Source: Syntrophomonas sp. (GTDB taxonomy: Bacteria; Bacillota; Syntrophomonadia; Syntrophomonadales; Syntrophomonadaceae). From it: a stretch of 64,000 nucleotides of DNA. The stretch covers positions 1 through 64,000 of the forward strand of contig JAENZE010000004.1 of assembly GCA_016841425.1 (NCBI GenBank), written 5' to 3'. The notes under the pieces are model-generated. The model did not search any database. It was not told the DNA's origin and saw only the letters and a list, made by a program, of their open reading frames with translations. Positions 1 to 64,000 of the stretch are shown here, piece after piece (the stretch's first letter is position 1; the number at the start of each line of letters is the position of its first letter). A program made the translations under genes and the position numbers.

Positions 1-76
1 GTTCTGGGTAGTGCCAAAAAAAGCTTGACTTTAGTTAGCTGGTCTTTGGTTTCCCCTTGGTTTCGTCCTTGGTTTC

Positions 77-1558
77 TTAAAAAAGGGTTGTTTGCCCTAT
101 TGGAGCTTTAAACAACACTGAAATGGTGGTTCCGCTGCTGCCAGTATCTATTTCCAATGAAGCATTATGCTTTTCTGCTATGTTATAGCAGATGAACAGA
201 CCTAAACCAGTACCATTTTCTTTGGTAGTAAGAAAGGGTGTACCTAGATTGTCTATAACTTTCTGTTCGATCCCTTTACCATTATCCTGCACCGACAGAA
301 CCACCTTGCACTCTGCTGCAGAGGTTCGTATGGTAAGGCCATCACCTTCCATTGATGCCTCTAGTCCATTGCGAACCAGATTTAATATGAGTTGACGAAT
401 ATCATTTTCACTCAACATTATATTAGGAATTTCCCCTAATTCCAGTTTTACATACTTGTTGCTCATGATGGCCTCTGCTTGAATCAAGGGAGCAATGCTG
501 CCAATTATCTTATTGAGATTCTCCTCTGCAACTTCCAATACTTTATCTTCAGCCATGGACAGGAAACGTGAGATTATGGTGTTGGCTCTTTCCAGTTCTT
601 CGATCATAGTCTCAAAATATTCTGTATAACCGTTAAATTCATTATTGATACTGAGCAACTGCAAAAAACCACGTACTGTAGTCATGGGATTTCTTATCTC
701 ATGGGCAATCCCTGCTGCCATTTGCCCTACCACATTCAATTTATCCAGACGCGCCATGTTTTCTTCTAATCGTTTAGTCTCAGTTATATCCCTAAATACC
801 ATCACTACCCCTATAATTTCCCCATCATCATTTCGGATAGGAGCCGCAGAATCAGCAATAGAACGTGTTTCACCCTTTTTAGTAATTAGTCCGGTGTGAT
901 TGGCCAGACCGATGATAAAACCGTCTCTGATGACTCTTTCTACTGGTATCTCAGCAGGTTCCAGATTAATTTCATTAAAAATCCTGAATACGTAGCTTAT
1001 ATGCTTGCCCACGGCTTCTTCCTGCGTATAACCGGTTATATTTTCAGCTACCGGGTTCATAAAAGTAACCGTGCTATTTACATCGGTGGTAATTACAGCA
1101 TCGCCAATACTTGAAAGAGTGACGCGAAACCATTCTTTTTGCTCTCTATAGTCTCTTTCAGCTTCTTTATGCAAGTTACTCAATAAAACATCATGAACCT
1201 CACCTTTTATCGAGGGAATAAAATGATTTAGGTTTTCTGCATTAATGTTCTGGCTAACGCCATCTTTTATAGTTTTTACCCGGCGTTCCTTACCAATTTT
1301 TTCTGATAATATGATACAGGGCACATGCAGTTCACTTTCATTAATTATCTTCAACACAGATTCTTCATCAAAGTTCAGGATTCCGACATCGACTATTACT
1401 ATATCCCAGGGATCATCCTTCAAGGCCAAAATCAACTGTTCAGGTGTTTCCACTCTTTTATACATTTGGTGGTAACCATTGCTATGAAGGGCTTTTAGTG
1501 CCAGCATGGAATCTGTTCCTGCCGGTTCAATCACTAAAATACGAAGGGTTAAATCCAT
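77..1558 (-). CDS. PAS-domain sensor histidine kinase with N-terminal receiver-like domain
   Basis: Cytoplasmic two-component kinase of about 493 residues; no membrane segment is visible. Domain order: receiver-like fold (1-120, Asp57 in VIVD), linker helix, PAS domain (140-260), HisKA dimerisation helix with phospho-acceptor His286 in AHEIRNP, and HATPase with N box (NLVRNGLEAS), G1 (DNGKGI) and G2 (GTGLGLFI). The order resembles KinA/sporulation-type kinases. The acidic pair usually near the start of a receiver is reduced to one Glu, so phosphotransfer to Asp57 is uncertain. I chose the ATG at 1558 because AGGGGA lies 6-8 bases upstream; an in-frame start at 1603 lacks a comparable site. 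No response regulator is adjacent on the right. Signal and target are unknown. Confidence 0.85.
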   Translation of the reverse strand: MDLTLRILVIEPAGTDSMLALKALHSNGYHQMYKRVETPEQLILALKDDPWDIVIVDVGILNFDEESVLKIINESELHVPCIILSEKIGKERRVKTIKDGVSQNINAENLNHFIPSIKGEVHDVLLSNLHKEAERDYREQKEWFRVTLSSIGDAVITTDVNSTVTFMNPVAENITGYTQEEAVGKHISYVFRIFNEINLEPAEIPVERVIRDGFIIGLANHTGLITKKGETRSIADSAAPIRNDDGEIIGVVMVFRDITETKRLEENMARLDKLNVVGQMAAGIAHEIRNPMTTVRGFLQLLSINNEFNGYTEYFETMIEELERANTIISRFLSMAEDKVLEVAEENLNKIIGSIAPLIQAEAIMSNKYVKLELGEIPNIMLSENDIRQLILNLVRNGLEASMEGDGLTIRTSAAECKVVLSVQDNGKGIEQKVIDNLGTPFLTTKENGTGLGLFICYNIAEKHNASLEIDTGSSGTTISVLFKAPIGQTTLF

Positions 1559-1728
1559 ATAATATCCCCTATCATCATTTAATATCCGGAGCGTTAACCT
1601 CAAACATTAATACTACTTTCGGACCAGGAAGGCCAAAATCCTTTAAAAGCAAAGGTTTATTTCCCAACAGCATAAAAATGGGAGATTTATAAAAAACTAT
1701 TATAAAAATGTAAGCAGAGGTAAGACCA

Positions 1729-2232
1729 GTGCACCATATTTTTGCTTTGACCGCTATTTTCGTTACCTGGAAATGGGGGGATTGGAGAAATTGGGAAAAA
1801 TACTACCCTACCATCCTCTATTTTATTATAGGTGACCTGACTTATAATTTTCTTGTCTACAATAAACCGCTCTGGAGTTATGAGTCGGCTATATTTAACC
1901 ACACCTTAATTGATATATTAATTACATTTACTGTTTTTCCCTGCACTGTTTTACTATTTATTCCCTATATGCCTAAAGGGATAGTAAAACAGACCATATA
2001 CATCCTGGCCTGGACTGCCATTGCACTGATTATCGAGTTGTTCCTTCATGCTGGAGGTTGGTTCTCTTATCATAATGATTGGAACTTAGGGTGGAGTGTT
2101 ATGCATGATGTGCTTATGTTTATGCTTTTATGGCTGCACTATAAAAGGCCGTTATGGGTATGGCCGATATCCATAATAATTGCTTTTGCGGTATTAGCTT
2201 TATTCGATATACCTTTTAGCAGTATGAAATAA
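1729..2232 (+). CDS. CBO0543-type polytopic membrane protein
   Basis: Small integral membrane protein of 167 residues with about five hydrophobic segments, rich in Trp and Tyr at the segment ends. The pattern (WKWGDWRNWEKYYPT near the start, FHAGGWFSY-like motif in the middle) matches the CBO0543 family of Bacilli and Clostridia, whose function is not known. It starts at GTG 1729, with AGAGGT about 8 bases upstream. The gene is divergent from the histidine kinase and followed at once by the DUF3231 gene on the same strand. Such membrane proteins are often found near spore-associated genes, but nothing here proves that role. Confidence 0.6.
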   Translation: MHHIFALTAIFVTWKWGDWRNWEKYYPTILYFIIGDLTYNFLVYNKPLWSYESAIFNHTLIDILITFTVFPCTVLLFIPYMPKGIVKQTIYILAWTAIALIIELFLHAGGWFSYHNDWNLGWSVMHDVLMFMLLWLHYKRPLWVWPISIIIAFAVLALFDIPFSSMK

Positions 2233-2430
2233 CCGGTAATGCATCAGTGTTTTTTTCTGCCCCATCGAGAGTTACCTCATGGCCAAAACTGCTTGCTTAT
2301 GTCCGTACAGTACTTTGGAAAAACTGTTCAGATTATCTTACTACTCAGCATTAGCGGCTACTATGCATATTTTTTAGTTTTCTGGTTATATTGGGAACAG
2401 ATATATTATTTTTACGAGAGGTGGAAGCAA

Positions 2431-3435
2431 ATGAATTACGAAGATATCAAACTAACATCATCTGAAATAGGGACTCTATGGACTGAATATGTAAATGGTA
2501 CAATGGCAGATTGCGTAAATAAATACATGTACTCAATCATTGAAGATGAAACTATCAAAAAAGTTTTTGAAGACGCTATTAATATCTTTGCCAGGCAGAA
2601 ACAGGAAATAACCCAGCTTATACAGAAAGATGGATTTCCAGTGCCAGCAGGCTTTACCGATTCAGACATTAACTTGGAAGCCCCTCGACTGTTTACTGAT
2701 ATATTTTGCTTACATTACTTACATATAATGACTTTGCATGGTTTGATAGGGCACATGTCAGCGTTGAGTGCTTCCACGCGCAAAGATATGAGACAAATGT
2801 ATGATTCCTTCGATAATGATGGCAAAACAACCTTTCATCAAACTATTGACATATTGCTTGAAAAAGGTAAGTTTGTTAGAGATCCATTACTCTATCCGGA
2901 TAGTAATGTTGAATTTGTAAATGACAAAAGCTTTGCATCTGGAATATTAAAACCCAATAGAACTCTAGCAGCCACGGAAATCGTAAGCCTATCCTTTAAT
3001 GTTAAGAAAAATATAATGGCTAAAAGTCTCTCTATAGCTTTTGCCCAGGTAGTTCAATCTGAAGACGCCAGGAAATTCTTGGAAGATAGCGAAAAAACAG
3101 CTGATAATCAAATACAGGCATTGAGCAAAATCTTACAGGATGATAATTTACCCTCACCGGTATCATATGAAACCGAGATAACCACCTCACAAATTGCACC
3201 ATTTTCGGATAAACTTATGATGTATCACATAGGGATTTTATTCCAAATAGGTCAGATATATCACGGAGCAGGCTTGGCATCATCTATGAGGGCGGATCTG
3301 ATAATAGCTTATGAAGCAATCATTTTAAAAACTATATCAGTGGTAAAGAACTGGTTCGATATTATGACCAAAAACAAATGGTTGGAACAACCGCCCCTTG
3401 CGCCTGACAGAAAAGAAATTGCAAAAAATAAGTAG
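2431..3435 (+). CDS. DUF3231 family protein
   Basis: Protein of 334 residues made of two similar all-helical halves (about 1-165 and 170-334), as in the DUF3231 family, which has a ferritin-like four-helix appearance. Each half has the family pattern of an opening L(T/S)xxEIxxLWxxY-type helix, visible as LTSSEIGTLWTEY in half 1 and LAATEIVSLSFN in half 2. The reading frame is open back to 2239, but ATG 2431 is preceded by GAGAGGTGG at a good distance and matches the start of the family, so the longer form is unlikely. DUF3231 proteins are common in spore formers; no activity is established. Confidence 0.75.
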   Translation: MNYEDIKLTSSEIGTLWTEYVNGTMADCVNKYMYSIIEDETIKKVFEDAINIFARQKQEITQLIQKDGFPVPAGFTDSDINLEAPRLFTDIFCLHYLHIMTLHGLIGHMSALSASTRKDMRQMYDSFDNDGKTTFHQTIDILLEKGKFVRDPLLYPDSNVEFVNDKSFASGILKPNRTLAATEIVSLSFNVKKNIMAKSLSIAFAQVVQSEDARKFLEDSEKTADNQIQALSKILQDDNLPSPVSYETEITTSQIAPFSDKLMMYHIGILFQIGQIYHGAGLASSMRADLIIAYEAIILKTISVVKNWFDIMTKNKWLEQPPLAPDRKEIAKNK

Positions 3436-3942
3436 TAATTGTTTTAACTTAAGCAGTAAATGCAGACCTGATAAAAACGGGATGCATCAACCCGTTCTGA
3501 CAAGTATAACCAGCTGCTTCGAATCGAAGAGGAACTTGGTCGAGCGGTATTTGCCGGGCTGATGCTACACTATTTTTAAAGGGATGAAGTCCCCTTTGAA
3601 AAGCTCCGAACTGCTGATAACAGCTGATGGCTTCTGCGAAAATACGTAGGGACTATCAGCTTTTTTTATGTATGCTAATTACATTGAAAAAGAGTGTCTC
3701 TCCTACATTATCTCACCATTTAAGCTAGTAATAATTAATTATTTTGTATATAGAATAATTTCATTTGTAATAACCTATATGATCAAAGACGCTGGATTAA
3801 AACAAAAGGCAGGCGAGATCAAGCAACAGTATGATATGGTATTCCTGGTTAGAGGAGCAATATTTTGTTGTGATATACTAGTTAATATAGGCAATACCTA
3901 TTTGAGGAAATTATAGAATATAATATCAAAGAGGTTATTATT
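3436..3942. other. Intergenic stretch with no supported gene
   Basis: About 500 bases between the DUF3231 gene and the sigma-54 activator. Short frames exist (for example 3668-3916) but lack a ribosome binding site and have no recognisable protein. The block 3480-3660 is richer in GC than its surroundings and ends in a hairpin with a T run (listed separately). A region around 3510-3580 could encode a short relic, but I cannot name it. Confidence 0.5.
3622..3667 (+). terminator. Hairpin with T run downstream of the DUF3231 gene
   Basis: AGCTGAT at 3622 pairs with ATCAGCT ending at 3661, followed directly by seven T. The loop of about 26 bases is long for an intrinsic terminator, so it may be part of a larger structured RNA. 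Confidence 0.5.
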
Positions 3943-6051
3943 ATGAAATTAAGTGAAATAATGAGTACTGATCTGGTGGTTTTAAACCTGGCAAATACCA
4001 TAAGAGAGACCAGCCAGATTTTCTTGGATCACCAGATAGACGGTGCACCAGTAGTGAACGAAAAAGGAGAATTACTGGGATTATTAACTAAAAGCCATAT
4101 TTACCGGGTATTAGCCCAGGACGAAAATCCACAGATGATGGTGGGAGATCTAATGAAGCACGATATCATCGTAGGGCATCCAGATGAGAAAGTAAGAGAT
4201 CTTCTTGAGAATAACGTGGGGCGAATGCCAGTTGTAGATAAAAATGTTGTTATCGGAATGATTACCCGGACTGATCTGGCTAGAGCCTATTTTGACTCAT
4301 TCACTTCCATTTCTACTGAATTCTCCACCATACTAGATTCTACTCATAACTTAATAATATCTATAGATAGAAACGGTAAAATTAATGTATTGAATCGGGC
4401 AGCCGAAAAATTTCTTGGTTTAAAGAGCAGTGCGGTTCGTGGCCAGGATATTATGGGAATTATTCCCAATAGCGGCTTAATGGAAATCCTTAAGACAGGT
4501 CTCAGTAAGCCGGTTCAAAAAATAGAATTAAAGAATTGCACATTTATCTCCAATCGTACCCCGATCAAAAAACATGGTAAGATTCTCGGTGCTGTGGCGG
4601 TTCTTCAGGATATTTCCGAACTAGAAAGCATATCCAGAGAATTGGAGAACGTAAAAGAATTAAACGATGAGATGGATGCTATAATAGAATCCTCTCATGA
4701 TGGAATTTATCTAACCGATGGCGATGGTATTACTCTTCGGCTCAATGAAGCCTTTGAAAAACTTACTGGATTCAAAAGGAATGAACTGATAGGTCGCAAT
4801 GTTGAAGATTTGGTTAATGAAAAAGGAGTTGTTTCTGCATCGGTGAGTGCCCTGGTATTAAAAGAAAAAAGGCCCAAGACCATTATGCAGAAGACAATAA
4901 CTGGGAAGCTCGCCTTAACTACCGGAACCCCTGTTTTTGATAGAAAAGGCAAAATATTTCGAGTGGTTTCTAATGTAAGGGAGATAACGGAGTTAATGTT
5001 GCTGAAACAGCAACTGGAACAAGCTCAGGGATTAAGCAAACACTATGAATCCGAGCTGCGGTCCTTGCAGATGCAGTATTCAGGTTCAGAAAAACTTATA
5101 GTAAGTTCCAGGAAAATGAAAGATCTGCTGGAGACAGTTGTCCGCCTGGCCCAGGTTGATTCGACCGTATTAATAACCGGAGAATCGGGAACAGGCAAAG
5201 AACTTATTGCTGAAACGATACATAATAACAGCTTCCGAAAAAACGGGCCATTTATAAAAATTAATTGTGGAGCTATTGCTCATAATCTATTGGAAACTGA
5301 ATTATTCGGATATGAAGACGGCGCCTTTACCGGGGCTAAAAAAGGTGGCAAGGCTGGTTATTTCGAACTGGCGAGCGGAGGTACGCTTCTCCTGGATGAG
5401 ATAAGTGAGCTGCCTTTTAACTTACAGGCGAATTTATTGCGGGTAGTTCAAAGCAGAGAACTTATACGGGTAGGGGGAGAAAGAGCGATACCCATCGATG
5501 TACGTATTCTTGCTGCTACTAACCGGGATATTCTGGAGATGGTAGAAAAGAAGGAATTTCGAAAAGACCTCTATTACCGGTTGAATGTGGTCCCCGTTGA
5601 GGTCCCCCCTCTGCGGTCAAGGAAAGAAGAGATTCCCGTTCTGCTTGCTCATTTCGTTAAGTTATTTAATAAAAAATATAAAATGGATAAAGAGTTATCA
5701 AACAATGTGATTGATATCCTTATGGAATATGACTGGCCCGGTAATGTCCGAGAGTTGGAGAATATTGTGGAGAGATTGGTGGTAACCATACCTGGAAATA
5801 TTCTGTCCCGTGAAGACCTGCCCTCACATCTCAAACATAATATCAATCAGAGAAAGCACCCCCAGATCTCGGTTTCAGGCATCATGCCGCTTCGGGAAGC
5901 AGTTGAAGTTGTTGAAAAACAGATTCTGGAACAGGCCTATGCTCGTTACAAGGTTACACGGGAGGTTGCCAGACAATTAAACATAGATCCTTCTACAGTT
6001 CTGAGGAAAGCCGCCAAATACGGAATATCCCCAGGTGATCATAACCTATAA
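3943..6051 (+). CDS. Sigma-54-dependent activator with CBS pair, two PAS domains and Fis-type HTH
   Basis: Bacterial enhancer-binding protein of 702 residues. Order: tandem CBS domains (1-115), PAS 1 (about 125-230), PAS 2 (about 240-350), coiled linker, AAA+ domain (380-620) with Walker A GESGTGKE at 413-420, the sigma-54 contact loop GAFTGA at 460-465 and Walker B GGTLLLDEI at 479-487, then a Fis-type HTH at the C-terminus (VTREVARQLNIDPSTVLRKAAKYGI). CBS pairs usually bind adenosine nucleotides, so this protein may couple energy state and a PAS-sensed cue to transcription. It is followed by a terminator, a large palindrome and a sigma-54 promoter facing the beta-oxidation genes, which makes that operon its likely target. 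The ATG follows AGAGG at normal spacing. Confidence 0.92.
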   Translation: MKLSEIMSTDLVVLNLANTIRETSQIFLDHQIDGAPVVNEKGELLGLLTKSHIYRVLAQDENPQMMVGDLMKHDIIVGHPDEKVRDLLENNVGRMPVVDKNVVIGMITRTDLARAYFDSFTSISTEFSTILDSTHNLIISIDRNGKINVLNRAAEKFLGLKSSAVRGQDIMGIIPNSGLMEILKTGLSKPVQKIELKNCTFISNRTPIKKHGKILGAVAVLQDISELESISRELENVKELNDEMDAIIESSHDGIYLTDGDGITLRLNEAFEKLTGFKRNELIGRNVEDLVNEKGVVSASVSALVLKEKRPKTIMQKTITGKLALTTGTPVFDRKGKIFRVVSNVREITELMLLKQQLEQAQGLSKHYESELRSLQMQYSGSEKLIVSSRKMKDLLETVVRLAQVDSTVLITGESGTGKELIAETIHNNSFRKNGPFIKINCGAIAHNLLETELFGYEDGAFTGAKKGGKAGYFELASGGTLLLDEISELPFNLQANLLRVVQSRELIRVGGERAIPIDVRILAATNRDILEMVEKKEFRKDLYYRLNVVPVEVPPLRSRKEEIPVLLAHFVKLFNKKYKMDKELSNNVIDILMEYDWPGNVRELENIVERLVVTIPGNILSREDLPSHLKHNINQRKHPQISVSGIMPLREAVEVVEKQILEQAYARYKVTREVARQLNIDPSTVLRKAAKYGISPGDHNL

Positions 6052-6082
6052 TATCCGAATAACCAAGAATCAACAGAAAGTG

Positions 6083-6110
6083 ATAGACCCCTAATGGGGT
6101 CTATTTTTTT
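6083..6110 (+). terminator. Intrinsic terminator after the sigma-54 activator gene
   Basis: Perfect 9-bp stem ATAGACCCC (6083-6091) with GGGGTCTAT (6096-6104), 4-base loop, then a T run to 6110. It separates the activator transcript from the sigma-54 promoter further on. Confidence 0.9.
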
Positions 6111-6217
6111 GGCTACGTGCATTAGCAATCTGCTAAAATGCCGGCAGCATATCAAATAACCACTGCAAAATTACCTTCAAAGAAACGGGCGAATTCCTGG
6201 TATTGGATTCTTAAGTT

Positions 6218-6296
6218 CCGCAATATTGGGAAATATAAAAGACTATGGCCAAAGAACCGCAATATTGCAGCATAATGCTGCAATATTGCGGTTCTT
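6218..6296. promoter_or_regulatory. Palindromic upstream activating sequence for the sigma-54 activator
   Basis: Two perfect 22-base inverted arms (6252-6273 and 6275-6296) flank a single base at 6274. Each arm holds CCGCAATATTGC, whose core GCAATATTGC is itself palindromic. A third copy, CCGCAATATTGG, lies at 6218-6229. The cluster sits about 85-160 bases upstream of the -24 element, the usual place for an enhancer-binding protein. Binding by the adjacent activator is inference. Confidence 0.75.
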
Positions 6297-6379
6297 ATAT
6301 ATAAATATTCGCTGTCAAAGTGCTTCAAGCAATAAAAGAAACACTGCCTAAAACCCCGATAAATAGGGCTTCATAAACC

Positions 6380-6395
6380 TGGCACGCAGTTTGCT
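6380..6395 (+). promoter_or_regulatory. Sigma-54 (-24/-12) promoter of the beta-oxidation operon
   Basis: TGGCAC at 6380-6385, five bases, then TTGCT at 6391-6395: an exact match to the consensus TGGCAC-N5-TTGCW, with GG and GC at the required spacing. Transcription should start near 6406, leaving an untranslated leader of about 200 bases before the first gene at 6603. Nothing else is evident in the leader except the ribosome binding site GGGGAAAGGAG before 6603. Confidence 0.93.
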
Positions 6396-6602
6396 ATTAG
6401 TGACTAATGATGAGGTATTAAACCTATTGCATAATAAAGGGTCCAGGGAATGTTGGAGAGGGGGGATCTCAGTCATTATCATATTGTCAGGGTTGTATAT
6501 TGTTGGTCTGCTTGAATATTCAACCAGGCGGTTAGAGAGTAAAGGAAAGGTTTATCTGAAGAATCAGATGAGTAACGAGTAGGGGAAAGGAGACAGATTT
6601 TC

Positions 6603-7382
6603 ATGTACCGTAATATTCTCCTCAAAGATGAAGAGGGAATTAGCTTGATTACCATAAACCGTCCTAAGTATCTCAATGCTTTGGACAGAACTACGGTTGA
6701 AGAGCTTTCTTCGGTTATTGATCTGGCAGGCGCCGATGAAAAAATAAAGGTCATAATTCTTACTGGAGCAGGTGATAAGGCTTTCGTTGCCGGTGGAGAT
6801 ATCGCTTATATGGAGAACTTGACGGCTCTGGAAGCCAGGGAATTTGCTCTTTTCGGCATGGGCGTTCTAAGGAAAATCGAGAATCTGCCGAAACCAGTAA
6901 TTGCAGCTATCAATGGTTTTTGCCTGGGAGGCGGCTGTGAACTGGCTATGGCCTGTGATTTTCGTATTGCTTCATTGAATGCTAAATTCGGGCAACCCGA
7001 GGTAGGTCTGGGAGTAACTGCAGGATTTGGCGGTACGCAGCGCTTACCCCGATTGATAGGAGCAGGCATGGCCAAACAGCTGCATTATACCGGAGACATT
7101 ATTGATGCAGAAGAAGCACTGCGTATAGGGCTGGTCAATGAAGTGGTATCAGCAGGTGACCTTATAAATCATGTTAAGGGAATAGCCAACAGGGTCATAG
7201 CTAGAGGCCAGCTGGCAGTACGTTTTAGCAAGACCTGCATTAACGAAGGAATGCAAACTGATATAGACCGCGCTATGACTATAGAAGCAGATATCTTTAG
7301 TCTCTGCTTTAGCACTGAAGACCAAAAAGAAGGTATGAAAGCCTTCGTTGAAAAGAGAAAGCCCCTGTTTCAAGAAAGATAA
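6603..7382 (+). CDS. Enoyl-CoA hydratase (crotonase family)
   Basis: Hydrates trans-2-enoyl-CoA to 3-hydroxyacyl-CoA in the second step of beta-oxidation; cytosolic hexamer by family. At 259 residues it has the usual length. The oxyanion-hole segments FVAGGDI (61-67) and GFCLGGGCEL (105-114) are present, and both catalytic glutamates are in place: Glu113 (equivalent to rat Glu144) and Glu133 (equivalent to rat Glu164, in GQPEVGLG). It is the first gene after the sigma-54 promoter. The ATG follows GGGGAAAGGAG. Chain-length preference cannot be read from the sequence; a crotonyl-CoA or branched 2-methylcrotonyl-CoA hydratase is equally possible. Confidence 0.9.
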   Translation: MYRNILLKDEEGISLITINRPKYLNALDRTTVEELSSVIDLAGADEKIKVIILTGAGDKAFVAGGDIAYMENLTALEAREFALFGMGVLRKIENLPKPVIAAINGFCLGGGCELAMACDFRIASLNAKFGQPEVGLGVTAGFGGTQRLPRLIGAGMAKQLHYTGDIIDAEEALRIGLVNEVVSAGDLINHVKGIANRVIARGQLAVRFSKTCINEGMQTDIDRAMTIEADIFSLCFSTEDQKEGMKAFVEKRKPLFQER

Positions 7383-7447
7383 GCTAACTGGTTTAGGTCT
7401 GCCGTTCTAGAGAAATTATATCTAGACGATAAGGAGGAGAGTTTTTA

Positions 7448-8590
7448 ATGGAACGAATTTTGCCATTTACTGATGAACACAAGATGTTTCAAGAAGCTTT
7501 TTCGAAATTCGTAGCCAGTGAAATGGTACCCTATTACGCTGAGTGGGAAGAGAACTCCATAGTTTCCCGTGAAATCTTTAAAAAAATGGGGGATTATGGA
7601 TTTCTATGTCCCTGGGCAGAAGAAAAATACGGGGGGGCAGGAGCTGATTTCCTCTATTCAGTTATAGTTGTTGAAGAAATTGCCCGACAGGGCTGCAGGA
7701 GCGTCTTTGCATGGCTGCACAGTGATATTGTGGCTCCGTATATTGGTTCATTTGCCACCGAGGAACAAAAAGCACGTTGGCTGCCGGGCTGTGTAAGCGG
7801 AGAAAAAATTCTGGCAGTGGCCATGACCGAACCTGGAGCCGGCTCTGACCTTGCCGCAATGAGAACCAAAGCCGTCCAAGACGGGAATGAATATATTATC
7901 AATGGTTCAAAGACCTTTATTTCTAACGGTGTTTTAGCGGATCTGGTCATTGTAGCGGCCAAGACCGATCCAGCTGCCGGAACCAGGGGAATAACCCTGT
8001 TCGTCGTTGAAAGGGGCACCCCGGGTTTTGAACGAGGCAAACAGATTCAAAAAGTGGGATTGCATGCGCAGGATACCGCCGAGCTGTTCTTTGAAGATTG
8101 CCGCGTACCAGCCAGCAATGTACTGGGGGGGAAAGGCAGCGGTTTTAAGTGCCTGATGCAGAAGCTGCAGCAGGAAAGGCTGATGGTTTCATTAACGGCA
8201 CAAGCATCTGCGGAAAGATGTCTGCAGTTAACGCTGGATTATGTTAAGGAAAGGAATATTTTCGGCCAGCCGTTAAGCAAATTCCAGAATACTCAGTTTA
8301 CACTGGCAGAAATAGCGAGTGAGATCCAGGTGGGCAGAAGTTTCTTAGATGCACTCATTCTCCAGCATATGGCTGACAATGATGTGGTACAGGAAGTCAG
8401 TATGGCCAAATTATGGATCTGTGAAATGGAGAATCGAGTGGCTTCACGCTGCCTGCAGTTGTTCGGTGGCTATGGCTACTGTAAAGAGTACGAAATGTCC
8501 AGAATGTGGACAGATGCTCGGATTCAGACTATTTATGCGGGCACCTCGGAAGTTATGAAATTGATAATAAGTCGGGGTCTGGATCTCTAG
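7448..8590 (+). CDS. Acyl-CoA dehydrogenase, LCAD/IVD-type active site
   Basis: FAD enzyme of 380 residues for the first oxidation of acyl-CoA. The FAD/substrate signature MTEPGAGSDL is at 126-135 and the C-terminal helical domain ends in IYAGTSEVMKLIISRGL. In short- and medium-chain enzymes the catalytic base is the Glu in IYEGT; here that position is Ala364. A Glu is instead found at 243 (LQQERL), the position of the base in long-chain and isovaleryl-CoA dehydrogenases. That points to a long-chain or branched-chain substrate rather than plain butyryl-CoA. No electron-transfer flavoprotein genes are in the operon, so electrons must leave through ETF encoded elsewhere. GGAGGAGAG lies before the ATG. 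Confidence 0.9.
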   Translation: MERILPFTDEHKMFQEAFSKFVASEMVPYYAEWEENSIVSREIFKKMGDYGFLCPWAEEKYGGAGADFLYSVIVVEEIARQGCRSVFAWLHSDIVAPYIGSFATEEQKARWLPGCVSGEKILAVAMTEPGAGSDLAAMRTKAVQDGNEYIINGSKTFISNGVLADLVIVAAKTDPAAGTRGITLFVVERGTPGFERGKQIQKVGLHAQDTAELFFEDCRVPASNVLGGKGSGFKCLMQKLQQERLMVSLTAQASAERCLQLTLDYVKERNIFGQPLSKFQNTQFTLAEIASEIQVGRSFLDALILQHMADNDVVQEVSMAKLWICEMENRVASRCLQLFGGYGYCKEYEMSRMWTDARIQTIYAGTSEVMKLIISRGLDL

Positions 8591-8639
8591 GTCTAGAATC
8601 TCTGAAAACGACTAATCGTAAGCAAAGGAGAAATGATTT

Positions 8640-9401
8640 ATGAAGATTGAAGATAAGACAGCTATCATTTCCGGTGGAGCTTCAGGACTTGGTGAAGCAG
8701 CCGCACGAAGGCTGGCTCGATTAGGAGCCAAAGTGGTGCTGCTGGACCTGAATGAAGATCGGGGGAATGCCCTGGCTGAAGAGCTAGGGGTTGCTTTCAT
8801 AAAGACAGATATATGCAGCACTGAAGATATTAAGCAGGCCATAGAGTTTACAAGGGAAAAATACATGAGGATCGATATTGTAGTGAACTGTGCGGGAATA
8901 TCTTCCGGCATGAAGACTGCCAGCAAGAAAGGGTCGCATGATCTGGACTACTTCAAAAAGGTAATAAACATCAATCTTATTGGAATCTTTGATGTCATAC
9001 GTCAGTCAGCTTATCAAATGCTGCAAAACGACTTGAATGATGAAGGCGGACGTGGAGTCATGATCAATACCGCCTCAGTGGCCGCCTTTGACGGCCAGAT
9101 AGGCCAGGTAGCATATTCCGCCAGCAAGGCAGCCTTAGCGGGAATGACATTGCCAGTTGCCCGTGATCTTTCCGGTGACGGTATCAGAACTTGCACCATC
9201 GCGCCCGGACTCTTCAGCACGCCGATGATGGAAGCCCTTCCGGAACAGGTTAGAATAAATCTAGCCCAATCAGTTCCCTTTCCGCAAAAATTAGGCGATC
9301 CCGATGAATTTGCCATGCTGGTTCAACAGATTATTGAGAACCCCATGCTGAACGGTGAAACCATTCGCCTGGACGGGGCCATCCGGATGGCCCCTCGATA
9401 G
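8640..9401 (+). CDS. Short-chain 3-hydroxyacyl-CoA dehydrogenase (HSD10-like SDR)
   Basis: SDR of 253 residues whose whole-length pattern resembles type-2 3-hydroxyacyl-CoA dehydrogenase / 2-methyl-3-hydroxybutyryl-CoA dehydrogenase (HSD10). It has the glycine motif GGASGLG (12-18), Asp36 at the end of strand 2 (NAD preferred), NCAG (83-86) and the catalytic triad Ser146, Tyr159, Lys163. It takes the place of the usual two-domain 3-hydroxybutyryl-CoA dehydrogenase in this operon. In mitochondria the HSD10 family acts on isoleucine-derived 2-methyl-3-hydroxybutyryl-CoA, so a branched substrate is plausible. GCAAAGGAG lies before the start codon. General oxidoreductase function is sure; the exact substrate is inference. 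Confidence 0.85.
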   Translation: MKIEDKTAIISGGASGLGEAAARRLARLGAKVVLLDLNEDRGNALAEELGVAFIKTDICSTEDIKQAIEFTREKYMRIDIVVNCAGISSGMKTASKKGSHDLDYFKKVININLIGIFDVIRQSAYQMLQNDLNDEGGRGVMINTASVAAFDGQIGQVAYSASKAALAGMTLPVARDLSGDGIRTCTIAPGLFSTPMMEALPEQVRINLAQSVPFPQKLGDPDEFAMLVQQIIENPMLNGETIRLDGAIRMAPR

Positions 9402-9475
9402 GACAGCGGAAGGGGAGAAACAAAGGCTTTGAAATAGTAATTTAGCTCTTTTACGAATCAAAGGAGGAATGAATA

Positions 9476-10651
9476 ATGAGAAGAGTTGCTGTAATAGGTA
9501 CAGGTCACTCCAAATTCTGTTTCAACTCAGAAAAAACCCAGGTAGAAATGCTGGCCGAAGTGGCTTTGGACGCCATTAATGAAGCGAACATCACCCCGAA
9601 GGATGTTCAGGCAGTCAATGTAGGTAATGTTTTGGGCGATTTTGAAGAAGGTCAGGGTATGGTTCAGTCCTTCTTGGCCAACGATATAGGATGCTTTAAT
9701 GTAGCTGCCAGTCGATTTGAGGGAGCCTGCGCATCTGGCAGTATGGCAGTAAGGGATGCGGTCATGTGGGTTGCATCAGGGTATTATGACATCATGTTAG
9801 TTGGAGGTGTGGAAAAAGCAACCGCTATGGGGACCCCTTTAGCGACACGAACTTTTGCTATGTTTGGAGATAGCCGTTACGAATTCCCGGCCGGTTTTAC
9901 TTTTCCAGCGGTTTTCGCCCTCTTAGCCCACCTCTATTCCAATAAGTACGGTATACCAATGGCAGCCCTCAAAGAGCAGATGGCTGCCGTATCTGTACAG
10001 TCACACGAATATGCTATGAAAAATCCTAATGCCCAGATCCATAAGGCAATAAGCAAGGAAGATGTCTTGAAGAGCTTCATGGTTTCTACTCCTATACAAT
10101 TGCAAGATGCCTGCCCGTTCTCCGATGGAGCAGCCGCAATTGTTATCGCCTCGGAAGAGGCAGCGAAAAAACTGGTCAAAAAGCCGGTCTATTTCGCTGG
10201 CATCGGGCAGGCATCCTCTGGAAAACTGAGTTCCCAGCAAAAATATCTTCCGCGCATCCGGGCCAGAGAATTGGCGTCCCAACAGTCATACAGTATGGCG
10301 GGTTTGACCCCTGAAGACATGGATCTTTGCGAACTACATGACTGCTTTAGTATTGCTGCCATGATAGCTGCAGAGGGTCTTGGCTTCTTTGATTATGGTA
10401 CGTCAGGCCTGGCCTGGGAAAAAGGCGAAACCAGGATCGGGGGTAAAATTCCTATTAACCTTTCCGGTGGATTAAAGGCCAAGGGGCATCCCATTGGAGC
10501 CACCGGCGTATCCCAGGTATATGAAGTAACGCGTCAATTAAGAGGAGATATGGCAGAGCAAGGCAGACAGGTTGATGGAGCTAAAAACGGTATTATCGAT
10601 ACCCTGGGCGGAGACGGAGTACTAGTGAGCATGATTCTTTCAACTATGTAA
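9476..10651 (+). CDS. SCP2-type thiolase
   Basis: Thiolase-fold enzyme of 391 residues for CoA-dependent cleavage of 3-oxoacyl-CoA. Nucleophile Cys85 lies in EGACASGSMAVRDAV, and the second-half catalytic residues are His288 (HDCFS) and His338 (GHPIGATG). The replacement of the classical C-terminal CxG by the HDCF/GHP arrangement marks the SCP2/SCPx and archaeal-type thiolase subfamily, which commonly works with a DUF35 zinc-ribbon partner. Exactly such a gene follows 14 bases downstream. Rat SCPx thiolase accepts 2-methyl-branched 3-oxoacyl-CoAs, which fits the HSD10-like dehydrogenase next to it. The ATG has AAAGGAGGAAT upstream. Confidence 0.88.
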   Translation: MRRVAVIGTGHSKFCFNSEKTQVEMLAEVALDAINEANITPKDVQAVNVGNVLGDFEEGQGMVQSFLANDIGCFNVAASRFEGACASGSMAVRDAVMWVASGYYDIMLVGGVEKATAMGTPLATRTFAMFGDSRYEFPAGFTFPAVFALLAHLYSNKYGIPMAALKEQMAAVSVQSHEYAMKNPNAQIHKAISKEDVLKSFMVSTPIQLQDACPFSDGAAAIVIASEEAAKKLVKKPVYFAGIGQASSGKLSSQQKYLPRIRARELASQQSYSMAGLTPEDMDLCELHDCFSIAAMIAAEGLGFFDYGTSGLAWEKGETRIGGKIPINLSGGLKAKGHPIGATGVSQVYEVTRQLRGDMAEQGRQVDGAKNGIIDTLGGDGVLVSMILSTM

Positions 10652-10665
10652 AGGAGGGTTACAGG

Positions 10666-11076
10666 ATGGAATATAAGCTTACATTCAAGGATTATAACCA
10701 GGCACTTAAGCGAGATAAATTAATGGGATTGAAGTGTAATGATTGCGGGGCTTTTACCTGCCCTCCTATGATGGTCTGCGGAGAATGTGCCAGAACTAAC
10801 CATGAAATTGCTCAGTTGAGCGGGAAGGGAAAGATTGTTACCTTTACTACCTCTTTCATCGCAGCGGAGGGTCGTGAAAACGAAGTTCCGTATACTATTG
10901 TAATGGTGGAGCTGGATGAAGGACCTTGGATAATGGGTAATTTGGTAGCTATTGATCCAAAAAAAGTAACTATGGATATTGTGGGCAAACCGGTGCAATT
11001 AGGTAATAGAGTGTACCCTGCCGACAAGTATTCTAACGGGGATATGGCCAGACCGGCCTTTAGTTTGCTGGAGTAA
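10666..11076 (+). CDS. DUF35 zinc-ribbon/OB-fold acyl-CoA-associated protein
   Basis: Protein of 136 residues with an N-terminal rubredoxin-like zinc ribbon (CNDCG at 24-28 and CGEC at 38-41) and a C-terminal OB fold (50-130), the layout of DUF35. In archaea such proteins bridge thiolase and HMG-CoA synthase and hand over CoA intermediates. Immediate coupling to an SCP2-type thiolase (14 bases apart, GGAGGG before the ATG) argues for a structural or substrate-channelling subunit of that thiolase. No catalytic residue is expected. Confidence 0.87.
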   Translation: MEYKLTFKDYNQALKRDKLMGLKCNDCGAFTCPPMMVCGECARTNHEIAQLSGKGKIVTFTTSFIAAEGRENEVPYTIVMVELDEGPWIMGNLVAIDPKKVTMDIVGKPVQLGNRVYPADKYSNGDMARPAFSLLE

Positions 11077-11262
11077 GCGGCGAAACCAAGTGCTCTGCCG
11101 ATATGACTTGTAGGTGCTCCATAAGACGGTTGATCTGGCAGGATATTTCCTTCATTAGACTGGGGTGGATATGCCCCGTATGACAAGAATGTATGTTTGA
11201 ATTAGATGCCTCTCTGCCAATACAGTAAAAGATAGAGGAAAGGTATTGACTTATGGCAACGA

Positions 11263-11349
11263 ACGGAAGGGCTGATCAACATAGCCCATCCCAAGGTTAG
11301 CGAAGATCTGATAAAGGCTCCAGAAGTAAAGCTTCTGGTGGAAATATAA
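11263..11349 (+). pseudogene. Relic of a CoA-transferase C-terminus
   Basis: In one frame this short stretch reads TEGLINIAHPKVSEDLIKA and onward to a stop at 11347. It resembles the end of the acetyl-CoA hydrolase/transferase family (compare RARELISIAHPDLRGELLA in the intact gene just downstream). There is no upstream coding sequence in this frame, so it is the tail of a deleted copy. The remaining bases from 11077 to 11384 hold no gene I can recognise. Confidence 0.6.
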
Positions 11350-11384
11350 CAGAATGACGGCAAAATATTATAGGAGGAGTTTAT

Positions 11385-12725
11385 ATGTCAAAAATTGAAT
11401 ATCAAAAAAAGTTGATATCTATAGAAGAGGCTGCTAGAACTGTTCAATCGGGTGATGTAATTGGTACTGGCCTAGCTATCGGAGCCGGCTCACCAGAGAT
11501 TTTTAACGCCATTCTGGATCGATATGAAGAATTGCATGATGTAAGAATATTGGATACTATTGGGCTGTACCCATTCAAATTTCTAGATCCTGAATTCATG
11601 ATCAAACTTGATGGCCATATTAATTATATGCCAGCTTTCAGTATTGCTACCGGCCGGAAGATGAATAATTCCAAGCAGGCTGATTTTTATCCGGTTATGA
11701 GCTCGGACCTGGCCGATAAGTTTTGGCACAAATCAGATATATTCATTGCTATGGTCACTCCACCGAACGAAAGTGGCTATGTAAATCTCGGTCTTACAAA
11801 TTTCTATACCATGGAAACTATTCGGGAAGGAAGAGCATCCGGAAAACAACGGGTTACCATAGGAGAAGTTAATGATCAGATGCCGGTAATATATGGGAAT
11901 AATTGGATGCATATCTCGGAATTCGATTATTTTGTGGAAAACTCAACCCGGATACCAACCTTTGGCAGGGGTACCCCTACAGAAGCAGATAAAAGTATAG
12001 CCGAGTATGTGCTGGAATTGATTAATGATGGCGATACGATTCAGATGGGGATAGGGGGTATACCGGAAGCAGTTGTTAGTGGTTTAGAGGGAAAGACAGA
12101 CCTGGGAGTACTCACTGAAATGTTTCCTATAGGGTTGCCGCAGCTGGTGGCTAAAGGCATTGTTACTAATAACCGCAAGCCATTTCATAAAGGAATCACA
12201 GTTGCCACCTTTTGTATGGGAGACGAAGAAATGTATAAATATGTAACGGAGAACCCGGCATGCGAATTTTATCCTTCCTCATATACCAACAATCCCGTTT
12301 TCATTGCCCAGCACCCCAATATGGTAGCCATGAATATGGCATTAATGGTCGACCTTAGTGGACAAATAAATTCCGAGGGATTGGGTCATACCCAAATCAG
12401 CGGTTCTGGAGGACAGTTGGATTTTATGATTGGATCATTCTGGTCAGAAGGCGGTAAAGGGATTACCCTGGTGAGTTCCTCCCGGGCCATGAAAGATGGT
12501 TCGCTGTCATCTTCCATAGTCCCAGAGCTGCCTCCAGGTTCCCCGATCACCGTTCCCCGCACCTATGCCCAGTATGTAGTCAGCGAATATGGTATAGCCA
12601 ACCTGAGATATAAATCCAGGACCGAGCGTGCCAGGGAACTAATTTCCATAGCCCATCCTGACCTGCGGGGGGAATTACTTGCCAGTATGAAGAAGAATTT
12701 CTATCCATTTGCTAGTATGAAATAG
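11385..12725 (+). CDS. Acetyl-CoA hydrolase/transferase family acyl-CoA:carboxylate CoA-transferase
   Basis: Enzyme of 446 residues of the 4-hydroxybutyrate/butyrate CoA-transferase type. It has the glycine-rich loop GIGGIPEAVV and the catalytic Glu245 in LTEMF, which forms the glutamyl-CoA thioester in this family. It probably moves CoA between acetyl-CoA and the incoming acid, activating the fatty acid without ATP; this is the standard activation route in syntrophic fatty-acid oxidisers. It is the last gene of the operon, 300 bases after DUF35, with a strong site (TAGGAGGAG) and followed by a terminator. A relic of a second copy lies directly upstream, which suggests an old tandem duplication. 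Confidence 0.88.
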   Translation: MSKIEYQKKLISIEEAARTVQSGDVIGTGLAIGAGSPEIFNAILDRYEELHDVRILDTIGLYPFKFLDPEFMIKLDGHINYMPAFSIATGRKMNNSKQADFYPVMSSDLADKFWHKSDIFIAMVTPPNESGYVNLGLTNFYTMETIREGRASGKQRVTIGEVNDQMPVIYGNNWMHISEFDYFVENSTRIPTFGRGTPTEADKSIAEYVLELINDGDTIQMGIGGIPEAVVSGLEGKTDLGVLTEMFPIGLPQLVAKGIVTNNRKPFHKGITVATFCMGDEEMYKYVTENPACEFYPSSYTNNPVFIAQHPNMVAMNMALMVDLSGQINSEGLGHTQISGSGGQLDFMIGSFWSEGGKGITLVSSSRAMKDGSLSSSIVPELPPGSPITVPRTYAQYVVSEYGIANLRYKSRTERARELISIAHPDLRGELLASMKKNFYPFASMK

Positions 12726-12750
12726 AGAGGCTGTTAGTATAAGCTTTGGC

Positions 12751-12789
12751 AAAACCGCTTTAGGGTTTTTAACTTTAAAGCGGTTTTGT
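12751..12789 (+). terminator. Terminator of the beta-oxidation operon
   Basis: CAAAACCGCTTTA (12751-12763) pairs perfectly with TAAAGCGGTTTTG (12777-12789). The T-rich right arm supplies the U tract. Confidence 0.85.
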
Positions 12790-13186
12790 GGTCTTAGATG
12801 CTAATCAGGCGATTGTTGCATGCCTGGGCCGTAATACTATTACCTAATTTGACCTTGCATCTTTTTTGTCAATTGGGAAGGCTGAAGTTTATCACCACAT
12901 TTCATTATTTCTCCTTATGCACGTTAAGAAAAACGCATGAAACACAATAACCAAAAAATTAACAAATACTTAAGGGTGTAATAATGAATTAGGAAACATC
13001 TTCACTCACAATATCAAGTTTATTCATTATGAACAAAATGCTTACCCCATGTGATTTCATGCCATTTAAAAAATTTAGCTCAGTATCATTCATTATTCCT
13101 TGCGTAAATCCGTACGGACCATACAGGCTTTTAATTACTTAATCCAAAATATATAATAGTTATAGGAATTGTGGGGACTCCTAACT
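12790..13186. other. Gene-poor AT-rich stretch
   Basis: About 400 bases with stops in all frames. I see no RNA motif, no coding relic and no repeat that I can define. Confidence 0.5.
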
Positions 13187-13202
13187 GCGATTAGCGGAAG
13201 GG
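13187..13202 (+). repeat. 16-base word shared with the MITE-like element at 33281
   Basis: GCGATTAGCGGAAGGG occurs here and at 33394-33409 inside an inverted-repeat element. An exact 16-base match within 64 kb is unlikely by chance, so this may be the remnant of the same mobile sequence. Here it lies directly upstream of a toxin-like mini gene. Confidence 0.5.
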
Positions 13203-13213
13203 AGTTGACGCGT

Positions 13214-13282
13214 ATGAATAAATACGAAGCTATATTACTTATAGCCCTTGTGTTGTTTACGCTGGCTCTCATAACAAGATAG
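13214..13282 (+). CDS. Holin-like mini toxin (type I toxin-antitoxin candidate)
   Basis: Peptide of 22 residues, MNKYEAILLIALVLFTLALI plus TR, a single membrane helix after a short MxxYEA opening. This is the pattern of the putative holin-like toxins of Firmicutes (PF16935-like), which are usually repressed by an antisense RNA. GGGAG precedes the ATG. The last codons form a hairpin GGCTCT (13264) with AGAGCC (13281) that is also present in the toxin relic near 57530. No antisense promoter was proven; the block to 13400 is rich in inverted segments, as expected for such loci. Confidence 0.5.
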   Translation: MNKYEAILLIALVLFTLALITR

Positions 13283-13499
13283 AGCCGCATACCTCTTAAC
13301 ATAAGAGAGCAGCAGCTCTACAGATTAAAGCTATTTAGCGAATCGCTTGTTAGGGGGGCACATCCCCACGATTCCTATATTTATTATATACCACATACGA
13401 ATCTAATATTCAAGAACGAGCCGCTAAGATTGGGTGGCTATTTTTGTTACATAAATATTAATGGCATCTAGCGACATACGCGAGGAAAGGAGTGTTTAA

Positions 13500-13701
13500 A
13501 TGGGCAATTTACAGACATAGCTGTTGAAGAAAGCTAACGAAGTCCAAGAAAAGAACGCCAAAGTCATGGCCCAGATCCCAGAGAAGTATCACACTATGTT
13601 CATTTCCTGAGTTCAGCCAAAATCACCGAAAAGATATTGAGTGTGAATTAAAAGCTGCTGGTTACTACACCACGGAAAGAGGTACATTTTTTAAAATTTA
13701 A
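13500..13701 (+). pseudogene. Broken small helical protein gene
   Basis: A good ribosome binding site (GAAAGGAGTG) precedes ATG 13500, but the frame is stopped by TAG at codon 7. It continues as LLKKANEVQEKNAKVMAQI until a TGA, then resumes in another frame as KDIECELKAAGYYTTERGTF before a final stop. Two stops and a frameshift in one continuous similarity-like block mark decay. The family is not known to me. It lies about 180 bases from a tRNA gene, a common site for inserted elements. Confidence 0.5.
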
Positions 13702-13883
13702 AATGTATATTTAACGGTGGCTGGTAAAAATTCCATGATAGTAAATATCAGCGGTTACTGGTACATAAGCTTTGGTGATACTACAGATGAAATTATGATT
13801 ATTAACCGGCGCACCAATCGGCGCACAAATTACTTATATAAAAAAAGTAACCCGATAAATCGGGTGTTACAAGTCATGAATAT

Positions 13884-13960
13884 TGGTGGGCCATGAAGGA
13901 ATCGAACCTTCAACCTTCTGATTAAGAGTCAGCTGCTCTGCCTGATTGAGCTAATGGCCC
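13884..13960 (-). tRNA. tRNA-Lys (anticodon CTT)
   Basis: Read on the minus strand, the acceptor stem GGGCCAT pairs with ATGGCCC. The anticodon arm CTGA-CTCTTAA-TCAG gives anticodon CTT for lysine AAG codons, and the T arm is GAAGG-TTCGATT-CCTTC. The 3' CCA is encoded. The gene stands alone and shares its strand with htpG. Confidence 0.95.
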
Positions 13961-14113
13961 ATAAATATGTCACGAAAGTAATTATACCTCCTGTAACCTG
14001 ATAAATCAAGACATTGAGATAGATTACTCTTTCTTTATAAGCCCGAATATCTTGTCACAGCAGCAGGCAAGCCATCCATTGCGGGAATAGGGATTATAAA
14101 TCCAACATAATTC

Positions 14114-14135
14114 AAGCCGGCGGCACCGCCGGCTT
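14114..14135 (-). terminator. GC-rich perfect hairpin downstream of htpG
   Basis: AAGCCGGCGG (14114-14123) and CCGCCGGCTT (14126-14135) form a 10-bp perfect stem with a 2-base spacer, 57 bases past the htpG stop on the minus strand. No long U run follows, so termination would rely on the strong stem. Confidence 0.5.
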
Positions 14136-14192
14136 ATAATATCTAAATAGTACATTCTTTTTCGTATCTAACCCGAGAACATATCCCCTCGG

Positions 14193-16070
14193 CTATTTCA
14201 TTATACTGCAGATATTGTTAGTAAATTCTAATGGATCATTTAAAGGTAAACCCTCTATAAGCAGGGCTTGATTGTATAATAGATTAGTATATAGATTTAG
14301 TTTATCCTTATCATTTTCGTAAGCTTCTTGCAGTGATTTAAATACTTCATGGCTGCTGTTTATTTCCAGGACTTTGTCGGCCTTAATTTTATGGTCATTG
14401 GGTATAGCGTTCAGTATTTTTTCCATCTCTATGGTAAGCTCTCCTTCGTTGGCCAGGCAGACCGGGTGGTGCTTGAGTCTTTTTGAGGCCCGAACATCCT
14501 TGACCTTATCGGCTAGGATATTTTTCATGTAGTCGAACAGTTCTTTATCCTGCTCCTGCTCAGATGAATCATCTGTATCTGTTGCAGGTTCAATTCCCAG
14601 GTCGCCGCTGGACACCGATTTAAACTCTTTTTCCTTATAACTCATCAGCATTCTTATGGCGAATTCGTCCACATCATCGGTGAAGTACAGGATCTCATAG
14701 CCCTTATCGGCCACCAGTTCAGCCTGGGGCATCTTTTCTATTCTCTCTATGGACTCTCCAGCTGCATAATAAATATATTTCTGCTCTTCTGGCATTTTGC
14801 TGACGTATTCATCCAGGGTGACCATTTTCTTTTCCCGGGAAGAATAAAACATTAACAGTTCCTGGAGCATATCCTTGTTCATGCCATAACCTTCATAGAT
14901 ACCGTATTTCAGCTGCCTTCCGAAGGACTCGTAGAATTCTTCATAACGCTCTCTGTCTTCCTGCAGGATATTGGTCAATTCGGTCTTTATCCTGTTTTTA
15001 ATGTTCTTGGCGATGATCTTCAGCTGCCGGTCGTGCTGCAGCATTTCCCTGGATATGTTAAGAGATAGATCCTCTGAATCGACCATACCTTTTACGAAAC
15101 TGAAGAAGTCGGGCAGCAAGTCGGCACATTTATTCATGATCAATATGCCGTTGGAATAAAGCTCCAGACCTTTTTCGTACTCCCGGGTATAGAAATCATA
15201 GGGTGGTTTTTCCGGTATGAATAATATTGCATTGTAGCTGACCGCTCCTTCGGTACTTATATGGATATGTTTTATGGGCTTATCAAAACCATAATGTTTC
15301 TCTGAGTAAAAATTTTCATAATCTTCCGTAGTAAGCTCATTCTTATTTTTCTTCCAGATGGGAACCATGCTATTTATGGTTTGTTCTTCTATATGGTCTT
15401 CATATTCGTCTTCGCTGCCCTCTTTTAATTTTTGGGTGGTAACCTCCATTTTAATTGGATATCTTACGAAATCCGAGTATTTCTTGATAATGGATTTTAA
15501 GCGATACAGTTCCAGGAATTGATCATAATCTTCATCAGCAGTTTTTTCTTTAATCTTTAGGATTATATCCGTACCGAAAGAATCTTTTTCACAGGCTTCT
15601 ATAGTATAGCCTTCAACGCCTTTGGAATGCCACTTGAACGCTTCGTCACTCCCATAGGCTTTACTGATAACCGTTACAGTATCTGATACCATAAAAGCTG
15701 AATAAAATCCGACACCGAACTGTCCAATAATGTCATATCCATCTTTAATTTCATTTTCTTCCTTAAAGGTCAGGGAACCGCTTTTGGCGATGACTCCCAG
15801 GTTGTCATCCAGTTCCTCTTTGCTCATACCTATGCCGGTATCGGAGATGGTCAGGGTTCGGTTCTCCTTGTCTGGGGTTATTTTGATGTAATACTCATTT
15901 TTATTGAAGGTGATAGACTCATCTGCCAGTGCTTTGTAATATATCTTATCAATAGCATCGCTGGCATTGGAAATAAGCTCTCTTAAAAATATCTCCCGGT
16001 GGGTATAGATGGAATTGATCATCAGATTCAGCAGTCGTTTCGATTCTGCCTTGAATTGTTTTCTTGCCAT
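14193..16070 (-). CDS. htpG: Chaperone protein HtpG (Hsp90)
   Basis: Full-length bacterial Hsp90 of 625 residues: GHKL ATPase domain (1-220) with [19 protein letters not shown] and [13 protein letters not shown], middle domain (225-490) with the NISREMLQ catalytic loop, and C-terminal dimerisation domain. It is an ATP-dependent cytosolic chaperone for late folding and stress recovery. It is encoded alone on the minus strand. The upstream region contains a CIRCE element at 16229-16255, so HrcA repression and heat induction are likely, unlike the CtsR/HrcA-independent htpG of Bacillus subtilis. AAGGAGCG precedes the ATG. Confidence 0.97.
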
Positions 16071-16228
16071 GTTTAAACGCTCCTTAATATGAAAAATATA
16101 CAGCTGGTATTTTTACCAGTTATGACCTTAATTATAAACATTAATTACTGAACGCACAAAATGGGGCTTGAGATTAAAGTACTAAACCAGCCATGATTAA
16201 CAACTCCTTCATATTTTAATAATTATTA

Positions 16229-16255
16229 TTAGCACTCTCGCCCCATGAGTGCCAA
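16229..16255 (-). promoter_or_regulatory. CIRCE element (HrcA operator)
   Basis: TTAGCACTC (16229-16237), nine bases, then GAGTGCCAA (16247-16255). This differs from the CIRCE consensus TTAGCACTC-N9-GAGTGCTAA in one base. It lies 159 bases upstream of the htpG start and 129 bases upstream of the divergent phasin-like gene, so it could control either or both. Confidence 0.88.
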
Positions 16256-16383
16256 TAATTAATTTTTATATATCATAATTGAAATAGCATGTCAATATTA
16301 ACGATTAATGCAGAGATTATGTATAGCTTTGGTTAATGCTGCTAAAAATACATAAAAATAACCATGAGGAGGAACATCGGTAT

Positions 16384-16665
16384 ATGATGAAAAAAGCGAT
16401 TTATTTCGGCCTGGGCGCTATCAGTCTGAGCAGAGAGAAGGCAGAAAAAATGATACATGAAATGGTCGAGAAGGGCGAAATGAGCAAAGATGAAGCCAGG
16501 AAATTTGTGGACGATGCTATAAAACGGGGCGAGGAAGAAAAACAGGAATTAAGAAATGTTATTAGAGAAGAATTGAATGATCTTAAAGACCTATTCGCCA
16601 GCAGCCAATCAGATATAGAGGAGCTAAAAAACAAAGTCAAAGATCTGGAAGGTAAGTTATCCTGA
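16384..16665 (+). CDS. Phasin-like coiled-coil protein
   Basis: Highly charged helical protein of 93 residues. The opening AIYFGLGAISLSREKAEKMI followed by VEKGEMSKDEARKFVDDAIKRGEE and a terminal coiled coil (KNKVKDLEGKLS) is typical of the phasin / polyhydroxyalkanoate-synthesis-regulator-like small proteins. Phasins coat polyester granules, and syntrophic fatty-acid oxidisers store such polyesters, but no polymer synthase is in this window. I chose ATG 16384 because GAGGAGGAAC lies 8 bases upstream; the frame is open from 16336. It is followed by a hairpin and the UbiB-family gene, probably in one transcript. Confidence 0.65.
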   Translation: MMKKAIYFGLGAISLSREKAEKMIHEMVEKGEMSKDEARKFVDDAIKRGEEEKQELRNVIREELNDLKDLFASSQSDIEELKNKVKDLEGKLS

Positions 16666-16685
16666 TAATATTCCGATATACATGT

Positions 16686-16709
16686 ACTGCCGGGAATAAT
16701 CCCGGCAGT
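16686..16709 (+). repeat. Intercistronic perfect hairpin
   Basis: ACTGCCGGG (16686-16694) and CCCGGCAGT (16701-16709) with a 6-base loop, between the phasin-like gene and the UbiB-family gene. No T run follows, so an mRNA-processing or attenuation role is as likely as termination. Confidence 0.6.
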
Positions 16710-16732
16710 GTGCTGAGGGTGGGAGGAAACAA

Positions 16733-18406
16733 ATGACGATAAACCGGTCCATAAACACGGTAAAGCATTTACCGCGCTATCGGGAAGTAGCCAATGTATT
16801 CATTAAATATGGTTTTGCTTCGGTATATGATCGCCTGAATTTGCCTTTTATAAGAATACGGCGAAGATCAGATACCATCGATGATCGGTCGCAGCAGAGA
16901 AATGCTGCGTTCCGTCTGCGGGCTGCGTTTGAAGAATTGGGGCCTACCTTCATAAAGATGGGCCAACTGCTTAGTACCAGGGCCGATTGGCTGAATCCTG
17001 AATATATCAAAGAGCTGGAAAAACTGCAGGATCATGTACCTCCTTTTGCTTTTGCAGAAGTTGAGAAGATACTGGGTGAAGAGGGTATAGATTCAAATCA
17101 ACATTTCAGATATTTTAATCCCCAGCCTATGGCTGCTGCATCCATTGGTCAGGTTCATGAAGCCACTTTGATATCGGGTGAAAAGGTGGTAGTAAAAGTG
17201 AAACGGCCAGGTATTGATGAGATGGTAAAGACTGACCTGGAGATACTGCGAGAAATATCGGTATGGCTGGAAAAACGCAGCGAATGGATACGGTTTTATA
17301 AATTGTCCGAAGTTATCGAGGAACTGGGGCAGGCCCTGGTAAACGAATTGGACTTTGAAAAAGAGGCCCGCAATATCGAAATATTTCACCGCAATTTTAG
17401 GGAGATCGATACGGTTATTATCCCTGCTGTATTCTGGAATTACTCTGGTAAACGGGTGGTAACCATGGAATATGTGGAAGGAATAAAAATATCGGATTTT
17501 GCCAGCCTGAAACAACATCATTTTGACACCTGCCGGATAGCATCCCATATTGTTAAGGCACTCTATTACCAGATATATGTACATGGTTTCTTTCATGCCG
17601 ACCCCCATCCAGGTAACATGGCAGTAAGCAGCGGAGAGAAAATCATATTCTATGATTTTGGACAGGTGGGCGTGATTGACGAATACGATCGTGATAAATA
17701 CATGATTCTGGTAATTGGGATGATGCACCATGATGTTACCGGTGTTACCAGGGTCCTATTAGAAATAGCTGATAATACCCGCCATGTAAGTGTGGAAGAA
17801 TTGAGGCGGGATGTAGCTAACCTTTCTCGTAAGTATTACGGACTTCCCTTATCCCAGATAAATATTGCTCAGGCTCTATCGGAGCTAATCGATTTGTCGG
17901 TTCATTATCGGGTGAGGCTGCCAGCTGAATTGTCTTTGCTGGTCAAGATGCTGATGACCATTGAAAGTACTCTATCCCTTTTGGATCCTACGATCAGCCT
18001 GGTTGATATTGCTGAACCATATGGAAAACGAGCTTTAAAAGAAAGATTTTCCGGGCATAAGATAAAACAAGAGATAGCCGAGATAATTGTGGATTATGGA
18101 AATGTCGCCAGAACTATGCCCCGGGATATCAGTAATATCTTCAAGAAATTAATTGATGGACAAATTACAGTTAGAATGGAACATTACCGGCTGGAAGTAC
18201 TGGGGGCCAAGTTCGATTTGATATCTAATCGTCTCTCCCTGGCTATCATCCTGGCCAGCCTCATTATGGGTACTGCTCTCTTCGTAAATGTCAGCGGAAG
18301 CAGCAGCATTGTGGCAAGGATTCCAATCGCGGAAATAGGATTTATCCTGTCTGTAATCTTAGGACTCTTTTTAGCTTACTCCATTTTGCGCAGCGGCAGA
18401 TTCTGA
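16733..18406 (+). CDS. ABC1/AarF/UbiB-family atypical kinase
   Basis: Protein of 557 residues. The KxGQ motif characteristic of the family appears as FIKMGQLLSTR (76-86), followed by the alanine-rich loop AAASIGQVHEA, the ion-binding loops HADPHPGN and YDFGQVG, and two C-terminal transmembrane helices (about 495-515 and 525-550). In proteobacteria UbiB supports ubiquinone synthesis; in anaerobic Firmicutes lacking ubiquinone the substrate is unknown, with lipid or menaquinone-related roles proposed. The preceding 93-residue coiled-coil gene is likely co-transcribed. The ATG at 16733 has GGGAGGAAAC upstream. Confidence 0.88.
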   Translation: MTINRSINTVKHLPRYREVANVFIKYGFASVYDRLNLPFIRIRRRSDTIDDRSQQRNAAFRLRAAFEELGPTFIKMGQLLSTRADWLNPEYIKELEKLQDHVPPFAFAEVEKILGEEGIDSNQHFRYFNPQPMAAASIGQVHEATLISGEKVVVKVKRPGIDEMVKTDLEILREISVWLEKRSEWIRFYKLSEVIEELGQALVNELDFEKEARNIEIFHRNFREIDTVIIPAVFWNYSGKRVVTMEYVEGIKISDFASLKQHHFDTCRIASHIVKALYYQIYVHGFFHADPHPGNMAVSSGEKIIFYDFGQVGVIDEYDRDKYMILVIGMMHHDVTGVTRVLLEIADNTRHVSVEELRRDVANLSRKYYGLPLSQINIAQALSELIDLSVHYRVRLPAELSLLVKMLMTIESTLSLLDPTISLVDIAEPYGKRALKERFSGHKIKQEIAEIIVDYGNVARTMPRDISNIFKKLIDGQITVRMEHYRLEVLGAKFDLISNRLSLAIILASLIMGTALFVNVSGSSSIVARIPIAEIGFILSVILGLFLAYSILRSGRF

Positions 18407-18474
18407 TGATTAAGAATAATAGTACCATCCTATCAATATACATTACCATAAACCTGTAAGGGGGGATGTGATTG

Positions 18475-19617
18475 ATGAGGAGCTTGTACCTGCTGCTAAG
18501 TATTGGTATATTAACCTTATTGTTTACTATAGTATTGATGCTGCAGCCGGTCTTTGCTGCCGAAGCTGTGCAGCGGGTAATATTAATCAATGTCGAAGGT
18601 TTAAACTATGAAGGTTATATCAGCACCCCGATGCATAACTTGAGACAGATGGCAGCAGAAGGCCTAATGGATGAAAAATGTTTATCTCTGAGAACCGATT
18701 CACTTGAAGCTGCCCAGGCATCACTTTTAACCGGAACACTGCCGATTGAACATGGATACTATAACAGCAGCAATAATATAGAAGTTGAATCTCTATTAGC
18801 TTTACTTCAGAAGCATGGTAAGACATTTCAGGTAATTGATGGATCAGGCGGTAAACTCAAGGTGTTTAATTATGGGGAAGAAAAGTATGTAGGATTGAAA
18901 GCCGACAGCAAGGACCAAACTGCTCTGGCCCAGGTGATGAAGAATACACCGGAGAATATGCCTTTTTTCTCTTTCATATATGTTAATGACAGCATGGATG
19001 GTCTTTTATCTCTGGACGAAACCGTCTATTACGACTCTTTAATGTCTTTTGATAACAGTCTGGGGCAGCTTATAAGTTTTCTAAAAAATAATAATATGTA
19101 TTATGATTCCATGCTGATTGTGACTTCAGCTCGAAGCACTTCACCCAGTGACCTGGTGCCTCTGGTAATTCATGGCCCGGGATGCAAAACAGGTTCGAAA
19201 ACATCATCTACCATAATGCTGGATACAACAGCAACTATATGCAGATTTATTGGTTTGGATGCACCTGCAGCCTCAATTGGTATCCCGGTTTACGATGCCA
19301 TGACTATTCAGGAAGAGGATAAGAATTATGTCTATGCCAAGTGGGTAGCTGATTTGAAAAAAGAGAGAACCGCTCAGTGGAATAGATATTATGAGATTCA
19401 GGATGAATTATACAAAACCATTCATCAGATGGCCTCTATAAAAGAGGAACGTCAGAGCATTTCAAACTTTGCCGGTGAGAAGGAAAAGATAATAAATGTA
19501 TTAGAATCAAGATTAACCTGGGAACGTGCCCTGTATCTAGGCATATTTATAGTCATGATCGCCGGTTATCTGATAGAGTATAGATGGCTCAAGAAGAAAT
19601 TCATGCTATTCAAGTAG
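18475..19617 (+). CDS. Membrane-anchored alkaline-phosphatase-superfamily protein, probably inactive
   Basis: About 380 residues with an N-terminal signal anchor ending near FAAEA, an extracytoplasmic domain, a coiled-coil segment (about 300-345) and one C-terminal transmembrane helix. SLLTGTLPIEHGYYNS is the helix after the nucleophile in sulfatase/phosphodiesterase folds (usual pattern T-x-PS-x-SLLTG-x-P-x-HG). However, the nucleophile region reads RTDSLEAAQ. The first metal Asp is replaced in NVEGLNYEG and the usual DHG is replaced by SARSTSP. Most metal ligands are therefore missing, and a binding or scaffold role is more likely than catalysis. ATG 18475 lies 9 bases after GGGGG; a TTG one codon earlier is possible. 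Confidence 0.6.
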   Translation: MRSLYLLLSIGILTLLFTIVLMLQPVFAAEAVQRVILINVEGLNYEGYISTPMHNLRQMAAEGLMDEKCLSLRTDSLEAAQASLLTGTLPIEHGYYNSSNNIEVESLLALLQKHGKTFQVIDGSGGKLKVFNYGEEKYVGLKADSKDQTALAQVMKNTPENMPFFSFIYVNDSMDGLLSLDETVYYDSLMSFDNSLGQLISFLKNNNMYYDSMLIVTSARSTSPSDLVPLVIHGPGCKTGSKTSSTIMLDTTATICRFIGLDAPAASIGIPVYDAMTIQEEDKNYVYAKWVADLKKERTAQWNRYYEIQDELYKTIHQMASIKEERQSISNFAGEKEKIINVLESRLTWERALYLGIFIVMIAGYLIEYRWLKKKFMLFK

Positions 19618-19657
19618 CAAATATAATCGCTAGCAGCTGGTAAGACTTAAAGCTGCA

Positions 19658-19885
19658 CTATTCCCGGGGAATTTTATTCAGGAGCATCAGCAGAATGTCA
19701 CGAAATTCAACTATCCTGGACTTCTCAAATTCATTTCCGTAGTATTGGGCTTCTAATTCATGCTGGGCTATAAGCAGGGCATTGAACAGTTTTTCCTGAA
19801 AGCTCATGTGATCAAGACTAAAATATTCATCGATTTTGCGAACTACCTTGAGCTCCTCCTGGCTTAGATCTGATAAATAATACAT
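19658..19885 (-). CDS. Small hypothetical helical protein
   Basis: 75 residues, predicted all-helical and acidic, with no cysteine and no membrane segment. The start is ATG 19885, 8 bases after a perfect GGAGG; the in-frame GTG at 19894 overlaps that site and is rejected. It is convergent with the phosphatase-like gene and divergent from the T-box leader. I do not recognise the family. Confidence 0.6.
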   Translation of the reverse strand: MYYLSDLSQEELKVVRKIDEYFSLDHMSFQEKLFNALLIAQHELEAQYYGNEFEKSRIVEFRDILLMLLNKIPRE

Positions 19886-20017
19886 CAACTTCACCTCCAG
19901 ATAAAACTATAAATATGCAGATTTCGAAAAAATAGTGCAGGAAAACTTTACCCAAAATAACAATCCGCAAATTTCGGCTTGACGTAGGTTGACGGTAATG
20001 ATAGCATGATAAAAACC

Positions 20018-20263
20018 CATATTTAAAGCGATGATCAGAAGAGTAACTGAAGACCTGCTGACAGAGAACCGGGATTGCTGTGAACCGGGAGCAGTTAACA
20101 GTGAAAGCCACCTGAGAGCTCCGGTGTAATGCGGATTGACACTAAGCCGGACGGTTTCCTTGAGGCCGTTATCCATAACAGAGCGGGCATTTATGCAATT
20201 AGGGTGGTACCGCGGGAAATATACTCTCGTCCCTTGTGGGATGAGAGTTTTTATTTTTTATAA
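20018..20263 (+). promoter_or_regulatory. T-box riboswitch upstream of the Lrp/aminotransferase operon
   Basis: It contains the Stem I features (AGTAACTGA near 20043; AGAGAACCGGG and GTGAACCGGG of the distal loops), the T-box word AGGGTGGTACCGCGG at 20201-20215 and a terminator: ACTCTCGTCCC (20223) with GGGATGAGAGT (20238), then a T run. Uncharged tRNA should favour antitermination. The bulge TGGT implies a tRNA with discriminator A. The specifier codon lies in GGTGTAATGCGG near 20121-20135; ATG (Met) fits the discriminator, TGC does not, but I could not fold the loop with certainty. Confidence 0.9.
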
Positions 20264-20293
20264 TAATTTTTACTAAGGGGGCTTTAAAAAAGA

Positions 20294-20782
20294 ATGGAAC
20301 TAGAGAAAAAAATGTTAAAGATTCTAGAGCATGATGCGAAAATCAGTCCTAAAACTATGGCCACTATGCTGGATGAGGAAGAAGCACATATCCGGGAAGT
20401 TCTAGCGCATCTGGAAAAGGAAAGATATATACTTGGATACAATGCCGTGGTCAACTGGGATCGCTTTGGTGAGAACGGCGTAGAGGCCATGATTGAAGTC
20501 AAGGTAACTCCGGCGCGGGAAGTAGGCTTTAACGGCGTCGCTGAAAGAATCAGCCGTTTTCCGGAAGTTAGGTCAGTATATTTGATGAGTGGTACTTATG
20601 ATTTATCCGTTGTGGTGACTGCTGATACCATGAAGGAAATTGCTTTGTTTGTTTCCCATAAACTCTCCACCCTGGATGAGGTCCAGAGTACAGTTACTCA
20701 TTTCATACTCAAACGCTATAAACAGGATAATTTTATTTTTGAAAGCCCGCAGGAAGATAGAAGGTTGGTGGTCAGCCCGTGA
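20294..20782 (+). CDS. Lrp/AsnC-family transcriptional regulator
   Basis: 162 residues: N-terminal winged HTH (1-55, KILEHDAKISPKTMATMLDEEEAHIREVLAHL) and C-terminal RAM/AsnC ligand-binding domain (65-145, with FPEVRSVYLMSGTYDLSVVV). The family senses amino acids and forms octamers. It overlaps the aminotransferase gene by four bases (GTGA), so the two are translationally coupled, and both lie behind the T-box. This pairing suggests that it regulates the same amino acid pathway, possibly its own operon. Confidence 0.92.
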   Translation: MELEKKMLKILEHDAKISPKTMATMLDEEEAHIREVLAHLEKERYILGYNAVVNWDRFGENGVEAMIEVKVTPAREVGFNGVAERISRFPEVRSVYLMSGTYDLSVVVTADTMKEIALFVSHKLSTLDEVQSTVTHFILKRYKQDNFIFESPQEDRRLVVSP

Positions 20783-21954
20783 GCAATATGGATAAATATG
20801 TGTCCAAAACCGTGCAGGCCATTCCCCCTTCCGGGATAAGAAAGTTTTTCGATCTCGTTTCGCAGATGGAAGGGGTTATATCTTTAGGTGTGGGTGAACC
20901 CGACTTCGTAACTCCCTGGCACATAAGGGAAGCTTGCTTTTACAGCCTGGAACATGGATATACCATGTATACTTCTAACCAGGGTTTGATTGAACTTAGA
21001 GAAGAGATTGCCCTCTATATGCGGAGGCATATCGGAGTAAACTATTCGCCGGAGAACCAAATCCTGGTGACCGTAGGCGTCAGCGAAGCTGTCGATCTGG
21101 CTCTGCGGGCGATTATTGAACCGGGGGACGAGGTTTTAGTTCCAGAACCATCATATGTATCATATTCACCTGGAGCTAGTTTGGCTTATGGGATTCCCGT
21201 AGCGGTGGAGACCTTTGCTGAAGATGAATACCGTATTAGACCGGATATGCTGGAAAAGGCTATAACCCCCAAAAGCAAAGTCCTGATCCTGGCCTATCCC
21301 AATAACCCAACCGGCGGAATTATGCGTAAGGAAGACCTTGAACCTCTGGTAGAAATAATTATAAAGAATGATTTAATTGTTATATCTGACGAAATATATT
21401 CCGAACTTACTTACAATGGAGAACATGCTTCTATAGCCTCTCTTCCAGGCATGAAAGAACGAACTATTGTTTTTAATGGTTTTTCCAAAGCTTTTGCTAT
21501 GACCGGGTGGAGAATCGGATATGCATGTGGACATCCTGACCTGATCGGGGCAATGACTAAAATACACCAGTATACCATTATGTGTGCACCTATTATGGCC
21601 CAGAAAGCTGCCCTGGAGGCTCTTCGCCACGGAGAGACTGAAATGAGAAAGATGGTTGAAAATTATAATTACCGGAGAAAGATTATGGTATCCGGCTTCA
21701 GGGAAATCGGTATGCAGTGCTTTGAGCCGCAGGGAGCATTCTATGCTTTTCCCTCCATAGTTTGCACCGGCATGAACAGCGAGGAATTCAGCGAAAAGTT
21801 GATTATGGAAGAAAAAGTAGCCGTAGTTCCCGGAAATGCATTTGGAGCAATGGGTAATGGACATGTAAGATGCTGCTATGCGGCCAGTGTGGCTGACATT
21901 GAGCAGGCGTTAGATAGAATAGGATCATTTTTATCTCGACATAGAAAAGGATAA
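20779..21954 (+). CDS. Class I/II PLP-dependent aminotransferase
   Basis: 391-residue fold-type I aminotransferase of the aspartate-aminotransferase class (subgroup I-gamma). Signatures: VGEPDFVTP, YPNNPTGG, the PLP lysine in SKAFAMTGWRIGY, and the C-terminal substrate arginine in HVRCCYAAS. The closest general types are PatA/aromatic aminotransferases of Firmicutes. Start GTG 20779 overlaps the end of the regulator gene. T-box control means the transcript rises when one tRNA is uncharged, so the enzyme probably supplies or recycles that amino acid. If the specifier is Met, the last step of methionine salvage is a candidate; this is inference. Confidence 0.9.
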   Translation: MSNMDKYVSKTVQAIPPSGIRKFFDLVSQMEGVISLGVGEPDFVTPWHIREACFYSLEHGYTMYTSNQGLIELREEIALYMRRHIGVNYSPENQILVTVGVSEAVDLALRAIIEPGDEVLVPEPSYVSYSPGASLAYGIPVAVETFAEDEYRIRPDMLEKAITPKSKVLILAYPNNPTGGIMRKEDLEPLVEIIIKNDLIVISDEIYSELTYNGEHASIASLPGMKERTIVFNGFSKAFAMTGWRIGYACGHPDLIGAMTKIHQYTIMCAPIMAQKAALEALRHGETEMRKMVENYNYRRKIMVSGFREIGMQCFEPQGAFYAFPSIVCTGMNSEEFSEKLIMEEKVAVVPGNAFGAMGNGHVRCCYAASVADIEQALDRIGSFLSRHRKG

Positions 21955-22101
21955 TCTTCCAAATAAAGCAAGCAGTGTTGTCGAAAGTATAAGAATAGAT
22001 TAGGATTAGCCATTAATATTACGATAATTACCTGGAGGATTAAAGCCAAACCGAGTTGAACTCCTAAGTTATAAATAAATATAACGAAGGGGAGAGGTAC
22101 G

Positions 22102-22578
22102 GTGAGGGGAGATATATCAGAAAGAGAACTGGAACTGCTAAACGGATACTCTCTGCTAAGATCATCAGCGCAAAGCGATTTTCTTGATTACATGCGTTAC
22201 TTATTATCCAAACAGTACCGCAAGGAAGTAATGGCTGCTATATTCAACAACCGAATGCTTAATAGTCTGATAGATGATCTGGTGGCAATGGCAGATGTGG
22301 AAGAGATAGAAACTGAACACATTACAAAACGGGTAATGCAGATTCGCGAACTGTATTTCGGAGTATTTGAACAGGTTCATGGTCGTTATTGTGAGGTGGT
22401 CGAGAACCTGGACAGTAACGAGGTAGTAAAAGACTTTGGACGTATAAGTTTTGATAACCTGCTCCGGGCACTGAAAACCCAGGATAGTAAAGTTATAAAG
22501 GCTGAAATTATAGATTTTTATCAGCAGTATTGTCTGCTCTCAAGAAAAAAGGACGCCAGAAGACTGGTTGCGATATAA
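22102..22578 (+). CDS. Hypothetical helical protein
   Basis: 158 residues, almost entirely amphipathic helix, starting at GTG 22102 behind GGGGAGAGG. Repeated patterns such as YMRYLLSKQYRKEVMAAIFNNRMLN resemble helical scaffold or regulator proteins, but I do not recognise a family. It is followed 31 bases later by the beta-CASP nuclease gene and may be co-transcribed with it. Confidence 0.6.
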   Translation: MRGDISERELELLNGYSLLRSSAQSDFLDYMRYLLSKQYRKEVMAAIFNNRMLNSLIDDLVAMADVEEIETEHITKRVMQIRELYFGVFEQVHGRYCEVVENLDSNEVVKDFGRISFDNLLRALKTQDSKVIKAEIIDFYQQYCLLSRKKDARRLVAI

Positions 22579-22609
22579 TTAGATAGAGAAAAGGTATGGG
22601 GGAATAAAT

Positions 22610-24193
22610 ATGAAATTACGTTTCCTGGGTGCGGCCAGGACTGTGACCGGGTCTTTTTTTCTTATAGAAACGGAGACCAGCCGATTTGCAGTAGATTGTG
22701 GATTGTTTCAAGGCCCCAGGGCTTTGCAGGAGAGAAACTGCCGGGATTTTGTCGTGGAACCGGAATCGATTGATTTTGTTATACTTACCCATGCGCATAT
22801 AGATCATATTGGCCTGGTTCCTAAACTTTGCAAGCATGGTTTTAAAGGTAAAATTTACTGCAGTCATGCAACTGAAGATCTGGCTGGAGTGCTGCTCCCG
22901 GATTCGGGGCATATACAGGAATTCGAAATAGAGAGAAAAAACCGTAAAAACAAAAGGGCTGGCAAACCGCTGCTGGAGCCTATCTATACGGCCAATGACG
23001 CCATTGAATGTTTGGATCAATTTCGTTCTCTGAATATGGATGAAATTATCGAGTTGGCACCAAGTGTAAAGGTACGGTTGAGAAATGCCGGGCATATATT
23101 AGGAGCCTGCATCGTTGAGCTCTGGATAGAAGAGCAGGGCGAAAGACTAAAGCTGGTCTTTAGCGGAGATCTGGGAACCCCGGATCAACCTATCATTAAG
23201 AATCCCACTATTATCGAAAATGCAGACTATATTATCATCGAGTCTACTTATGGAAGCCGATTACACCCTCCTACAGAAAGCCGCAAAGAAGAATTGAAAG
23301 CGGTTATAGATCGAGCGATGAGTAAAGGGGGCAATTTAATAATCCCTGCTTTTGCAGTGGAAAGGACCCAGGATCTCTTATACGATCTAAATGAACTGAG
23401 CTCCGAAGGGAGGCTGGACCCCAACATCGAAATATATATAGACAGTCCCCTGGCTATAGCAGCTACCCGGATTTTCCAGAAGCACATAGATTTGTATGAT
23501 GATGATGCCAGAACAATATTAGAAGATCGCAAAAGTCATCCCTTGATGCTGGATCAGTTGAAATTTTCTCATACTCACCAGGAGTCAATGCAGCTTAACT
23601 GCAAACTGGGTAATATGATAATAATATCTGCCAGTGGAATGTGTGAAGCAGGAAGGATTAAGCATCACCTCAAAAACAACATCTGGCGACCGGAAGCAAC
23701 GGTTCTTTTTGTAGGTTATCAGGCTCAGGGCACCCTGGGAAGAAAAATATTGGATGGCGAAAAGCTGGTAACCATCCATGGGGAAAAAGTAGCAGTCAAG
23801 GCAGATATAGTAAATATTGAAACCTATTCTGCTCATGCTGATCAGGAAGGCCTGCTGAATTGGCTGCGGCACTTTAAATCCGATGTCAAAGGCATATTCC
23901 TGGTACATGGGGAAGAAGAGTCACAGGACGGTCTGGCGGCAGCCATAAAATCAGAATTCGATATTCCCGTTTATATACCCGACATGCTGGACGAATTTGT
24001 CCTGCAGGAAATGGAGCAAGCTCCAAGACTGCAGTACATTGAGGATAAACGAAAGGATCAAGCCAGTCGGGCTGAAAAAGCATATCTGGACCTGTGTTTG
24101 AAACTGCATGATATGTATCGGGATGGTATGAAGGATTCCAATTACCGGCAGATTATAAAAACGGTTGAAAAAGTAGAAGAAGCACTTGGATAA
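22610..24193 (+). CDS. Beta-CASP metallo-beta-lactamase-fold RNase
   Basis: 527-residue MBL-fold protein with THAHIDHIG (metal motif HxHxDH), GHILGA, the metal Asp in FSGDLG, a beta-CASP insertion (ESTYG, PAFAVERTQ) and the C-terminal RMMBL motif ending in TYSAHADQEGLL. This is the YSH1/CPSF73-like bacterial group, which cleaves RNA as an endo- or 5' exonuclease. Length and motif order are normal. It is not RNase J, which has a different C-terminus. The substrate is unknown. Confidence 0.88.
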   Translation: MKLRFLGAARTVTGSFFLIETETSRFAVDCGLFQGPRALQERNCRDFVVEPESIDFVILTHAHIDHIGLVPKLCKHGFKGKIYCSHATEDLAGVLLPDSGHIQEFEIERKNRKNKRAGKPLLEPIYTANDAIECLDQFRSLNMDEIIELAPSVKVRLRNAGHILGACIVELWIEEQGERLKLVFSGDLGTPDQPIIKNPTIIENADYIIIESTYGSRLHPPTESRKEELKAVIDRAMSKGGNLIIPAFAVERTQDLLYDLNELSSEGRLDPNIEIYIDSPLAIAATRIFQKHIDLYDDDARTILEDRKSHPLMLDQLKFSHTHQESMQLNCKLGNMIIISASGMCEAGRIKHHLKNNIWRPEATVLFVGYQAQGTLGRKILDGEKLVTIHGEKVAVKADIVNIETYSAHADQEGLLNWLRHFKSDVKGIFLVHGEEESQDGLAAAIKSEFDIPVYIPDMLDEFVLQEMEQAPRLQYIEDKRKDQASRAEKAYLDLCLKLHDMYRDGMKDSNYRQIIKTVEKVEEALG

Positions 24194-24378
24194 ATAATTA
24201 ATAATAAATTCCATTTTATTCAAGCGGAATTTATTTAATCATTAGTACTAATACTACTGTGTTGGGAAACGTAAATCGTCAAGTCCAGATATAAGGTAAA
24301 AACAGGAATTGCCATGGGTACGGGTTAAATTTATTCATAATGATACAATTTTTAGGTTAAATCTAGAATTATCTATTC

Positions 24379-24408
24379 TTGTTATCAGTTTATATCTAGT
24401 GCTATAAT
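24379..24408 (+). promoter_or_regulatory. Sigma-A promoter of the dnaD-like gene
   Basis: TTGTTA at 24379-24384 and TATAAT at 24403-24408 with an 18-base spacer; the coding start is 31 bases further on. The preceding 185 bases (24194-24378) contain nothing I recognise. Confidence 0.65.
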
Positions 24409-24438
24409 TTGCATACATATTTTGCAGGAGGAGAATGC

Positions 24439-25611
24439 ATGATTCAAAGCTCAGCAATAATAGAAGTTTTTCGCTGGGGATATGTAAATATACCCGGCGT
24501 TTTATTCGCTTATGCCAAAGAATTGAATTTAGACATGGAAGATATTGGCATACTGGCATCTGTCATTTGTGCCTATGAGAAAACCAGACCGCTGGCTCAA
24601 AACGGAGTTGAAGTCGGGCAGGTGCTCGAAGCATGTACTGCCTTATCAAGACAGAAATTATCCCGCAAACTAAACAGTCTGCATCAGGCAGGAATAATAA
24701 GTCTGGAGAATGGCAAGAAGAGCTTTGCTGAGAAAGAAGTATCACTGCAGCCATTAGTTATTAAATTGGAGAGTCTTATCGTCAGAGATCATCCTCGTTT
24801 GTCTGATAAAACAAATAGCGAAAAAACCAAAAAGCAGCAAATAGAAAAACTTGAAGATATGCTGGATGAATACAGGTACAAGATAGAGCAGCTGGAGTTA
24901 AGGCTGGAAGACAACAACCATCATCAGTCATCCAACAAATCGCTTCCAGTGCCGATAAAAAATGATGATAGTTTTAGACGGGTGGCTGATTTTGTTGCCC
25001 GTAAAACCGGCAATCTGCTGAGTGTTAAGATGTCCAACGAATTAAGGGTATGGTTAGATGAAATGGCCTTTTCGCCTGAATTTTTGCTGGTAATGCTGGA
25101 GCTGTGTTTTGAGAGGAAGATTGTGAATCCCGCAGATATATCGAAGATTGCGAGGGATCTTAAAGAGTATTCTATTAACAGTCTGGACGGTCTGGAAATG
25201 TATTTTAAGAACTACGTGGATACCGGTAAAAACATTTCGTTGAAAACCCGAAGGTTTGACCCGGACATCGTAGAATTTGGAAATTATACTGGTATTGATA
25301 TGAATGCAGAAGCCAGACGCAAAATTTATTACAAATGGAGATATGACTGGGGATTTTCTCATGCTATGATTATGAAAGCCGGTGAAGTCATGTGTCAACG
25401 CACCAAAAACGGGGGACTGGAATACATGGATAGTGTTTTAAATAATTGGATGGCCAAAGAAATCCGCCAAGTTCAGGAAGCCGATAAAGAAGTAAAAGAA
25501 TTTAAGGATAGGAAGCGCTCCGACAAGAAAATATCTAGCGTTAACCAGCCTAAGAGCTCTGCTGTTACCGGGGATGAATACGAAATATTTGTTCCTCCAG
25601 TAAAAAAATAG
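24439..25611 (+). CDS. DnaD-domain replication protein
   Basis: 390 residues. A winged-helix N-terminal region (about 1-85: INIPGVLFAY-like opening, then an HTH with LSRQKLSRKLNSLHQAGII), a coiled linker (about 120-160), and a C-terminal DnaD/DnaB_2 domain (about 275-355, RRKIYYKWRYDWGFSHAMIMKAGEVM). DnaD-type proteins remodel the origin and help load the replicative helicase. The next gene encodes a DnaB-type ATPase, which supports a loader-helicase pair. Start ATG 24439 has GGAGGAG five bases upstream; the frame is open from 24409. Confidence 0.8.
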   Translation: MIQSSAIIEVFRWGYVNIPGVLFAYAKELNLDMEDIGILASVICAYEKTRPLAQNGVEVGQVLEACTALSRQKLSRKLNSLHQAGIISLENGKKSFAEKEVSLQPLVIKLESLIVRDHPRLSDKTNSEKTKKQQIEKLEDMLDEYRYKIEQLELRLEDNNHHQSSNKSLPVPIKNDDSFRRVADFVARKTGNLLSVKMSNELRVWLDEMAFSPEFLLVMLELCFERKIVNPADISKIARDLKEYSINSLDGLEMYFKNYVDTGKNISLKTRRFDPDIVEFGNYTGIDMNAEARRKIYYKWRYDWGFSHAMIMKAGEVMCQRTKNGGLEYMDSVLNNWMAKEIRQVQEADKEVKEFKDRKRSDKKISSVNQPKSSAVTGDEYEIFVPPVKK

Positions 25612-25672
25612 TCCAATATTATGGGATAATACAGTAAAATAAGTATAGGTGTGTGCGGAACAGGCTAATAGT

Positions 25673-25703
25673 AGATAGCGGAGGATTATGTTCTCCGCTA
25701 TCT
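25673..25703 (+). repeat. Perfect 11-bp hairpin between dnaD-like and dnaB-like genes
   Basis: AGATAGCGGAG (25673-25683) pairs with CTCCGCTATCT (25693-25703) around a 9-base loop. There is no proper T run after it, so partial termination, mRNA stabilisation or a protein site are all possible. Confidence 0.6.
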
Positions 25704-25767
25704 AGTTATATATTAAAAGGCGCTGTACAGGCTCGATTACGAAGAGGCCGTTAGATATTAGAGTTGG

Positions 25768-27150
25768 ATGGTGATTATTTTGAATGTCAACTATCAATCG
25801 GCACTGCCGGATGATTTATTAATGGATATGGAGAGTGAAAGAAGGGTTCTGTCTTCCATGCTCCATTCTGAGGATGCATGTATTGAAGCTTACCATTGTA
25901 TGCAGACCACTGATTTCTATGCACCTAAGCACGCCACCATCTTTGACCTGCTTTGTTCCTTATTCGAAAGAGAGATCCGGCCCACTTATGTGGAAGTATT
26001 AAAAGAAGCTCATAGTCTGGGGATGCTGAATAATCCACGGGATATAGAGGAAATAAAATACATAGCTGAACACTATATTGATGATGAAAATATCAAGTAT
26101 TGGATAAAAAGAGTAAAAGACAAAGCAAAAATCAGGAGATTTGTTGATTTCCTGAAAAACAACTACCAGATCTTAAAAGAAAGACAGGAGCAGGATATTG
26201 AACAGCTGTTAATGAAGGCTGAAGACCATCTGACCAACCTGACCGCTCTGGAAATAGATGATAAGATAGATACCCCTGAAGATATGGCCAATCTAGGTTA
26301 CGATGAAGTGGAAAGACGTTTTATTAGATACCAGGAGATACAGCTGAAGCATAAAGGGGTTATACCTCTGGATGGCCTGGCTACTGGTTTTGATAACCTG
26401 GATCATATTACTCTGGGGTATAAAGCGGGAGATTTGATAATACTGGGTGCGCAAACCGGGCATGGAAAGACTGCCTTTGCACTGCACACAGCCAGATCAA
26501 TAGCTGTTAACTATGGTAAAAACATACTATATTTAAATACTGAAATGAGCCGGGAGCAGATTGCCCTGAGGTGGGCTTCGATACTATCTGAAATAGAACA
26601 TGACCGGATTCGGATGGGGGATATAAGCCAGAATGAATTGTCTATGATTCTGAATGGATATTCAAAATTAAGAACCAGCGGTTTCTATTCCTATCCCTGT
26701 CCCAACCTTACCCCGGAAAAAACCATTTCTATTGCTCGTAAATTCAGAGCCCAAAAAAATATTGATATGATGATTGTCGATTATGTAGGACGAATGGAAA
26801 AACAGGATCCTAAACTTCAGGAATGGCAGATACTGGAACAAATAATCAAGACTCAGAAACTGCTGGCCCAAAACCTCAAAATTGCTGTTATGGTACTGGT
26901 GCAGCTAAATCCTGACGGTAGTCTGCAGGGTGCTAAAAGGATGAAGAATGAATGCGACCTGATGTTAAAACTGAGTCCATTTTCCAAGGAAGAACTGGAA
27001 GAAAACGAAGAACTGAATAAATATGCCCGCAAGCCCAACTACTACATATACATTGAAAAGAACCGGGATGGACGCAGCGGGGTTAGAATTCCTATAAACT
27101 TTGATCTCCAAAAGCAAACTATGAAAGATGCCGAAAGGGTTGCAAATTAA
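25768..27150 (+). CDS. DnaB-type replicative helicase, divergent
   Basis: 460 residues. DnaB N-terminal domain (about 10-110), linker, and RecA-like ATPase with Walker A GAQTGHGKTAFA (about 231-242), Walker B MMIVDYVGRM (about 333-342) and motif H4-like IYIEKNRDGRSG near the C-terminus. The usual DnaB Walker A is (A)RPSMGKT, so this copy is divergent and may be a second helicase. The normal VLQ(A) signature survives as MVLVQLNPDG. It lies behind the DnaD-like gene and overlaps the next small gene by one base (TAATG). The ATG at 25768 has only a weak ribosome site. Confidence 0.75.
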   Translation: MVIILNVNYQSALPDDLLMDMESERRVLSSMLHSEDACIEAYHCMQTTDFYAPKHATIFDLLCSLFEREIRPTYVEVLKEAHSLGMLNNPRDIEEIKYIAEHYIDDENIKYWIKRVKDKAKIRRFVDFLKNNYQILKERQEQDIEQLLMKAEDHLTNLTALEIDDKIDTPEDMANLGYDEVERRFIRYQEIQLKHKGVIPLDGLATGFDNLDHITLGYKAGDLIILGAQTGHGKTAFALHTARSIAVNYGKNILYLNTEMSREQIALRWASILSEIEHDRIRMGDISQNELSMILNGYSKLRTSGFYSYPCPNLTPEKTISIARKFRAQKNIDMMIVDYVGRMEKQDPKLQEWQILEQIIKTQKLLAQNLKIAVMVLVQLNPDGSLQGAKRMKNECDLMLKLSPFSKEELEENEELNKYARKPNYYIYIEKNRDGRSGVRIPINFDLQKQTMKDAERVAN

Positions 27151-27464
27151 TGCCTTCCCAAGATTTTGAGATAAAAAAGTTATATGATGGAATAGCCAAC
27201 CTTATTATAGATCTAGAAAGAAGAGGCAGGATTTCCGTTGAGGAAATGAATTTTCTCTTGGATTTGCTAGAACTGGTTTTTATAGAGAAAGATCAGCGGG
27301 ATTTTATTGACATATTAAAACACTGGAATCCGGGTCAGGGGGATGAAGAGATAGACCAGATTATAAAAGCTACTTTATTGACCAATGATCTGAAGGATTT
27401 TCTTTCCTCAGATGAAAATCAGGAGATGATTGGTGATTTGATAAATGAGAAGTATAAACAATGA
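27150..27464 (+). CDS. Hypothetical protein coupled to the DnaB-like helicase
   Basis: 104 residues, acidic, all-helical. Its ATG shares a base with the stop codon of the helicase gene (TAATG), a translational-coupling arrangement that suggests a related role. I do not recognise the family. Spermidine synthase follows 39 bases later with its own ribosome site. Confidence 0.6.
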   Translation: MPSQDFEIKKLYDGIANLIIDLERRGRISVEEMNFLLDLLELVFIEKDQRDFIDILKHWNPGQGDEEIDQIIKATLLTNDLKDFLSSDENQEMIGDLINEKYKQ

Positions 27465-27503
27465 GGTAAGATAAACGGGCTTTTCTAAGGAGGCATAGCA
27501 GTT

Positions 27504-28334
27504 ATGAATCATCTATGGTTTTATGAGCAGCACACCCCGGGATATGGTGTGCATTGGAGAGTAAATAAGGTGCTGCACGCTGAGAAAACTGAATATCAGG
27601 AACTGGCGATTATTGATACAGTAGAATGCGGCAAAACTTTGGTTCTGGATGGGAATATTCAAGTCAGTGAAATGGATGAATTTATTTACCATGAAATGAT
27701 TGCTCATACGGCAATGAATTCTCATCCTCAGCCAGAGAAGGTTTTGATTATTGGCGGAGGAGATGGAGGGACCGCCAGAGAGGTGCTAAAGCATGATACA
27801 GTGCAGCAGGTTGATCTGGTAGAGATTGATCACCGGGTAGTAGAAAACAGTAAAATCTATCTCCCTTCTATGGCTTGCTCTTTTGATGATCCCAGGCTTA
27901 ACCTGCATATAGAAGACGGTATACAGTATGTGCAGGATGCCAGAGAATATTACGACATGGTAATAATAGATTCATCCGATCCCATAGGGCCAGCTGTTCA
28001 GTTATACAGCAGGGAATTCTATCGAAATGTATATAATCGGCTGAATAATGATGGTATGATTGCAGTGCAGTCTGAATCGCCAATATTTTATCAGGATATT
28101 TTTGTTAATGTTTTTGAGAATTTAAGTTCAGTTTTTGATACCGTAAAGGTCTGCCTGGCTCCTATAATGACCTATACAGCAGGCCCATGGTCATTTACGG
28201 TGGGAAGCAAAAAATGGGACCCGGAAAGAATTGCTGGTGACAAAAGGCAGATAAATGGTTTAAAATATTATAATGAACATGTGCATAAAGGCGCATTCAT
28301 CTTACCTCAGTTCATAAAGGAAATGTTGGGGTAG
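27504..28334 (+). CDS. speE: Polyamine aminopropyltransferase (spermidine synthase)
   Basis: 276-residue enzyme that transfers aminopropyl from decarboxylated SAM to putrescine. N-terminal beta-barrel with GYGVHWRVN, then a Rossmann domain with VLIIGGGDGGTAREVLKH, DLVEID and the DSSDPIGPA gate loop with the catalytic Asp. Length and motifs are typical. AAGGAGGC precedes the ATG. No decarboxylase gene is adjacent, so the substrate supply is encoded elsewhere. Confidence 0.95.
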   Translation: MNHLWFYEQHTPGYGVHWRVNKVLHAEKTEYQELAIIDTVECGKTLVLDGNIQVSEMDEFIYHEMIAHTAMNSHPQPEKVLIIGGGDGGTAREVLKHDTVQQVDLVEIDHRVVENSKIYLPSMACSFDDPRLNLHIEDGIQYVQDAREYYDMVIIDSSDPIGPAVQLYSREFYRNVYNRLNNDGMIAVQSESPIFYQDIFVNVFENLSSVFDTVKVCLAPIMTYTAGPWSFTVGSKKWDPERIAGDKRQINGLKYYNEHVHKGAFILPQFIKEMLG

Positions 28335-28381
28335 TACGGTAGTATATCATACATTAAATTAATTGTTGGTGGTACGGGAGG

Positions 28382-29917
28382 ATGGTAAAATTGTTATTCG
28401 CTAAGATTGCTATGCTGGTGTCTTTTTTTGCGGTGATCGTCGGTCTGAGCTTGTACAGTCGCAGTAAAACTAACACCGTGAATGATTTTGTGGTTGGAAA
28501 CCGGTCCGTTGGACCCTGGATGTCAGCGTTTTCTTATGGCACTACATATTTTTCAGCCGTTCTTTTAATCGGTTTTGCTGGTAAAGTAGGATGGGGATAC
28601 GGAATATCCGCCCTGCTTATAGCACTGGGCAACAGCATTATCGGTACCTACCTGGCCTGGCGTATCCTGGGTAAAAAGACGCGGGAAATGACCAGCAGGC
28701 TCAATGTCCTGACTATGCCTTCCTTTCTTGAAAAGAGATATGACTCTTCGAGTATGAGAATTGTTTCCAGTATAATAATATTTGTATTTTTTGTTCCTTA
28801 TGCTGCTTCGGTATTTATGGGATTAAGCTATTTGTTTGAACAGATATTTGGTATACCTTATGTTCTAGCTCTGGCCATAATGGCCTTGTTGGCAGGATTG
28901 TATCTGGTCCTGGGAGGTTATATGGCGGTTGCTCTGGTAGATTTTGTGCAGGGCTTGATAATGATACTCGGAGTAGTCTTAATGGTATATTTTGTGGTGG
29001 GGCATGAAATAGTCAATGGCTTTGTCAATGGATTCACCTCATTGAGAACCATTGATCCAGGGCTGATAATACCTTCATCAGCAGTAAGCTGGGTAGGCCT
29101 GATATCACTTATTATTTTAACCAGTCTCGGTACCTGGGGTTTACCCCAGATGGTTCAGAAGTTTTATGGTATCAAAAACGAGCAGGTTATACCAGTAGCC
29201 ACTTGGGTATCAACGATATTTTCTTTGCTAATAACCATGGGCGCATATTATGTGGGATCTACCGGCCATTTATTTTTTGCCGAATTGCCAATTTTTAATG
29301 GTGCTCCTACACCCGATTTGATCATGCCAACTATCATAGGCCAAACCCTTCCTCCGCTGGTTGGAGCTTTAATATTGATTTTGGTGTTGTCTGCATCCAT
29401 GTCAACTTTATCGTCGCTCGTTTTAACCGCCAGTTCTTCCGTGAGTATCGATCTGATAAGAGGGACGGTGAAAAAGGATATCAGCGAAAAAACTACCATG
29501 AACCTTATGCGGGTTTTATGTATAGCTTTTATAGCCTTCTGCCTGTATGTAGCATTGAATCCGCCCGGCATAATCTTAACCCTGATGGCTCTCTCCTGGG
29601 GTGCGGTAGCAGGTTCGTTTCTAGCCCCTTATCTTTATGGCTTGTTCTGGCCGGATACTACCCGGATCGGAGCCTGGGCCGGGATGATAAGCGGGCTTTT
29701 GATAGCGGTGGGTGGATATATAGTTATTAATACCAGTCCTTCATTTATCAGCAGTGATATTATGGACTTGTTTATAAAATGGGGTACTCCATTCTTTGGA
29801 TCACTGGCTATGATCATACCACTGGTGGTAGTACCGCTGATAAGCATGATTACCAGATCCTATACGGCGGATCACATTAATCGGGTATATAATGAGAGCG
29901 AATCTATTGTTGCTTAG
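28382..29917 (+). CDS. Sodium:solute symporter (SSS family)
   Basis: 511-residue membrane transporter with about 13 transmembrane helices and the SSS-type opening NDFVVGNRSVGPWMSAFSYGTTYFSAVLLIGFAG. It resembles the proline/pantothenate branch of the sodium symporters. The stop is 66 bases before a phenylacetate-CoA ligase gene, which raises the possibility that it imports an aromatic acid or amino acid; the sequence does not fix the substrate. The start is ATG 28382 after GGGAGG. Confidence 0.88.
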   Translation: MVKLLFAKIAMLVSFFAVIVGLSLYSRSKTNTVNDFVVGNRSVGPWMSAFSYGTTYFSAVLLIGFAGKVGWGYGISALLIALGNSIIGTYLAWRILGKKTREMTSRLNVLTMPSFLEKRYDSSSMRIVSSIIIFVFFVPYAASVFMGLSYLFEQIFGIPYVLALAIMALLAGLYLVLGGYMAVALVDFVQGLIMILGVVLMVYFVVGHEIVNGFVNGFTSLRTIDPGLIIPSSAVSWVGLISLIILTSLGTWGLPQMVQKFYGIKNEQVIPVATWVSTIFSLLITMGAYYVGSTGHLFFAELPIFNGAPTPDLIMPTIIGQTLPPLVGALILILVLSASMSTLSSLVLTASSSVSIDLIRGTVKKDISEKTTMNLMRVLCIAFIAFCLYVALNPPGIILTLMALSWGAVAGSFLAPYLYGLFWPDTTRIGAWAGMISGLLIAVGGYIVINTSPSFISSDIMDLFIKWGTPFFGSLAMIIPLVVVPLISMITRSYTADHINRVYNESESIVA

Positions 29918-29983
29918 TCTGGAATTATTGACGGCAAAAATTAAAGCGGTTTAAGGATAGAAAACAGGATAGGAGCGAATAAT

Positions 29984-31303
29984 ATGGCGGTCTGGAATAA
30001 AGAAGCTGAATGTATGCCCCGTGATAAAATGGAAGAACTGCAGCTGCAGAGATTAAAGGAAACTCTGGAGTATGTTTATGAACATTCGCCGCTGTACCGC
30101 AGCAAATACGATACGGTAGGTTTTAAACCAGGAGATTTAACAAAACTAGAAGACCTTCAAAAACTGCCATTTACCAGTAAAGAAGACTTTAGAGCCAACT
30201 ATCCCTTTGGGATGTTTGCAGCTCCTATGGAAAAAGTGATCAGGCTGCACGCATCCTCGGGCACCACGGGAAAACTGACAGTAGTTGGGTTGACTCGCAA
30301 AGATATGGACATATGGACAGAACTTCTGGCCCGAATGATAAGCATGACCGGGGTGGACTCTTCCGACGTTACCCAAATTGCCTTTGGCTATGGTCTGTTT
30401 ACCGGTGCCCATGGACTGCAGTACGGCATGGAAAGAGTCGGCGCTACGGTAATACCTATATCCGGAGGGAATTCTGAGAAGCAGCTGATGGTTATGAAAG
30501 ACTTTGGCACTACCACCCTGGTAAGTACTCCCACCTATGCCCTGCATCTAGGCGAAGTAGCACTCAATATGGGCATCAATCCAAGGAGGGACCTTAAAGT
30601 AAGGGTTGGGCTGTTTGGAGGAGAAGCATTTTCTGAAGAATATCGTAAACAGATTGAAGAAGTATGGGGAATGCTGGCTACTGATAATTATGGGCTCAGT
30701 GAAGCCGGCGGGCCTGGATTTGCTGGAGAGTGTCATTTGATAAACGGACAGCATATAGCAGAAGATTACTATATTACTGAAATAATAAATCCTGAAACTA
30801 TGCAGCCGGCTGCTCCAGGTGAAAAAGGGGAGGTAGTCATAACCACCCTGTGCCGGGAAGCAATTCCAGTTATAAGATACCGGAGCAAAGACATTAGCTC
30901 GATAACTTATGAACCGTGTGAATGCGGGAGGACTACTGCCCGTTTAAGCAAGATAACTGGCCGCACCGATGATATGATGGTTATCCGGGGGGTGAATGTA
31001 TTCCCATCTCAGATTGAGAGCGTGCTTATGAATATAGAAGGATTATCACCCCATTATCAAATTATTCGATATAACAAGGGCTATCTGGAAGATATTGAAA
31101 TACAGGTAGAGGTATCAGAGAAAATATTCTCCGACAATTATGCGGAAATAGAGGCTATTGAGCGTCGTCTCAGTCAGCAATTATATAAAACCCTATCCCT
31201 GAATCCAAAACTCAAATTTGTGGAACCATTCAGCATAGAAAGAAGTGCGGGCAAAGCTAAAAGAGTGATAGATTTACGCAACCAGGAAAAGCAGGAGGGA
31301 TAA
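29984..31303 (+). CDS. paaK: Phenylacetate-CoA ligase (AMP-forming)
   Basis: 439-residue adenylate-forming enzyme of the PaaK type: ASSGTTGKLTVVGLT (P loop, about 87-101), DNYGLSEAGGPG (A5), RYRSKDI and the C-terminal AMP-binding domain with GRTDDMMVIRGVNVFPSQIE. It makes arylacetyl-CoA from aryl acid, ATP and CoA, or works in reverse to release the acid. It lies four bases before hisC and in the same run as iorAB, which make arylacetyl-CoA from arylpyruvates. Such gene pairs are common in anaerobes that ferment aromatic amino acids. Confidence 0.9.
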   Translation: MAVWNKEAECMPRDKMEELQLQRLKETLEYVYEHSPLYRSKYDTVGFKPGDLTKLEDLQKLPFTSKEDFRANYPFGMFAAPMEKVIRLHASSGTTGKLTVVGLTRKDMDIWTELLARMISMTGVDSSDVTQIAFGYGLFTGAHGLQYGMERVGATVIPISGGNSEKQLMVMKDFGTTTLVSTPTYALHLGEVALNMGINPRRDLKVRVGLFGGEAFSEEYRKQIEEVWGMLATDNYGLSEAGGPGFAGECHLINGQHIAEDYYITEIINPETMQPAAPGEKGEVVITTLCREAIPVIRYRSKDISSITYEPCECGRTTARLSKITGRTDDMMVIRGVNVFPSQIESVLMNIEGLSPHYQIIRYNKGYLEDIEIQVEVSEKIFSDNYAEIEAIERRLSQQLYKTLSLNPKLKFVEPFSIERSAGKAKRVIDLRNQEKQEG

Positions 31304-31306
31304 TAC

Positions 31307-32410
31307 ATGAGCGATATTATTAAAAAACAGGCCAGAGATGAAATATTTAGTTTAAAACCCTATACCCCGGGAAAACCAGTGGAAGAAGTCAAGAGAGAAT
31401 TGGGATTGGAAGATATAATAAAATTGGCATCTAACGAAAATCCCCTGGGGCCATCACCTCGGGCCTTGGATGCACTTAGGAAGTCGTTAGATACCATTCA
31501 TTTTTATCCAGATAGCAATAATTTTTACCTCAAGCAAAAATTGATTTCGTTTTTAGGCATTGAAGATAATCAGCTGCTGGTTGGAAATGGCTCTGATGAA
31601 TTATTGAAATTGTTGGTGGAGACTTTTATTAACCGCGGAGACGAAGTTATATTTGCATCCCCTTCTTTTTCAGAATATGAATTTACTGCCACCATTATGG
31701 GAGCTAAATGTATTGCGGTTCCCCTGATTGATTTCAAGCATGATTTGCCGGCTATGGCAGATGCCATTACCGATAAAACAAAGATAATTTATCTATGTAA
31801 TCCTAATAACCCCACCGGGACGGCAGTCAGCAAAGCAGAGACAGATGAATTCATGACCCGGGTGCCGGAAGATGTTATAGTACTATTTGACGAAGCTTAC
31901 TTTGAATACGTTGAAAACCCAGATTTCCCCAATGGTTTGGAATATCTCAAGCAGGGCAGAAATGTTATAGTTTCACGCACTTTTTCCAAAATATATGGTC
32001 TGGCCGGGCTGCGCATAGGTTATATGGTTACTACCCCGGATATTGTAGCCGCGGTAGAGAGAGTCACCGAGCCCTTCAATGTCAATCTCCTGGCCCAAAT
32101 TGCTGCTCTGGCTGCAATAGATGATATAGACCACGTTGAGGCCAGTAAGAAAATGAATTCTGCCGGCAAAACCTATCTGTATGCAGAGTTTGAAAAAATG
32201 GGTCTAAAATATGTGCCTACAGAAGCAAATTTTATCTTTGTTGATACCGGTAAAGATTGTCAGGAAGTATTTAAAAAACTGATGTCCAAAGGTGTTATTG
32301 TACGAACCGGAGATATTTTCGGATATCCCACCTACATTCGGGTGACCATTGGTAATCCAGGTGAGAATAAGCGTTTTATCACAACTCTGCAGGAGATTTT
32401 GGAGGCGTAA
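31307..32410 (+). CDS. hisC: Histidinol-phosphate/aromatic aminotransferase
   Basis: 367-residue PLP enzyme of the HisC family: KLASNENPLGPSP, YLCNPNNPTG, the PLP lysine in SRTFSKIYGLAGLRIGY, and RVTIG near the C-terminus. GGAGGG lies before the ATG, four bases after paaK. No other his gene is present, so a role as an aromatic amino acid transaminase feeding arylpyruvate to IorAB is at least as likely as histidine synthesis. Many HisC paralogues accept both substrates. Confidence 0.88.
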   Translation: MSDIIKKQARDEIFSLKPYTPGKPVEEVKRELGLEDIIKLASNENPLGPSPRALDALRKSLDTIHFYPDSNNFYLKQKLISFLGIEDNQLLVGNGSDELLKLLVETFINRGDEVIFASPSFSEYEFTATIMGAKCIAVPLIDFKHDLPAMADAITDKTKIIYLCNPNNPTGTAVSKAETDEFMTRVPEDVIVLFDEAYFEYVENPDFPNGLEYLKQGRNVIVSRTFSKIYGLAGLRIGYMVTTPDIVAAVERVTEPFNVNLLAQIAALAAIDDIDHVEASKKMNSAGKTYLYAEFEKMGLKYVPTEANFIFVDTGKDCQEVFKKLMSKGVIVRTGDIFGYPTYIRVTIGNPGENKRFITTLQEILEA

Positions 32411-32414
32411 ACCA

Positions 32415-32954
32415 ATGGATTCCAGGTTACTTGCTGCAGCTCACTATGCTCAGCCTGATGCAAGAGCGGTATTACTCCAGGCTTTCATTAATAATTTTAA
32501 TGATACTGTTGAACAACCATTATACATTTGTATTGGTTCAGACCGCCATCTGCTGGACTGCCTGGGGCCCTTGACAGGAACCATGCTTCAGGAACAGAGT
32601 TCAGAGCTGCTGGTATTTGGTACTCTGCAGGAACCATGGCATGCTGGCAATCTCAGCGCCAAGCTAAGAGAACTAAGAGCTAGATATCCTTATCGGCCTG
32701 CCGTGGCTATTGATGCGTCTATAGGAGATAGTGAACCTCCGGGGCTGATTAAATTAAAGACTGGCCCAATTAAACCAGGCAAGGCAGTACAAAAAAATCT
32801 GCCTAAAGTAGGCGATTTTGCCATAACCGGGTTAGTAGGAAATCGAGCCAATAGGACATCGCAATCTGCAACCGATATAATCAGTCTGGCTCATGTTTAT
32901 AGTATGTCCAGAGTGATAAGTGATGCTATTATTGAGTTTGGTGCCAGGCACTAA
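32415..32954 (+). CDS. yyaC: YyaC-type spore protein (DUF1256)
   Basis: 179 residues; the core YICIGSDRHLLDCLGPLTGTML and AVDAS-like AIDASIGDSEPPG plus ITGLVGNRANR match the YyaC family, a Gpr-related protein of spore formers. Start ATG 32415, preceded by GGAGGCG; an upstream in-frame start at 32349 would lie inside hisC and is rejected. The last four codons and the stop (GGT GCC AGG CAC TAA) are also the outer end of an inverted repeat element, so the natural C-terminus may have been replaced by the insertion. Confidence 0.85.
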   Translation: MDSRLLAAAHYAQPDARAVLLQAFINNFNDTVEQPLYICIGSDRHLLDCLGPLTGTMLQEQSSELLVFGTLQEPWHAGNLSAKLRELRARYPYRPAVAIDASIGDSEPPGLIKLKTGPIKPGKAVQKNLPKVGDFAITGLVGNRANRTSQSATDIISLAHVYSMSRVISDAIIEFGARH

Positions 32955-33276
32955 CTCATTAATTCATTTGGTAACTTTACAGAATAAGTTAATAATTAAA
33001 TTTTCGCACCTGCCCCGCTAGCGAGTTTTATGCTTTGTCTTAGCAAGGAAGCCCTCAACAGGACTACAATTTGTGCTCGCTATGCTCGAAACAATACTGA
33101 AGGTAAGGCGCTTAACAGCGAGCATATAGCTGAATAGCAAGCATTGCATATGTAGGAAGTATTTCTCCATTTGCTAAGCTAAGACCGGCTGACGGCGGGA
33201 CAAAGCATAATGCTCGCCAGTCCAAGTAGTTAATAGTGCCTGGCACCGTTTTTTAAGTTATTCCGTAAAGTTACCA
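32940..33276. mobile_element. Inverted-repeat (MITE-like) element downstream of yyaC
   Basis: GGTGCCAGGCAC at 32940 is mirrored by GTGCCTGGCACC ending at 33249. TGGTAACTTTACAGAATAA (32969-32987) is mirrored by TTATTCCGTAAAGTTACCA (33258-33276) with one mismatch. GCGAGTTTTATGCTTTGTC (33021-33039) is mirrored by GACAAAGCATAATGCTCGC (33199-33217) with two mismatches. There is no gene inside. The arms overlap rather than nest simply, so it looks like a composite of two insertions. No transposase is in the window. Confidence 0.65.
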
Positions 33277-33280
33277 GATG

Positions 33281-33592
33281 CGGGGACAAAAGGACCGTCC
33301 GAGACCACTGAAAAAGTCTCAAAACTTGCGCCAGGGTATGTATAAATATACTGGCGGCCATTGGCGAAGCATGGGTAACAACATCCTGCGAAGGCGATTA
33401 GCGGAAGGGGGCGAGCGGCACGGACGCCGCGAGAGCGCCGCTGAGCACGGATGCGAATTGGCGCTGTACCCCTGGAGGTAATCGACAAGCAGTTAATGTT
33501 GTCCATGCGCAGACTGGGAGCAAGTGTATTTATACATACCCGTTTACCCAAATAGCCTTTTTCAGTGGTCTCGGACCGTCCCCTTGTCCCCG
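33281..33592. mobile_element. REP/MITE-like element with GGGGACA termini
   Basis: Long imperfect terminal inverted repeats. The left end, CGGGGACAAAAGGACCGTCC followed by GAGACCACTGAAAAAG, is mirrored on the right by CTTTTTCAGTGGTCTCGGAC and GTCCCCTTGTCCCCG. Inner arms GGGTATGTATAAATA (33334 on) and TATTTATACATACCC also match. The middle is GC-rich (33390-33470) with further stems and holds the 16-base word shared with 13187. GGGGACA-type ends are known from REP-like sequences mobilised by IS200-like transposases; none is present here. Confidence 0.7.
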
Positions 33593-33718
33593 GTGGAGGA
33601 CTATTCCAATGCAGGTTTAAATAGCAACCATCAATCTTAGTGTATAATACGGCGACCTGTGTTATCATTCAAATATAAGTAAAGATGATTATACCAGGCA
33701 CTGTTAATAGGGTCAGTG

Positions 33719-33753
33719 AACCTCTCATCCGTCTGGAAGAGAGGTTTTTATTT
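33719..33753 (+). terminator. Terminator/attenuator directly upstream of iorA
   Basis: AACCTCTC (33719-33726) pairs with GAGAGGTT (33739-33746) followed by TTTATTT. It ends 24 bases before the iorA start. A TATAAT at 33651-33656 could start a leader of about 90 nt that this hairpin would end. The arrangement fits an attenuator or a terminator for a small RNA; I recognise no known riboswitch. Confidence 0.7.
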
Positions 33754-33776
33754 GATAACTGCTAAGGAGGAATACC

Positions 33777-35519
33777 ATGAAACGACTGATGATTGGAAAT
33801 GAAGCTATTGCCAGGGGTGCTTATGAAGCTGGTGCCACTGTGGCTGCTGCTTACCCTGGTACCCCGAGTACAGAAATAGTCAGCAGCTTCGCAGAATTTG
33901 ATGATGTTTATGCTGAATGGTCTCCCAATGAAAAAGTTGCTCTGGAAGTCGGGATTGGTGCCTCGATTGGAGGAGCCCGGACCCTGGTAGCGATGAAACA
34001 TGTAGGAGTAAACGTGGCCGCAGATCCTTTATACACCTTTGCCTACACCGGGGTAAATGGGGGGCTGGTTCTGATTTCGGCGGATGACCCCGGAATGCAT
34101 TCCTCCCAGAATGAACAGGACAATCGAGGTTATGGAAGATTTGCTAAAATTCCAGTGCTTGAGCCATCGGACAGCCAGGAAGCCTTGGAGTTCTGTAAAA
34201 TGGGCTTTGATATAAGTGAAAAGTTTGACACCCCGGTTATGTTACGAATAACTACCCGCCTGGCCCATTCACAGACCATGGTAGAAGTTGGATCAAAACA
34301 GGAATATGAGATTAAGGGTTACAAAAAGAATGCAGCTAAATATGTCATGCTTCCTGCTAATGCCCGGGCCCGGCATGTGGAAGTAGAAAAACGCATGCTA
34401 GAGCTAAAGGAATATGCGGAAAGCAGTGAGATAAACTGGGTGGAATTAGCTGATACCAGCATTGGTATTATCACCAGTGGGGTTCCTTATCAGTATGTAA
34501 AAGAAGCTATGCCTGGAGTATCTATACTCAAATTGGGCATGGTAAATCCGCTGCCAGAAACATTAATAAAGGAATTTGCCCAAAAGGTTGATCGACTGTT
34601 AATTATAGAAGAACTTGAACCGGTGATTGAAGACCAGATCAAATCCTGGGGCATCCAGGTTGAAGGAAAGGAATTATTTTCTCTTTTAGGGGAATACAGC
34701 CCGGAATTAATAGAAAAAGTTTTAAAGGGTGTCAATAATGAGGACAGGTATGGATTAGTAAAGGAAATACCAGGTCGGCCTCCTCTGCTTTGCCCTGGGT
34801 GTCCGCATCGGGGAGTATTTTATACCTTGAGAAAGATGCGTTTAATGGTAGCTGGTGATATCGGATGCTATACCTTGGGAGCTCTGAGCCCCCTGGATGG
34901 GATGGATACCACCATATGTATGGGGGCCAGCATTGGCACAGCCATGGGCATGGAGAAGGCCCGGGGTGAAGAATTTGCAGAAAAAATGGTAGCTGTAATA
35001 GGGGATTCTACATTTGTTCATTCCGGAATTACCCCTTTGATAGATATTGTATATAATCAGGGAACTTCTACAGTGCTAATACTGGACAACGATACCACCG
35101 CAATGACCGGGCATCAGGAACATCCTGCTACCGGAAAAACCATTACCAACCAACCGACCAGAAAGTTGGATCTAGTTGCATTAGTGAAATCTATCGGTAT
35201 AGAGAACGTACAGGTAGTTGACCCGCTGAAATTGGATGAATTACAGAATGCGCTAAAGGAAGAACTGGCCAGACGTGAACCGTCAGTAATCATAGCTAAA
35301 CGTCCCTGTGCCTTAATAGAAACGAAACCGTCCGGAGTCAAATATTATGTAGACCCGGAACTCTGCACAGGGTGTAAAATATGCATTAGAATCGGCTGTA
35401 CTGGAATCAATTTCCTGGATGAGGAGAGGATTGCAGTTATGAATGATAACAACTGCGCAGGCTGCGGTCTCTGTCCACAAATATGTAAATTCGATGCTAT
35501 AAAGGTATTGGAGGTATAA
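33777..35519 (+). CDS. iorA: Indolepyruvate ferredoxin oxidoreductase, alpha subunit
   Basis: 580 residues: pyrimidine-binding domain (1-200, AAYPGTPSTEI), linker domain, TPP-binding domain with GDIGCYTLGALSPLDGMDT and GDSTFVHSGITP, and a C-terminal pair of 4Fe-4S motifs (CTGCKICIRIGC and CAGCGLCPQIC). It oxidatively decarboxylates aryl pyruvates to arylacetyl-CoA and reduces ferredoxin. It is followed three bases after the stop by iorB. Start ATG follows AAGGAGG. The low-potential electrons could be used for hydrogen or formate production in a syntroph. Confidence 0.95.
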   Translation: MKRLMIGNEAIARGAYEAGATVAAAYPGTPSTEIVSSFAEFDDVYAEWSPNEKVALEVGIGASIGGARTLVAMKHVGVNVAADPLYTFAYTGVNGGLVLISADDPGMHSSQNEQDNRGYGRFAKIPVLEPSDSQEALEFCKMGFDISEKFDTPVMLRITTRLAHSQTMVEVGSKQEYEIKGYKKNAAKYVMLPANARARHVEVEKRMLELKEYAESSEINWVELADTSIGIITSGVPYQYVKEAMPGVSILKLGMVNPLPETLIKEFAQKVDRLLIIEELEPVIEDQIKSWGIQVEGKELFSLLGEYSPELIEKVLKGVNNEDRYGLVKEIPGRPPLLCPGCPHRGVFYTLRKMRLMVAGDIGCYTLGALSPLDGMDTTICMGASIGTAMGMEKARGEEFAEKMVAVIGDSTFVHSGITPLIDIVYNQGTSTVLILDNDTTAMTGHQEHPATGKTITNQPTRKLDLVALVKSIGIENVQVVDPLKLDELQNALKEELARREPSVIIAKRPCALIETKPSGVKYYVDPELCTGCKICIRIGCTGINFLDEERIAVMNDNNCAGCGLCPQICKFDAIKVLEV

Positions 35520-35522
35520 GTG

Positions 35523-36110
35523 ATGAGTAAACAGGTAACTGATATTCTAATAGTAGGAGTAGGTGGACAGGGCACACTGTTGACCAGTCGAATACTCGCC
35601 GATGTAGCTGTGCAGATGGGATATGATGTTAAGGTATCCGAAGTTCACGGAATGGCTCAGCGGGGTGGAAGTGTGGTGACTCAGGTGAGATATGGAAAAA
35701 AAGTATATTCTCCCATAATAAAAAAGGGAGATGCGGATATACTGCTGGCTTTTGAAAAACTGGAAGCAGCCCGCTGGTTGGATTATTTAAAGCCGGATGG
35801 AATGGTCATAATCAACGACGAAAGGGTTGATCCTCTGCCGGTCATGAGCGGCAAAGTAAAGTATCCTGAAGATATAGTTGATAGAATACAAAACCTGGTC
35901 CCCAATACTCGTTTGATCAATGCCACTGAAATAGCCAGACAATGTGGGAATACCAGAGCTGCTAACGTGGTGCTGGTTGGTGTCCTTGCAGCAGTAGCCA
36001 GTTTACCGGTACAGGAGATGAAAAATGCCATCCAGACACTGGTTCCGGAAAAAGCCATCGAGATAAACCTGAAAGCCTTCGAAGAGGGCATGGGGGTTAT
36101 TGCTAGCTAA
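35523..36110 (+). CDS. iorB: Indolepyruvate ferredoxin oxidoreductase, beta subunit
   Basis: 195-residue gamma-domain partner of IorA: VGVGGQGTLLTSRILADVA (nucleotide-type loop at about 9-27), EVHGMAQRGGSVVTQVR and ALIxAFE-type segment LLAFEKLEAARWL. It completes the heterotetrameric enzyme. ATG 35523 lies nine bases after GGAGG; GTG 35520 is an alternative. It is the last gene of this strand before the convergent Uma2 gene. Confidence 0.94.
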   Translation: MSKQVTDILIVGVGGQGTLLTSRILADVAVQMGYDVKVSEVHGMAQRGGSVVTQVRYGKKVYSPIIKKGDADILLAFEKLEAARWLDYLKPDGMVIINDERVDPLPVMSGKVKYPEDIVDRIQNLVPNTRLINATEIARQCGNTRAANVVLVGVLAAVASLPVQEMKNAIQTLVPEKAIEINLKAFEEGMGVIAS

Positions 36111-36261
36111 ATAGGAGCAGGACAGACCATTTATCCTTGCTCAACTCCTTCCGGGAAGTGTACGGGTTTGCAACGGTGGGTTGAAACTGCTCAGTAGTTT
36201 CAACCTTAAACTTTGGAGCCAGCGAACCCAAATGATAGTGCTCGCAGAGTGCTTCCGATGC

Positions 36262-37020
36262 TTAAAGCGACCATAGATCGCCTAAGGCAATCAATAATCC
36301 GGTGAACTCCGGGTGTTCCATCAGGTCTTCGTCCATTCCGGCAGCCACTAGGGCGTAAACGCCATTCTGCAGGGAAAAACATTCAAGGGTTTTTTCCTGG
36401 GGATTTACAAGCCAATAGTGTTGCACCTGACCTTCCTGGTAAATCCTAAGCTTTTGCAGACGATCCTTGCGGACGCTGGAAGGAGACAAAACCTCCACTA
36501 TCAGTGTGGGCGGCCCATCAATTCTGGCATCCTTCACGATAAGTTTTTGTTCTCCGGATACATAGAACAGATCCGGTTGAACTACGGTAATATCATGGAA
36601 GGTAACATCCAAGGGTGCGTCGAAAACTTCACCATCGGGATCTACCTTCCAAAAATAATCTTCCAAGATCCTCTGGAGTCTGCGGGAAACCCGCTGATGC
36701 ATAACATTTGGTGAAGGTTCTTTGATTAATATTCCGTCCAGGATTTCAAAACGATAGCCTGATTCTTCCGGCAATAACAGATAATCCTGATAAGTGAGTT
36801 TTTTGTTACTATCTTGTTCCTTATACTCCACTACGTTTTCCTGCACAGTTGGGTCAGTTAATGATCGCATAACATCAGCCAACTTATAACGATAATTCTT
36901 GCTTCCTAATACTATATAAGGTATTTTATTCTCTCTGGTGTATCTCCAGATGGTTTCCACTGATAGATCCAGAGCTTCGGCCAAAACCTGGGCAGTAATA
37001 AGTTCCTTATTATCTGACAC
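36262..37020 (-). CDS. Uma2-family PD-(D/E)XK protein with N-terminal helix-turn-helix
   Basis: 252 residues. N-terminal excisionase-type HTH (about 5-60: LITAQVLAEALDLSVETIWRY), linker, then a Uma2/DUF820 domain (about 75-250) with YRFEILDGIL, the metal residues in VVQPDLFYVS and the E-x-S of PTLIVEVLSPSS, and HYWLVNP. Uma2 proteins are restriction-endonuclease-like proteins, expanded in some bacteria, with uncertain roles. The fused HTH suggests site-specific DNA recognition. The start is GTG 37020, after GGAGGTGAT at 7-8 bases; the frame is open to 37116 but that part lacks a site. It is convergent with iorB. Confidence 0.8.
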   Translation of the reverse strand: MSDNKELITAQVLAEALDLSVETIWRYTRENKIPYIVLGSKNYRYKLADVMRSLTDPTVQENVVEYKEQDSNKKLTYQDYLLLPEESGYRFEILDGILIKEPSPNVMHQRVSRRLQRILEDYFWKVDPDGEVFDAPLDVTFHDITVVQPDLFYVSGEQKLIVKDARIDGPPTLIVEVLSPSSVRKDRLQKLRIYQEGQVQHYWLVNPQEKTLECFSLQNGVYALVAAGMDEDLMEHPEFTGLLIALGDLWSL

Positions 37021-37391
37021 AGAATCACCTCCACTTAAATTATAAATGGGGAATAAAATAAAAACAAGCAAAAACAACCATACACAACTAATGCTAACTG
37101 TATGGTTGGGTGACACGAAATCTACTATACCTCAAGCCGTTAGACACAGCCATGTTGCTATCCTGAGGGATTAGTACTGGTTGAGGAAGTAAAGCGCTGC
37201 TTAACTGAAGCTTATGATACTTCCATGAACAGGAAGTTAAAATAGTATAATATAATGATAATGAATAAACCCGGCAAAAACATATGGTTGCCCGGATTAT
37301 TGCGGCGAGAACTATACGAAAACATTGGGAATAATAGAATGAGCGCAAACAGGCATTTGCTGGCATAATTAGCAGTAGGAGGATTCAGTCT

Positions 37392-38657
37392 TTGCAGTGT
37401 TTAATAACAGGCATTACTCATAAAGGTGAAGGTGTGGCCAAAATAGATGGACAGGCTACCTTTATTCCGCTGGCTATTCCAGGTGAGACAGTGGAGATAA
37501 CAATTGTTGAGAGGAAGAAAAATTATCAGCGTGCCCGTCTGGAAGAGGTAATAAACCCTTCTCCGGATAGGGCTGTTCCTGCTTGCCCGTATTTTCCGGA
37601 ATGCGGCGGTTGTGCCTATCAACACATCAACTATGGCAGGCAATTACAGCTGAAAAGGGAAGTGGTGCAGAATAGCCTGCAGCGTATCGGCAACCTGGAG
37701 GTGGAAGTGAATCCGGTGATGGGCATGGAACACCCCTGGCATTACCGAAATAAAGTAGAATGGCATACCGGCCTGGAATCCGGGCAGCCCAGATTGGGCT
37801 ATTACCGTCAGGACAGCCACCGGCTTATCAGCATAGACAAGTGCCGGTTGATCAGCCGGGAAATGCAGGAATACAGCCGTTACATAAAAGATCATCTGCA
37901 AGAAGTGAATGTTCCGGAGGGCTGCGAAGTTATCGTGCGTCAGTCAACCAGCAACGGAGAAATAATGATAGTTTTCGCAGGCCCGGGCAGCAGCGGCATA
38001 CAGTTTGCTCCGATACTTAAGGACATGGAAGCTGCTGCCGTATATAGCGTGGATCAAGGCATAACCCGCCTTCATTACGGCAGCCAGACCCTCAACGAGA
38101 CTGTAGGAGGCCTGGAGTTGGAGATAGCTCCGCTGGCCTTTTTTCAGGTTAATCATCTGCAGATGGAGAAGATGCTGGAGATTATTAGAGAATATGCCCG
38201 CCTGAATCCGGATGATACAATACTTGATGCCTATTGCGGCACCGGAACCATCGCCCTGGCCTTGGCCAGCTCAGTGCGCCGGGCAGTAGGGGTGGAAAGC
38301 TTTAAGGACTCGATAAAAAATGCCAAAAGAAATGCCTACCATAACAGTATTACCAACTGCAAGTTTATCAAAGGAGCCTGTGAAAAAATCGTGCCGGAGC
38401 TGGAAGAGAGTTTCGACGTGGTCATCCTGGACCCACCCCGGGCAGGATGCAAATCCCAATTAATCCAGGCAATAATTAACAAATCCCCCCGCAGCATAAT
38501 CTATGTATCCTGCAACCCTGCAACTCTGGCCCGCGATCTGGCTCTGCTGGCGAAAGCGAATTATGTAGTAACCAAGGTTCAGCCTATTGATATGTTTCCG
38601 CAGACGAGCCACGTTGAGACGGTGGTTCGGCTCGATCGGGAACAAACCACAAAATAA
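37392..38657 (+). CDS. rlmD: 23S rRNA (uracil-5-)-methyltransferase, RlmD/RumA type
   Basis: 421 residues: N-terminal TRAM domain (1-58, GITHKGEGVAKIDG), 4Fe-4S cysteines (CPYFPECGGCAYQ plus a later Cys), SAM-binding domain with DAYCGTGTIALALA, DPPRAGC, the catalytic Cys in SCNPATLARDL and the C-terminal PQTSHVETVVRL. It methylates uridine in rRNA (or tRNA; RlmCD activity in Firmicutes covers two sites). Start TTG 37392 lies nine bases after GTAGGAGGATT. A relic of a second copy is found at 41407. Confidence 0.92.
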   Translation: MQCLITGITHKGEGVAKIDGQATFIPLAIPGETVEITIVERKKNYQRARLEEVINPSPDRAVPACPYFPECGGCAYQHINYGRQLQLKREVVQNSLQRIGNLEVEVNPVMGMEHPWHYRNKVEWHTGLESGQPRLGYYRQDSHRLISIDKCRLISREMQEYSRYIKDHLQEVNVPEGCEVIVRQSTSNGEIMIVFAGPGSSGIQFAPILKDMEAAAVYSVDQGITRLHYGSQTLNETVGGLELEIAPLAFFQVNHLQMEKMLEIIREYARLNPDDTILDAYCGTGTIALALASSVRRAVGVESFKDSIKNAKRNAYHNSITNCKFIKGACEKIVPELEESFDVVILDPPRAGCKSQLIQAIINKSPRSIIYVSCNPATLARDLALLAKANYVVTKVQPIDMFPQTSHVETVVRLDREQTTK

Positions 38658-38939
38658 TGTGTATAGCCTATAATAGGGCACATTGTGGTGCTATATGTTC
38701 CCCCAGACATCGAGGGTTGAGTGTGGGTAGATTGTCAAGATAAGAAAAATAAATTAATTTATTACCTTACGATTCTAAAAATAAATTTAATAGCAAGCTT
38801 GAACTGAGAGGAAGCGAAAACGACTGGAACATACAATTATTGAATCAAAGCAAGAATTGAAGGGAGTTCACAATATATCCCTCATATTAGAGATATGGAA
38901 GACTGATTAACCGCCGGGGGTTCTATGGAGGTATAGCCT
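38658..38939. other. Intergenic region
   Basis: About 280 bases between the rRNA methyltransferase gene and a zinc-ribbon gene. I see no gene, repeat or terminator beyond the ribosome binding site TGGAGG before 38940. Confidence 0.5.
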
Positions 38940-39512
38940 ATGGCAAGACGAATTTGTCCGCGATGCGGGTCACGGAATACAGCGATTATATTGAGGGGTA
39001 TGCCCGTGTGGAGTCTTGAGTTGCAAGAAAAAATGGCTAAAGGTGAAGTCGTGGTTGGAGGGTGCTGCATCACTGATTGCGATCCCACCCATCACTGCAA
39101 CAAATGCAAAATAGACTTTAATAGACCAACAGGCGAAATGGAAATGCGGGTAAAGCAAGTTCATTTTTCGCCTGGCGGATACCATGGGGGGTATCAAGAC
39201 TTGACAATCATAAAAACAGGACTTGCGATTGTTGCTCGGTACTATCCGCCTTATGGTAATCCGGAATTAGTAGAGTACGAAAAAGAGCTTTCTTTTAACG
39301 AGTGGATGAATTTTCTGCATGACTTATTTCGCTGCTACATCACCGACTGGAAGCAGGAATATGTTGATAAAAATGTCCTTGACGGAACCCAATGGGAACT
39401 AACTATTGACTTTGATGAGGGCATGAAGCTAAGAAGGTATGGCAGCAATGATTATCCACCACACTGGAAAAAGATGCTGGCTGTTTTTAAAAAATATGAG
39501 ATATTGGGCTAA
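38940..39512 (+). CDS. Hypothetical protein with zinc-ribbon-like N-terminus
   Basis: 190 residues. It opens with MARRICPRCGSRNTAII, and a second cysteine cluster (CCITDCDPTHHCNKCK, 42-57) completes one or two zinc-binding sites. The rest (70-190) is an alpha/beta domain with many aromatic residues, including DWKQEYVDK and DFDEGMKLRRYGSNDYPP. Similar proteins are annotated as hypothetical in clostridia. Function unknown. TGGAGG lies ten bases before the ATG. Confidence 0.65.
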   Translation: MARRICPRCGSRNTAIILRGMPVWSLELQEKMAKGEVVVGGCCITDCDPTHHCNKCKIDFNRPTGEMEMRVKQVHFSPGGYHGGYQDLTIIKTGLAIVARYYPPYGNPELVEYEKELSFNEWMNFLHDLFRCYITDWKQEYVDKNVLDGTQWELTIDFDEGMKLRRYGSNDYPPHWKKMLAVFKKYEILG

Positions 39513-39690
39513 ACATAAATCTTAATACAATTTAATCTTTGTTTTTTAGAAAAATCAAATAATCATTTTCCATATCCTATCCTTATGGGCGTCATACCAA
39601 TCATTTTGTCTAAGGTTTAATAATTGGCTGATAAGTTTATTTCTGCCAAGGCTTATAATGGGGTATTATTTTTTCAAAGGAGATTTTGCC

Positions 39691-40344
39691 ATGATGAAGT
39701 TTTTCAAGCGGTTTCAAGACTTAGGAATCGAAGGTGATAAAGCAAAATATTATGACCAAATGACTCGTGAACATCGCATTGGCGAGATGCGGGAACAAGC
39801 AAATGAGGTAAACAAGTATATTAAAGACGGAGATTCCGTTCTTGAAATAGCCCCAGGTGCGGGCTATCTTTCAATTGAACTATCTAAACTTGGGAATTAT
39901 AAAATAACAGGAATGGATATAAGTAATGATCTCGTAGAAATTTGTACCAAAAACGCCATGGAGGCGAGCGTTCAAATCGATTTCCTACAAGGAAATGTAT
40001 CTAATATGCCCTTTCAATCAGATACATTTAATTTTATTCTTTGTGTTCTCGCCTTTAAAAATTTCAAAGAGCCACTTAAGGCATTGGAAGAGATGCACAG
40101 GGTATTGAAGTTGGGTGGCACAGTTCTGATTATGGACTTAAACAGAAAAGCCTCAATGAAAGCAACCAAAAAAGTTGCAGAAAATATGGGGTTAAAGGGG
40201 ATGGCGGCATACTTTGCTGGATTAATACAAAGAAGTGGTTCTTACACCAGAAATGAATTTGAAACCTTTATCTCTCAAACAGAATTTAATGAATTCACAA
40301 TAAAAGAAACTAACATGGGGTTCTCTATATACTTACATAAATAG
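39691..40344 (+). CDS. Class I SAM-dependent methyltransferase
   Basis: 217 residues with motif I VLEIAPGAGYLSIELSKL (about 49-66), ITGMDIS (motif II), GNVSNMPFQSDTFNFILCVLAFK (motif III region) and LKLGGTVLIMDL (post III). This is the UbiE/Methyltransf_11 type; the substrate is unknown. Start ATG 39691 follows AAAGGAGATTTTGCC; the frame is open back to 39658. It borders a region of broken genes. Confidence 0.85.
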   Translation: MMKFFKRFQDLGIEGDKAKYYDQMTREHRIGEMREQANEVNKYIKDGDSVLEIAPGAGYLSIELSKLGNYKITGMDISNDLVEICTKNAMEASVQIDFLQGNVSNMPFQSDTFNFILCVLAFKNFKEPLKALEEMHRVLKLGGTVLIMDLNRKASMKATKKVAENMGLKGMAAYFAGLIQRSGSYTRNEFETFISQTEFNEFTIKETNMGFSIYLHK

Positions 40345-40458
40345 TATAAAGTATATAATTATCTAGTAATGATCCAGCGATATGATAGCCTTGAAGCGTT
40401 TAAACGGCTCGGCATCGAGCAATTCTGATTGTGTGATAAATTCAAATAGGGGACAAGT

Positions 40459-40968
40459 ATGCCAAAAGCACGAAAGATGCTCAGCGACTGGAAAGCACCG
40501 TATATTCAGCCGCTTATGAAATTCATTGAAACGCAGAGCAAGTCAACGCTTGCGCATTGGGCGGTTGATTATGTCGAGCGTGTTATTTTGCCGCTCTGGA
40601 ATAAGTATTACCCATACGATCAGCGTCCACAAAATGCGCTGAACGCCGCTCGGGAGTGGTTATCGGGAGCAATAAAACTACCCCCAGCCAAAAAAGTAAT
40701 CCTTGATTGCCATGCGGCCGCGCGCGAAGCAGACGGGAATTCTGTTGCGCAAACCGCCGCAAGGGCGATCGGTCAATGCGCATCCACCATCCATTCAGCA
40801 CGGCATTGTATCGGGCTTGCCTTTAACAAGGATTTCATAGGAAATACTGTATCGGATGTTTGCCGCGAGGTGAAAACTGTACCCATATGGCTACTAAGTG
40901 TGACCTTCTGGGCAAAGGGCTGGTTCGTTTTTGTTTTGAATGCGAAAGCTTCCCGTGCAATCGGCTGA
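40459..40968 (+). CDS. Imm-5-like putative immunity protein, C-terminus replaced
   Basis: 169 residues. The first 130 (HWAVDYVERVILPLWNKYYP, NALNAAREWLSG, CHAAAREADGNSVAQTAARAI and TIHSARHCIGLAF) match the Imm-5-like family of putative immunity proteins found beside polymorphic toxins or alone in Firmicutes. From about residue 134 the frame instead reads the out-of-phase sequence of a DUF3795 gene, so the natural C-terminus is lost at about 40855. ATG 40459 has only GGGGACA upstream as a weak site. Likely a decaying gene. Confidence 0.6.
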   Translation: MPKARKMLSDWKAPYIQPLMKFIETQSKSTLAHWAVDYVERVILPLWNKYYPYDQRPQNALNAAREWLSGAIKLPPAKKVILDCHAAAREADGNSVAQTAARAIGQCASTIHSARHCIGLAFNKDFIGNTVSDVCREVKTVPIWLLSVTFWAKGWFVFVLNAKASRAIG

Positions 40969-41189
40969 AATCTCTTGATAAGCGTTACCGCACCAAATAC
41001 CATTTAAGCATGATCGAAAACCTAAAGTATATCGAGGAAAATGGCATAGATAGGTTCTTGGAGAATGAAGAAATAAAGTGGCGCTGTTCAGAATGCGATG
41101 ACATTATATGTTGTCACAATGGGTTGTGTCTTAATTGCAGTCTCGACAAATTGCTACAGAATAAAAAATATCGCTGGAATGAGGAGTAG
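40860..41189 (+). pseudogene. Truncated DUF3795 gene
   Basis: The encoded segment GLVRFCFECESFPCNRLKSL, then DKRYRTKYHLSMIENLKYIEENGI and paired cysteines (CSECDDIICCHNGLCLNC), is the C-terminal two-thirds of a DUF3795 protein. The usual N-terminus (CGxxCxxC plus CxGC) is missing, and the frame is fused at about 40855-40890 to the Imm-5-like gene in another phase. No convincing start codon with a ribosome site is present. A deletion between the two genes is the simplest explanation. Confidence 0.65.
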
Positions 41190-41406
41190 ATCCATACGCT
41201 TAAAATTAATTACCATGCGGGTGATACGATGACAATATAGAGAATGCCCTACGCGGATTGTGTTTGAGCGACATGGTTGACATGTTCTACCTAACATCAT
41301 TTTCAGATAAACAGCCAAAGCCAGAACAAGGTTGTTGAGCTTTTCGGGCAACCTTATTGAACCCCATGAACGTAACTGCACTACATATGTATGTATCTTC
41401 CCTGGA

Positions 41407-41448
41407 ACGAGCCGCGTTGAGACAGTCGTGTTGATAGAGCGGAAATAA
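41407..41448 (+). pseudogene. Relic of an RlmD-type methyltransferase C-terminus
   Basis: This stretch reads TSRVETVVLIERK and stop, the end typical of RlmD/RumA proteins (compare TSHVETVVRL in the intact gene ending at 38657). Nothing upstream in the frame is recognisable. The rest of 41190-41533 is debris without a gene. Confidence 0.6.
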
Positions 41449-41541
41449 GGCTAAATCCATGCTTGGGGGCATAATAAATTTTAAAAAAAACCAGGCGAAT
41501 AGTAAGTGGGGACGGTTTGAAGTGAATCAACTTATGGATTA

Positions 41542-41574
41542 AATGAGGGCTTTCGTATAAGGCTCTCATTTTTT
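41542..41574 (+). terminator. Terminator-like hairpin before glgP
   Basis: AATGAGGGC (41542-41550) pairs with GCTCTCATT (41562-41570, one G-U pair), followed by TTTT. It lies 138 bases before glgP and closes the debris region. GGGGACGG at 41509 resembles the ends of the 33.3-kb element. Confidence 0.6.
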
Positions 41575-41711
41575 ATGAAACATCAGTAGTCTAATGCATT
41601 CATCCTAATAATTTGGAAATACTGATTAGGGATTAGAATGATTACTAAAATTATGTGTATTAATAACTTGATCAAATATCTTTCCGGATAATACCTTAAG
41701 GAGGTTGATCG

Positions 41712-44141
41712 ATGTTTGCAGATAAAGACAGTTTTATGAATGACTTTTCCTTGAAATTCCTAAAGTTTCAAGGAAAGCCCGTAAGCGAAGGTACATCAAA
41801 AGAGTATTATGAAACTCTGGTTCGTTTAATTAAAGACAAAATAGGTATTAATTGGGCTGCAGCAAATGAACGACATTCTGGTTCCCAAAGTAAGCAGGTT
41901 TATTATTTTTCTATGGAATTCTTAATTGGAAGAATTTTAGAGTACTATCTGATTAATTTTGGGGTTCAAGATATAGTGCGTAGAGGTCTGGAACAGTTTG
42001 GTATATCTTTTGAAGATGTTATGAAACAGGAACCAGATGCCGGCTTGGGAAATGGAGGGTTAGGGAGACTGGCAGCTTGCTATCTGGACTCCATGGCTTT
42101 TCTGAAAATTCGCGGACACGGAAACGGGATTCGCTATAAATATGGACTTTTTGAGCAGAAACTAGTTGATGGATATCAGGTAGAAGTTCCGGATAATTGG
42201 TTGAAAAATGGCTATGCGTGGGAGGTAAGAAAACCAGAGAAAGCGGTTGTAGTCAAACTCAAAGGAAAAGTCAGAACAGAGATGACTAATGACAAATTGA
42301 TTTTCATCCACGAGAACTATGATTCGGTACTTGCTGTTCCCTATGATATTCCGATTACTGGTTTTGATAACAGCTTTATAATAAACAATCTGCGGATATG
42401 GAGTGCAGAACCACTGACGGATGAAATTGATCTGGTATCCTTTAACCGTGGCGATTATTCCAAGGCTATAAAGTATAAAACTGAAGTCGAAGCGATCTCC
42501 AATATTCTTTATCCGGAGAGCAGCAGTTTAGCCGGAAAAGAACTTCGTTTAAAGCAAGAGTATTTCTTTGTTGCTGCCGGAGTGGGCAGTATAGTTCGTT
42601 CTTTTAAGAAAAGAAACTATTCCTTTAAAGACTTTACAAATAAGATTGCTATTCATATTAATGATACCCACCCTGCCCTTTGTGTTCCTGAATTAATGAG
42701 AATATTGATTGATGAAGAGGGGCTGGGTTGGGACGAAGCCTGGAATATTACGGTGAATACCTGTTCCTTTACTAATCATACGGTTTTACCTGAAGCTTTG
42801 GAGTACTGGGATGTGGACTTGTTTTATTATATTCTGCCGCGGATTTATATGATTATTGAGGAGATTGATCAACGGTTTAGAATGGAGATTAATAGAAGAT
42901 TCACTGATAATAAGGATTTAGCCAATAGAATAGCAATAATTCGTGATGGAACAATAGATATGGCTAGTTTGGCGATAATAGGAAGTAATTCTGTAAACGG
43001 AGTTTCGAAACAGCATTCGGAGATCCTAAAAAGTCATCTTTTTAGCCATTTTTACAGGATATATCCGGTCAAATTTACCAATGTAACCAACGGCATTAGT
43101 TACAGGAGATTTTTATTGAAGGCAAATCCGGACTTGTCGCAATTAATTAGCAGTGTTATAGGGGAACATTGGAAGTACGATGCTAATGAACTTGAAAAAT
43201 TGTTAATCTACAAAAATAATGATGAGTTTTTAAAACAGTTAGAAAATATTCGTTATCAAAATAAATCTAGATTAGCAAAATATATTTATGAACAACAAGG
43301 TATTGCTGTTGATCCTAATTCCATTTTTGATATTCAGGTTAAGAGATTTCATGGTTATAAGAGACAGCTAATGAATATTCTGCGAATTATGGATCTTTAC
43401 AATCAATTGAAGGAACATCGAGAACTGCGAATCAATCCCTTTACCTTTATTTTTGGGGGAAAAGCGTCACCCGGGTACCATTTTGCAAAAGCGGTTATTA
43501 AATTGATTAATTCCGCGGCTGGGATTATTAATGAAGACAAGGATTTGAATGGGTTAATAAAAGTTGTTTTTCTTAGGGAATTCAACGTTTCAAAGGGAGA
43601 ACTCGTTTATCCCGCATGTGATATTAGTGAACAAATTTCAACGGCCAGCCGGGAAGCCTCCGGAACCGGCAACATGAAATTTATGATAAATGGGGCAATT
43701 ACTCTGGGAACACTTGACGGAGCAAACGTTGAAATAAGAAATGCGGTAGGAGATGAAAATATCGAAATCTTTGGCCTTACATCGGAAGAAGTTTTGGAGT
43801 ATTACAACCACGGCGGCTATAATCCCTGGGATGAATACTATGAAAAACCCCGGTTGAAGAAGGTTATAGATCAAATGGTTAATGGGTTCTTTGTAAAAGA
43901 AAACGGGGATTTTAGAATTTTGCACGATTCATTATTACGGGATAATGATCAGTTTTTTGTATTAAGGGATTTTTCTTCTTATAACGAGGCTTGGTACCGG
44001 TTAAACCAAAAGTACAATAATAAAAAAGAATGGTTTGGTTCGGCTCTGACCAATATCGCTAAAGCCGGTATATTTTCCAGCGATAGATCAATCAGAGATT
44101 ATTCCGATAACATCTGGAAAATAAAATACAGAAAAGTATAG
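41712..44141 (+). CDS. glgP: Glycogen/starch/maltodextrin phosphorylase
   Basis: 809-residue GT35 enzyme releasing glucose-1-phosphate from alpha-1,4-glucan. It has YYFSMEFLIGR near the N-terminus, NDTHPALCVPELMRIL, IFDIQVKRFHGYKRQLMNI and the PLP-lysine region EASGTGNMKFMINGAITLGT. Full length. It starts the alpha-glucan gene cluster, 30 bases before glgA, with TAAGGAGG upstream. Confidence 0.96.
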   Translation: MFADKDSFMNDFSLKFLKFQGKPVSEGTSKEYYETLVRLIKDKIGINWAAANERHSGSQSKQVYYFSMEFLIGRILEYYLINFGVQDIVRRGLEQFGISFEDVMKQEPDAGLGNGGLGRLAACYLDSMAFLKIRGHGNGIRYKYGLFEQKLVDGYQVEVPDNWLKNGYAWEVRKPEKAVVVKLKGKVRTEMTNDKLIFIHENYDSVLAVPYDIPITGFDNSFIINNLRIWSAEPLTDEIDLVSFNRGDYSKAIKYKTEVEAISNILYPESSSLAGKELRLKQEYFFVAAGVGSIVRSFKKRNYSFKDFTNKIAIHINDTHPALCVPELMRILIDEEGLGWDEAWNITVNTCSFTNHTVLPEALEYWDVDLFYYILPRIYMIIEEIDQRFRMEINRRFTDNKDLANRIAIIRDGTIDMASLAIIGSNSVNGVSKQHSEILKSHLFSHFYRIYPVKFTNVTNGISYRRFLLKANPDLSQLISSVIGEHWKYDANELEKLLIYKNNDEFLKQLENIRYQNKSRLAKYIYEQQGIAVDPNSIFDIQVKRFHGYKRQLMNILRIMDLYNQLKEHRELRINPFTFIFGGKASPGYHFAKAVIKLINSAAGIINEDKDLNGLIKVVFLREFNVSKGELVYPACDISEQISTASREASGTGNMKFMINGAITLGTLDGANVEIRNAVGDENIEIFGLTSEEVLEYYNHGGYNPWDEYYEKPRLKKVIDQMVNGFFVKENGDFRILHDSLLRDNDQFFVLRDFSSYNEAWYRLNQKYNNKKEWFGSALTNIAKAGIFSSDRSIRDYSDNIWKIKYRKV

Positions 44142-44174
44142 GCTTAGTATTATAAAAAAAGGAGATGCAGTTTG

Positions 44175-45608
44175 ATGAAAGTCTTATTTTGTATTTCGGA
44201 AGCATATCCTTTCGGGAAAACCGGAGGCTTAGGAGAGGTTGGAGGTAGTCTTCCTGCTGCGCTTAACGGCAGAAAAACCAATGTTCGGGTTGTTATGCCC
44301 AAATATGGGTCAATTCCAAGTGATGTTTTAGAAAAGGCAAGGCTTATTGCTGCATTTAGGGTTCAGATGGGTTGGAGAAACCAGTACTGCGGGCTGGAAG
44401 AACTTGTGCACAACGGAATTCATTATTATTTAATAGATAATGAGTTTTATTTTAAACGCAATGAGTTATATGGGTATGGTGACGATGCGGAGCGCTTTGC
44501 TTTCTTCAGTAAGGCGGTTTTGGAAAGTTTGGTTTATATGGAGGGCTTCAAGCCCGACATTGTTCATTGTCATGACTGGCATACCGCCTTGATTCCCTAT
44601 TTTATGAAAGTTATGTTTACAGACAATCCGCTTTATTATGGAATAAAAACCATATTTACAATTCATAACTTAAATTATCAGGGCGTTTTTCCCGAACACT
44701 TTTTTTATGACGTTCTCGGACTTGGAGAAAACCGCTATGCTTGGGAGATGATTGAGTACTCCGGCGGTGTTAATTTTATGAAGGCGGCAATTAAAACAGC
44801 GGATATCATAACAACGGTCAGCCCTACCTATGCGCAGGAAATAAAAAATTCATTTAATAACGAAACCCTGGAACAGTTGATTAGGGAGCGAAGTGATGAA
44901 CTGTATGGAATCCTCAATGCGATTGATACCGAAAAATATAATCCCAAGCATGATCCATTAATTTTCACCAATTACCGGTCTTCGATAAGTAAAAAAGAAC
45001 AAAACAAAATTCAACTCCAGGAGATACTGCATCTTCAGACCAACGGAAATATACCGCTTATAGCTTTTATATCACAGTTTGCCGATAAAAAAGGGCTTGA
45101 CTTAATATTGGGTACTTTGGGTGAAATCCTGTCTCTGGATATCCAATTGGTTATTCTGGGAGTCGGAGATGAAAGACACGACCATATGCTTAATCATTTT
45201 GCGCAGGTATATGCAGACAAGGTGGCTGTAAAATATGTCTATGATGAAGGTATGGCCCATAAAATCTATGCCGCAGCTGATATTATGCTAGTGCCATCTC
45301 TTTTTGAACCTTGCGGATTATCACAGATGATTGGTATGCGTTATGGCGTTGTCCCCGTTGTACGGGAGACAGGGGGATTAAAAGATACAGTTATTCCTTA
45401 TGATGAAAACCAAAGCGAGGGAAATGGATTTAGTTTTATACATTATAATACGGAAGAGTTTTTAATGGCCCTTCAGAAAGCGGTAAAAATCTATAGTGAA
45501 GATAAAAATGTATGGAAAGGTTTGGTGGAAAATGCCCGCAAAGGTGATTTTAGCTGGGATAAATCTGCAGCAAAATATAAAGAAATCTATGAAAATTTGA
45601 TTATTTAA
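44175..45608 (+). CDS. glgA: Glycogen synthase
   Basis: 477-residue GT5 enzyme: N-terminal KTGGLGEVGGSLP (sugar nucleotide site), HDWHTALIPYF, and the C-terminal catalytic EPCGLSQMIGMRYG with PVVRETGGLKDTV. It extends alpha-1,4-glucan from ADP-glucose. ATG 44175 is used; a TTG one codon earlier is closer to GGAG and is an alternative. It ends 16 bases from the convergent glgB stop codon. Confidence 0.95.
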   Translation: MKVLFCISEAYPFGKTGGLGEVGGSLPAALNGRKTNVRVVMPKYGSIPSDVLEKARLIAAFRVQMGWRNQYCGLEELVHNGIHYYLIDNEFYFKRNELYGYGDDAERFAFFSKAVLESLVYMEGFKPDIVHCHDWHTALIPYFMKVMFTDNPLYYGIKTIFTIHNLNYQGVFPEHFFYDVLGLGENRYAWEMIEYSGGVNFMKAAIKTADIITTVSPTYAQEIKNSFNNETLEQLIRERSDELYGILNAIDTEKYNPKHDPLIFTNYRSSISKKEQNKIQLQEILHLQTNGNIPLIAFISQFADKKGLDLILGTLGEILSLDIQLVILGVGDERHDHMLNHFAQVYADKVAVKYVYDEGMAHKIYAAADIMLVPSLFEPCGLSQMIGMRYGVVPVVRETGGLKDTVIPYDENQSEGNGFSFIHYNTEEFLMALQKAVKIYSEDKNVWKGLVENARKGDFSWDKSAAKYKEIYENLII

Positions 45609-45624
45609 AGCTCAGGTTATTTAA

Positions 45625-47667
45625 TCAAACCTTTTGATCAATAGCTTCTAAAACCATTGCAGTACGGCTGGGGGTGTATATTGTAAATCCCGGCTTATTG
45701 TTTCTTTCGTAAAGTTTTTGGGTATGATAAACGTAGTTCATGGCAATTCTGCCAAAACCTCCATACTCAGGTTCGTCAGTATTGAATATAACCTGATATA
45801 GACCGTGTTCTAATACAGGTAAGGCAAAATCCGGGAAAGATTTAGCCGGATTAAAATTAAATAAAAAAATCAGACCATTTTTTTCATAGGCTAAAACATT
45901 ATTTTCTTCATCTATCCAAAGGTTAAATAAATCCTCAGCCTGCATTAACTGGTGATGTTTAACAAAACTAATCATATCCATATCAAATTTTGCCAGGTCT
46001 GAAAACAGAAGTTCCTGATTATCCATAAGGCTCCATCGTCTGCAGGCATATTTGAAACTCCAATTATTGGCCATTCTTGGAAAGTCAATCCATTCCGGGT
46101 GGCCGAATTCGTTGCCCATAAAATTTAAATACCCTTGACCTACAATGGTTAGAGTCAGAAACCTTATTAGTTTACTTAAAGCAATCGCCCTGGAGATAAT
46201 CAGGTTTTGATCATCTTTCCTCATATGCCAGTACATTTCTTGATCAGCTAGTCTAAAAATTAAGGTCTTATCCCCGACAAGAGCTTGATCATGCGATTCT
46301 GCGTAACCAATAGTCTTTTCTTGGGGCCGGTGGCTGGTTAATTCATACCATATTTGGCGCATGCTCCATTCTTCGTCCTTACGTTCCTTAATTAGTTTAA
46401 TCCAAAGATCGGGAACCCCCATAGACAGTCGGTAGTCAAAACCTATGCCCCCGTCAGCTACCGGTAAACACATACCTGGCATTCCGCTCATATCTTCGGC
46501 AATGGTAATAGCATTGGGACGTACTTCCCGAATCAAGTCATTCGCAAACTGCAGATAAGTAACCGCATCTAAATCAGTATCATAACTAAAGTACTTGCTG
46601 TAGTCTGTGAAGGCTGCTCCGAGACCCTGATGATGGTACAACATTGAGGTTACCCCGTCGAAGCGAAAACCATCAAAATGATACTCTTCAAGCCAAAATT
46701 TAATATTCGAAAGTAAAAAATGAAGTACTTCGTGTTTACCATAATCAAAAAGTTTAGTTCTCCATTCTGGATGGTTACCGCGGGAACCTTCATGGAAGAA
46801 TTGATAATTAGTTCCATCAAAACAATTAATGCCTTCAATATAATTATCACAGGCATGAGAGTGAACGAGATCCATTAAAACAATTAGCTCCATGGAATGA
46901 GCAGTATCAACCAATTCCTTTAAATCGTCCGGTGTACCAAACCAAGAGGACGCCGCAAAGAAATTTGTTACTTGATAACCAAAAGAAGCATAGTAGGGAT
47001 GCTGCATGATGGCCATTATTTGCAGGGCATTGTAGCCTGCTTTTTTAATTCTGGGGAGAATATTAGCTGTAAATTCCCTAAATGAACCAATATCTTCTTT
47101 CTCTTGTGCCATACCAATATGCAGCTCATAGATAAACAGCCCAGATGAATGGTCTGGGTTAAATTTCTGATCATGCCATCTGTACTCTTCCTCAGGCTCC
47201 CATATTTGCCCTGCAAAACCACAAGTAACAGGATTTTGTACTGTCCGCTTTATATAAAGGGGTAATCTGTCATTTTCCGTGCCGTTGGCTTTTATTCGGA
47301 CTTTTACCAGGGATAAATGTTTTAGCGCGTTATTGTCATTCAAAAAGATTTCCCATATACCGTCTGCCTTCTTTTTTAATGGATGACTGCTTGGATTCCA
47401 GCCGTTAAAATCACCTAATAGAAAAAGTTCTTCTGCACCGGGGGCCCATTCGCGATAGAACCAACCATTTTCAACTTTATGAAAACCATAAAACAAGTGT
47501 CCATTTGCAAAAGCGTTAAAGTTTGAATGTCTGCCAAGCAAACCTTCTTTTTTTATATAATACCTGAACATTCGGTTTTGAAGATTCTCTGTGTATGGTT
47601 TTAGATAGGGATCAATCTCCAGTATCTTTAGCCTTAGCCTATCATCATTTAAAAGCCTATTTTGCAT
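45625..47667 (-). CDS. glgB: 1,4-alpha-glucan branching enzyme, eukaryote-like (GH13_8)
   Basis: 680 residues: CBM48 domain (about 55-150, YREWAPGAEELFLLGDFNGWN), (beta/alpha)8 barrel with DLVHSHACDN, nucleophile Asp337 in DGFRFDGVTSML, acid/base Glu391 in ITIAEDMSG, the transition-state Asp in YAESHDQAL, and a C-terminal beta domain. The pattern FRFDGVTSMLYHHQG is that of the GBE1/eukaryotic subfamily rather than the usual bacterial GlgB (GH13_9). It is transcribed against the rest of the cluster and divergent from the GT4 gene. Confidence 0.92.
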   Translation of the reverse strand: MQNRLLNDDRLRLKILEIDPYLKPYTENLQNRMFRYYIKKEGLLGRHSNFNAFANGHLFYGFHKVENGWFYREWAPGAEELFLLGDFNGWNPSSHPLKKKADGIWEIFLNDNNALKHLSLVKVRIKANGTENDRLPLYIKRTVQNPVTCGFAGQIWEPEEEYRWHDQKFNPDHSSGLFIYELHIGMAQEKEDIGSFREFTANILPRIKKAGYNALQIMAIMQHPYYASFGYQVTNFFAASSWFGTPDDLKELVDTAHSMELIVLMDLVHSHACDNYIEGINCFDGTNYQFFHEGSRGNHPEWRTKLFDYGKHEVLHFLLSNIKFWLEEYHFDGFRFDGVTSMLYHHQGLGAAFTDYSKYFSYDTDLDAVTYLQFANDLIREVRPNAITIAEDMSGMPGMCLPVADGGIGFDYRLSMGVPDLWIKLIKERKDEEWSMRQIWYELTSHRPQEKTIGYAESHDQALVGDKTLIFRLADQEMYWHMRKDDQNLIISRAIALSKLIRFLTLTIVGQGYLNFMGNEFGHPEWIDFPRMANNWSFKYACRRWSLMDNQELLFSDLAKFDMDMISFVKHHQLMQAEDLFNLWIDEENNVLAYEKNGLIFLFNFNPAKSFPDFALPVLEHGLYQVIFNTDEPEYGGFGRIAMNYVYHTQKLYERNNKPGFTIYTPSRTAMVLEAIDQKV

Positions 47668-47834
47668 TGTGAATTACCCCAATTTCATAATAATTACTAT
47701 TATTACCCGAAAAGGCCAAAGTATAACCAAAGGCACAGCGTATAAAAACTATAATTCTAGCTAATAATGACTAAGATAAATAAAAATGTAAGGGGTGAAA
47801 TTAATATCTAAAGAGCTTCTTTAGATCATTTTTT

Positions 47835-49022
47835 ATGAAAATCATGATGCTTACTTGGGAATACCCGCCAAGAAACGTGGGGGGCATTTCACCTCATGTT
47901 TATAACCTTTCTCAGGGAATTGCTGCTTTAGGACAGGAAGTACATGTTGTTACTTGCCGGGAAGGCCTGGCTTCTGCAGAAGAAAACGATTGCGGAGTTT
48001 ATGTCCATAGAGTTTTCCCCGGCGACTTACAAACGGGGGATTTTACCAAATGGGTTATGCAGTTGAATTTTGCCCTCATTGAAGAAGCGATTAGGTTAAT
48101 AGAAAAGCAGGGGAAATTTGATGTAATTCATGCACATGATTGGTTAAGTGCTTTTAGCGCCAAGGTATTAAAGTGCGCTTATCATATTCCATTGGTTTGC
48201 ACCATTCATTCCACTGAACATGGAAGAAACAATGGTATAAAAACAGAAATGCAGCATTATATTTCGCAAGTCGAATGGCTGCTTTGCTATGAGTCATGGA
48301 AAATTATTGCTTGCAGTTACTCAATGAGACAGGAAATTAATGATGTATTTAATCCGGCTTGGGAAAAAATATGGGTTATACCGAACGGAGTTGAAGAGTT
48401 TCCAGAATTAAAATTTGATAAAGAAACTTTTAGAAATCACTATGCTTCTAAAAATGAAAAAATAGTATTATTCGTCGGAAGACACGTTTTTGAAAAAGGT
48501 TTACATATTCTCATAGATGCTGCCGGGGAAATTGCTAACCGGATGGGGAATGTAAAGTTCATTATCGTAGGAACCGGTCCTATATCGGATGAATTGAAAT
48601 CTAAAGTTAGAAATTGCGGTATTGAGAATAAATTTATGTTCACAGGCTATGTTGATACAAATACCAAGAATAAACTTTACAAAATTGCTGATGTTGCAGT
48701 ATTCCCTTCTTTATATGAACCTTTTGGGATTGTTGCACTTGAGGCAATGGCTGCCGGCTGCCCGGTGGTAGTTTCAGATGTAGGTGGTTTGGGCGAAATA
48801 ATTCAACACAAGCAGAACGGATTAAAAGCGTATGCCGGGAATGCCAGTAGTCTTGCCGATAATATCATTGAACTGCTATCAAATGTTAATTTGGCTGATG
48901 AATTAAAGGCCAATGCCCTGCAGGTGGTTAAGGATAAATATTCATGGGATAAGATAGCTGAGCTTACTTGCAAAATGTACGAAGAAGTAAAAGCTGAGGC
49001 CAAGCAAACAGAATGGATATAG
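47835..49022 (+). CDS. GT4-family glycosyltransferase (glycogen/maltodextrin-related)
   Basis: 395 residues, GT-B fold: N-terminal LTWEYPPRNVGGISPHVYNLS, middle HAHDWLSAFSAKVL, and C-terminal donor domain with FVGRHVFEKGLHILIDAA and PSLYEPFGIVALEAMAAGCPVVVSD (E-x7-E motif). It resembles the GT4 enzymes encoded in glycogen clusters of Firmicutes and actinobacteria (GlgM or ADP-glucose-dependent types). Acceptor and donor are not determinable. The ATG has AAAGAGC as a weak site upstream. Confidence 0.85.
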   Translation: MKIMMLTWEYPPRNVGGISPHVYNLSQGIAALGQEVHVVTCREGLASAEENDCGVYVHRVFPGDLQTGDFTKWVMQLNFALIEEAIRLIEKQGKFDVIHAHDWLSAFSAKVLKCAYHIPLVCTIHSTEHGRNNGIKTEMQHYISQVEWLLCYESWKIIACSYSMRQEINDVFNPAWEKIWVIPNGVEEFPELKFDKETFRNHYASKNEKIVLFVGRHVFEKGLHILIDAAGEIANRMGNVKFIIVGTGPISDELKSKVRNCGIENKFMFTGYVDTNTKNKLYKIADVAVFPSLYEPFGIVALEAMAAGCPVVVSDVGGLGEIIQHKQNGLKAYAGNASSLADNIIELLSNVNLADELKANALQVVKDKYSWDKIAELTCKMYEEVKAEAKQTEWI

Positions 49023-49070
49023 ATAAAGCTTGTGTAAAACCAACAAAATAAATGACTCGGAGGGATGTAA

Positions 49071-51542
49071 ATGAAGGGAGTTATAATGGCTGGAGGAGAA
49101 GGCACCAGGTTAAGACCGCTGACCAGTTGCATTCCTAAGCCCATGGTACCGATTGTTAATAGACCTATTATGGAACATATTATAAATTTATTAAAGGGAC
49201 ACAATATTGAAAAAATAGCCGTTACAATGTGCTACCTTCCCAACGTGATAACTGAATATTTTGGCTCAGGGGAATCCCTGGGGGTTGAATTAAAATACTA
49301 TTTGGAGGAAGTACCGCTGGGTACAGGTGGAAGTGTTCTAAATGCCGAGGACTTCTTGACGGAAACGTTTGTAGTTATAAGCGGTGACGCTTTGACAGAT
49401 ATCGATTTGCAAAAGGCGATACTATTTCACAAGAATAAGGGAGCGCAAGCAACTCTCGTTTTAAAAAGGGAAGCTATCCCTCTTGAATTCGGTATAGTCA
49501 TTATCGATGATAACGGAAAAATTGTTAAGTTTCTGGAAAAGCCCGGATGGGGGGAGGTTTTCAGCGATACCATTAATACTGGAATCTATATTCTCGAGCC
49601 AGAAGTTTTGAAATATTACAAAAAGGGGGAAAACTTTGATTTTAGCAAGGACTTGTTTCCGAAACTCCTGGAAGACAATATTCCTATGTATGGATATGTT
49701 GTTAATGAGTCTGAATATTGGAATGATATAGGAGACCTAAAAGCATACAGACAAACTCACTTAGACATTCTGGACCAAAAAGTAAATCTGAAAATTCCGG
49801 GTAGAGAAGTTTCCCCGGGAATTTTTATTGGTGAGGATACTATACTGCCTCAAAACGTAAAGTTAATACCCCCGGTTATCATAGGGAACAGTTGTGTGTT
49901 AAAGAACGATGTTACGTTAGATGCATATACCATTTTAGGTGATGACTGTGAAGTTGGCGAAAATACAATAATCAGCAGGGGAATATTGTGGGATAAATGC
50001 CATATAGGAAAAAGCAACGATTTAAGAGGCATAATTTTTTGTGACAATGTAAAAACAGAAGGAAATGTTCAAGTTTCCGAAGCTTCTATAGTAGGTACGG
50101 CCTGTAAAATTGAATCCGGTACGATTATAAAAACGGATATAAAAATATGGCCCTACAAGACTATCAAGAAAAATAGGGTAATAAGCCGCAATATTGTTTG
50201 GGGGACAATAGGCACAAAAAATTTATTTGGCAGCAAAGGAATAACAGGAGAAATAAACTTTGACATAACTCCAGAGTATGCTACTTTATTAGGTTCTGCT
50301 TTTGGTAACCTGTGTAAAAAAAATAGTAATGTTGTTGTCAGCAGCAATGGATCCAAGGCCTCAAATCTAATAAAAGATTGCATAGCCGCAGGACTTTTGT
50401 CATCAGGATTAAATGTTGTTGACATCGAAAAAGCGCTGACCCCCATGAGCAGATTTGCAATAATATTCTATAAAGCTGTTGGCGGTATTCATGTAAGTCA
50501 ACATTTCTTTAATCCTCATTATATGCGATTGGAGATTTTCAATGAAAATGGTGGAAATCTTGATAAAAAACTAGAAAAAAAAGTCGAAAATCTAATTCTT
50601 AAAGAAGATTTTAGAAGAGGTAGTGCAGATTATATAGGCGATAAGATTAAAGTTGAAAATTTCACATCATTGTATATACAAAATAACATGATGATGATAA
50701 AAGATACTGAAAAAATTAAAGAAGCTAATTTTAAGGTAATGATTGCCTCACCATCCAGTTACGAGATTTCTATTTTCCACAGCTTTTTGCAGATGCTTGG
50801 ATGCAGCATAGAATTCAAATATTTTACTGACAAACCAGGTAATATTAATGATTACAAATTAGATATTTCAAATGCTGTCAAGTCTGGTTATTTTGATTTG
50901 GGAGTTGTTCTTAATGGCGGCGGTGAAAAAATGATATTAATTGATGAGAAAGGAAACCCTTTAAGCAGAGAACAATTTACCTTATTTGCCTCATATCTGT
51001 CTTTAAGGTCAGGGGTATGTAAAAATATTATAGTTCCGAATACTGCCACCAGTAAAGTTGAATCTCTAGCAGAGAAACATGGTGCATTTGTTACCAGGAC
51101 AAAATCCTCTGTTTCGGACGTAATAAATAACTTGCTGGATTCTGCTGCTCCTGCAGACGGAAATATGCTGCAGTATCAACTGCATTTTGATGCTCTGGCT
51201 TCTCTGGGAAGAATTTTTAGCTTCTTATGTCAGCATAAAACAAGCCTTAATAAGGTAATCGATGAACTTCCTAATTTTCATATAAACAAACTTGAAATGT
51301 CTTGTGATTTTGAAAGCCGAGGTAAGGTTATTTCAGAGCTTATAAAACGAAATATCAACAAAGAATTGGAACTCGTTGAAGGAATTAAATTCAATACTAA
51401 TGAAGGTTGGTCACTTATATTACCTGATGCAGATAAACCGGTATTTAACATCTTTTCCGAAGGTTATACAGAAGAATATGCCCAGGAGCTGTCAATTGAT
51501 ATTTCGGAACGGTTGAAGGAATTAATTGGATTGAATGATTAG
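49071..51542 (+). CDS. Nucleotidyltransferase fused to left-handed beta helix and phosphohexomutase-like domain
   Basis: 823 residues. Domain 1 (1-230): sugar-phosphate nucleotidyltransferase with MAGGEGTRLRPLTSCIPKPM and GDALTDID. Domain 2 (about 250-365): left-handed beta helix of hexapeptide repeats. Domain 3 (375-823): phosphoglucomutase/phosphomannomutase-like. The mutase lacks the usual TASHNP phosphoserine loop; the corresponding segment reads VSQHFFNPHY, so catalysis there is doubtful. The same fusion is known in cyanobacteria and actinobacteria as a putative mannose-1-phosphate guanylyltransferase. In this cluster it may supply the nucleotide sugar, as no separate glgC is seen. GGAGGGATG lies before the start. 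Confidence 0.85.
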   Translation: MKGVIMAGGEGTRLRPLTSCIPKPMVPIVNRPIMEHIINLLKGHNIEKIAVTMCYLPNVITEYFGSGESLGVELKYYLEEVPLGTGGSVLNAEDFLTETFVVISGDALTDIDLQKAILFHKNKGAQATLVLKREAIPLEFGIVIIDDNGKIVKFLEKPGWGEVFSDTINTGIYILEPEVLKYYKKGENFDFSKDLFPKLLEDNIPMYGYVVNESEYWNDIGDLKAYRQTHLDILDQKVNLKIPGREVSPGIFIGEDTILPQNVKLIPPVIIGNSCVLKNDVTLDAYTILGDDCEVGENTIISRGILWDKCHIGKSNDLRGIIFCDNVKTEGNVQVSEASIVGTACKIESGTIIKTDIKIWPYKTIKKNRVISRNIVWGTIGTKNLFGSKGITGEINFDITPEYATLLGSAFGNLCKKNSNVVVSSNGSKASNLIKDCIAAGLLSSGLNVVDIEKALTPMSRFAIIFYKAVGGIHVSQHFFNPHYMRLEIFNENGGNLDKKLEKKVENLILKEDFRRGSADYIGDKIKVENFTSLYIQNNMMMIKDTEKIKEANFKVMIASPSSYEISIFHSFLQMLGCSIEFKYFTDKPGNINDYKLDISNAVKSGYFDLGVVLNGGGEKMILIDEKGNPLSREQFTLFASYLSLRSGVCKNIIVPNTATSKVESLAEKHGAFVTRTKSSVSDVINNLLDSAAPADGNMLQYQLHFDALASLGRIFSFLCQHKTSLNKVIDELPNFHINKLEMSCDFESRGKVISELIKRNINKELELVEGIKFNTNEGWSLILPDADKPVFNIFSEGYTEEYAQELSIDISERLKELIGLND

Positions 51543-51598
51543 AATAATTCTACTGGCTTTTACTCAGACTATTTATAAATTATTATGGGGGTGTAAAA

Positions 51599-51928
51599 GT
51601 GGCTAAAAGTGATATTTTTAATATTGACGATATTGTTGTTGGTGGATACAACACTATTTTACCGGAAGTAAAAAAAGGCAGTAAGACTTCTGTAAGTTAT
51701 GGTGGGATTCTAGCTGAACACCATGCTGATAAGGTTTATCTGCATTACGGTTTCGATGGCTGGAACAACGTTAACACAATCCAAATGAATAAAAGTCCGG
51801 AAAGAACTTTTTCCACAGAAATTAAAGTCAATGGGAAAAACGAATTAAATTTTTGTTTTAAAGATAGCGCCAATAATTGGGATAATAACAATGGCAGCGA
51901 TTGGACAGTAGGAATAAGTCACTACTAA
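51599..51928 (+). CDS. Stand-alone starch-binding module (CBM25/53-like)
   Basis: 109-residue beta-sandwich domain: VYLHYGFDGWNNVNTIQMN and LNFCFKDSANNWDNNNGSDW carry the conserved aromatic and Asn/Asp positions of CBM25/53-type starch binding modules. There is no signal peptide, so it acts inside the cell, probably as a granule-binding or targeting protein for the glycogen enzymes. Start GTG 51599 lies after GGGGG. Confidence 0.8.
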   Translation: MAKSDIFNIDDIVVGGYNTILPEVKKGSKTSVSYGGILAEHHADKVYLHYGFDGWNNVNTIQMNKSPERTFSTEIKVNGKNELNFCFKDSANNWDNNNGSDWTVGISHY

Positions 51929-51959
51929 ACTCATGTGGAGTTATATTTAGATTATTATT

Positions 51960-51980
51960 GACACCGTTCCAAACGGTGTC
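51960..51980 (+). terminator. Hairpin after the starch-binding gene
   Basis: GACACCGT (51960-51967) pairs with ACGGTGTC (51973-51980); a moderately T-rich tract (AATTTCTTTCC) follows. Probable weak terminator. Confidence 0.6.
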
Positions 51981-52075
51981 AATTTCTTTCCTATTATATA
52001 TTTTTTAAAGCAGCAGGGAATATATAAGTTGTTTATTTGATGGGCAAGCATAATTGTTGGAAAGGGATTTATATA

Positions 52076-52132
52076 TGAAAAGAATACTTTGGTTTACGCT
52101 TTCAATTATGGAATGTCGTTATGATATTTAAT
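52076..52132 (+). CDS. Possible leader peptide overlapping the amylase-MalQ start
   Basis: MKRILWFTLSIMECRYDI, an 18-codon frame ending in TAA at 52132 that overlaps the start ATG at 52121 in another phase. It has GGAAAGGGA at seven bases, a better site than the main gene. It may couple translation, or mark a frameshift near the true N-terminus. Confidence 0.35.
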
Positions 52133-55100
52133 GCGTATCATAATTCTTATAATTTAGAGTATCGGGAACCTTTCGGAGCTGTCACATGCTGCCGGCGGGT
52201 ATTACTACGTTTGAAAACCTTTTCGACGGCCATGGTTGAAGCTTGTTTCCTTCGGATTTGGAATGGTGACTCCGAAATAATCATCCCTATGCCAAAAACC
52301 TGTTCTCAACAGAATTCCGAACATGAATATTTTATATATACAGCAGTGTATGAAGGGCAATATGAAGTACCTTGCAAACCCGGGCTTATATGGTACTACT
52401 TTATAGTTAAGGCAGGCCATTGCACTTACTATTACGGAAACAATAGCAGGCGGTTGGGCGGCGAGGGAGGCATTTGGGAGCATGAACCTCCGGCCTATCA
52501 GATAACTGTTTACGAGCAATCAAAAATACCCGAATGGTATAAACGGGGAATTATTTATCAATTAATTGTTGATCGGTTCTATAGGAGCAGATGCCTTCTT
52601 TATCCGCGAAAAAATGCTCTATTACATTATAATTGGAATGACCGTCCGATTTACATTAAGGACGAACTGGGAAGAATAACCAATTGGGATTTTTTTGGCG
52701 GCAACCTTATTGGAATAATAAAGAAATTACCTTATTTTAAAGAATTAGGTGTTAGCATTCTTTATTTTAATCCAATTTTTGACTCCCCGAGCAATCATAA
52801 ATATGATACTGCCGATTATCATAAAATTGATCCAATGTATGGGGATGCACAGGTTTTTAAACAATTAATCGATACTGCCAAAGAATATGGAATATCAATT
52901 ATTTTAGATGGAGTTTTTAGCCATACCGGAAGCGACAGTATCTATTTTAATAAATATAGCAATTACCCGGGGATTGGTGCCTATCAATCACCGGAATCAC
53001 AATATTTCCCCTGGTACAAATTTGATATTTATAACGAAAAGTATAAGTGTTGGTGGGGATTTGATAATCTTCCCGAAGTGGAGGAAATGAATCCTTCTTA
53101 CAGGCAATTTATATATGGTTCAGACAACAGTATTGTCAATAAATGGCTTAGCTTTGGGGTAGCCGGCTGGAGATTGGATGTTGCAGACGAACTTCCTGAC
53201 GAATTTATTGAGGAACTCAGGCAAGTAATTAGCAAGAGTAACCCTGAAGCGGTTATCATCGGCGAAGTATGGGAAGACGCATCAAATAAGATAAGCTACG
53301 GGAAACTGCGTAAATATTTATTAGGTAAAGAACTTGATTCAACGACAAACTATCCATTCAGGGATATTTTTCTTCGTTTTGTCTTAGGTATTGACGATTC
53401 AAATATCGTTCACCAAAAGGTAATGAGTTTATGTGAAAATTATCCTCCCCACAGTTTTTATGCCGCGATGAACTTGATTGGAAGTCATGACACGCCACGA
53501 ATATTAACTCTTTTAGGCGAAGCCCCTGATGAAGCTAGTCTTACCAATACGGAAATCAAGAATTTTAGCCTTGCACCGAATGCACGCAAATTAGCAGTCC
53601 AGCGACTTAAACTTCTTAGCTTGGTTCAAATGACGTTTCCAGGGGTGCCTTGCATATATTATGGTGATGAAGCAGGAGTTGAAGGGTATTCTGACCCGGA
53701 TAACCGGAGAACATTTCCCTGGGGAAACGAAGATAGGGAAATACTCGATTGGTATCGCAGAATTATTAGAATATATAGAGAATATGAAGTTCTGAATACA
53801 GGGGAATTCAAATCATTCTTTTTTGACCCTGATGTTTATGGCTTTTTCCGAATTGGACCTAAAGAGGACATTTTAATTCTTATCAATCGTAATTTAGTAA
53901 AACCAAAAACTGTAAATATTGTGCCGGAGCTATCTAAATATTCGTTTACTATTGATCTATTAACTGGAGAATTACTAGCTGCTGAAACATATAACGCCTT
54001 GGAAATAAATTCACTAGGTGGGAGAGTTTTATTGGGGGGGAAAAAAGCCCCGGATAATTTAGGACTCAAACGCTCCTGCGGGGTATTATTACATATAAGT
54101 TCTCTGCCTTCTGCCAGGGGCACCGGAGACTTAGGAAAAGAAGCCTATAATTTTATTGATTTGATGGCAGAAACTGGCCAATCCCTGTGGCAGGTATTAC
54201 CATTGAATCCTATTAGTTATGGGGATAGTCCATATCAAAGCGAATCGGTTTTTGCAGGTAATCCCGATTTTATCAGCTTTGATTTAATGATTACAGAAGG
54301 CCTTTTAACATTGACAGAGATCCATCAAAAATATGAAGAGGCTAACAGTCTGAACATTGTTCATAGTTTATCTTTACAGGATACCAAAGAGATAAAACGT
54401 AAACTTCTCCGAGTAGCTTACCAAAGATTTATTATTAAGCTGGGTAATAACTTAAGAGGAACCGCAGACTCCGATTATATATCTCATAAAAAATTTTCAG
54501 AGTTTCTGAATAACAACAAATATTGGCTTGATGATTACGTGCTTTACCGGGCATTGAAAAACCATTTTAATGAAATTCCCTGGTACGATTGGGAAACAGA
54601 AATCAAGGATCGGAATAATTCTAAACTGGCTGATTACACCACACTCTTGAAAAACGAAATAGGTTTTACGGACTTTTTACAATACACTTTTTTCTTTGAA
54701 TGGGAAGCTCTTAAAAAATATGCAAATTCCAAGGGAATACTTCTAATTGGCGATATATCCCATTTCGTAGCGGCCGATAGCTGTGATGTCTGGGTAAATC
54801 GTAACTTGTTTGCTTTAGACAAACACGGCAAGCCGGCTAAAATTGCGGGAGTGCCGCCGGATTATTTTAGTAAGACTGGTCAGTTATGGGGCAATCCAGT
54901 TTACGATTGGAAAGCTATGGCTGACGATAATTATGCATGGTGGAAAAAGCGAATTCAGTTGGGTTTAGAACTGTTCGATTATATTCGGTTGGATCATTTT
55001 CGCGGTTTTGAGGCATATTGGGAGGTGGATGCTGAAGAGAAAACTGCAGAAAATGGCCGATGGATAAAAGGACCAGGCAAAAGATTTTTTGAAAGCCTGA

Positions 55101-55585
55101 TTAATGTTTTTGGCCAATGCCCATTTATAGTCGAAGATTTGGGCGTTATCACAACGGAGACCAGAATATTAAAGCAAATTTTCGGTTTTCCCGGAACAAA
55201 AGTTCTTCAATTTTCATCTTTAACAGAAGTTTCGGAAGATTCGGATACTAATTTTGTATTTTATACTGGAACACACGATAATAACACTTTGCTGGGCTGG
55301 TATGAAGAAAACTTTGCAGAAGATAGTGCAAACTTAAATGGTGGTATTTTGAAGAATATTCATAATAGGAATGCATGCATTAAAATCATTGAAAAAGTAT
55401 ATCTTAGCCAAGCCGCATGGGTTATTTTGCCGATGCAAGATATTTTGTTTTTAGAAGAGGAAGCTAGAATGAATGTCCCTGGTACAACTAATGGAAATTG
55501 GCAATGGAGATTAGATAAGAATCTTATAACTGATGAAATTAAGAACTGGCTCCGGTTAATTGCGGAAAAGAGCATGAGATGTTAA
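52121..55585 (+). CDS. GH13 amylase/neopullulanase fused to GH77 4-alpha-glucanotransferase
   Basis: 1154 residues. Residues 1-130: N-terminal beta domain (CBM34-like). Residues 140-640: GH13 barrel with nucleophile Asp353 (GWRLDVADEL), Glu381 (IIGEVWED) and Asp457 (IGSHDTPR). Residues 650-1154: MalQ-type GH77 domain with GVLLHISSLPSARGTGDLG, nucleophile Asp958 (IRLDHFRGF), Glu1005 (VEDLGVI) and Asp1053 (TGTHDNNT). All catalytic residues are present in both halves, so one chain should hydrolyse and transfer alpha-glucan, acting as debranching/disproportionation for GlgP. The start at 52121 is weak; a short frame with a better site (52076-52132) overlaps it. Confidence 0.92.
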   Translation: MIFNAYHNSYNLEYREPFGAVTCCRRVLLRLKTFSTAMVEACFLRIWNGDSEIIIPMPKTCSQQNSEHEYFIYTAVYEGQYEVPCKPGLIWYYFIVKAGHCTYYYGNNSRRLGGEGGIWEHEPPAYQITVYEQSKIPEWYKRGIIYQLIVDRFYRSRCLLYPRKNALLHYNWNDRPIYIKDELGRITNWDFFGGNLIGIIKKLPYFKELGVSILYFNPIFDSPSNHKYDTADYHKIDPMYGDAQVFKQLIDTAKEYGISIILDGVFSHTGSDSIYFNKYSNYPGIGAYQSPESQYFPWYKFDIYNEKYKCWWGFDNLPEVEEMNPSYRQFIYGSDNSIVNKWLSFGVAGWRLDVADELPDEFIEELRQVISKSNPEAVIIGEVWEDASNKISYGKLRKYLLGKELDSTTNYPFRDIFLRFVLGIDDSNIVHQKVMSLCENYPPHSFYAAMNLIGSHDTPRILTLLGEAPDEASLTNTEIKNFSLAPNARKLAVQRLKLLSLVQMTFPGVPCIYYGDEAGVEGYSDPDNRRTFPWGNEDREILDWYRRIIRIYREYEVLNTGEFKSFFFDPDVYGFFRIGPKEDILILINRNLVKPKTVNIVPELSKYSFTIDLLTGELLAAETYNALEINSLGGRVLLGGKKAPDNLGLKRSCGVLLHISSLPSARGTGDLGKEAYNFIDLMAETGQSLWQVLPLNPISYGDSPYQSESVFAGNPDFISFDLMITEGLLTLTEIHQKYEEANSLNIVHSLSLQDTKEIKRKLLRVAYQRFIIKLGNNLRGTADSDYISHKKFSEFLNNNKYWLDDYVLYRALKNHFNEIPWYDWETEIKDRNNSKLADYTTLLKNEIGFTDFLQYTFFFEWEALKKYANSKGILLIGDISHFVAADSCDVWVNRNLFALDKHGKPAKIAGVPPDYFSKTGQLWGNPVYDWKAMADDNYAWWKKRIQLGLELFDYIRLDHFRGFEAYWEVDAEEKTAENGRWIKGPGKRFFESLINVFGQCPFIVEDLGVITTETRILKQIFGFPGTKVLQFSSLTEVSEDSDTNFVFYTGTHDNNTLLGWYEENFAEDSANLNGGILKNIHNRNACIKIIEKVYLSQAAWVILPMQDILFLEEEARMNVPGTTNGNWQWRLDKNLITDEIKNWLRLIAEKSMRC

Positions 55586-56048
55586 CGGAATACGGAAATC
55601 CATCCATGTATATTAGAGGGTACAATTTCACAATATCAACCGTCTGATGGAGGACACCCAGCAGCATTACTTAGGGCAGGTTTGACTAGTGATTTAAAAT
55701 ATAAAATAGGGCTTGAAATTAATCATCTCGATCACCTCGTTTAATGGCATTGTTGTATGCTTATTATATGCTTATTGTGCTATGGCAAAGAAAATGTGTA
55801 AATCTGAAGGTATAAAACAAATAGAGGAGAAAAGCTGCCGTAATAATTACCAGGACCAGTAGAACAATTTTACGTGGTTTAGAAATTTTATAATGACCTC
55901 CTTATTACTGAACAAACATCAGCAAATTGCTGGCAATACTAATCCTTAAACATCATGCATTCTGTAGCGCAGTGTCCTAAACAGTCCTGCAATCTCGCCC
56001 CGGGAGTTAGTCAGGTTGGTTCTAAACCAATGAAAGGTTGTAATATGA
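55586..56048. other. Intergenic stretch with a possible relic on the minus strand
   Basis: About 460 bases without a confident gene. On the minus strand an open frame from 55895 to 55764 reads KISKPRKIVLLVLVIITAAF and onward, a single membrane helix, behind AAGGAGG but without a usable start codon; it may be a broken small membrane protein. The 55600-55740 part shows nothing. Confidence 0.35.
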
Positions 56049-56387
56049 GTGAATATTCAAATATTCGGAAGAAAGAAATGCTTTGATACCGGGAAAGCTG
56101 AACGGTATTTTAAGGAACGTAACATTAAATATCAATTCATAGACCTTAACCAAAAAGGGTTAAGCAAAGGTGAAATGGCCAGTGTTAAAGCAGCTATTGG
56201 CCTTAAAGCTATGATTAACCCCCAGGTTAAAGACTATAGTAGATTAAACCTGGACCGTATTAGCAGCAGCACTATGAGGGAAGAAATACTATATAATAAT
56301 CCGATCCTTTATAATACTCCTATTGTACGCAATGGCAAACAGGCAACCATAGGCTACCAGCCTACGATATGGAAAGAATGGGAATAG
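56049..56387 (+). CDS. ArsC/Spx-family thioredoxin-fold protein
   Basis: 112 residues of the arsenate-reductase-like fold: IQIFGRKKCFDTGKAERYF (redox Cys11 without the second CxxC cysteine), FIDLNQKGLSKGEM, and the C-terminal TPIVRNGKQATIGYQPTIW. The fit is to the ArsC/YffB/Spx-like family, with one catalytic Cys as in glutaredoxin-dependent types. The substrate is not known. The start is GTG 56049 in this frame (an ATG four bases earlier is in another phase). The YigZ gene follows three bases later. Confidence 0.75.
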   Translation: MNIQIFGRKKCFDTGKAERYFKERNIKYQFIDLNQKGLSKGEMASVKAAIGLKAMINPQVKDYSRLNLDRISSSTMREEILYNNPILYNTPIVRNGKQATIGYQPTIWKEWE

Positions 56388-56390
56388 ATA

Positions 56391-57017
56391 ATGATTTTCC
56401 ATACCATCAGTAATGTTATTACATCAGAATGCATCGAAAAAAAGTCCAGATTCATATGTATCTTATCACCGTTGATTGAGCCCCAGGACATAGAGAAATG
56501 TCTTCAATCAGCCGGTCAAAAATATCCCGGGGCCAGACATTATTGCTTTGCCTATAGACTGAGACAGGATAGTGTTATCACGGAACGGTGCAGTGATGAT
56601 GGGGAACCTAGCGGTACGGCGGGTTCGCCTATTCTCAATGTACTCCAGAAGAGGGAACTGGAAAATATAATAGCGGTAGTAGTCCGTTATTTTGGAGGAA
56701 CCCTGCTGGGAACCGGGGGATTAGTGAGGGCCTATACCCAGGTGGTTCAATCTGCCATGAATGAAGCTCAGATCGTCAAACAGGAATACTCAGAGAAGAT
56801 CCTTATTACTCTGGACTACAGCTATTATAGCAGATTTGAAAAGCTGTTCTTCGAATCCCTGAACCAGGTAATGAATATTGAATATGCGGGTCGGATCAGT
56901 ATAGAAGCCTGGATTGCTCTTGAGAAACTTCCCCGTTTCACAGCAGAAGTTGATAATCTTACCGGGGGAACAGCATCCATCGAACTTCTTGGAAAAGGAT
57001 TTGTTCCTCGGCGATAG
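56391..57017 (+). CDS. YigZ/IMPACT family protein
   Basis: 208 residues. Conserved UPF0029 N-terminal domain with SRFICILSP, YPGARHYCFAYRL, DDGEPSGTAGSPIL and VVRYFGGTLLGTGGLVRAY, and a C-terminal DUF1949-like domain (about 135-205). IMPACT-type proteins are linked to translation regulation in eukaryotes; the bacterial role is open. It follows the ArsC-like gene with a three-base gap, so the two form an operon. Confidence 0.93.
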   Translation: MIFHTISNVITSECIEKKSRFICILSPLIEPQDIEKCLQSAGQKYPGARHYCFAYRLRQDSVITERCSDDGEPSGTAGSPILNVLQKRELENIIAVVVRYFGGTLLGTGGLVRAYTQVVQSAMNEAQIVKQEYSEKILITLDYSYYSRFEKLFFESLNQVMNIEYAGRISIEAWIALEKLPRFTAEVDNLTGGTASIELLGKGFVPRR

Positions 57018-57129
57018 AGATACCTTGTAGAGTTTAATGAAAAGTGGACTACTTTGCAATATGAATTTACGCCCACTCACACACCCTTGCATAGTTGAAG
57101 AATAATATATTCTAGTATAAGATATTGAA

Positions 57130-57252
57130 TATAAAACAAATAGGCGCAAAGATAAAAACACAGTCCCGGTTGGTAGTCCGGGCACAGCAATATCTGTCAG
57201 TAACCTGCCTCCTCGGTTGTCCGTTCTTTGCCACAAAAGCGAGGGGTTTTTT
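57130..57252 (+). promoter_or_regulatory. Structured leader of yjdF (candidate yjdF riboswitch)
   Basis: The leader holds a hairpin CCCGG-ttggtag-TCCGGG near 57166-57182, then an expression-platform hairpin CCTCG (57211 on) with CGAGG (57240-57244) followed by GGTTTTTT. The platform covers GAGGGG, the ribosome site of the gene. yjdF genes of Firmicutes are known to carry an azaaromatic-sensing riboswitch; I could not confirm its consensus here. Confidence 0.5.
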
Positions 57253-57255
57253 GTT

Positions 57256-57501
57256 GTGCCAAGAAATGAAAGCAAGTTTACCGTATTTTTTGAAGACCCG
57301 TTTGGGGTCGGGGTTTATGAACGGATGGAGGACGGTATTTTAGAGGTCTGCAAAATTACGTTTGGAGCAGAGCCAAAAGATTATGAAGTGTACGATTTTT
57401 TCCTGCAAAACTGGAACAAGCTGTGCTTTAGCCCACCTGTCAACGCCGACCACGGACAGGATGTGAAAATCAATCCCAAACGTATGCAGCGGGCTTTGTA
57501 A
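57256..57501 (+). CDS. yjdF: YjdF family protein (DUF2992), short
   Basis: 81 residues: FTVFFEDPFGVGVYERMEDG and EVCKITFGAEPKDYEVYDFF match the N-terminal part of YjdF/DUF2992 proteins, which are usually about 130-140 residues. This copy stops after VKINPKRMQRAL, so it is truncated. The GTG at 57256 follows GAGGGG, which lies in the stem of the leader hairpin. An earlier in-frame TTG at 57217 lies inside the leader and is rejected. The frame runs into a toxin relic just after the stop. Confidence 0.7.
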   Translation: MPRNESKFTVFFEDPFGVGVYERMEDGILEVCKITFGAEPKDYEVYDFFLQNWNKLCFSPPVNADHGQDVKINPKRMQRAL

Positions 57502-57506
57502 CATAT

Positions 57507-57548
57507 GCAACTGTCATATTGTTTACATTGGCTCTCATAGTAAAATAG
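57507..57548 (+). pseudogene. Relic of a holin-like mini toxin
   Basis: This frame reads ATVILFTLALIVK and stop, the second half of the mini toxin encoded at 13214 (LIALVLFTLALITR). The hairpin GGCTCT (57530-57535) with AGAGCC (57547-57552) is the same as at 13264-13286. The N-terminal half (MxxYEA) and start are missing, apparently cut by the junction with yjdF. Confidence 0.6.
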
Positions 57549-57721
57549 AGCCGAACATCCCATAAGGGAAAGTCGACTCTATTACAACAAGATATTCTTG
57601 TTGATCGCTGTCGGGGCTACTACCTCCCCTACAGCTCCTAATTAGTTTATATCACAATATTTAGAATATGACAACGGCACCCACACATGGATAGTGTCAA
57701 CTTACTGTGGGTTTAATTAAT

Positions 57722-57767
57722 AAAAAAAAGCCCCGGTATCGTTTTTCGTTCTCTAAGCAGACCGGGG
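57722..57767 (-). terminator. Intrinsic terminator of the alpha/beta hydrolase gene
   Basis: Read on the minus strand, CCCCGGT (57767-57761) pairs with ACCGGGG (57737-57731), followed by a run of eight U. It lies 38 bases past the hydrolase stop. The same block could end an antisense RNA of the toxin relic. Confidence 0.85.
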
Positions 57768-57804
57768 TAACCGCACCGAGATGCTCGAGACGGATATAGA
57801 TATC

Positions 57805-58644
57805 TCAATTATTTATACTAGCCTTCACCAAAAACGGAATGATATATTCAATTGAATTGGTCAGTACATGTCCGCAATTCGCAAGCAAGTGGATTTCGGC
57901 TGATGGGACAAGACGGGAAAGTCTTTGAGCCGATCTGTCTGCATCAATAATAACATCATTTTCTCCGTCAATAAAGAGAACCGGCATGTTAAGTCGCTTC
58001 AATTGTTCGTCTCTATATACGGGCAAATGCTGAATTGGATTATAGCTTTCAGCAATCAGATTCATAAAATCAATCACTTCTTTCGGAATATCGTGCTCTC
58101 CAATTATGTCTGCGCCAATCGGCACATTTCCGTCTACCTGTCGGGTTTGTTCCACATCGCTAATGAATTGTGGGCGAACTTCAGCAAGACCTGCAGAGGC
58201 GAGCAGAGCCAACCTGGAAACACGCTCTGGATAAGCTGTTGCGAATTTAAGTGCCATCCAGCCGCCGAGTGAGTTGCCAATCATAATGGCTTTTTCAAGA
58301 CCGAGCGCATCAAGGACATCCTTCATCCAAATTGCAAAAGCATCGGAATTGAGATCAGGTCTATATTCCTCGCTGTTTCCCGCTTCGCCAATAATATCAA
58401 CAGCATAAACCCTATAATCATTGGATAAGGCCATGATCTCGGGGAACCAGAATGCACTGTTACTGCACGAGCCGTGCAATAGGATAATGGGTGGATTTGA
58501 CTCCTGGCCGGCAGTTAACATAAACGTTTGTCCGAAAGTGGTATTAATGTATTGCTGCCCAAAGGGGAACTGACTAAGCACGTGCTTATAATATTCTCGA
58601 AATCTATCTCGCACCTCATTAGTCTTAAATACACTGTTTTTCAT
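57805..58644 (-). CDS. Alpha/beta hydrolase
   Basis: 279 residues: LLHGSCSNSAFWFPEI (oxyanion HG), nucleophile in IGNSLGGWMAL (Ser about 124), acid in DGENDVI (about 224) and His in NCGHVLTNS (about 253). This is the carboxylesterase/BphD-like fold without a signal peptide; the substrate is unknown. The upstream HTH gene ends six bases before its start, so the two form one operon. GAGGAGTGAA precedes the ATG. Confidence 0.88.
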   Translation of the reverse strand: MKNSVFKTNEVRDRFREYYKHVLSQFPFGQQYINTTFGQTFMLTAGQESNPPIILLHGSCSNSAFWFPEIMALSNDYRVYAVDIIGEAGNSEEYRPDLNSDAFAIWMKDVLDALGLEKAIMIGNSLGGWMALKFATAYPERVSRLALLASAGLAEVRPQFISDVEQTRQVDGNVPIGADIIGEHDIPKEVIDFMNLIAESYNPIQHLPVYRDEQLKRLNMPVLFIDGENDVIIDADRSAQRLSRLVPSAEIHLLANCGHVLTNSIEYIIPFLVKASINN

Positions 58645-58650
58645 ATAAAT

Positions 58651-59094
58651 TCACTCCTCTTTATGTTGTTCTGTTAGTGCGGCAATCGTGTCCATCATTA
58701 TTGCCATAAACCTGATCTCGCCCCAGAGTGTAACACGAACCATATTTTCGCGCTCGATATATTGAGATTGCATAGAAGATTGACCGTATTCCGACGGTTT
58801 GGCATTCAGGGAGGCTGTTAGTGTATTCATAATACGGATAGCATCCTCTTTTCCGAACGTAATAATATCGATAACGGACGAAGCGGTAATGGTACGCAGA
58901 GGTCGGTTTTCCGAGGCAGGTATTTCGTAACTGTTACTCTCGGTGAAAGTGCTTAAATCATGACCTGTGATGCGCCAGCCCTTGCCAATCTTTGTTGCAC
59001 GCAATTTACCTTCACGAATATATCGCTGAATGGTCTTTGGGTGAATGTTCAGCATGTTTGAGATTTGTTCCACGGTATAGTAATCTTCAATCAT
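58651..59094 (-). CDS. Excisionase-type HTH regulator
   Basis: 147 residues. N-terminal helix-turn-helix (1-52: YYTVEQISNMLNIHPKTIQRY and IREGKLRATKIGKGWRITGHDL) of the MerR/excisionase fold. The C-terminal domain (60-147) is shared with small regulators of Firmicutes and may bind a ligand or a partner. It is encoded six bases before the hydrolase gene and probably regulates this operon. The start is ATG 59094 after AGGGAGC. Confidence 0.82.
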   Translation of the reverse strand: MIEDYYTVEQISNMLNIHPKTIQRYIREGKLRATKIGKGWRITGHDLSTFTESNSYEIPASENRPLRTITASSVIDIITFGKEDAIRIMNTLTASLNAKPSEYGQSSMQSQYIERENMVRVTLWGEIRFMAIMMDTIAALTEQHKEE

Positions 59095-59366
59095 ACAAAA
59101 TGCTCCCTATAATTTCCTATAGGGTAATTATAAGTAATAATAAGGAACATTTCAAGAGGATTTATTTTGGCGTTGAAAAAAATCAACCAATAAACACATA
59201 CAGAGATGAAGGGAATCCCGTATTCGTTGTGAGCATAGGTACGCTCTGATTGGTAATAATAAGCAGCATGCAAATAAGCGCAGTTCTAAAAAGGTAAGGG
59301 CTTCTAGTTAAAATGCGCGAGCCACCTATAGTCTACGTTATAACAACAAATAGTTGGCTTAAATAC

Positions 59367-59398
59367 AACTAAAAGTAGTTAAAAAACAACTAATAGTT
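59367..59398. promoter_or_regulatory. Tandem palindromic operator upstream of the XRE-pentapeptide gene
   Basis: AACTAAAAGTAGTT (59367-59380) and AACTAATAGTT (59388-59398) are two dyads of the half site AACTA. A weaker AAC/GTT pair lies at 59344-59355. They sit 80 bases before ATG 59480, a plausible autoregulation site for the XRE protein. Confidence 0.6.
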
Positions 59399-59479
59399 AC
59401 ACATTTTATATTGAGATGCGGTTCAAATATGGGTAAAATAACAGCGTCGACGAAATTAAACAAGGAGAGGGTACCCGCT

Positions 59480-60379
59480 ATGGTAACAGCAATAATGATA
59501 GGAAACAAAATTTCACAAGCTCGCAAAGAGAAGAATTTGTCCCAGGCCCAGCTTGCCCAACAGTTATCCGTTAGTTCACAGGCAGTAGGAAAATGGGAGC
59601 GCGGAGAATCAATGCCGGATATCATTACTTTTAATCGGCTTACGGAAATTCTGGGTGTCGACCTTAACTACTTTTCAGAAAGCTACCCATCGGCAATTAC
59701 CAAGAAAGCGTCTGCTGATTCTTCGGTCGAGCAATCAACAGGATCGCTATCCGGAAAGCAGGAGAAAAAGCTTGGCTGGGATATGTCGTGCGGGAACTGG
59801 GTAGACGCAGACTTTTCCGGATTGAAAAATCTGCATGAGAAATTCAGTGCTTCCAATATGCAGCGATGCCTTTTTATCGATTCGGATATATCTGGGCTTC
59901 TGTTGAAAAGCAACAATGTAGATAGTTGTGATTTCTCCAATTCCGACATCAGCAATAGCCTTATTCAAAGTTCCAATTTAGTAAACACTTTTTTTAGTGG
60001 CTGTTCGATGAAGGGAGCTGAATTTTCATCAAGTCATATAAAAGGCTGTGATTTTACTGGCGCTGATTTTACGGGAGCGGTGATCAAGACTAGTGCCTTA
60101 CTGAAAAATACTATGGCATGCGCAGTGTGGAATCGCACCGCCTTTTACACCACCCAGTTTGCCGATATTGTTTTCGATGGCACATTGAATAACTGCTCTT
60201 TTGATAACTGCCAATTTTCCAGGGTAACATTCCAGAATGCAACGCTTACTAACACTTTCTTCAAAAACAAGAGTTTGAAACGGATTCGGTTTATTGACTG
60301 CAAAGTTGATAAAATAACCTATTCCTTTTTAAAAAATGGAAAAGCGGACTTGACCGGTATCACATTGATAACATCTTAG
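59480..60379 (+). CDS. XRE-family HTH regulator with pentapeptide repeats
   Basis: 299 residues. HTH_3 at the N-terminus (about 7-62: ISQARKEKNLSQAQLAQQLS, VSSQAVGKWERGESMPD), a linker, then pentapeptide-type repeats A(D/N)LXX over about 100-280 (CDFSNSDISNSLIQSSNLVN, GCDFTGADFTGAVIKTSALL). The repeat part forms a right-handed quadrilateral helix and may mimic DNA or bind a partner. It lies 11 bases upstream of a DrrA-type ABC transporter, which it probably controls. Start ATG 59480 has AGGAGAGGG upstream; the frame is open back to 59411. Confidence 0.85.
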   Translation: MVTAIMIGNKISQARKEKNLSQAQLAQQLSVSSQAVGKWERGESMPDIITFNRLTEILGVDLNYFSESYPSAITKKASADSSVEQSTGSLSGKQEKKLGWDMSCGNWVDADFSGLKNLHEKFSASNMQRCLFIDSDISGLLLKSNNVDSCDFSNSDISNSLIQSSNLVNTFFSGCSMKGAEFSSSHIKGCDFTGADFTGAVIKTSALLKNTMACAVWNRTAFYTTQFADIVFDGTLNNCSFDNCQFSRVTFQNATLTNTFFKNKSLKRIRFIDCKVDKITYSFLKNGKADLTGITLITS

Positions 60380-60390
60380 GAGGAATAAAT

Positions 60391-61158
60391 ATGGCAGGAA
60401 ATGAAATCGCCATCTCGGTACAAGGATTGAAAAAATACTATAATAACATCCCTGTATTGACAGGAGTGGACTTTCAAGTTAAAACAGGCAGTATTTTTGC
60501 CCTGCTCGGCTCTAATGGCGCAGGCAAGACAACGATTGTCAAAATCCTCACCACGCTGCTGAAACCTGACAGCGGAAAAGCTGCTGTAAATGGATTCGAC
60601 CTTGTGGCAAAGCCCGAAAATGTACGGCAGGTGATCAGCTTGACCGGGCAATTTGCCGCCGTGGATGAGGTTTTGACCGGGCGGGAAAATCTGATCATGA
60701 TTGCCAGGCTGCGGCACCTTAATAATCCGCGTCAGGTTGCAGACGATTTGCTTAAACGTTTTGGCCTTACCGATGCCGCTGAGCGCAGGGTGTCAGGGTA
60801 TTCGGGTGGTATGCGCCGCAGACTCGACATAGCCATGAGTTTAGTGGGAAAACCTCAGCTTATTTTCCTTGATGAGCCGACCAGCGGGCTTGACCCCGAA
60901 GCACGCATCGAGGTTTGGAAGATTGTCAAAGAGCTTGCCGACAGTGGCACGACGGTATTCCTGACCACGCAATATTTAGAGGAGGCTGAACAGCTTGCCG
61001 ATCAAATTGCTATTCTGCATAAGGGTAGGATTATCGCAGGCGGCACGCTTGCGGAGCTAAAAAAGCTGTTCCCTCCCGCCAAGGTGGAATATGTTGAAAA
61101 ACAACCGACATTAGAGGAAATATTCCTGGCCATCGTCGGTAAAAAGGAGGATAAGTAA
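60391..61158 (+). CDS. ABC transporter ATP-binding protein (DrrA type)
   Basis: 255 residues: Walker A GSNGAGKTTI (about 36-45), Q loop TGQFAAVDEVLTG, signature SGYSGGMRRRLDIAMSL, Walker B LIFLDEPTSGLD and switch His replaced by Gln in TTQYLEEAEQL (as in DrrA). It energises the membrane partner that starts next to its stop codon. Such DrrAB pairs export antibiotics or lipids and often lie downstream of small regulators. TAGGAGG precedes the ATG. Confidence 0.93.
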   Translation: MAGNEIAISVQGLKKYYNNIPVLTGVDFQVKTGSIFALLGSNGAGKTTIVKILTTLLKPDSGKAAVNGFDLVAKPENVRQVISLTGQFAAVDEVLTGRENLIMIARLRHLNNPRQVADDLLKRFGLTDAAERRVSGYSGGMRRRLDIAMSLVGKPQLIFLDEPTSGLDPEARIEVWKIVKELADSGTTVFLTTQYLEEAEQLADQIAILHKGRIIAGGTLAELKKLFPPAKVEYVEKQPTLEEIFLAIVGKKEDK

Positions 61159-61929
61159 ATGGAAACCACGATAAAGCATTTTATCAGCGATATGGTCATT
61201 ATGCTTGGACGTTCCATGCGCCATATTTTCCGCAGCATGGACACCATCATCACTGTCACCCTCATGCCGATCGCGTTTATGCTGCTGTTTGTCTATGTGT
61301 TTGGCGGTGCAATCCAGACCGGCACGGATAACTATGTGAATTACTTATTGCCCGGTATCCTGTTGATTGCTATCGCCAGCGGTATATCCTATACGGCTTA
61401 CCGCCTGTTTATCGATATGCAGAGGGGCATATTCGAGCGGTTCCACTCCATGCCGATTGCACGTTCGACCGTGTTGTGGGGGCACGTGCTAACCTCGCTG
61501 CTTTCCAACGCTATTTCGGTTATCATTATTATTCTCGCAGCGCTCGTTATGGGCTTTCGCTCGTCGGCAGGGGTGCTGTCATGGCTTGCCGTAGCCGGTA
61601 TTCTCGCGCTGTTTACGCTGGCCTTGACATGGATCGCAGCAATTGCCGGGCTGTCCGCAAAATCGGTGGACGGTGCAAGTGCCTTTTCCTATCCAATTAT
61701 CTTCCTGCCGTTTATCAGCTCGGCGTTTGTACCAACCGATTCGATGCCGTCGGGCGTTCGCGCCTTTGCCGAGAACCAGCCGGTGACCTCTATCGTCGAG
61801 GCCGTGCGGTCCCTGCTTATGGGGCAGCCGGTCAGTAATGACATTTGGGTTGCGCTAGCATGGTGTTTGGGCATTCTTGTTGTTGCCTATACATTTGCAA
61901 TGCTGGCTTATAAACGTAAAATAGCGTGA
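61159..61929 (+). CDS. ABC-2 type permease (DrrB type)
   Basis: 256 residues with six transmembrane helices and the ABC-2 pattern: RSMRHIFRSMDTIITVTLMP near the N-terminus, the amphipathic coupling helix FERFHSMPIARSTVLWGH and FLPFISSAFVPTDSMPSGVR near the exit. It immediately follows the ATPase stop codon. It completes the exporter controlled by the XRE-pentapeptide protein. The substrate is unknown. Confidence 0.92.
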   Translation: METTIKHFISDMVIMLGRSMRHIFRSMDTIITVTLMPIAFMLLFVYVFGGAIQTGTDNYVNYLLPGILLIAIASGISYTAYRLFIDMQRGIFERFHSMPIARSTVLWGHVLTSLLSNAISVIIIILAALVMGFRSSAGVLSWLAVAGILALFTLALTWIAAIAGLSAKSVDGASAFSYPIIFLPFISSAFVPTDSMPSGVRAFAENQPVTSIVEAVRSLLMGQPVSNDIWVALAWCLGILVVAYTFAMLAYKRKIA

Positions 61930-62747
61930 GACATTTCGATGGTAGGGGGATTAGCAGTTATTGGAGCACTGAATTCGGAGAATCCGCTCATGATCCTGCA
62001 AGATATACGGCGTTGCCATGGGGAGCGATTTTGTCTGGTCTATTGAAAATATCATGGGTGAACCATGCGTGGTATCAGGCCATTCTTCCGGCGGTATTTT
62101 GGATGACTTTGATCTGGAGTTTGCTGAGATTTTTTATACCGGCTGATGGTTTGCAGGATTTGATTAGGAAGAATCAGACAAGCTTCCGAAAGGTTGCGGA
62201 TGCTATGACCGGTATAAAACAGATAGGGTTGATGTTTTCTGTCGCCTTTTTCCTGACGGCGGCCTTGGTGACCTGGATTACCGTTTCCCGCATGATGGAG
62301 AACCAACGTCAGTATTTGGGAACGCTTCGCTCGTTAGGTTTCTCCAAAAAAGAAATCACGGGACGATATGCGCTTTTTGGGGTCTTAATTACCATTCCAA
62401 GCATGATATTGGGCTGGCTTATTTCCCGATATCTGCTAGCGGAATTCCTGTATGATATTGGGATTACCTATTACACAATAGAAGCAACCGGTGTTACGTG
62501 CTTTATGCCGCACTTCTTCGAAGCAGCGATGTGTGTGGCGGCAGTAACTTGCGGCACTGGGGTGCTCTCCTGCCATAAATCGCTGAGATCTACACCGGCG
62601 GCACTGATGCGCACAAAGCCACCCGCGCAGGGCCACCGTGTTCTATTGGAAAAAATAACTCCGTTATGGCGCAGGCTTAGTTTCAGCGGAAAAATCGTTA
62701 CCAGAAACCTGTTTCGCAATAAAGCCCGGATGCTCGGCAATTATTAA
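61926..62747 (+). pseudogene. Internal fragment of an FtsX-family ABC permease
   Basis: The frame contains an FtsX domain (about residues 88-230: RKVADAMTGIKQIGLMFSVA, FFLTAALVTWITVSRMMENQ, RSLGFSKKEITGRYALFG) and the second-block start FSGKIVTRNLFRNKARM, then ends abruptly. Intact members have about 700-1100 residues, so both ends are missing. The first 85 residues are weakly related and may come from an earlier part of the same gene. It starts at a GTG within the stop codon of the DrrB gene, with no ribosome site of its own. The debris continues to about 62810. Confidence 0.75.
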
Positions 62748-62953
62748 CCTTGGCTTTGATCACTGATAAGGAGCTTATGCAGGACTATGGCGTAGGTTCA
62801 GACCTGACATCTTAATTTGAATTTGGCAGACATTCAATAGATTATTATACTGATTCCTTTTGTTCTCTTTGCTTTTCTGACAAAAAGTGGCCGATGATAA
62901 ATCCATTTCAATGGGTAAACTAAACTGAGGCTTTTATGGGAGGTGATCAGTGA

Positions 62954-63094
62954 ATGAAAAAAGATAAGAAATCAGTCAAAAAGAAGATGAACCCGGATCC
63001 TGCTGCGCTGGAAGGCATCCCTGCTCATGATCCACATGCAGACTTTGTAAGCAAGGATGAGAACTTCAAATCTAGCAGGGGAAACAAGAAATAG
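62954..63094 (+). CDS. CPC_1213-like small basic protein
   Basis: 46 residues, MKKDKKSVKKKMNPDPAALE, then GIPAHDPHADFVSKDENFKS with a basic tail. The KKxKK opening and the HDPHA motif recall the CPC_1213 family of small clostridial proteins of unknown role. Strong site GGGAGGTGATCAGTGA before the ATG. Too small for certainty, but codon use and ribosome site are convincing. Confidence 0.6.
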   Translation: MKKDKKSVKKKMNPDPAALEGIPAHDPHADFVSKDENFKSSRGNKK

Positions 63095-63122
63095 TTCCAG
63101 AGAACGTCCCGGTGGTACGTGC

Positions 63123-63151
63123 TTGACACTTGTTGGATGCGTCATTATAAT
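63123..63151 (+). promoter_or_regulatory. Consensus sigma-A promoter of the T-box transporter operon
   Basis: TTGACA (63123-63128) and TATAAT (63146-63151) with a 17-base spacer: both hexamers are exact consensus. Transcription should start near 63158, at the head of the T-box. Confidence 0.93.
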
Positions 63152-63157
63152 GAAAGA

Positions 63158-63446
63158 GTTAAACCGATGACGTGGAGATAAAACTGTTCTGAGCACCTAC
63201 AGAGAGCAGGGGATGGTGGAAAACCTGCGGAGACGCTGTTCGGTAAATGGACCACTGAGGGCGAAGTGAACGACATCCAGACAGGTTGAATTCAGTAGCT
63301 AAGACGTAAGTTGGCGTTAACAACAATAGTATGCAGCATTTTTGTCAAGTTCAATAATTTTGCTGATGAGCAGCAGATTGGATCAAAATGCATTAAGGTG
63401 GCATAGCAGATAATATCTGTCCTTAAATCAGGGCAGATTTTTTATT
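63158..63446 (+). promoter_or_regulatory. T-box riboswitch upstream of the trpX-like gene
   Basis: Stem I has AGAGAGCAGGGG and GTGGAAAACCTGC distal segments and CACTGAGGGC. The T-box word AAGGTGGCATAGC is at 63395-63407 and a terminator lies at 63415-63443 (ATCTGTCCT with AGGGCAGAT, then a T run). TGGA (63172 on) can pair with TCCA (63272 on) and GTTC with GAAC, which leaves GACA as the specifier side. GAC codes for Asp, and the TGGC bulge requires discriminator G, as in tRNA-Asp. Asn or Trp are alternatives. Confidence 0.85.
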
Positions 63447-63556
63447 TGCGTTTAATTTTATAATATAACTTGTGGCAGATATACTGACCACAAGTGATGG
63501 TGGTTTCTAAATTTAAAATTGGTATAAAAAACAATTAATTAGAAGGAGTGGGTATT

Positions 63557-64000
63557 GTGAAAAAGTTACTGGCACTATTACTTGTTCTTATTGTGGGATT
63601 GGGAACATTGAGTGGATGCTCAAGCAAGAGTGAAAGTGAAACTGTCCAGCCGGAAGTTTTTAAGATTGGTATTGTACAGCCAATGGATCATACTTCCTTG
63701 AATCAAATCCGTGAAACCATTATTTCCGAACTGGAAGCGCAGGGTATGGGAGACAAAGTTGAAATTATTTTCAAAAATGCTAATGGCGACATGAATCTAT
63801 TGCCGTCTATAATGCAGGATTTGCTGAATGATGATGTAGACATGCTGGTTCCAATTGCGACTCCAACTGCACAGGCCGCACTGGCTTCTACCAAAGAAGT
63901 GCCAATTGTGTTTTCCGCAGTAAGCAATCCGGTGGAAGCAGGTCTGGTTGCTTCCTTCGAAGAAACCACAGGTAATATAACCGGCGTTTCAAACTCAATT
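63557..64000 (+). CDS. ABC transporter substrate-binding lipoprotein (TrpX-like, PF04392), partial
   Basis: The first 148 residues; the gene runs off the window. Lipoprotein signal MKKLLALLLVLIVGLGTLSG with the lipobox LSGC, then VFKIGIVQPMDHTSLNQIRE, IIFKNANGDMNLLPSIMQDL and VPIATPTAQAALAS, all typical of the ABC_sub_bind family. In Streptococcus and others this family (TrpXYZ) is under a tryptophan T-box. Here the leader looks Asp-type, so the substrate may differ. GGAGTGGG precedes GTG 63557. Confidence 0.88.
   Translation, partial: MKKLLALLLVLIVGLGTLSGCSSKSESETVQPEVFKIGIVQPMDHTSLNQIRETIISELEAQGMGDKVEIIFKNANGDMNLLPSIMQDLLNDDVDMLVPIATPTAQAALASTKEVPIVFSAVSNPVEAGLVASFEETTGNITGVSNSI

Follow-up and report, generated by a model that had tools for sequence, protein, structure and literature searches.

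The window (the whole 64,000-nucleotide stretch that was analysed) carries, side by side, the gene of a sigma-54 activator and a catabolic operon, and we consider it quite probable (about 0.8) that they form a one-component sigma-54 switch in which the activator turns on the adjacent operon, most likely one for 2-methyl-branched short acyl-CoA. The initial annotation had described an activator, its terminator, an enhancer-like site, a promoter and six genes in that order; all of them were found in the same order and the observation of this layout is confirmed as real. The genes, the promoter and the sites were read from the sequence, as were the conservation of these parts and the matching of each site type to an activator type, and what is said of binding, activation, substrate and signal is our interpretation of these. 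In the proposed mechanism the activator would be made from its own gene, with its transcript ended at 6105, and would bind phased GCAA-NN-TTGC palindromes lying 100-215 bp upstream of the promoter, recognising GCAANNTTGC DNA; its GAFTGA loop would then contact RNA polymerase-sigma-54 at 6380-6395 and the adjacent operon would be switched on.

The Syntrophomonas bacterium studied here lives by handing its electrons to methane producers. The regulation of metabolism in syntrophic fatty-acid oxidisers is little known (PMC4324140). The circuit type is already known from Clostridia, where activators, CBS-bearing ones included, stand beside single catabolic operons that have a sigma-54 promoter and several sites upstream of it (PMC6615313), and what is new here is a group outside that study, in which Syntrophomonas is not mentioned. 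The definite activator, the candidate binding sites and the promoter are open to study in vitro, since a single purified protein and a 300-bp DNA would suffice. The features of the activator gene and of the control region are as follows.

3943-6051, plus strand: sigma-54 activator (enhancer-binding protein) of 702 aa with the order CBS-CBS-PAS-PAS-AAA+-HTH, from domain matches; orthologues 70-94% identical in 7 other loci
3943-4290, plus strand: CBS pair, aa 1-116, from Pfam PF00571 in two stretches, the PDB relatives MJ1225 and AcuB, and alignment
5098-5598, plus strand: AAA+ sigma-54 interaction domain (Sigma54_activat, PF00158, 4.9e-68)
5884-6030, plus strand: HTH_50 DNA-binding domain (PF18024, 8.6e-12), recognition segment IDPSTVLRKAAKYGI
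6082-6105, plus strand: intrinsic terminator for the activator gene with a T run behind it, from a terminator scan
6165-6174, plus strand: distal candidate activator site GCAAAATTAC, at -215 from the promoter start, from motif search; position filled in all 8 orthologues
6220-6229, plus strand: candidate activator site GCAATATTGG, at -160, a third copy from motif search
6252-6296, no strand: perfect inverted repeat with 22-nt arms (6252-6273 and 6275-6296) holding two candidate sites GCAATATTGC
6354-6371, plus strand: short inverted-repeat element of the CCC-N8-GGGCTT type beside the -24 box, from folding and orthologue comparison
6380-6395, plus strand: sigma-54 promoter TGGCACGCAGTTTGCT (-24/-12), exact match to TGGCAC-N5-TTGCT

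The activator bears the marks of a sigma-54 enhancer-binding protein: an AAA+ domain with GAFTGA (5320-5337, read from the sequence), a C-terminal HTH and a sigma-54 gene in the same genome. The activator with CBS and PAS domains and GAFTGA described initially was found again, with two CBS and two PAS domains, and the terminator placed behind it was located at 6082-6105 ahead of its T run. The 3.58-Mb genome holds a single sigma-54 gene (PF04552, 3e-64), 34 strong AAA+ activator matches and 10 matches to the activator's own family at E below 1e-100, the activator itself counted and some of the ten beginning only at the PAS or AAA+ part. The closest named locus is that of Syntrophomonas sp. B5_bin.5, whose activator is 94% identical, and in the S. 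wolfei methylbutyratica relative (L042) the identity is 48% from aa 126 on, with no intact CBS motifs. The best NCBIfam match is PrdR, the proline reductase activator, with 520.2 bits against its cut-off of 795, too low for the activator to be classed as PrdR, and the published site type and target of PrdR are unlike those seen here.

The exact TGGCAC-N5-TTGCT promoter of the initial annotation is the only match of this pattern in the window (0.07 expected), and the operon transcript would be expected to start near 6406 from its placement. Across the genome the pattern has 20 matches against 2 for the reversed pattern, and for 12 of the 20 an activator AAA+ domain is found no more than 3 kb away (about 6% expected). 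A GG-N10-GC core within TGGCAC-N5-TTGCW is conserved among relatives: it lies between activator and operon in 8/8 orthologous loci, as TGGCACGCAGTTTGCT, TGGCATGGTTTTTGCG, TGGCACAGATTTTGCT and similar sequences. The sigma-70 scan for the operon gave nothing convincing, with a single 9/12 match (plus strand, 6454-6482), and sigma-70-like matches in the control region were fewer than in shuffles; a sigma-70 promoter as the driver of the operon was set aside on these weak and rare matches. The element at 6354-6371 keeps its form but not its sequence in most orthologues, and can fold into a hairpin whose end lies some 8-10 bp before the -24 box (window, L032, L033, L034, L035, L045), with a mean folding z of -2.0 in orthologues against +0.3 in paralogues; it may insulate the promoter as a weak terminator or serve as a further site of binding.

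Upstream of the promoter the enhancer-like site noticed initially became sharper than had been reported, as a set of phased GCAA-NN-TTGC palindromes at fixed positions of about -99, -120 and -214. Repeated dyad sites, specific to the activator type, lie within the range of 80-250 bp upstream that would be expected of an enhancer. Across the 8 loci there are 11 perfect copies upstream of the promoters, where dinucleotide shuffles give 0.24 (maximum 3), and at one mismatch or fewer 31 against 3.7 (maximum 10), with none between promoter and first gene in the 8 loci. At the one-mismatch cut-off the start positions -119 and -214 are filled in 8/8 loci and -99 in 6/8, and the distances between them, 21 and about 95 bp, come to roughly 2 and 9 helical turns. 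In the window the two GCAATATTGC sites stand at 6259-6268 and 6280-6289, spaced 21 bp, and the inverted repeat 6252-6296 is simply this -121/-100 site pair with matching flanks. A 21-bp pair with fewer than 2 mismatches occurs in the 3.58-Mb genome only here, which suggests that the activator probably has one target operon.

The inverted repeat at 6252-6296 might be read as a transcription terminator or a mobile repeat and not as an activator site, since it forms a long perfect hairpin in single strand and its inner stem scored as terminator-like in the scan. This reading is very improbable: a proper terminator exists already at 6082-6105, the full repeat has no T run after it, and in relatives its arms vary whereas the GCAA/TTGC cores and their positions are constant. 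It was rejected because L033, L034 and L039 retain the cores without the long hairpin and such a site pair occurs once in the genome. An Rfam scan of the control region gave chance-level matches only, all below gathering scores; most of them were to microRNA models from eukaryotes and fell on the inverted repeat.

The sites go together with the activator, because paralogous activators have a different dyad. The window-type activators (8 orthologues and L163, 9 in all) were compared with 17 paralogous loci in which a sigma-54 promoter could be recognised behind the activator: GCAA-NN-TTGC lies upstream in 9/9 of the former and 3/17 of the latter, whereas a GTTGC-N6/7-GCAAC dyad (at most 2 mismatches) is found in 16/17 paralogous loci and as 2 weak matches among the window type (Fisher 7e-5 and 4e-4 for these contrasts, the sequences being related and not independent). 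The recognition segment of the window type usually reads IDPSTVLRKAA, that of most paralogues DASTVVRKAA or NASTVVRKAA. The link of activator, sites, promoter and operon drawn initially finds support in the conserved placing of promoter and sites across 8 loci and in a site that is specific to the activator. Site motifs are supplied in this way for one branch of the large CBS-PAS activator family and for its paralogues; L008-L030, loci of paralogous CBS-PAS activators, carry the separate GTTGC-N6/7-GCAAC dyad in their upstream regions ahead of the promoters, a ready motif for reconstructing the regulons of the family. Counted against the proposed switch is a congener (G015, locus L161) in which the operon stands behind a 58% identical activator and the promoter is followed by an additional stretch of about 1 kb, and the other site type is present there once with one mismatch; activator and site have apparently been exchanged together.

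The clostridial sigma-54 regulons (Nie et al. 2019, PMC6615313) likewise have a one-component activator beside a single target operon and several sites 100-250 bp upstream of a -24/-12 promoter, with genes of fermentation or amino-acid catabolism as targets. Compared with the TGT-N10-12-ACA type described in that study, the one type taken for comparison, the GCAA-NN-TTGC site is unlike, and so is the operon, with its HSD10/SCP2-type enzymes and its lack of Etf genes. By its description, a Syntrophomonas system is of the same broad class and the same genus.

The circuit is conserved, as far as sequence comparison tells, across several genera of Syntrophomonadaceae. The orthologous set comprises the window and 7 other loci, with activators 70-94% identical and part or all of the same operon after them; these loci are related to one another and their counts are not independent. 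The promoter search in relatives was extended by L161, L163, L164 and L165, four further genomes found via the operon genes and not by activator orthology, in which the activator is more distant or no activator is adjacent; a sigma-54 promoter lies upstream of the same operon genes there too. The initial annotation had named the loss of both promoter and site, in close relatives with the operon retained, as evidence against the circuit, and the reverse was seen, the promoter being kept even where operon genes are deleted. L033, L034, L035 and L164 show in-frame or near in-frame internal deletions in the hydratase (ECH), the acyl-CoA dehydrogenase (ACD) or the short-chain dehydrogenase (SDR), while the promoter, thiolase and OB genes stay. 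In L035 little is left of ACD and SDR in the space from promoter to thiolase (SDR codons 1-25 run straight into 236-253), an ECH stretch (230-244) is fused to ACD (356-373) in L033, in L034 only the last 20 ACD codons are left ahead of SDR, and in L164 ACD lacks residues 61-266. All four are draft metagenome assemblies in which single cases could be assembly errors, but several assemblies are involved. The remnants after the promoter in L033, L034 and L035 indicate that deletions took genes and spared the control region; since relatives have lost ACD or SDR, the operon does not encode a complete pathway everywhere, which counts against the reading given here.

The six-gene catabolic operon claimed behind the promoter was found with its six genes in order at 6603-12725.

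6603-7382, plus strand: enoyl-CoA hydratase (ECH, crotonase family), from profile matches
7448-8590, plus strand: acyl-CoA dehydrogenase (ACD), from profile and structure matches and residue reading
8640-9401, plus strand: HSD10-type short-chain 3-hydroxyacyl-CoA dehydrogenase (SDR), from a profile match; closest PDB entry HSD10-type
9476-10651, plus strand: SCP2-type/archaeal-type thiolase, from profile and PDB matches
10666-11076, plus strand: Zn-ribbon/OB-fold (ChsH2-type) protein (OB), likely the partner of the thiolase, from a profile match
11272-11349, plus strand: remnant of a second CoA-transferase, 25 codons, LINIAHPKVSEDLIKAPEVKLLVEI; intact copy in the congener G015 (L161)
11385-12725, plus strand: CoA-transferase of the 4-hydroxybutyrate/butyryl-CoA:acetate type, from profile matches
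12750-12788, plus strand: inverted repeat after the last gene, a possible operon terminator seen by eye, its loop too long for the scan

The enzyme types favour 2-methyl-branched acids. The ACD has Ala at the MCAD catalytic Glu position (IYAGT) and a Glu in its QQERL segment, which we take to be the LCAD/IVD arrangement, seen in enzymes accepting branched chains, and its closest PDB entries are the Geobacillus-type structure 2pg0 and then LCAD; those of the thiolase are archaeal acetoacetyl-CoA thiolase, benzoylsuccinyl-CoA thiolase and SCP2 thiolases. Elsewhere, in other organisms, 2-methyl-branched intermediates are substrates of HSD10 and of SCP2 thiolase. By sequence type, then, the operon combines an HSD10-type dehydrogenase, an SCP2-type thiolase and an ACD with its Glu in the LCAD/IVD position, and two strains of Syntrophomonas are known to use 2-methylbutyrate (PMC5017805). 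We therefore lean towards 2-methylbutyrate or a similar acid as the substrate, which indicates a candidate operon for 2-methylbutyrate oxidation; beta-oxidation, as initially annotated, stands, and is refined in that the enzyme types favour 2-methyl-branched acyl-CoA over butyrate, so that generic butyrate oxidation is probably not its role. The 2-methylbutyrate candidates of S. wolfei methylbutyratica are single genes, known here by their published names (PMC5017805), a point counted against the proposed reading. The pathway would run from CoA transfer through LCAD/IVD-type dehydrogenation, hydration and HSD10-type dehydrogenation to SCP2-type thiolysis, turning 2-methylbutyrate into acetyl-CoA and propionyl-CoA.

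The main alternative is that the same circuit drives an operon for straight-chain short or medium fatty acids such as butyrate, with PAS sensing acyl-CoA or the fatty acid. HSD10 and LCAD accept straight chains too. The crotonase matches short-chain enoyl-CoA hydratase, the CoA-transferase is of butyryl/4-hydroxybutyrate type, and clostridial sigma-54 regulons include crt-hbd-thl-bcd operons (PMC6615313). Three operon enzymes are, however, of types used on 2-methyl substrates, and G015 (L161) has in addition a CaiB/racemase-like gene, in which the stretch AGHDLNY agrees with 2-methylacyl-CoA racemase but the overall score is equal for CoA-transferase; we hold straight-chain substrates possible and clearly less probable than 2-methyl-branched ones.

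That CaiB-family gene and a second CoA-transferase lie in L161 between OB and CoA-transferase, where the window has a gap of 308 bp with the remnant inside. The CaiB-family gene may be an alpha-methylacyl-CoA racemase, though not with certainty, because CoA-transferase gives an equal score. A second cluster in G000 (contig 8, 1-16000; L167) has homologues of ACD, thiolase, OB, SDR and CoA-transferase, the best copies 53-71% identical to those of the window, with another activator nearby, and its CaiB-like gene shares 55% identity with the one in L161.

The signal may be a CoA ester or redox state via PAS, an adenosyl compound via CBS, or both. The CBS pair, whose repeats end in GLLTKSH and GMITRTD, aligns with its nearest solved relatives MJ1225 and AcuB. 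In AcuB numbering the repeat-2 site Thr-x-Thr-Asp is kept (T108, T110, D111), whereas Asp33-Gly34 replace the phosphate clamp Arg33-His34 and His52 replaces Asp52. Among homologues with CBS motifs the repeat 1 His in place of the second-site Asp is kept in nearly all, and the repeat 2 T-R-x-D motif is present in most, its Asp in nearly all. By comparison with the AcuB/AMPK-gamma type a ribose-binding Asp is thus found in repeat 2 only and the clamp residues are replaced, so that two sites of the AcuB kind seem implausible, whereas a single adenosyl-type site is plausible. The main signal may come in through the two PAS domains.

CBS pairs bind SAM and further ligands too, and this tells against the suggestion in the initial annotation that adenine nucleotides are sensed by the CBS domains and the operon is thereby tied to energy charge, as do the repeat 1 His and the Asp-Gly at the clamp. 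AcuB, alignable with the pair along its full length and sharing the one ribose-binding Asp motif, binds AMP/ADP/ATP and is a reported sensor of energy charge (PMC13121692), and the T-R-x-D motif is widespread among CBS-bearing homologues; AcuB is also reported to bind Ap4A (PMC13039410). It differs in having an ACT domain, in not being a transcription factor and in the Arg-His clamp and second Asp that are replaced in the activator. Gating by energy charge seems doubtful to us. A slightly less probable, speculative variant is that one adenosyl and one altered CBS site gate the activator by nucleotide status, a design repeated in CBS-bearing paralogues each with its own promoter; if true, the syntroph would transcribe branched-acid oxidation only at workable energy charge.

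Downstream of the operon, interrupted reading frames at 13500-13720 look like gene remnants and adjoin a tRNA gene.

13884-13960, minus strand: tRNA-Lys (ctt), beside the stretch 13500-13720
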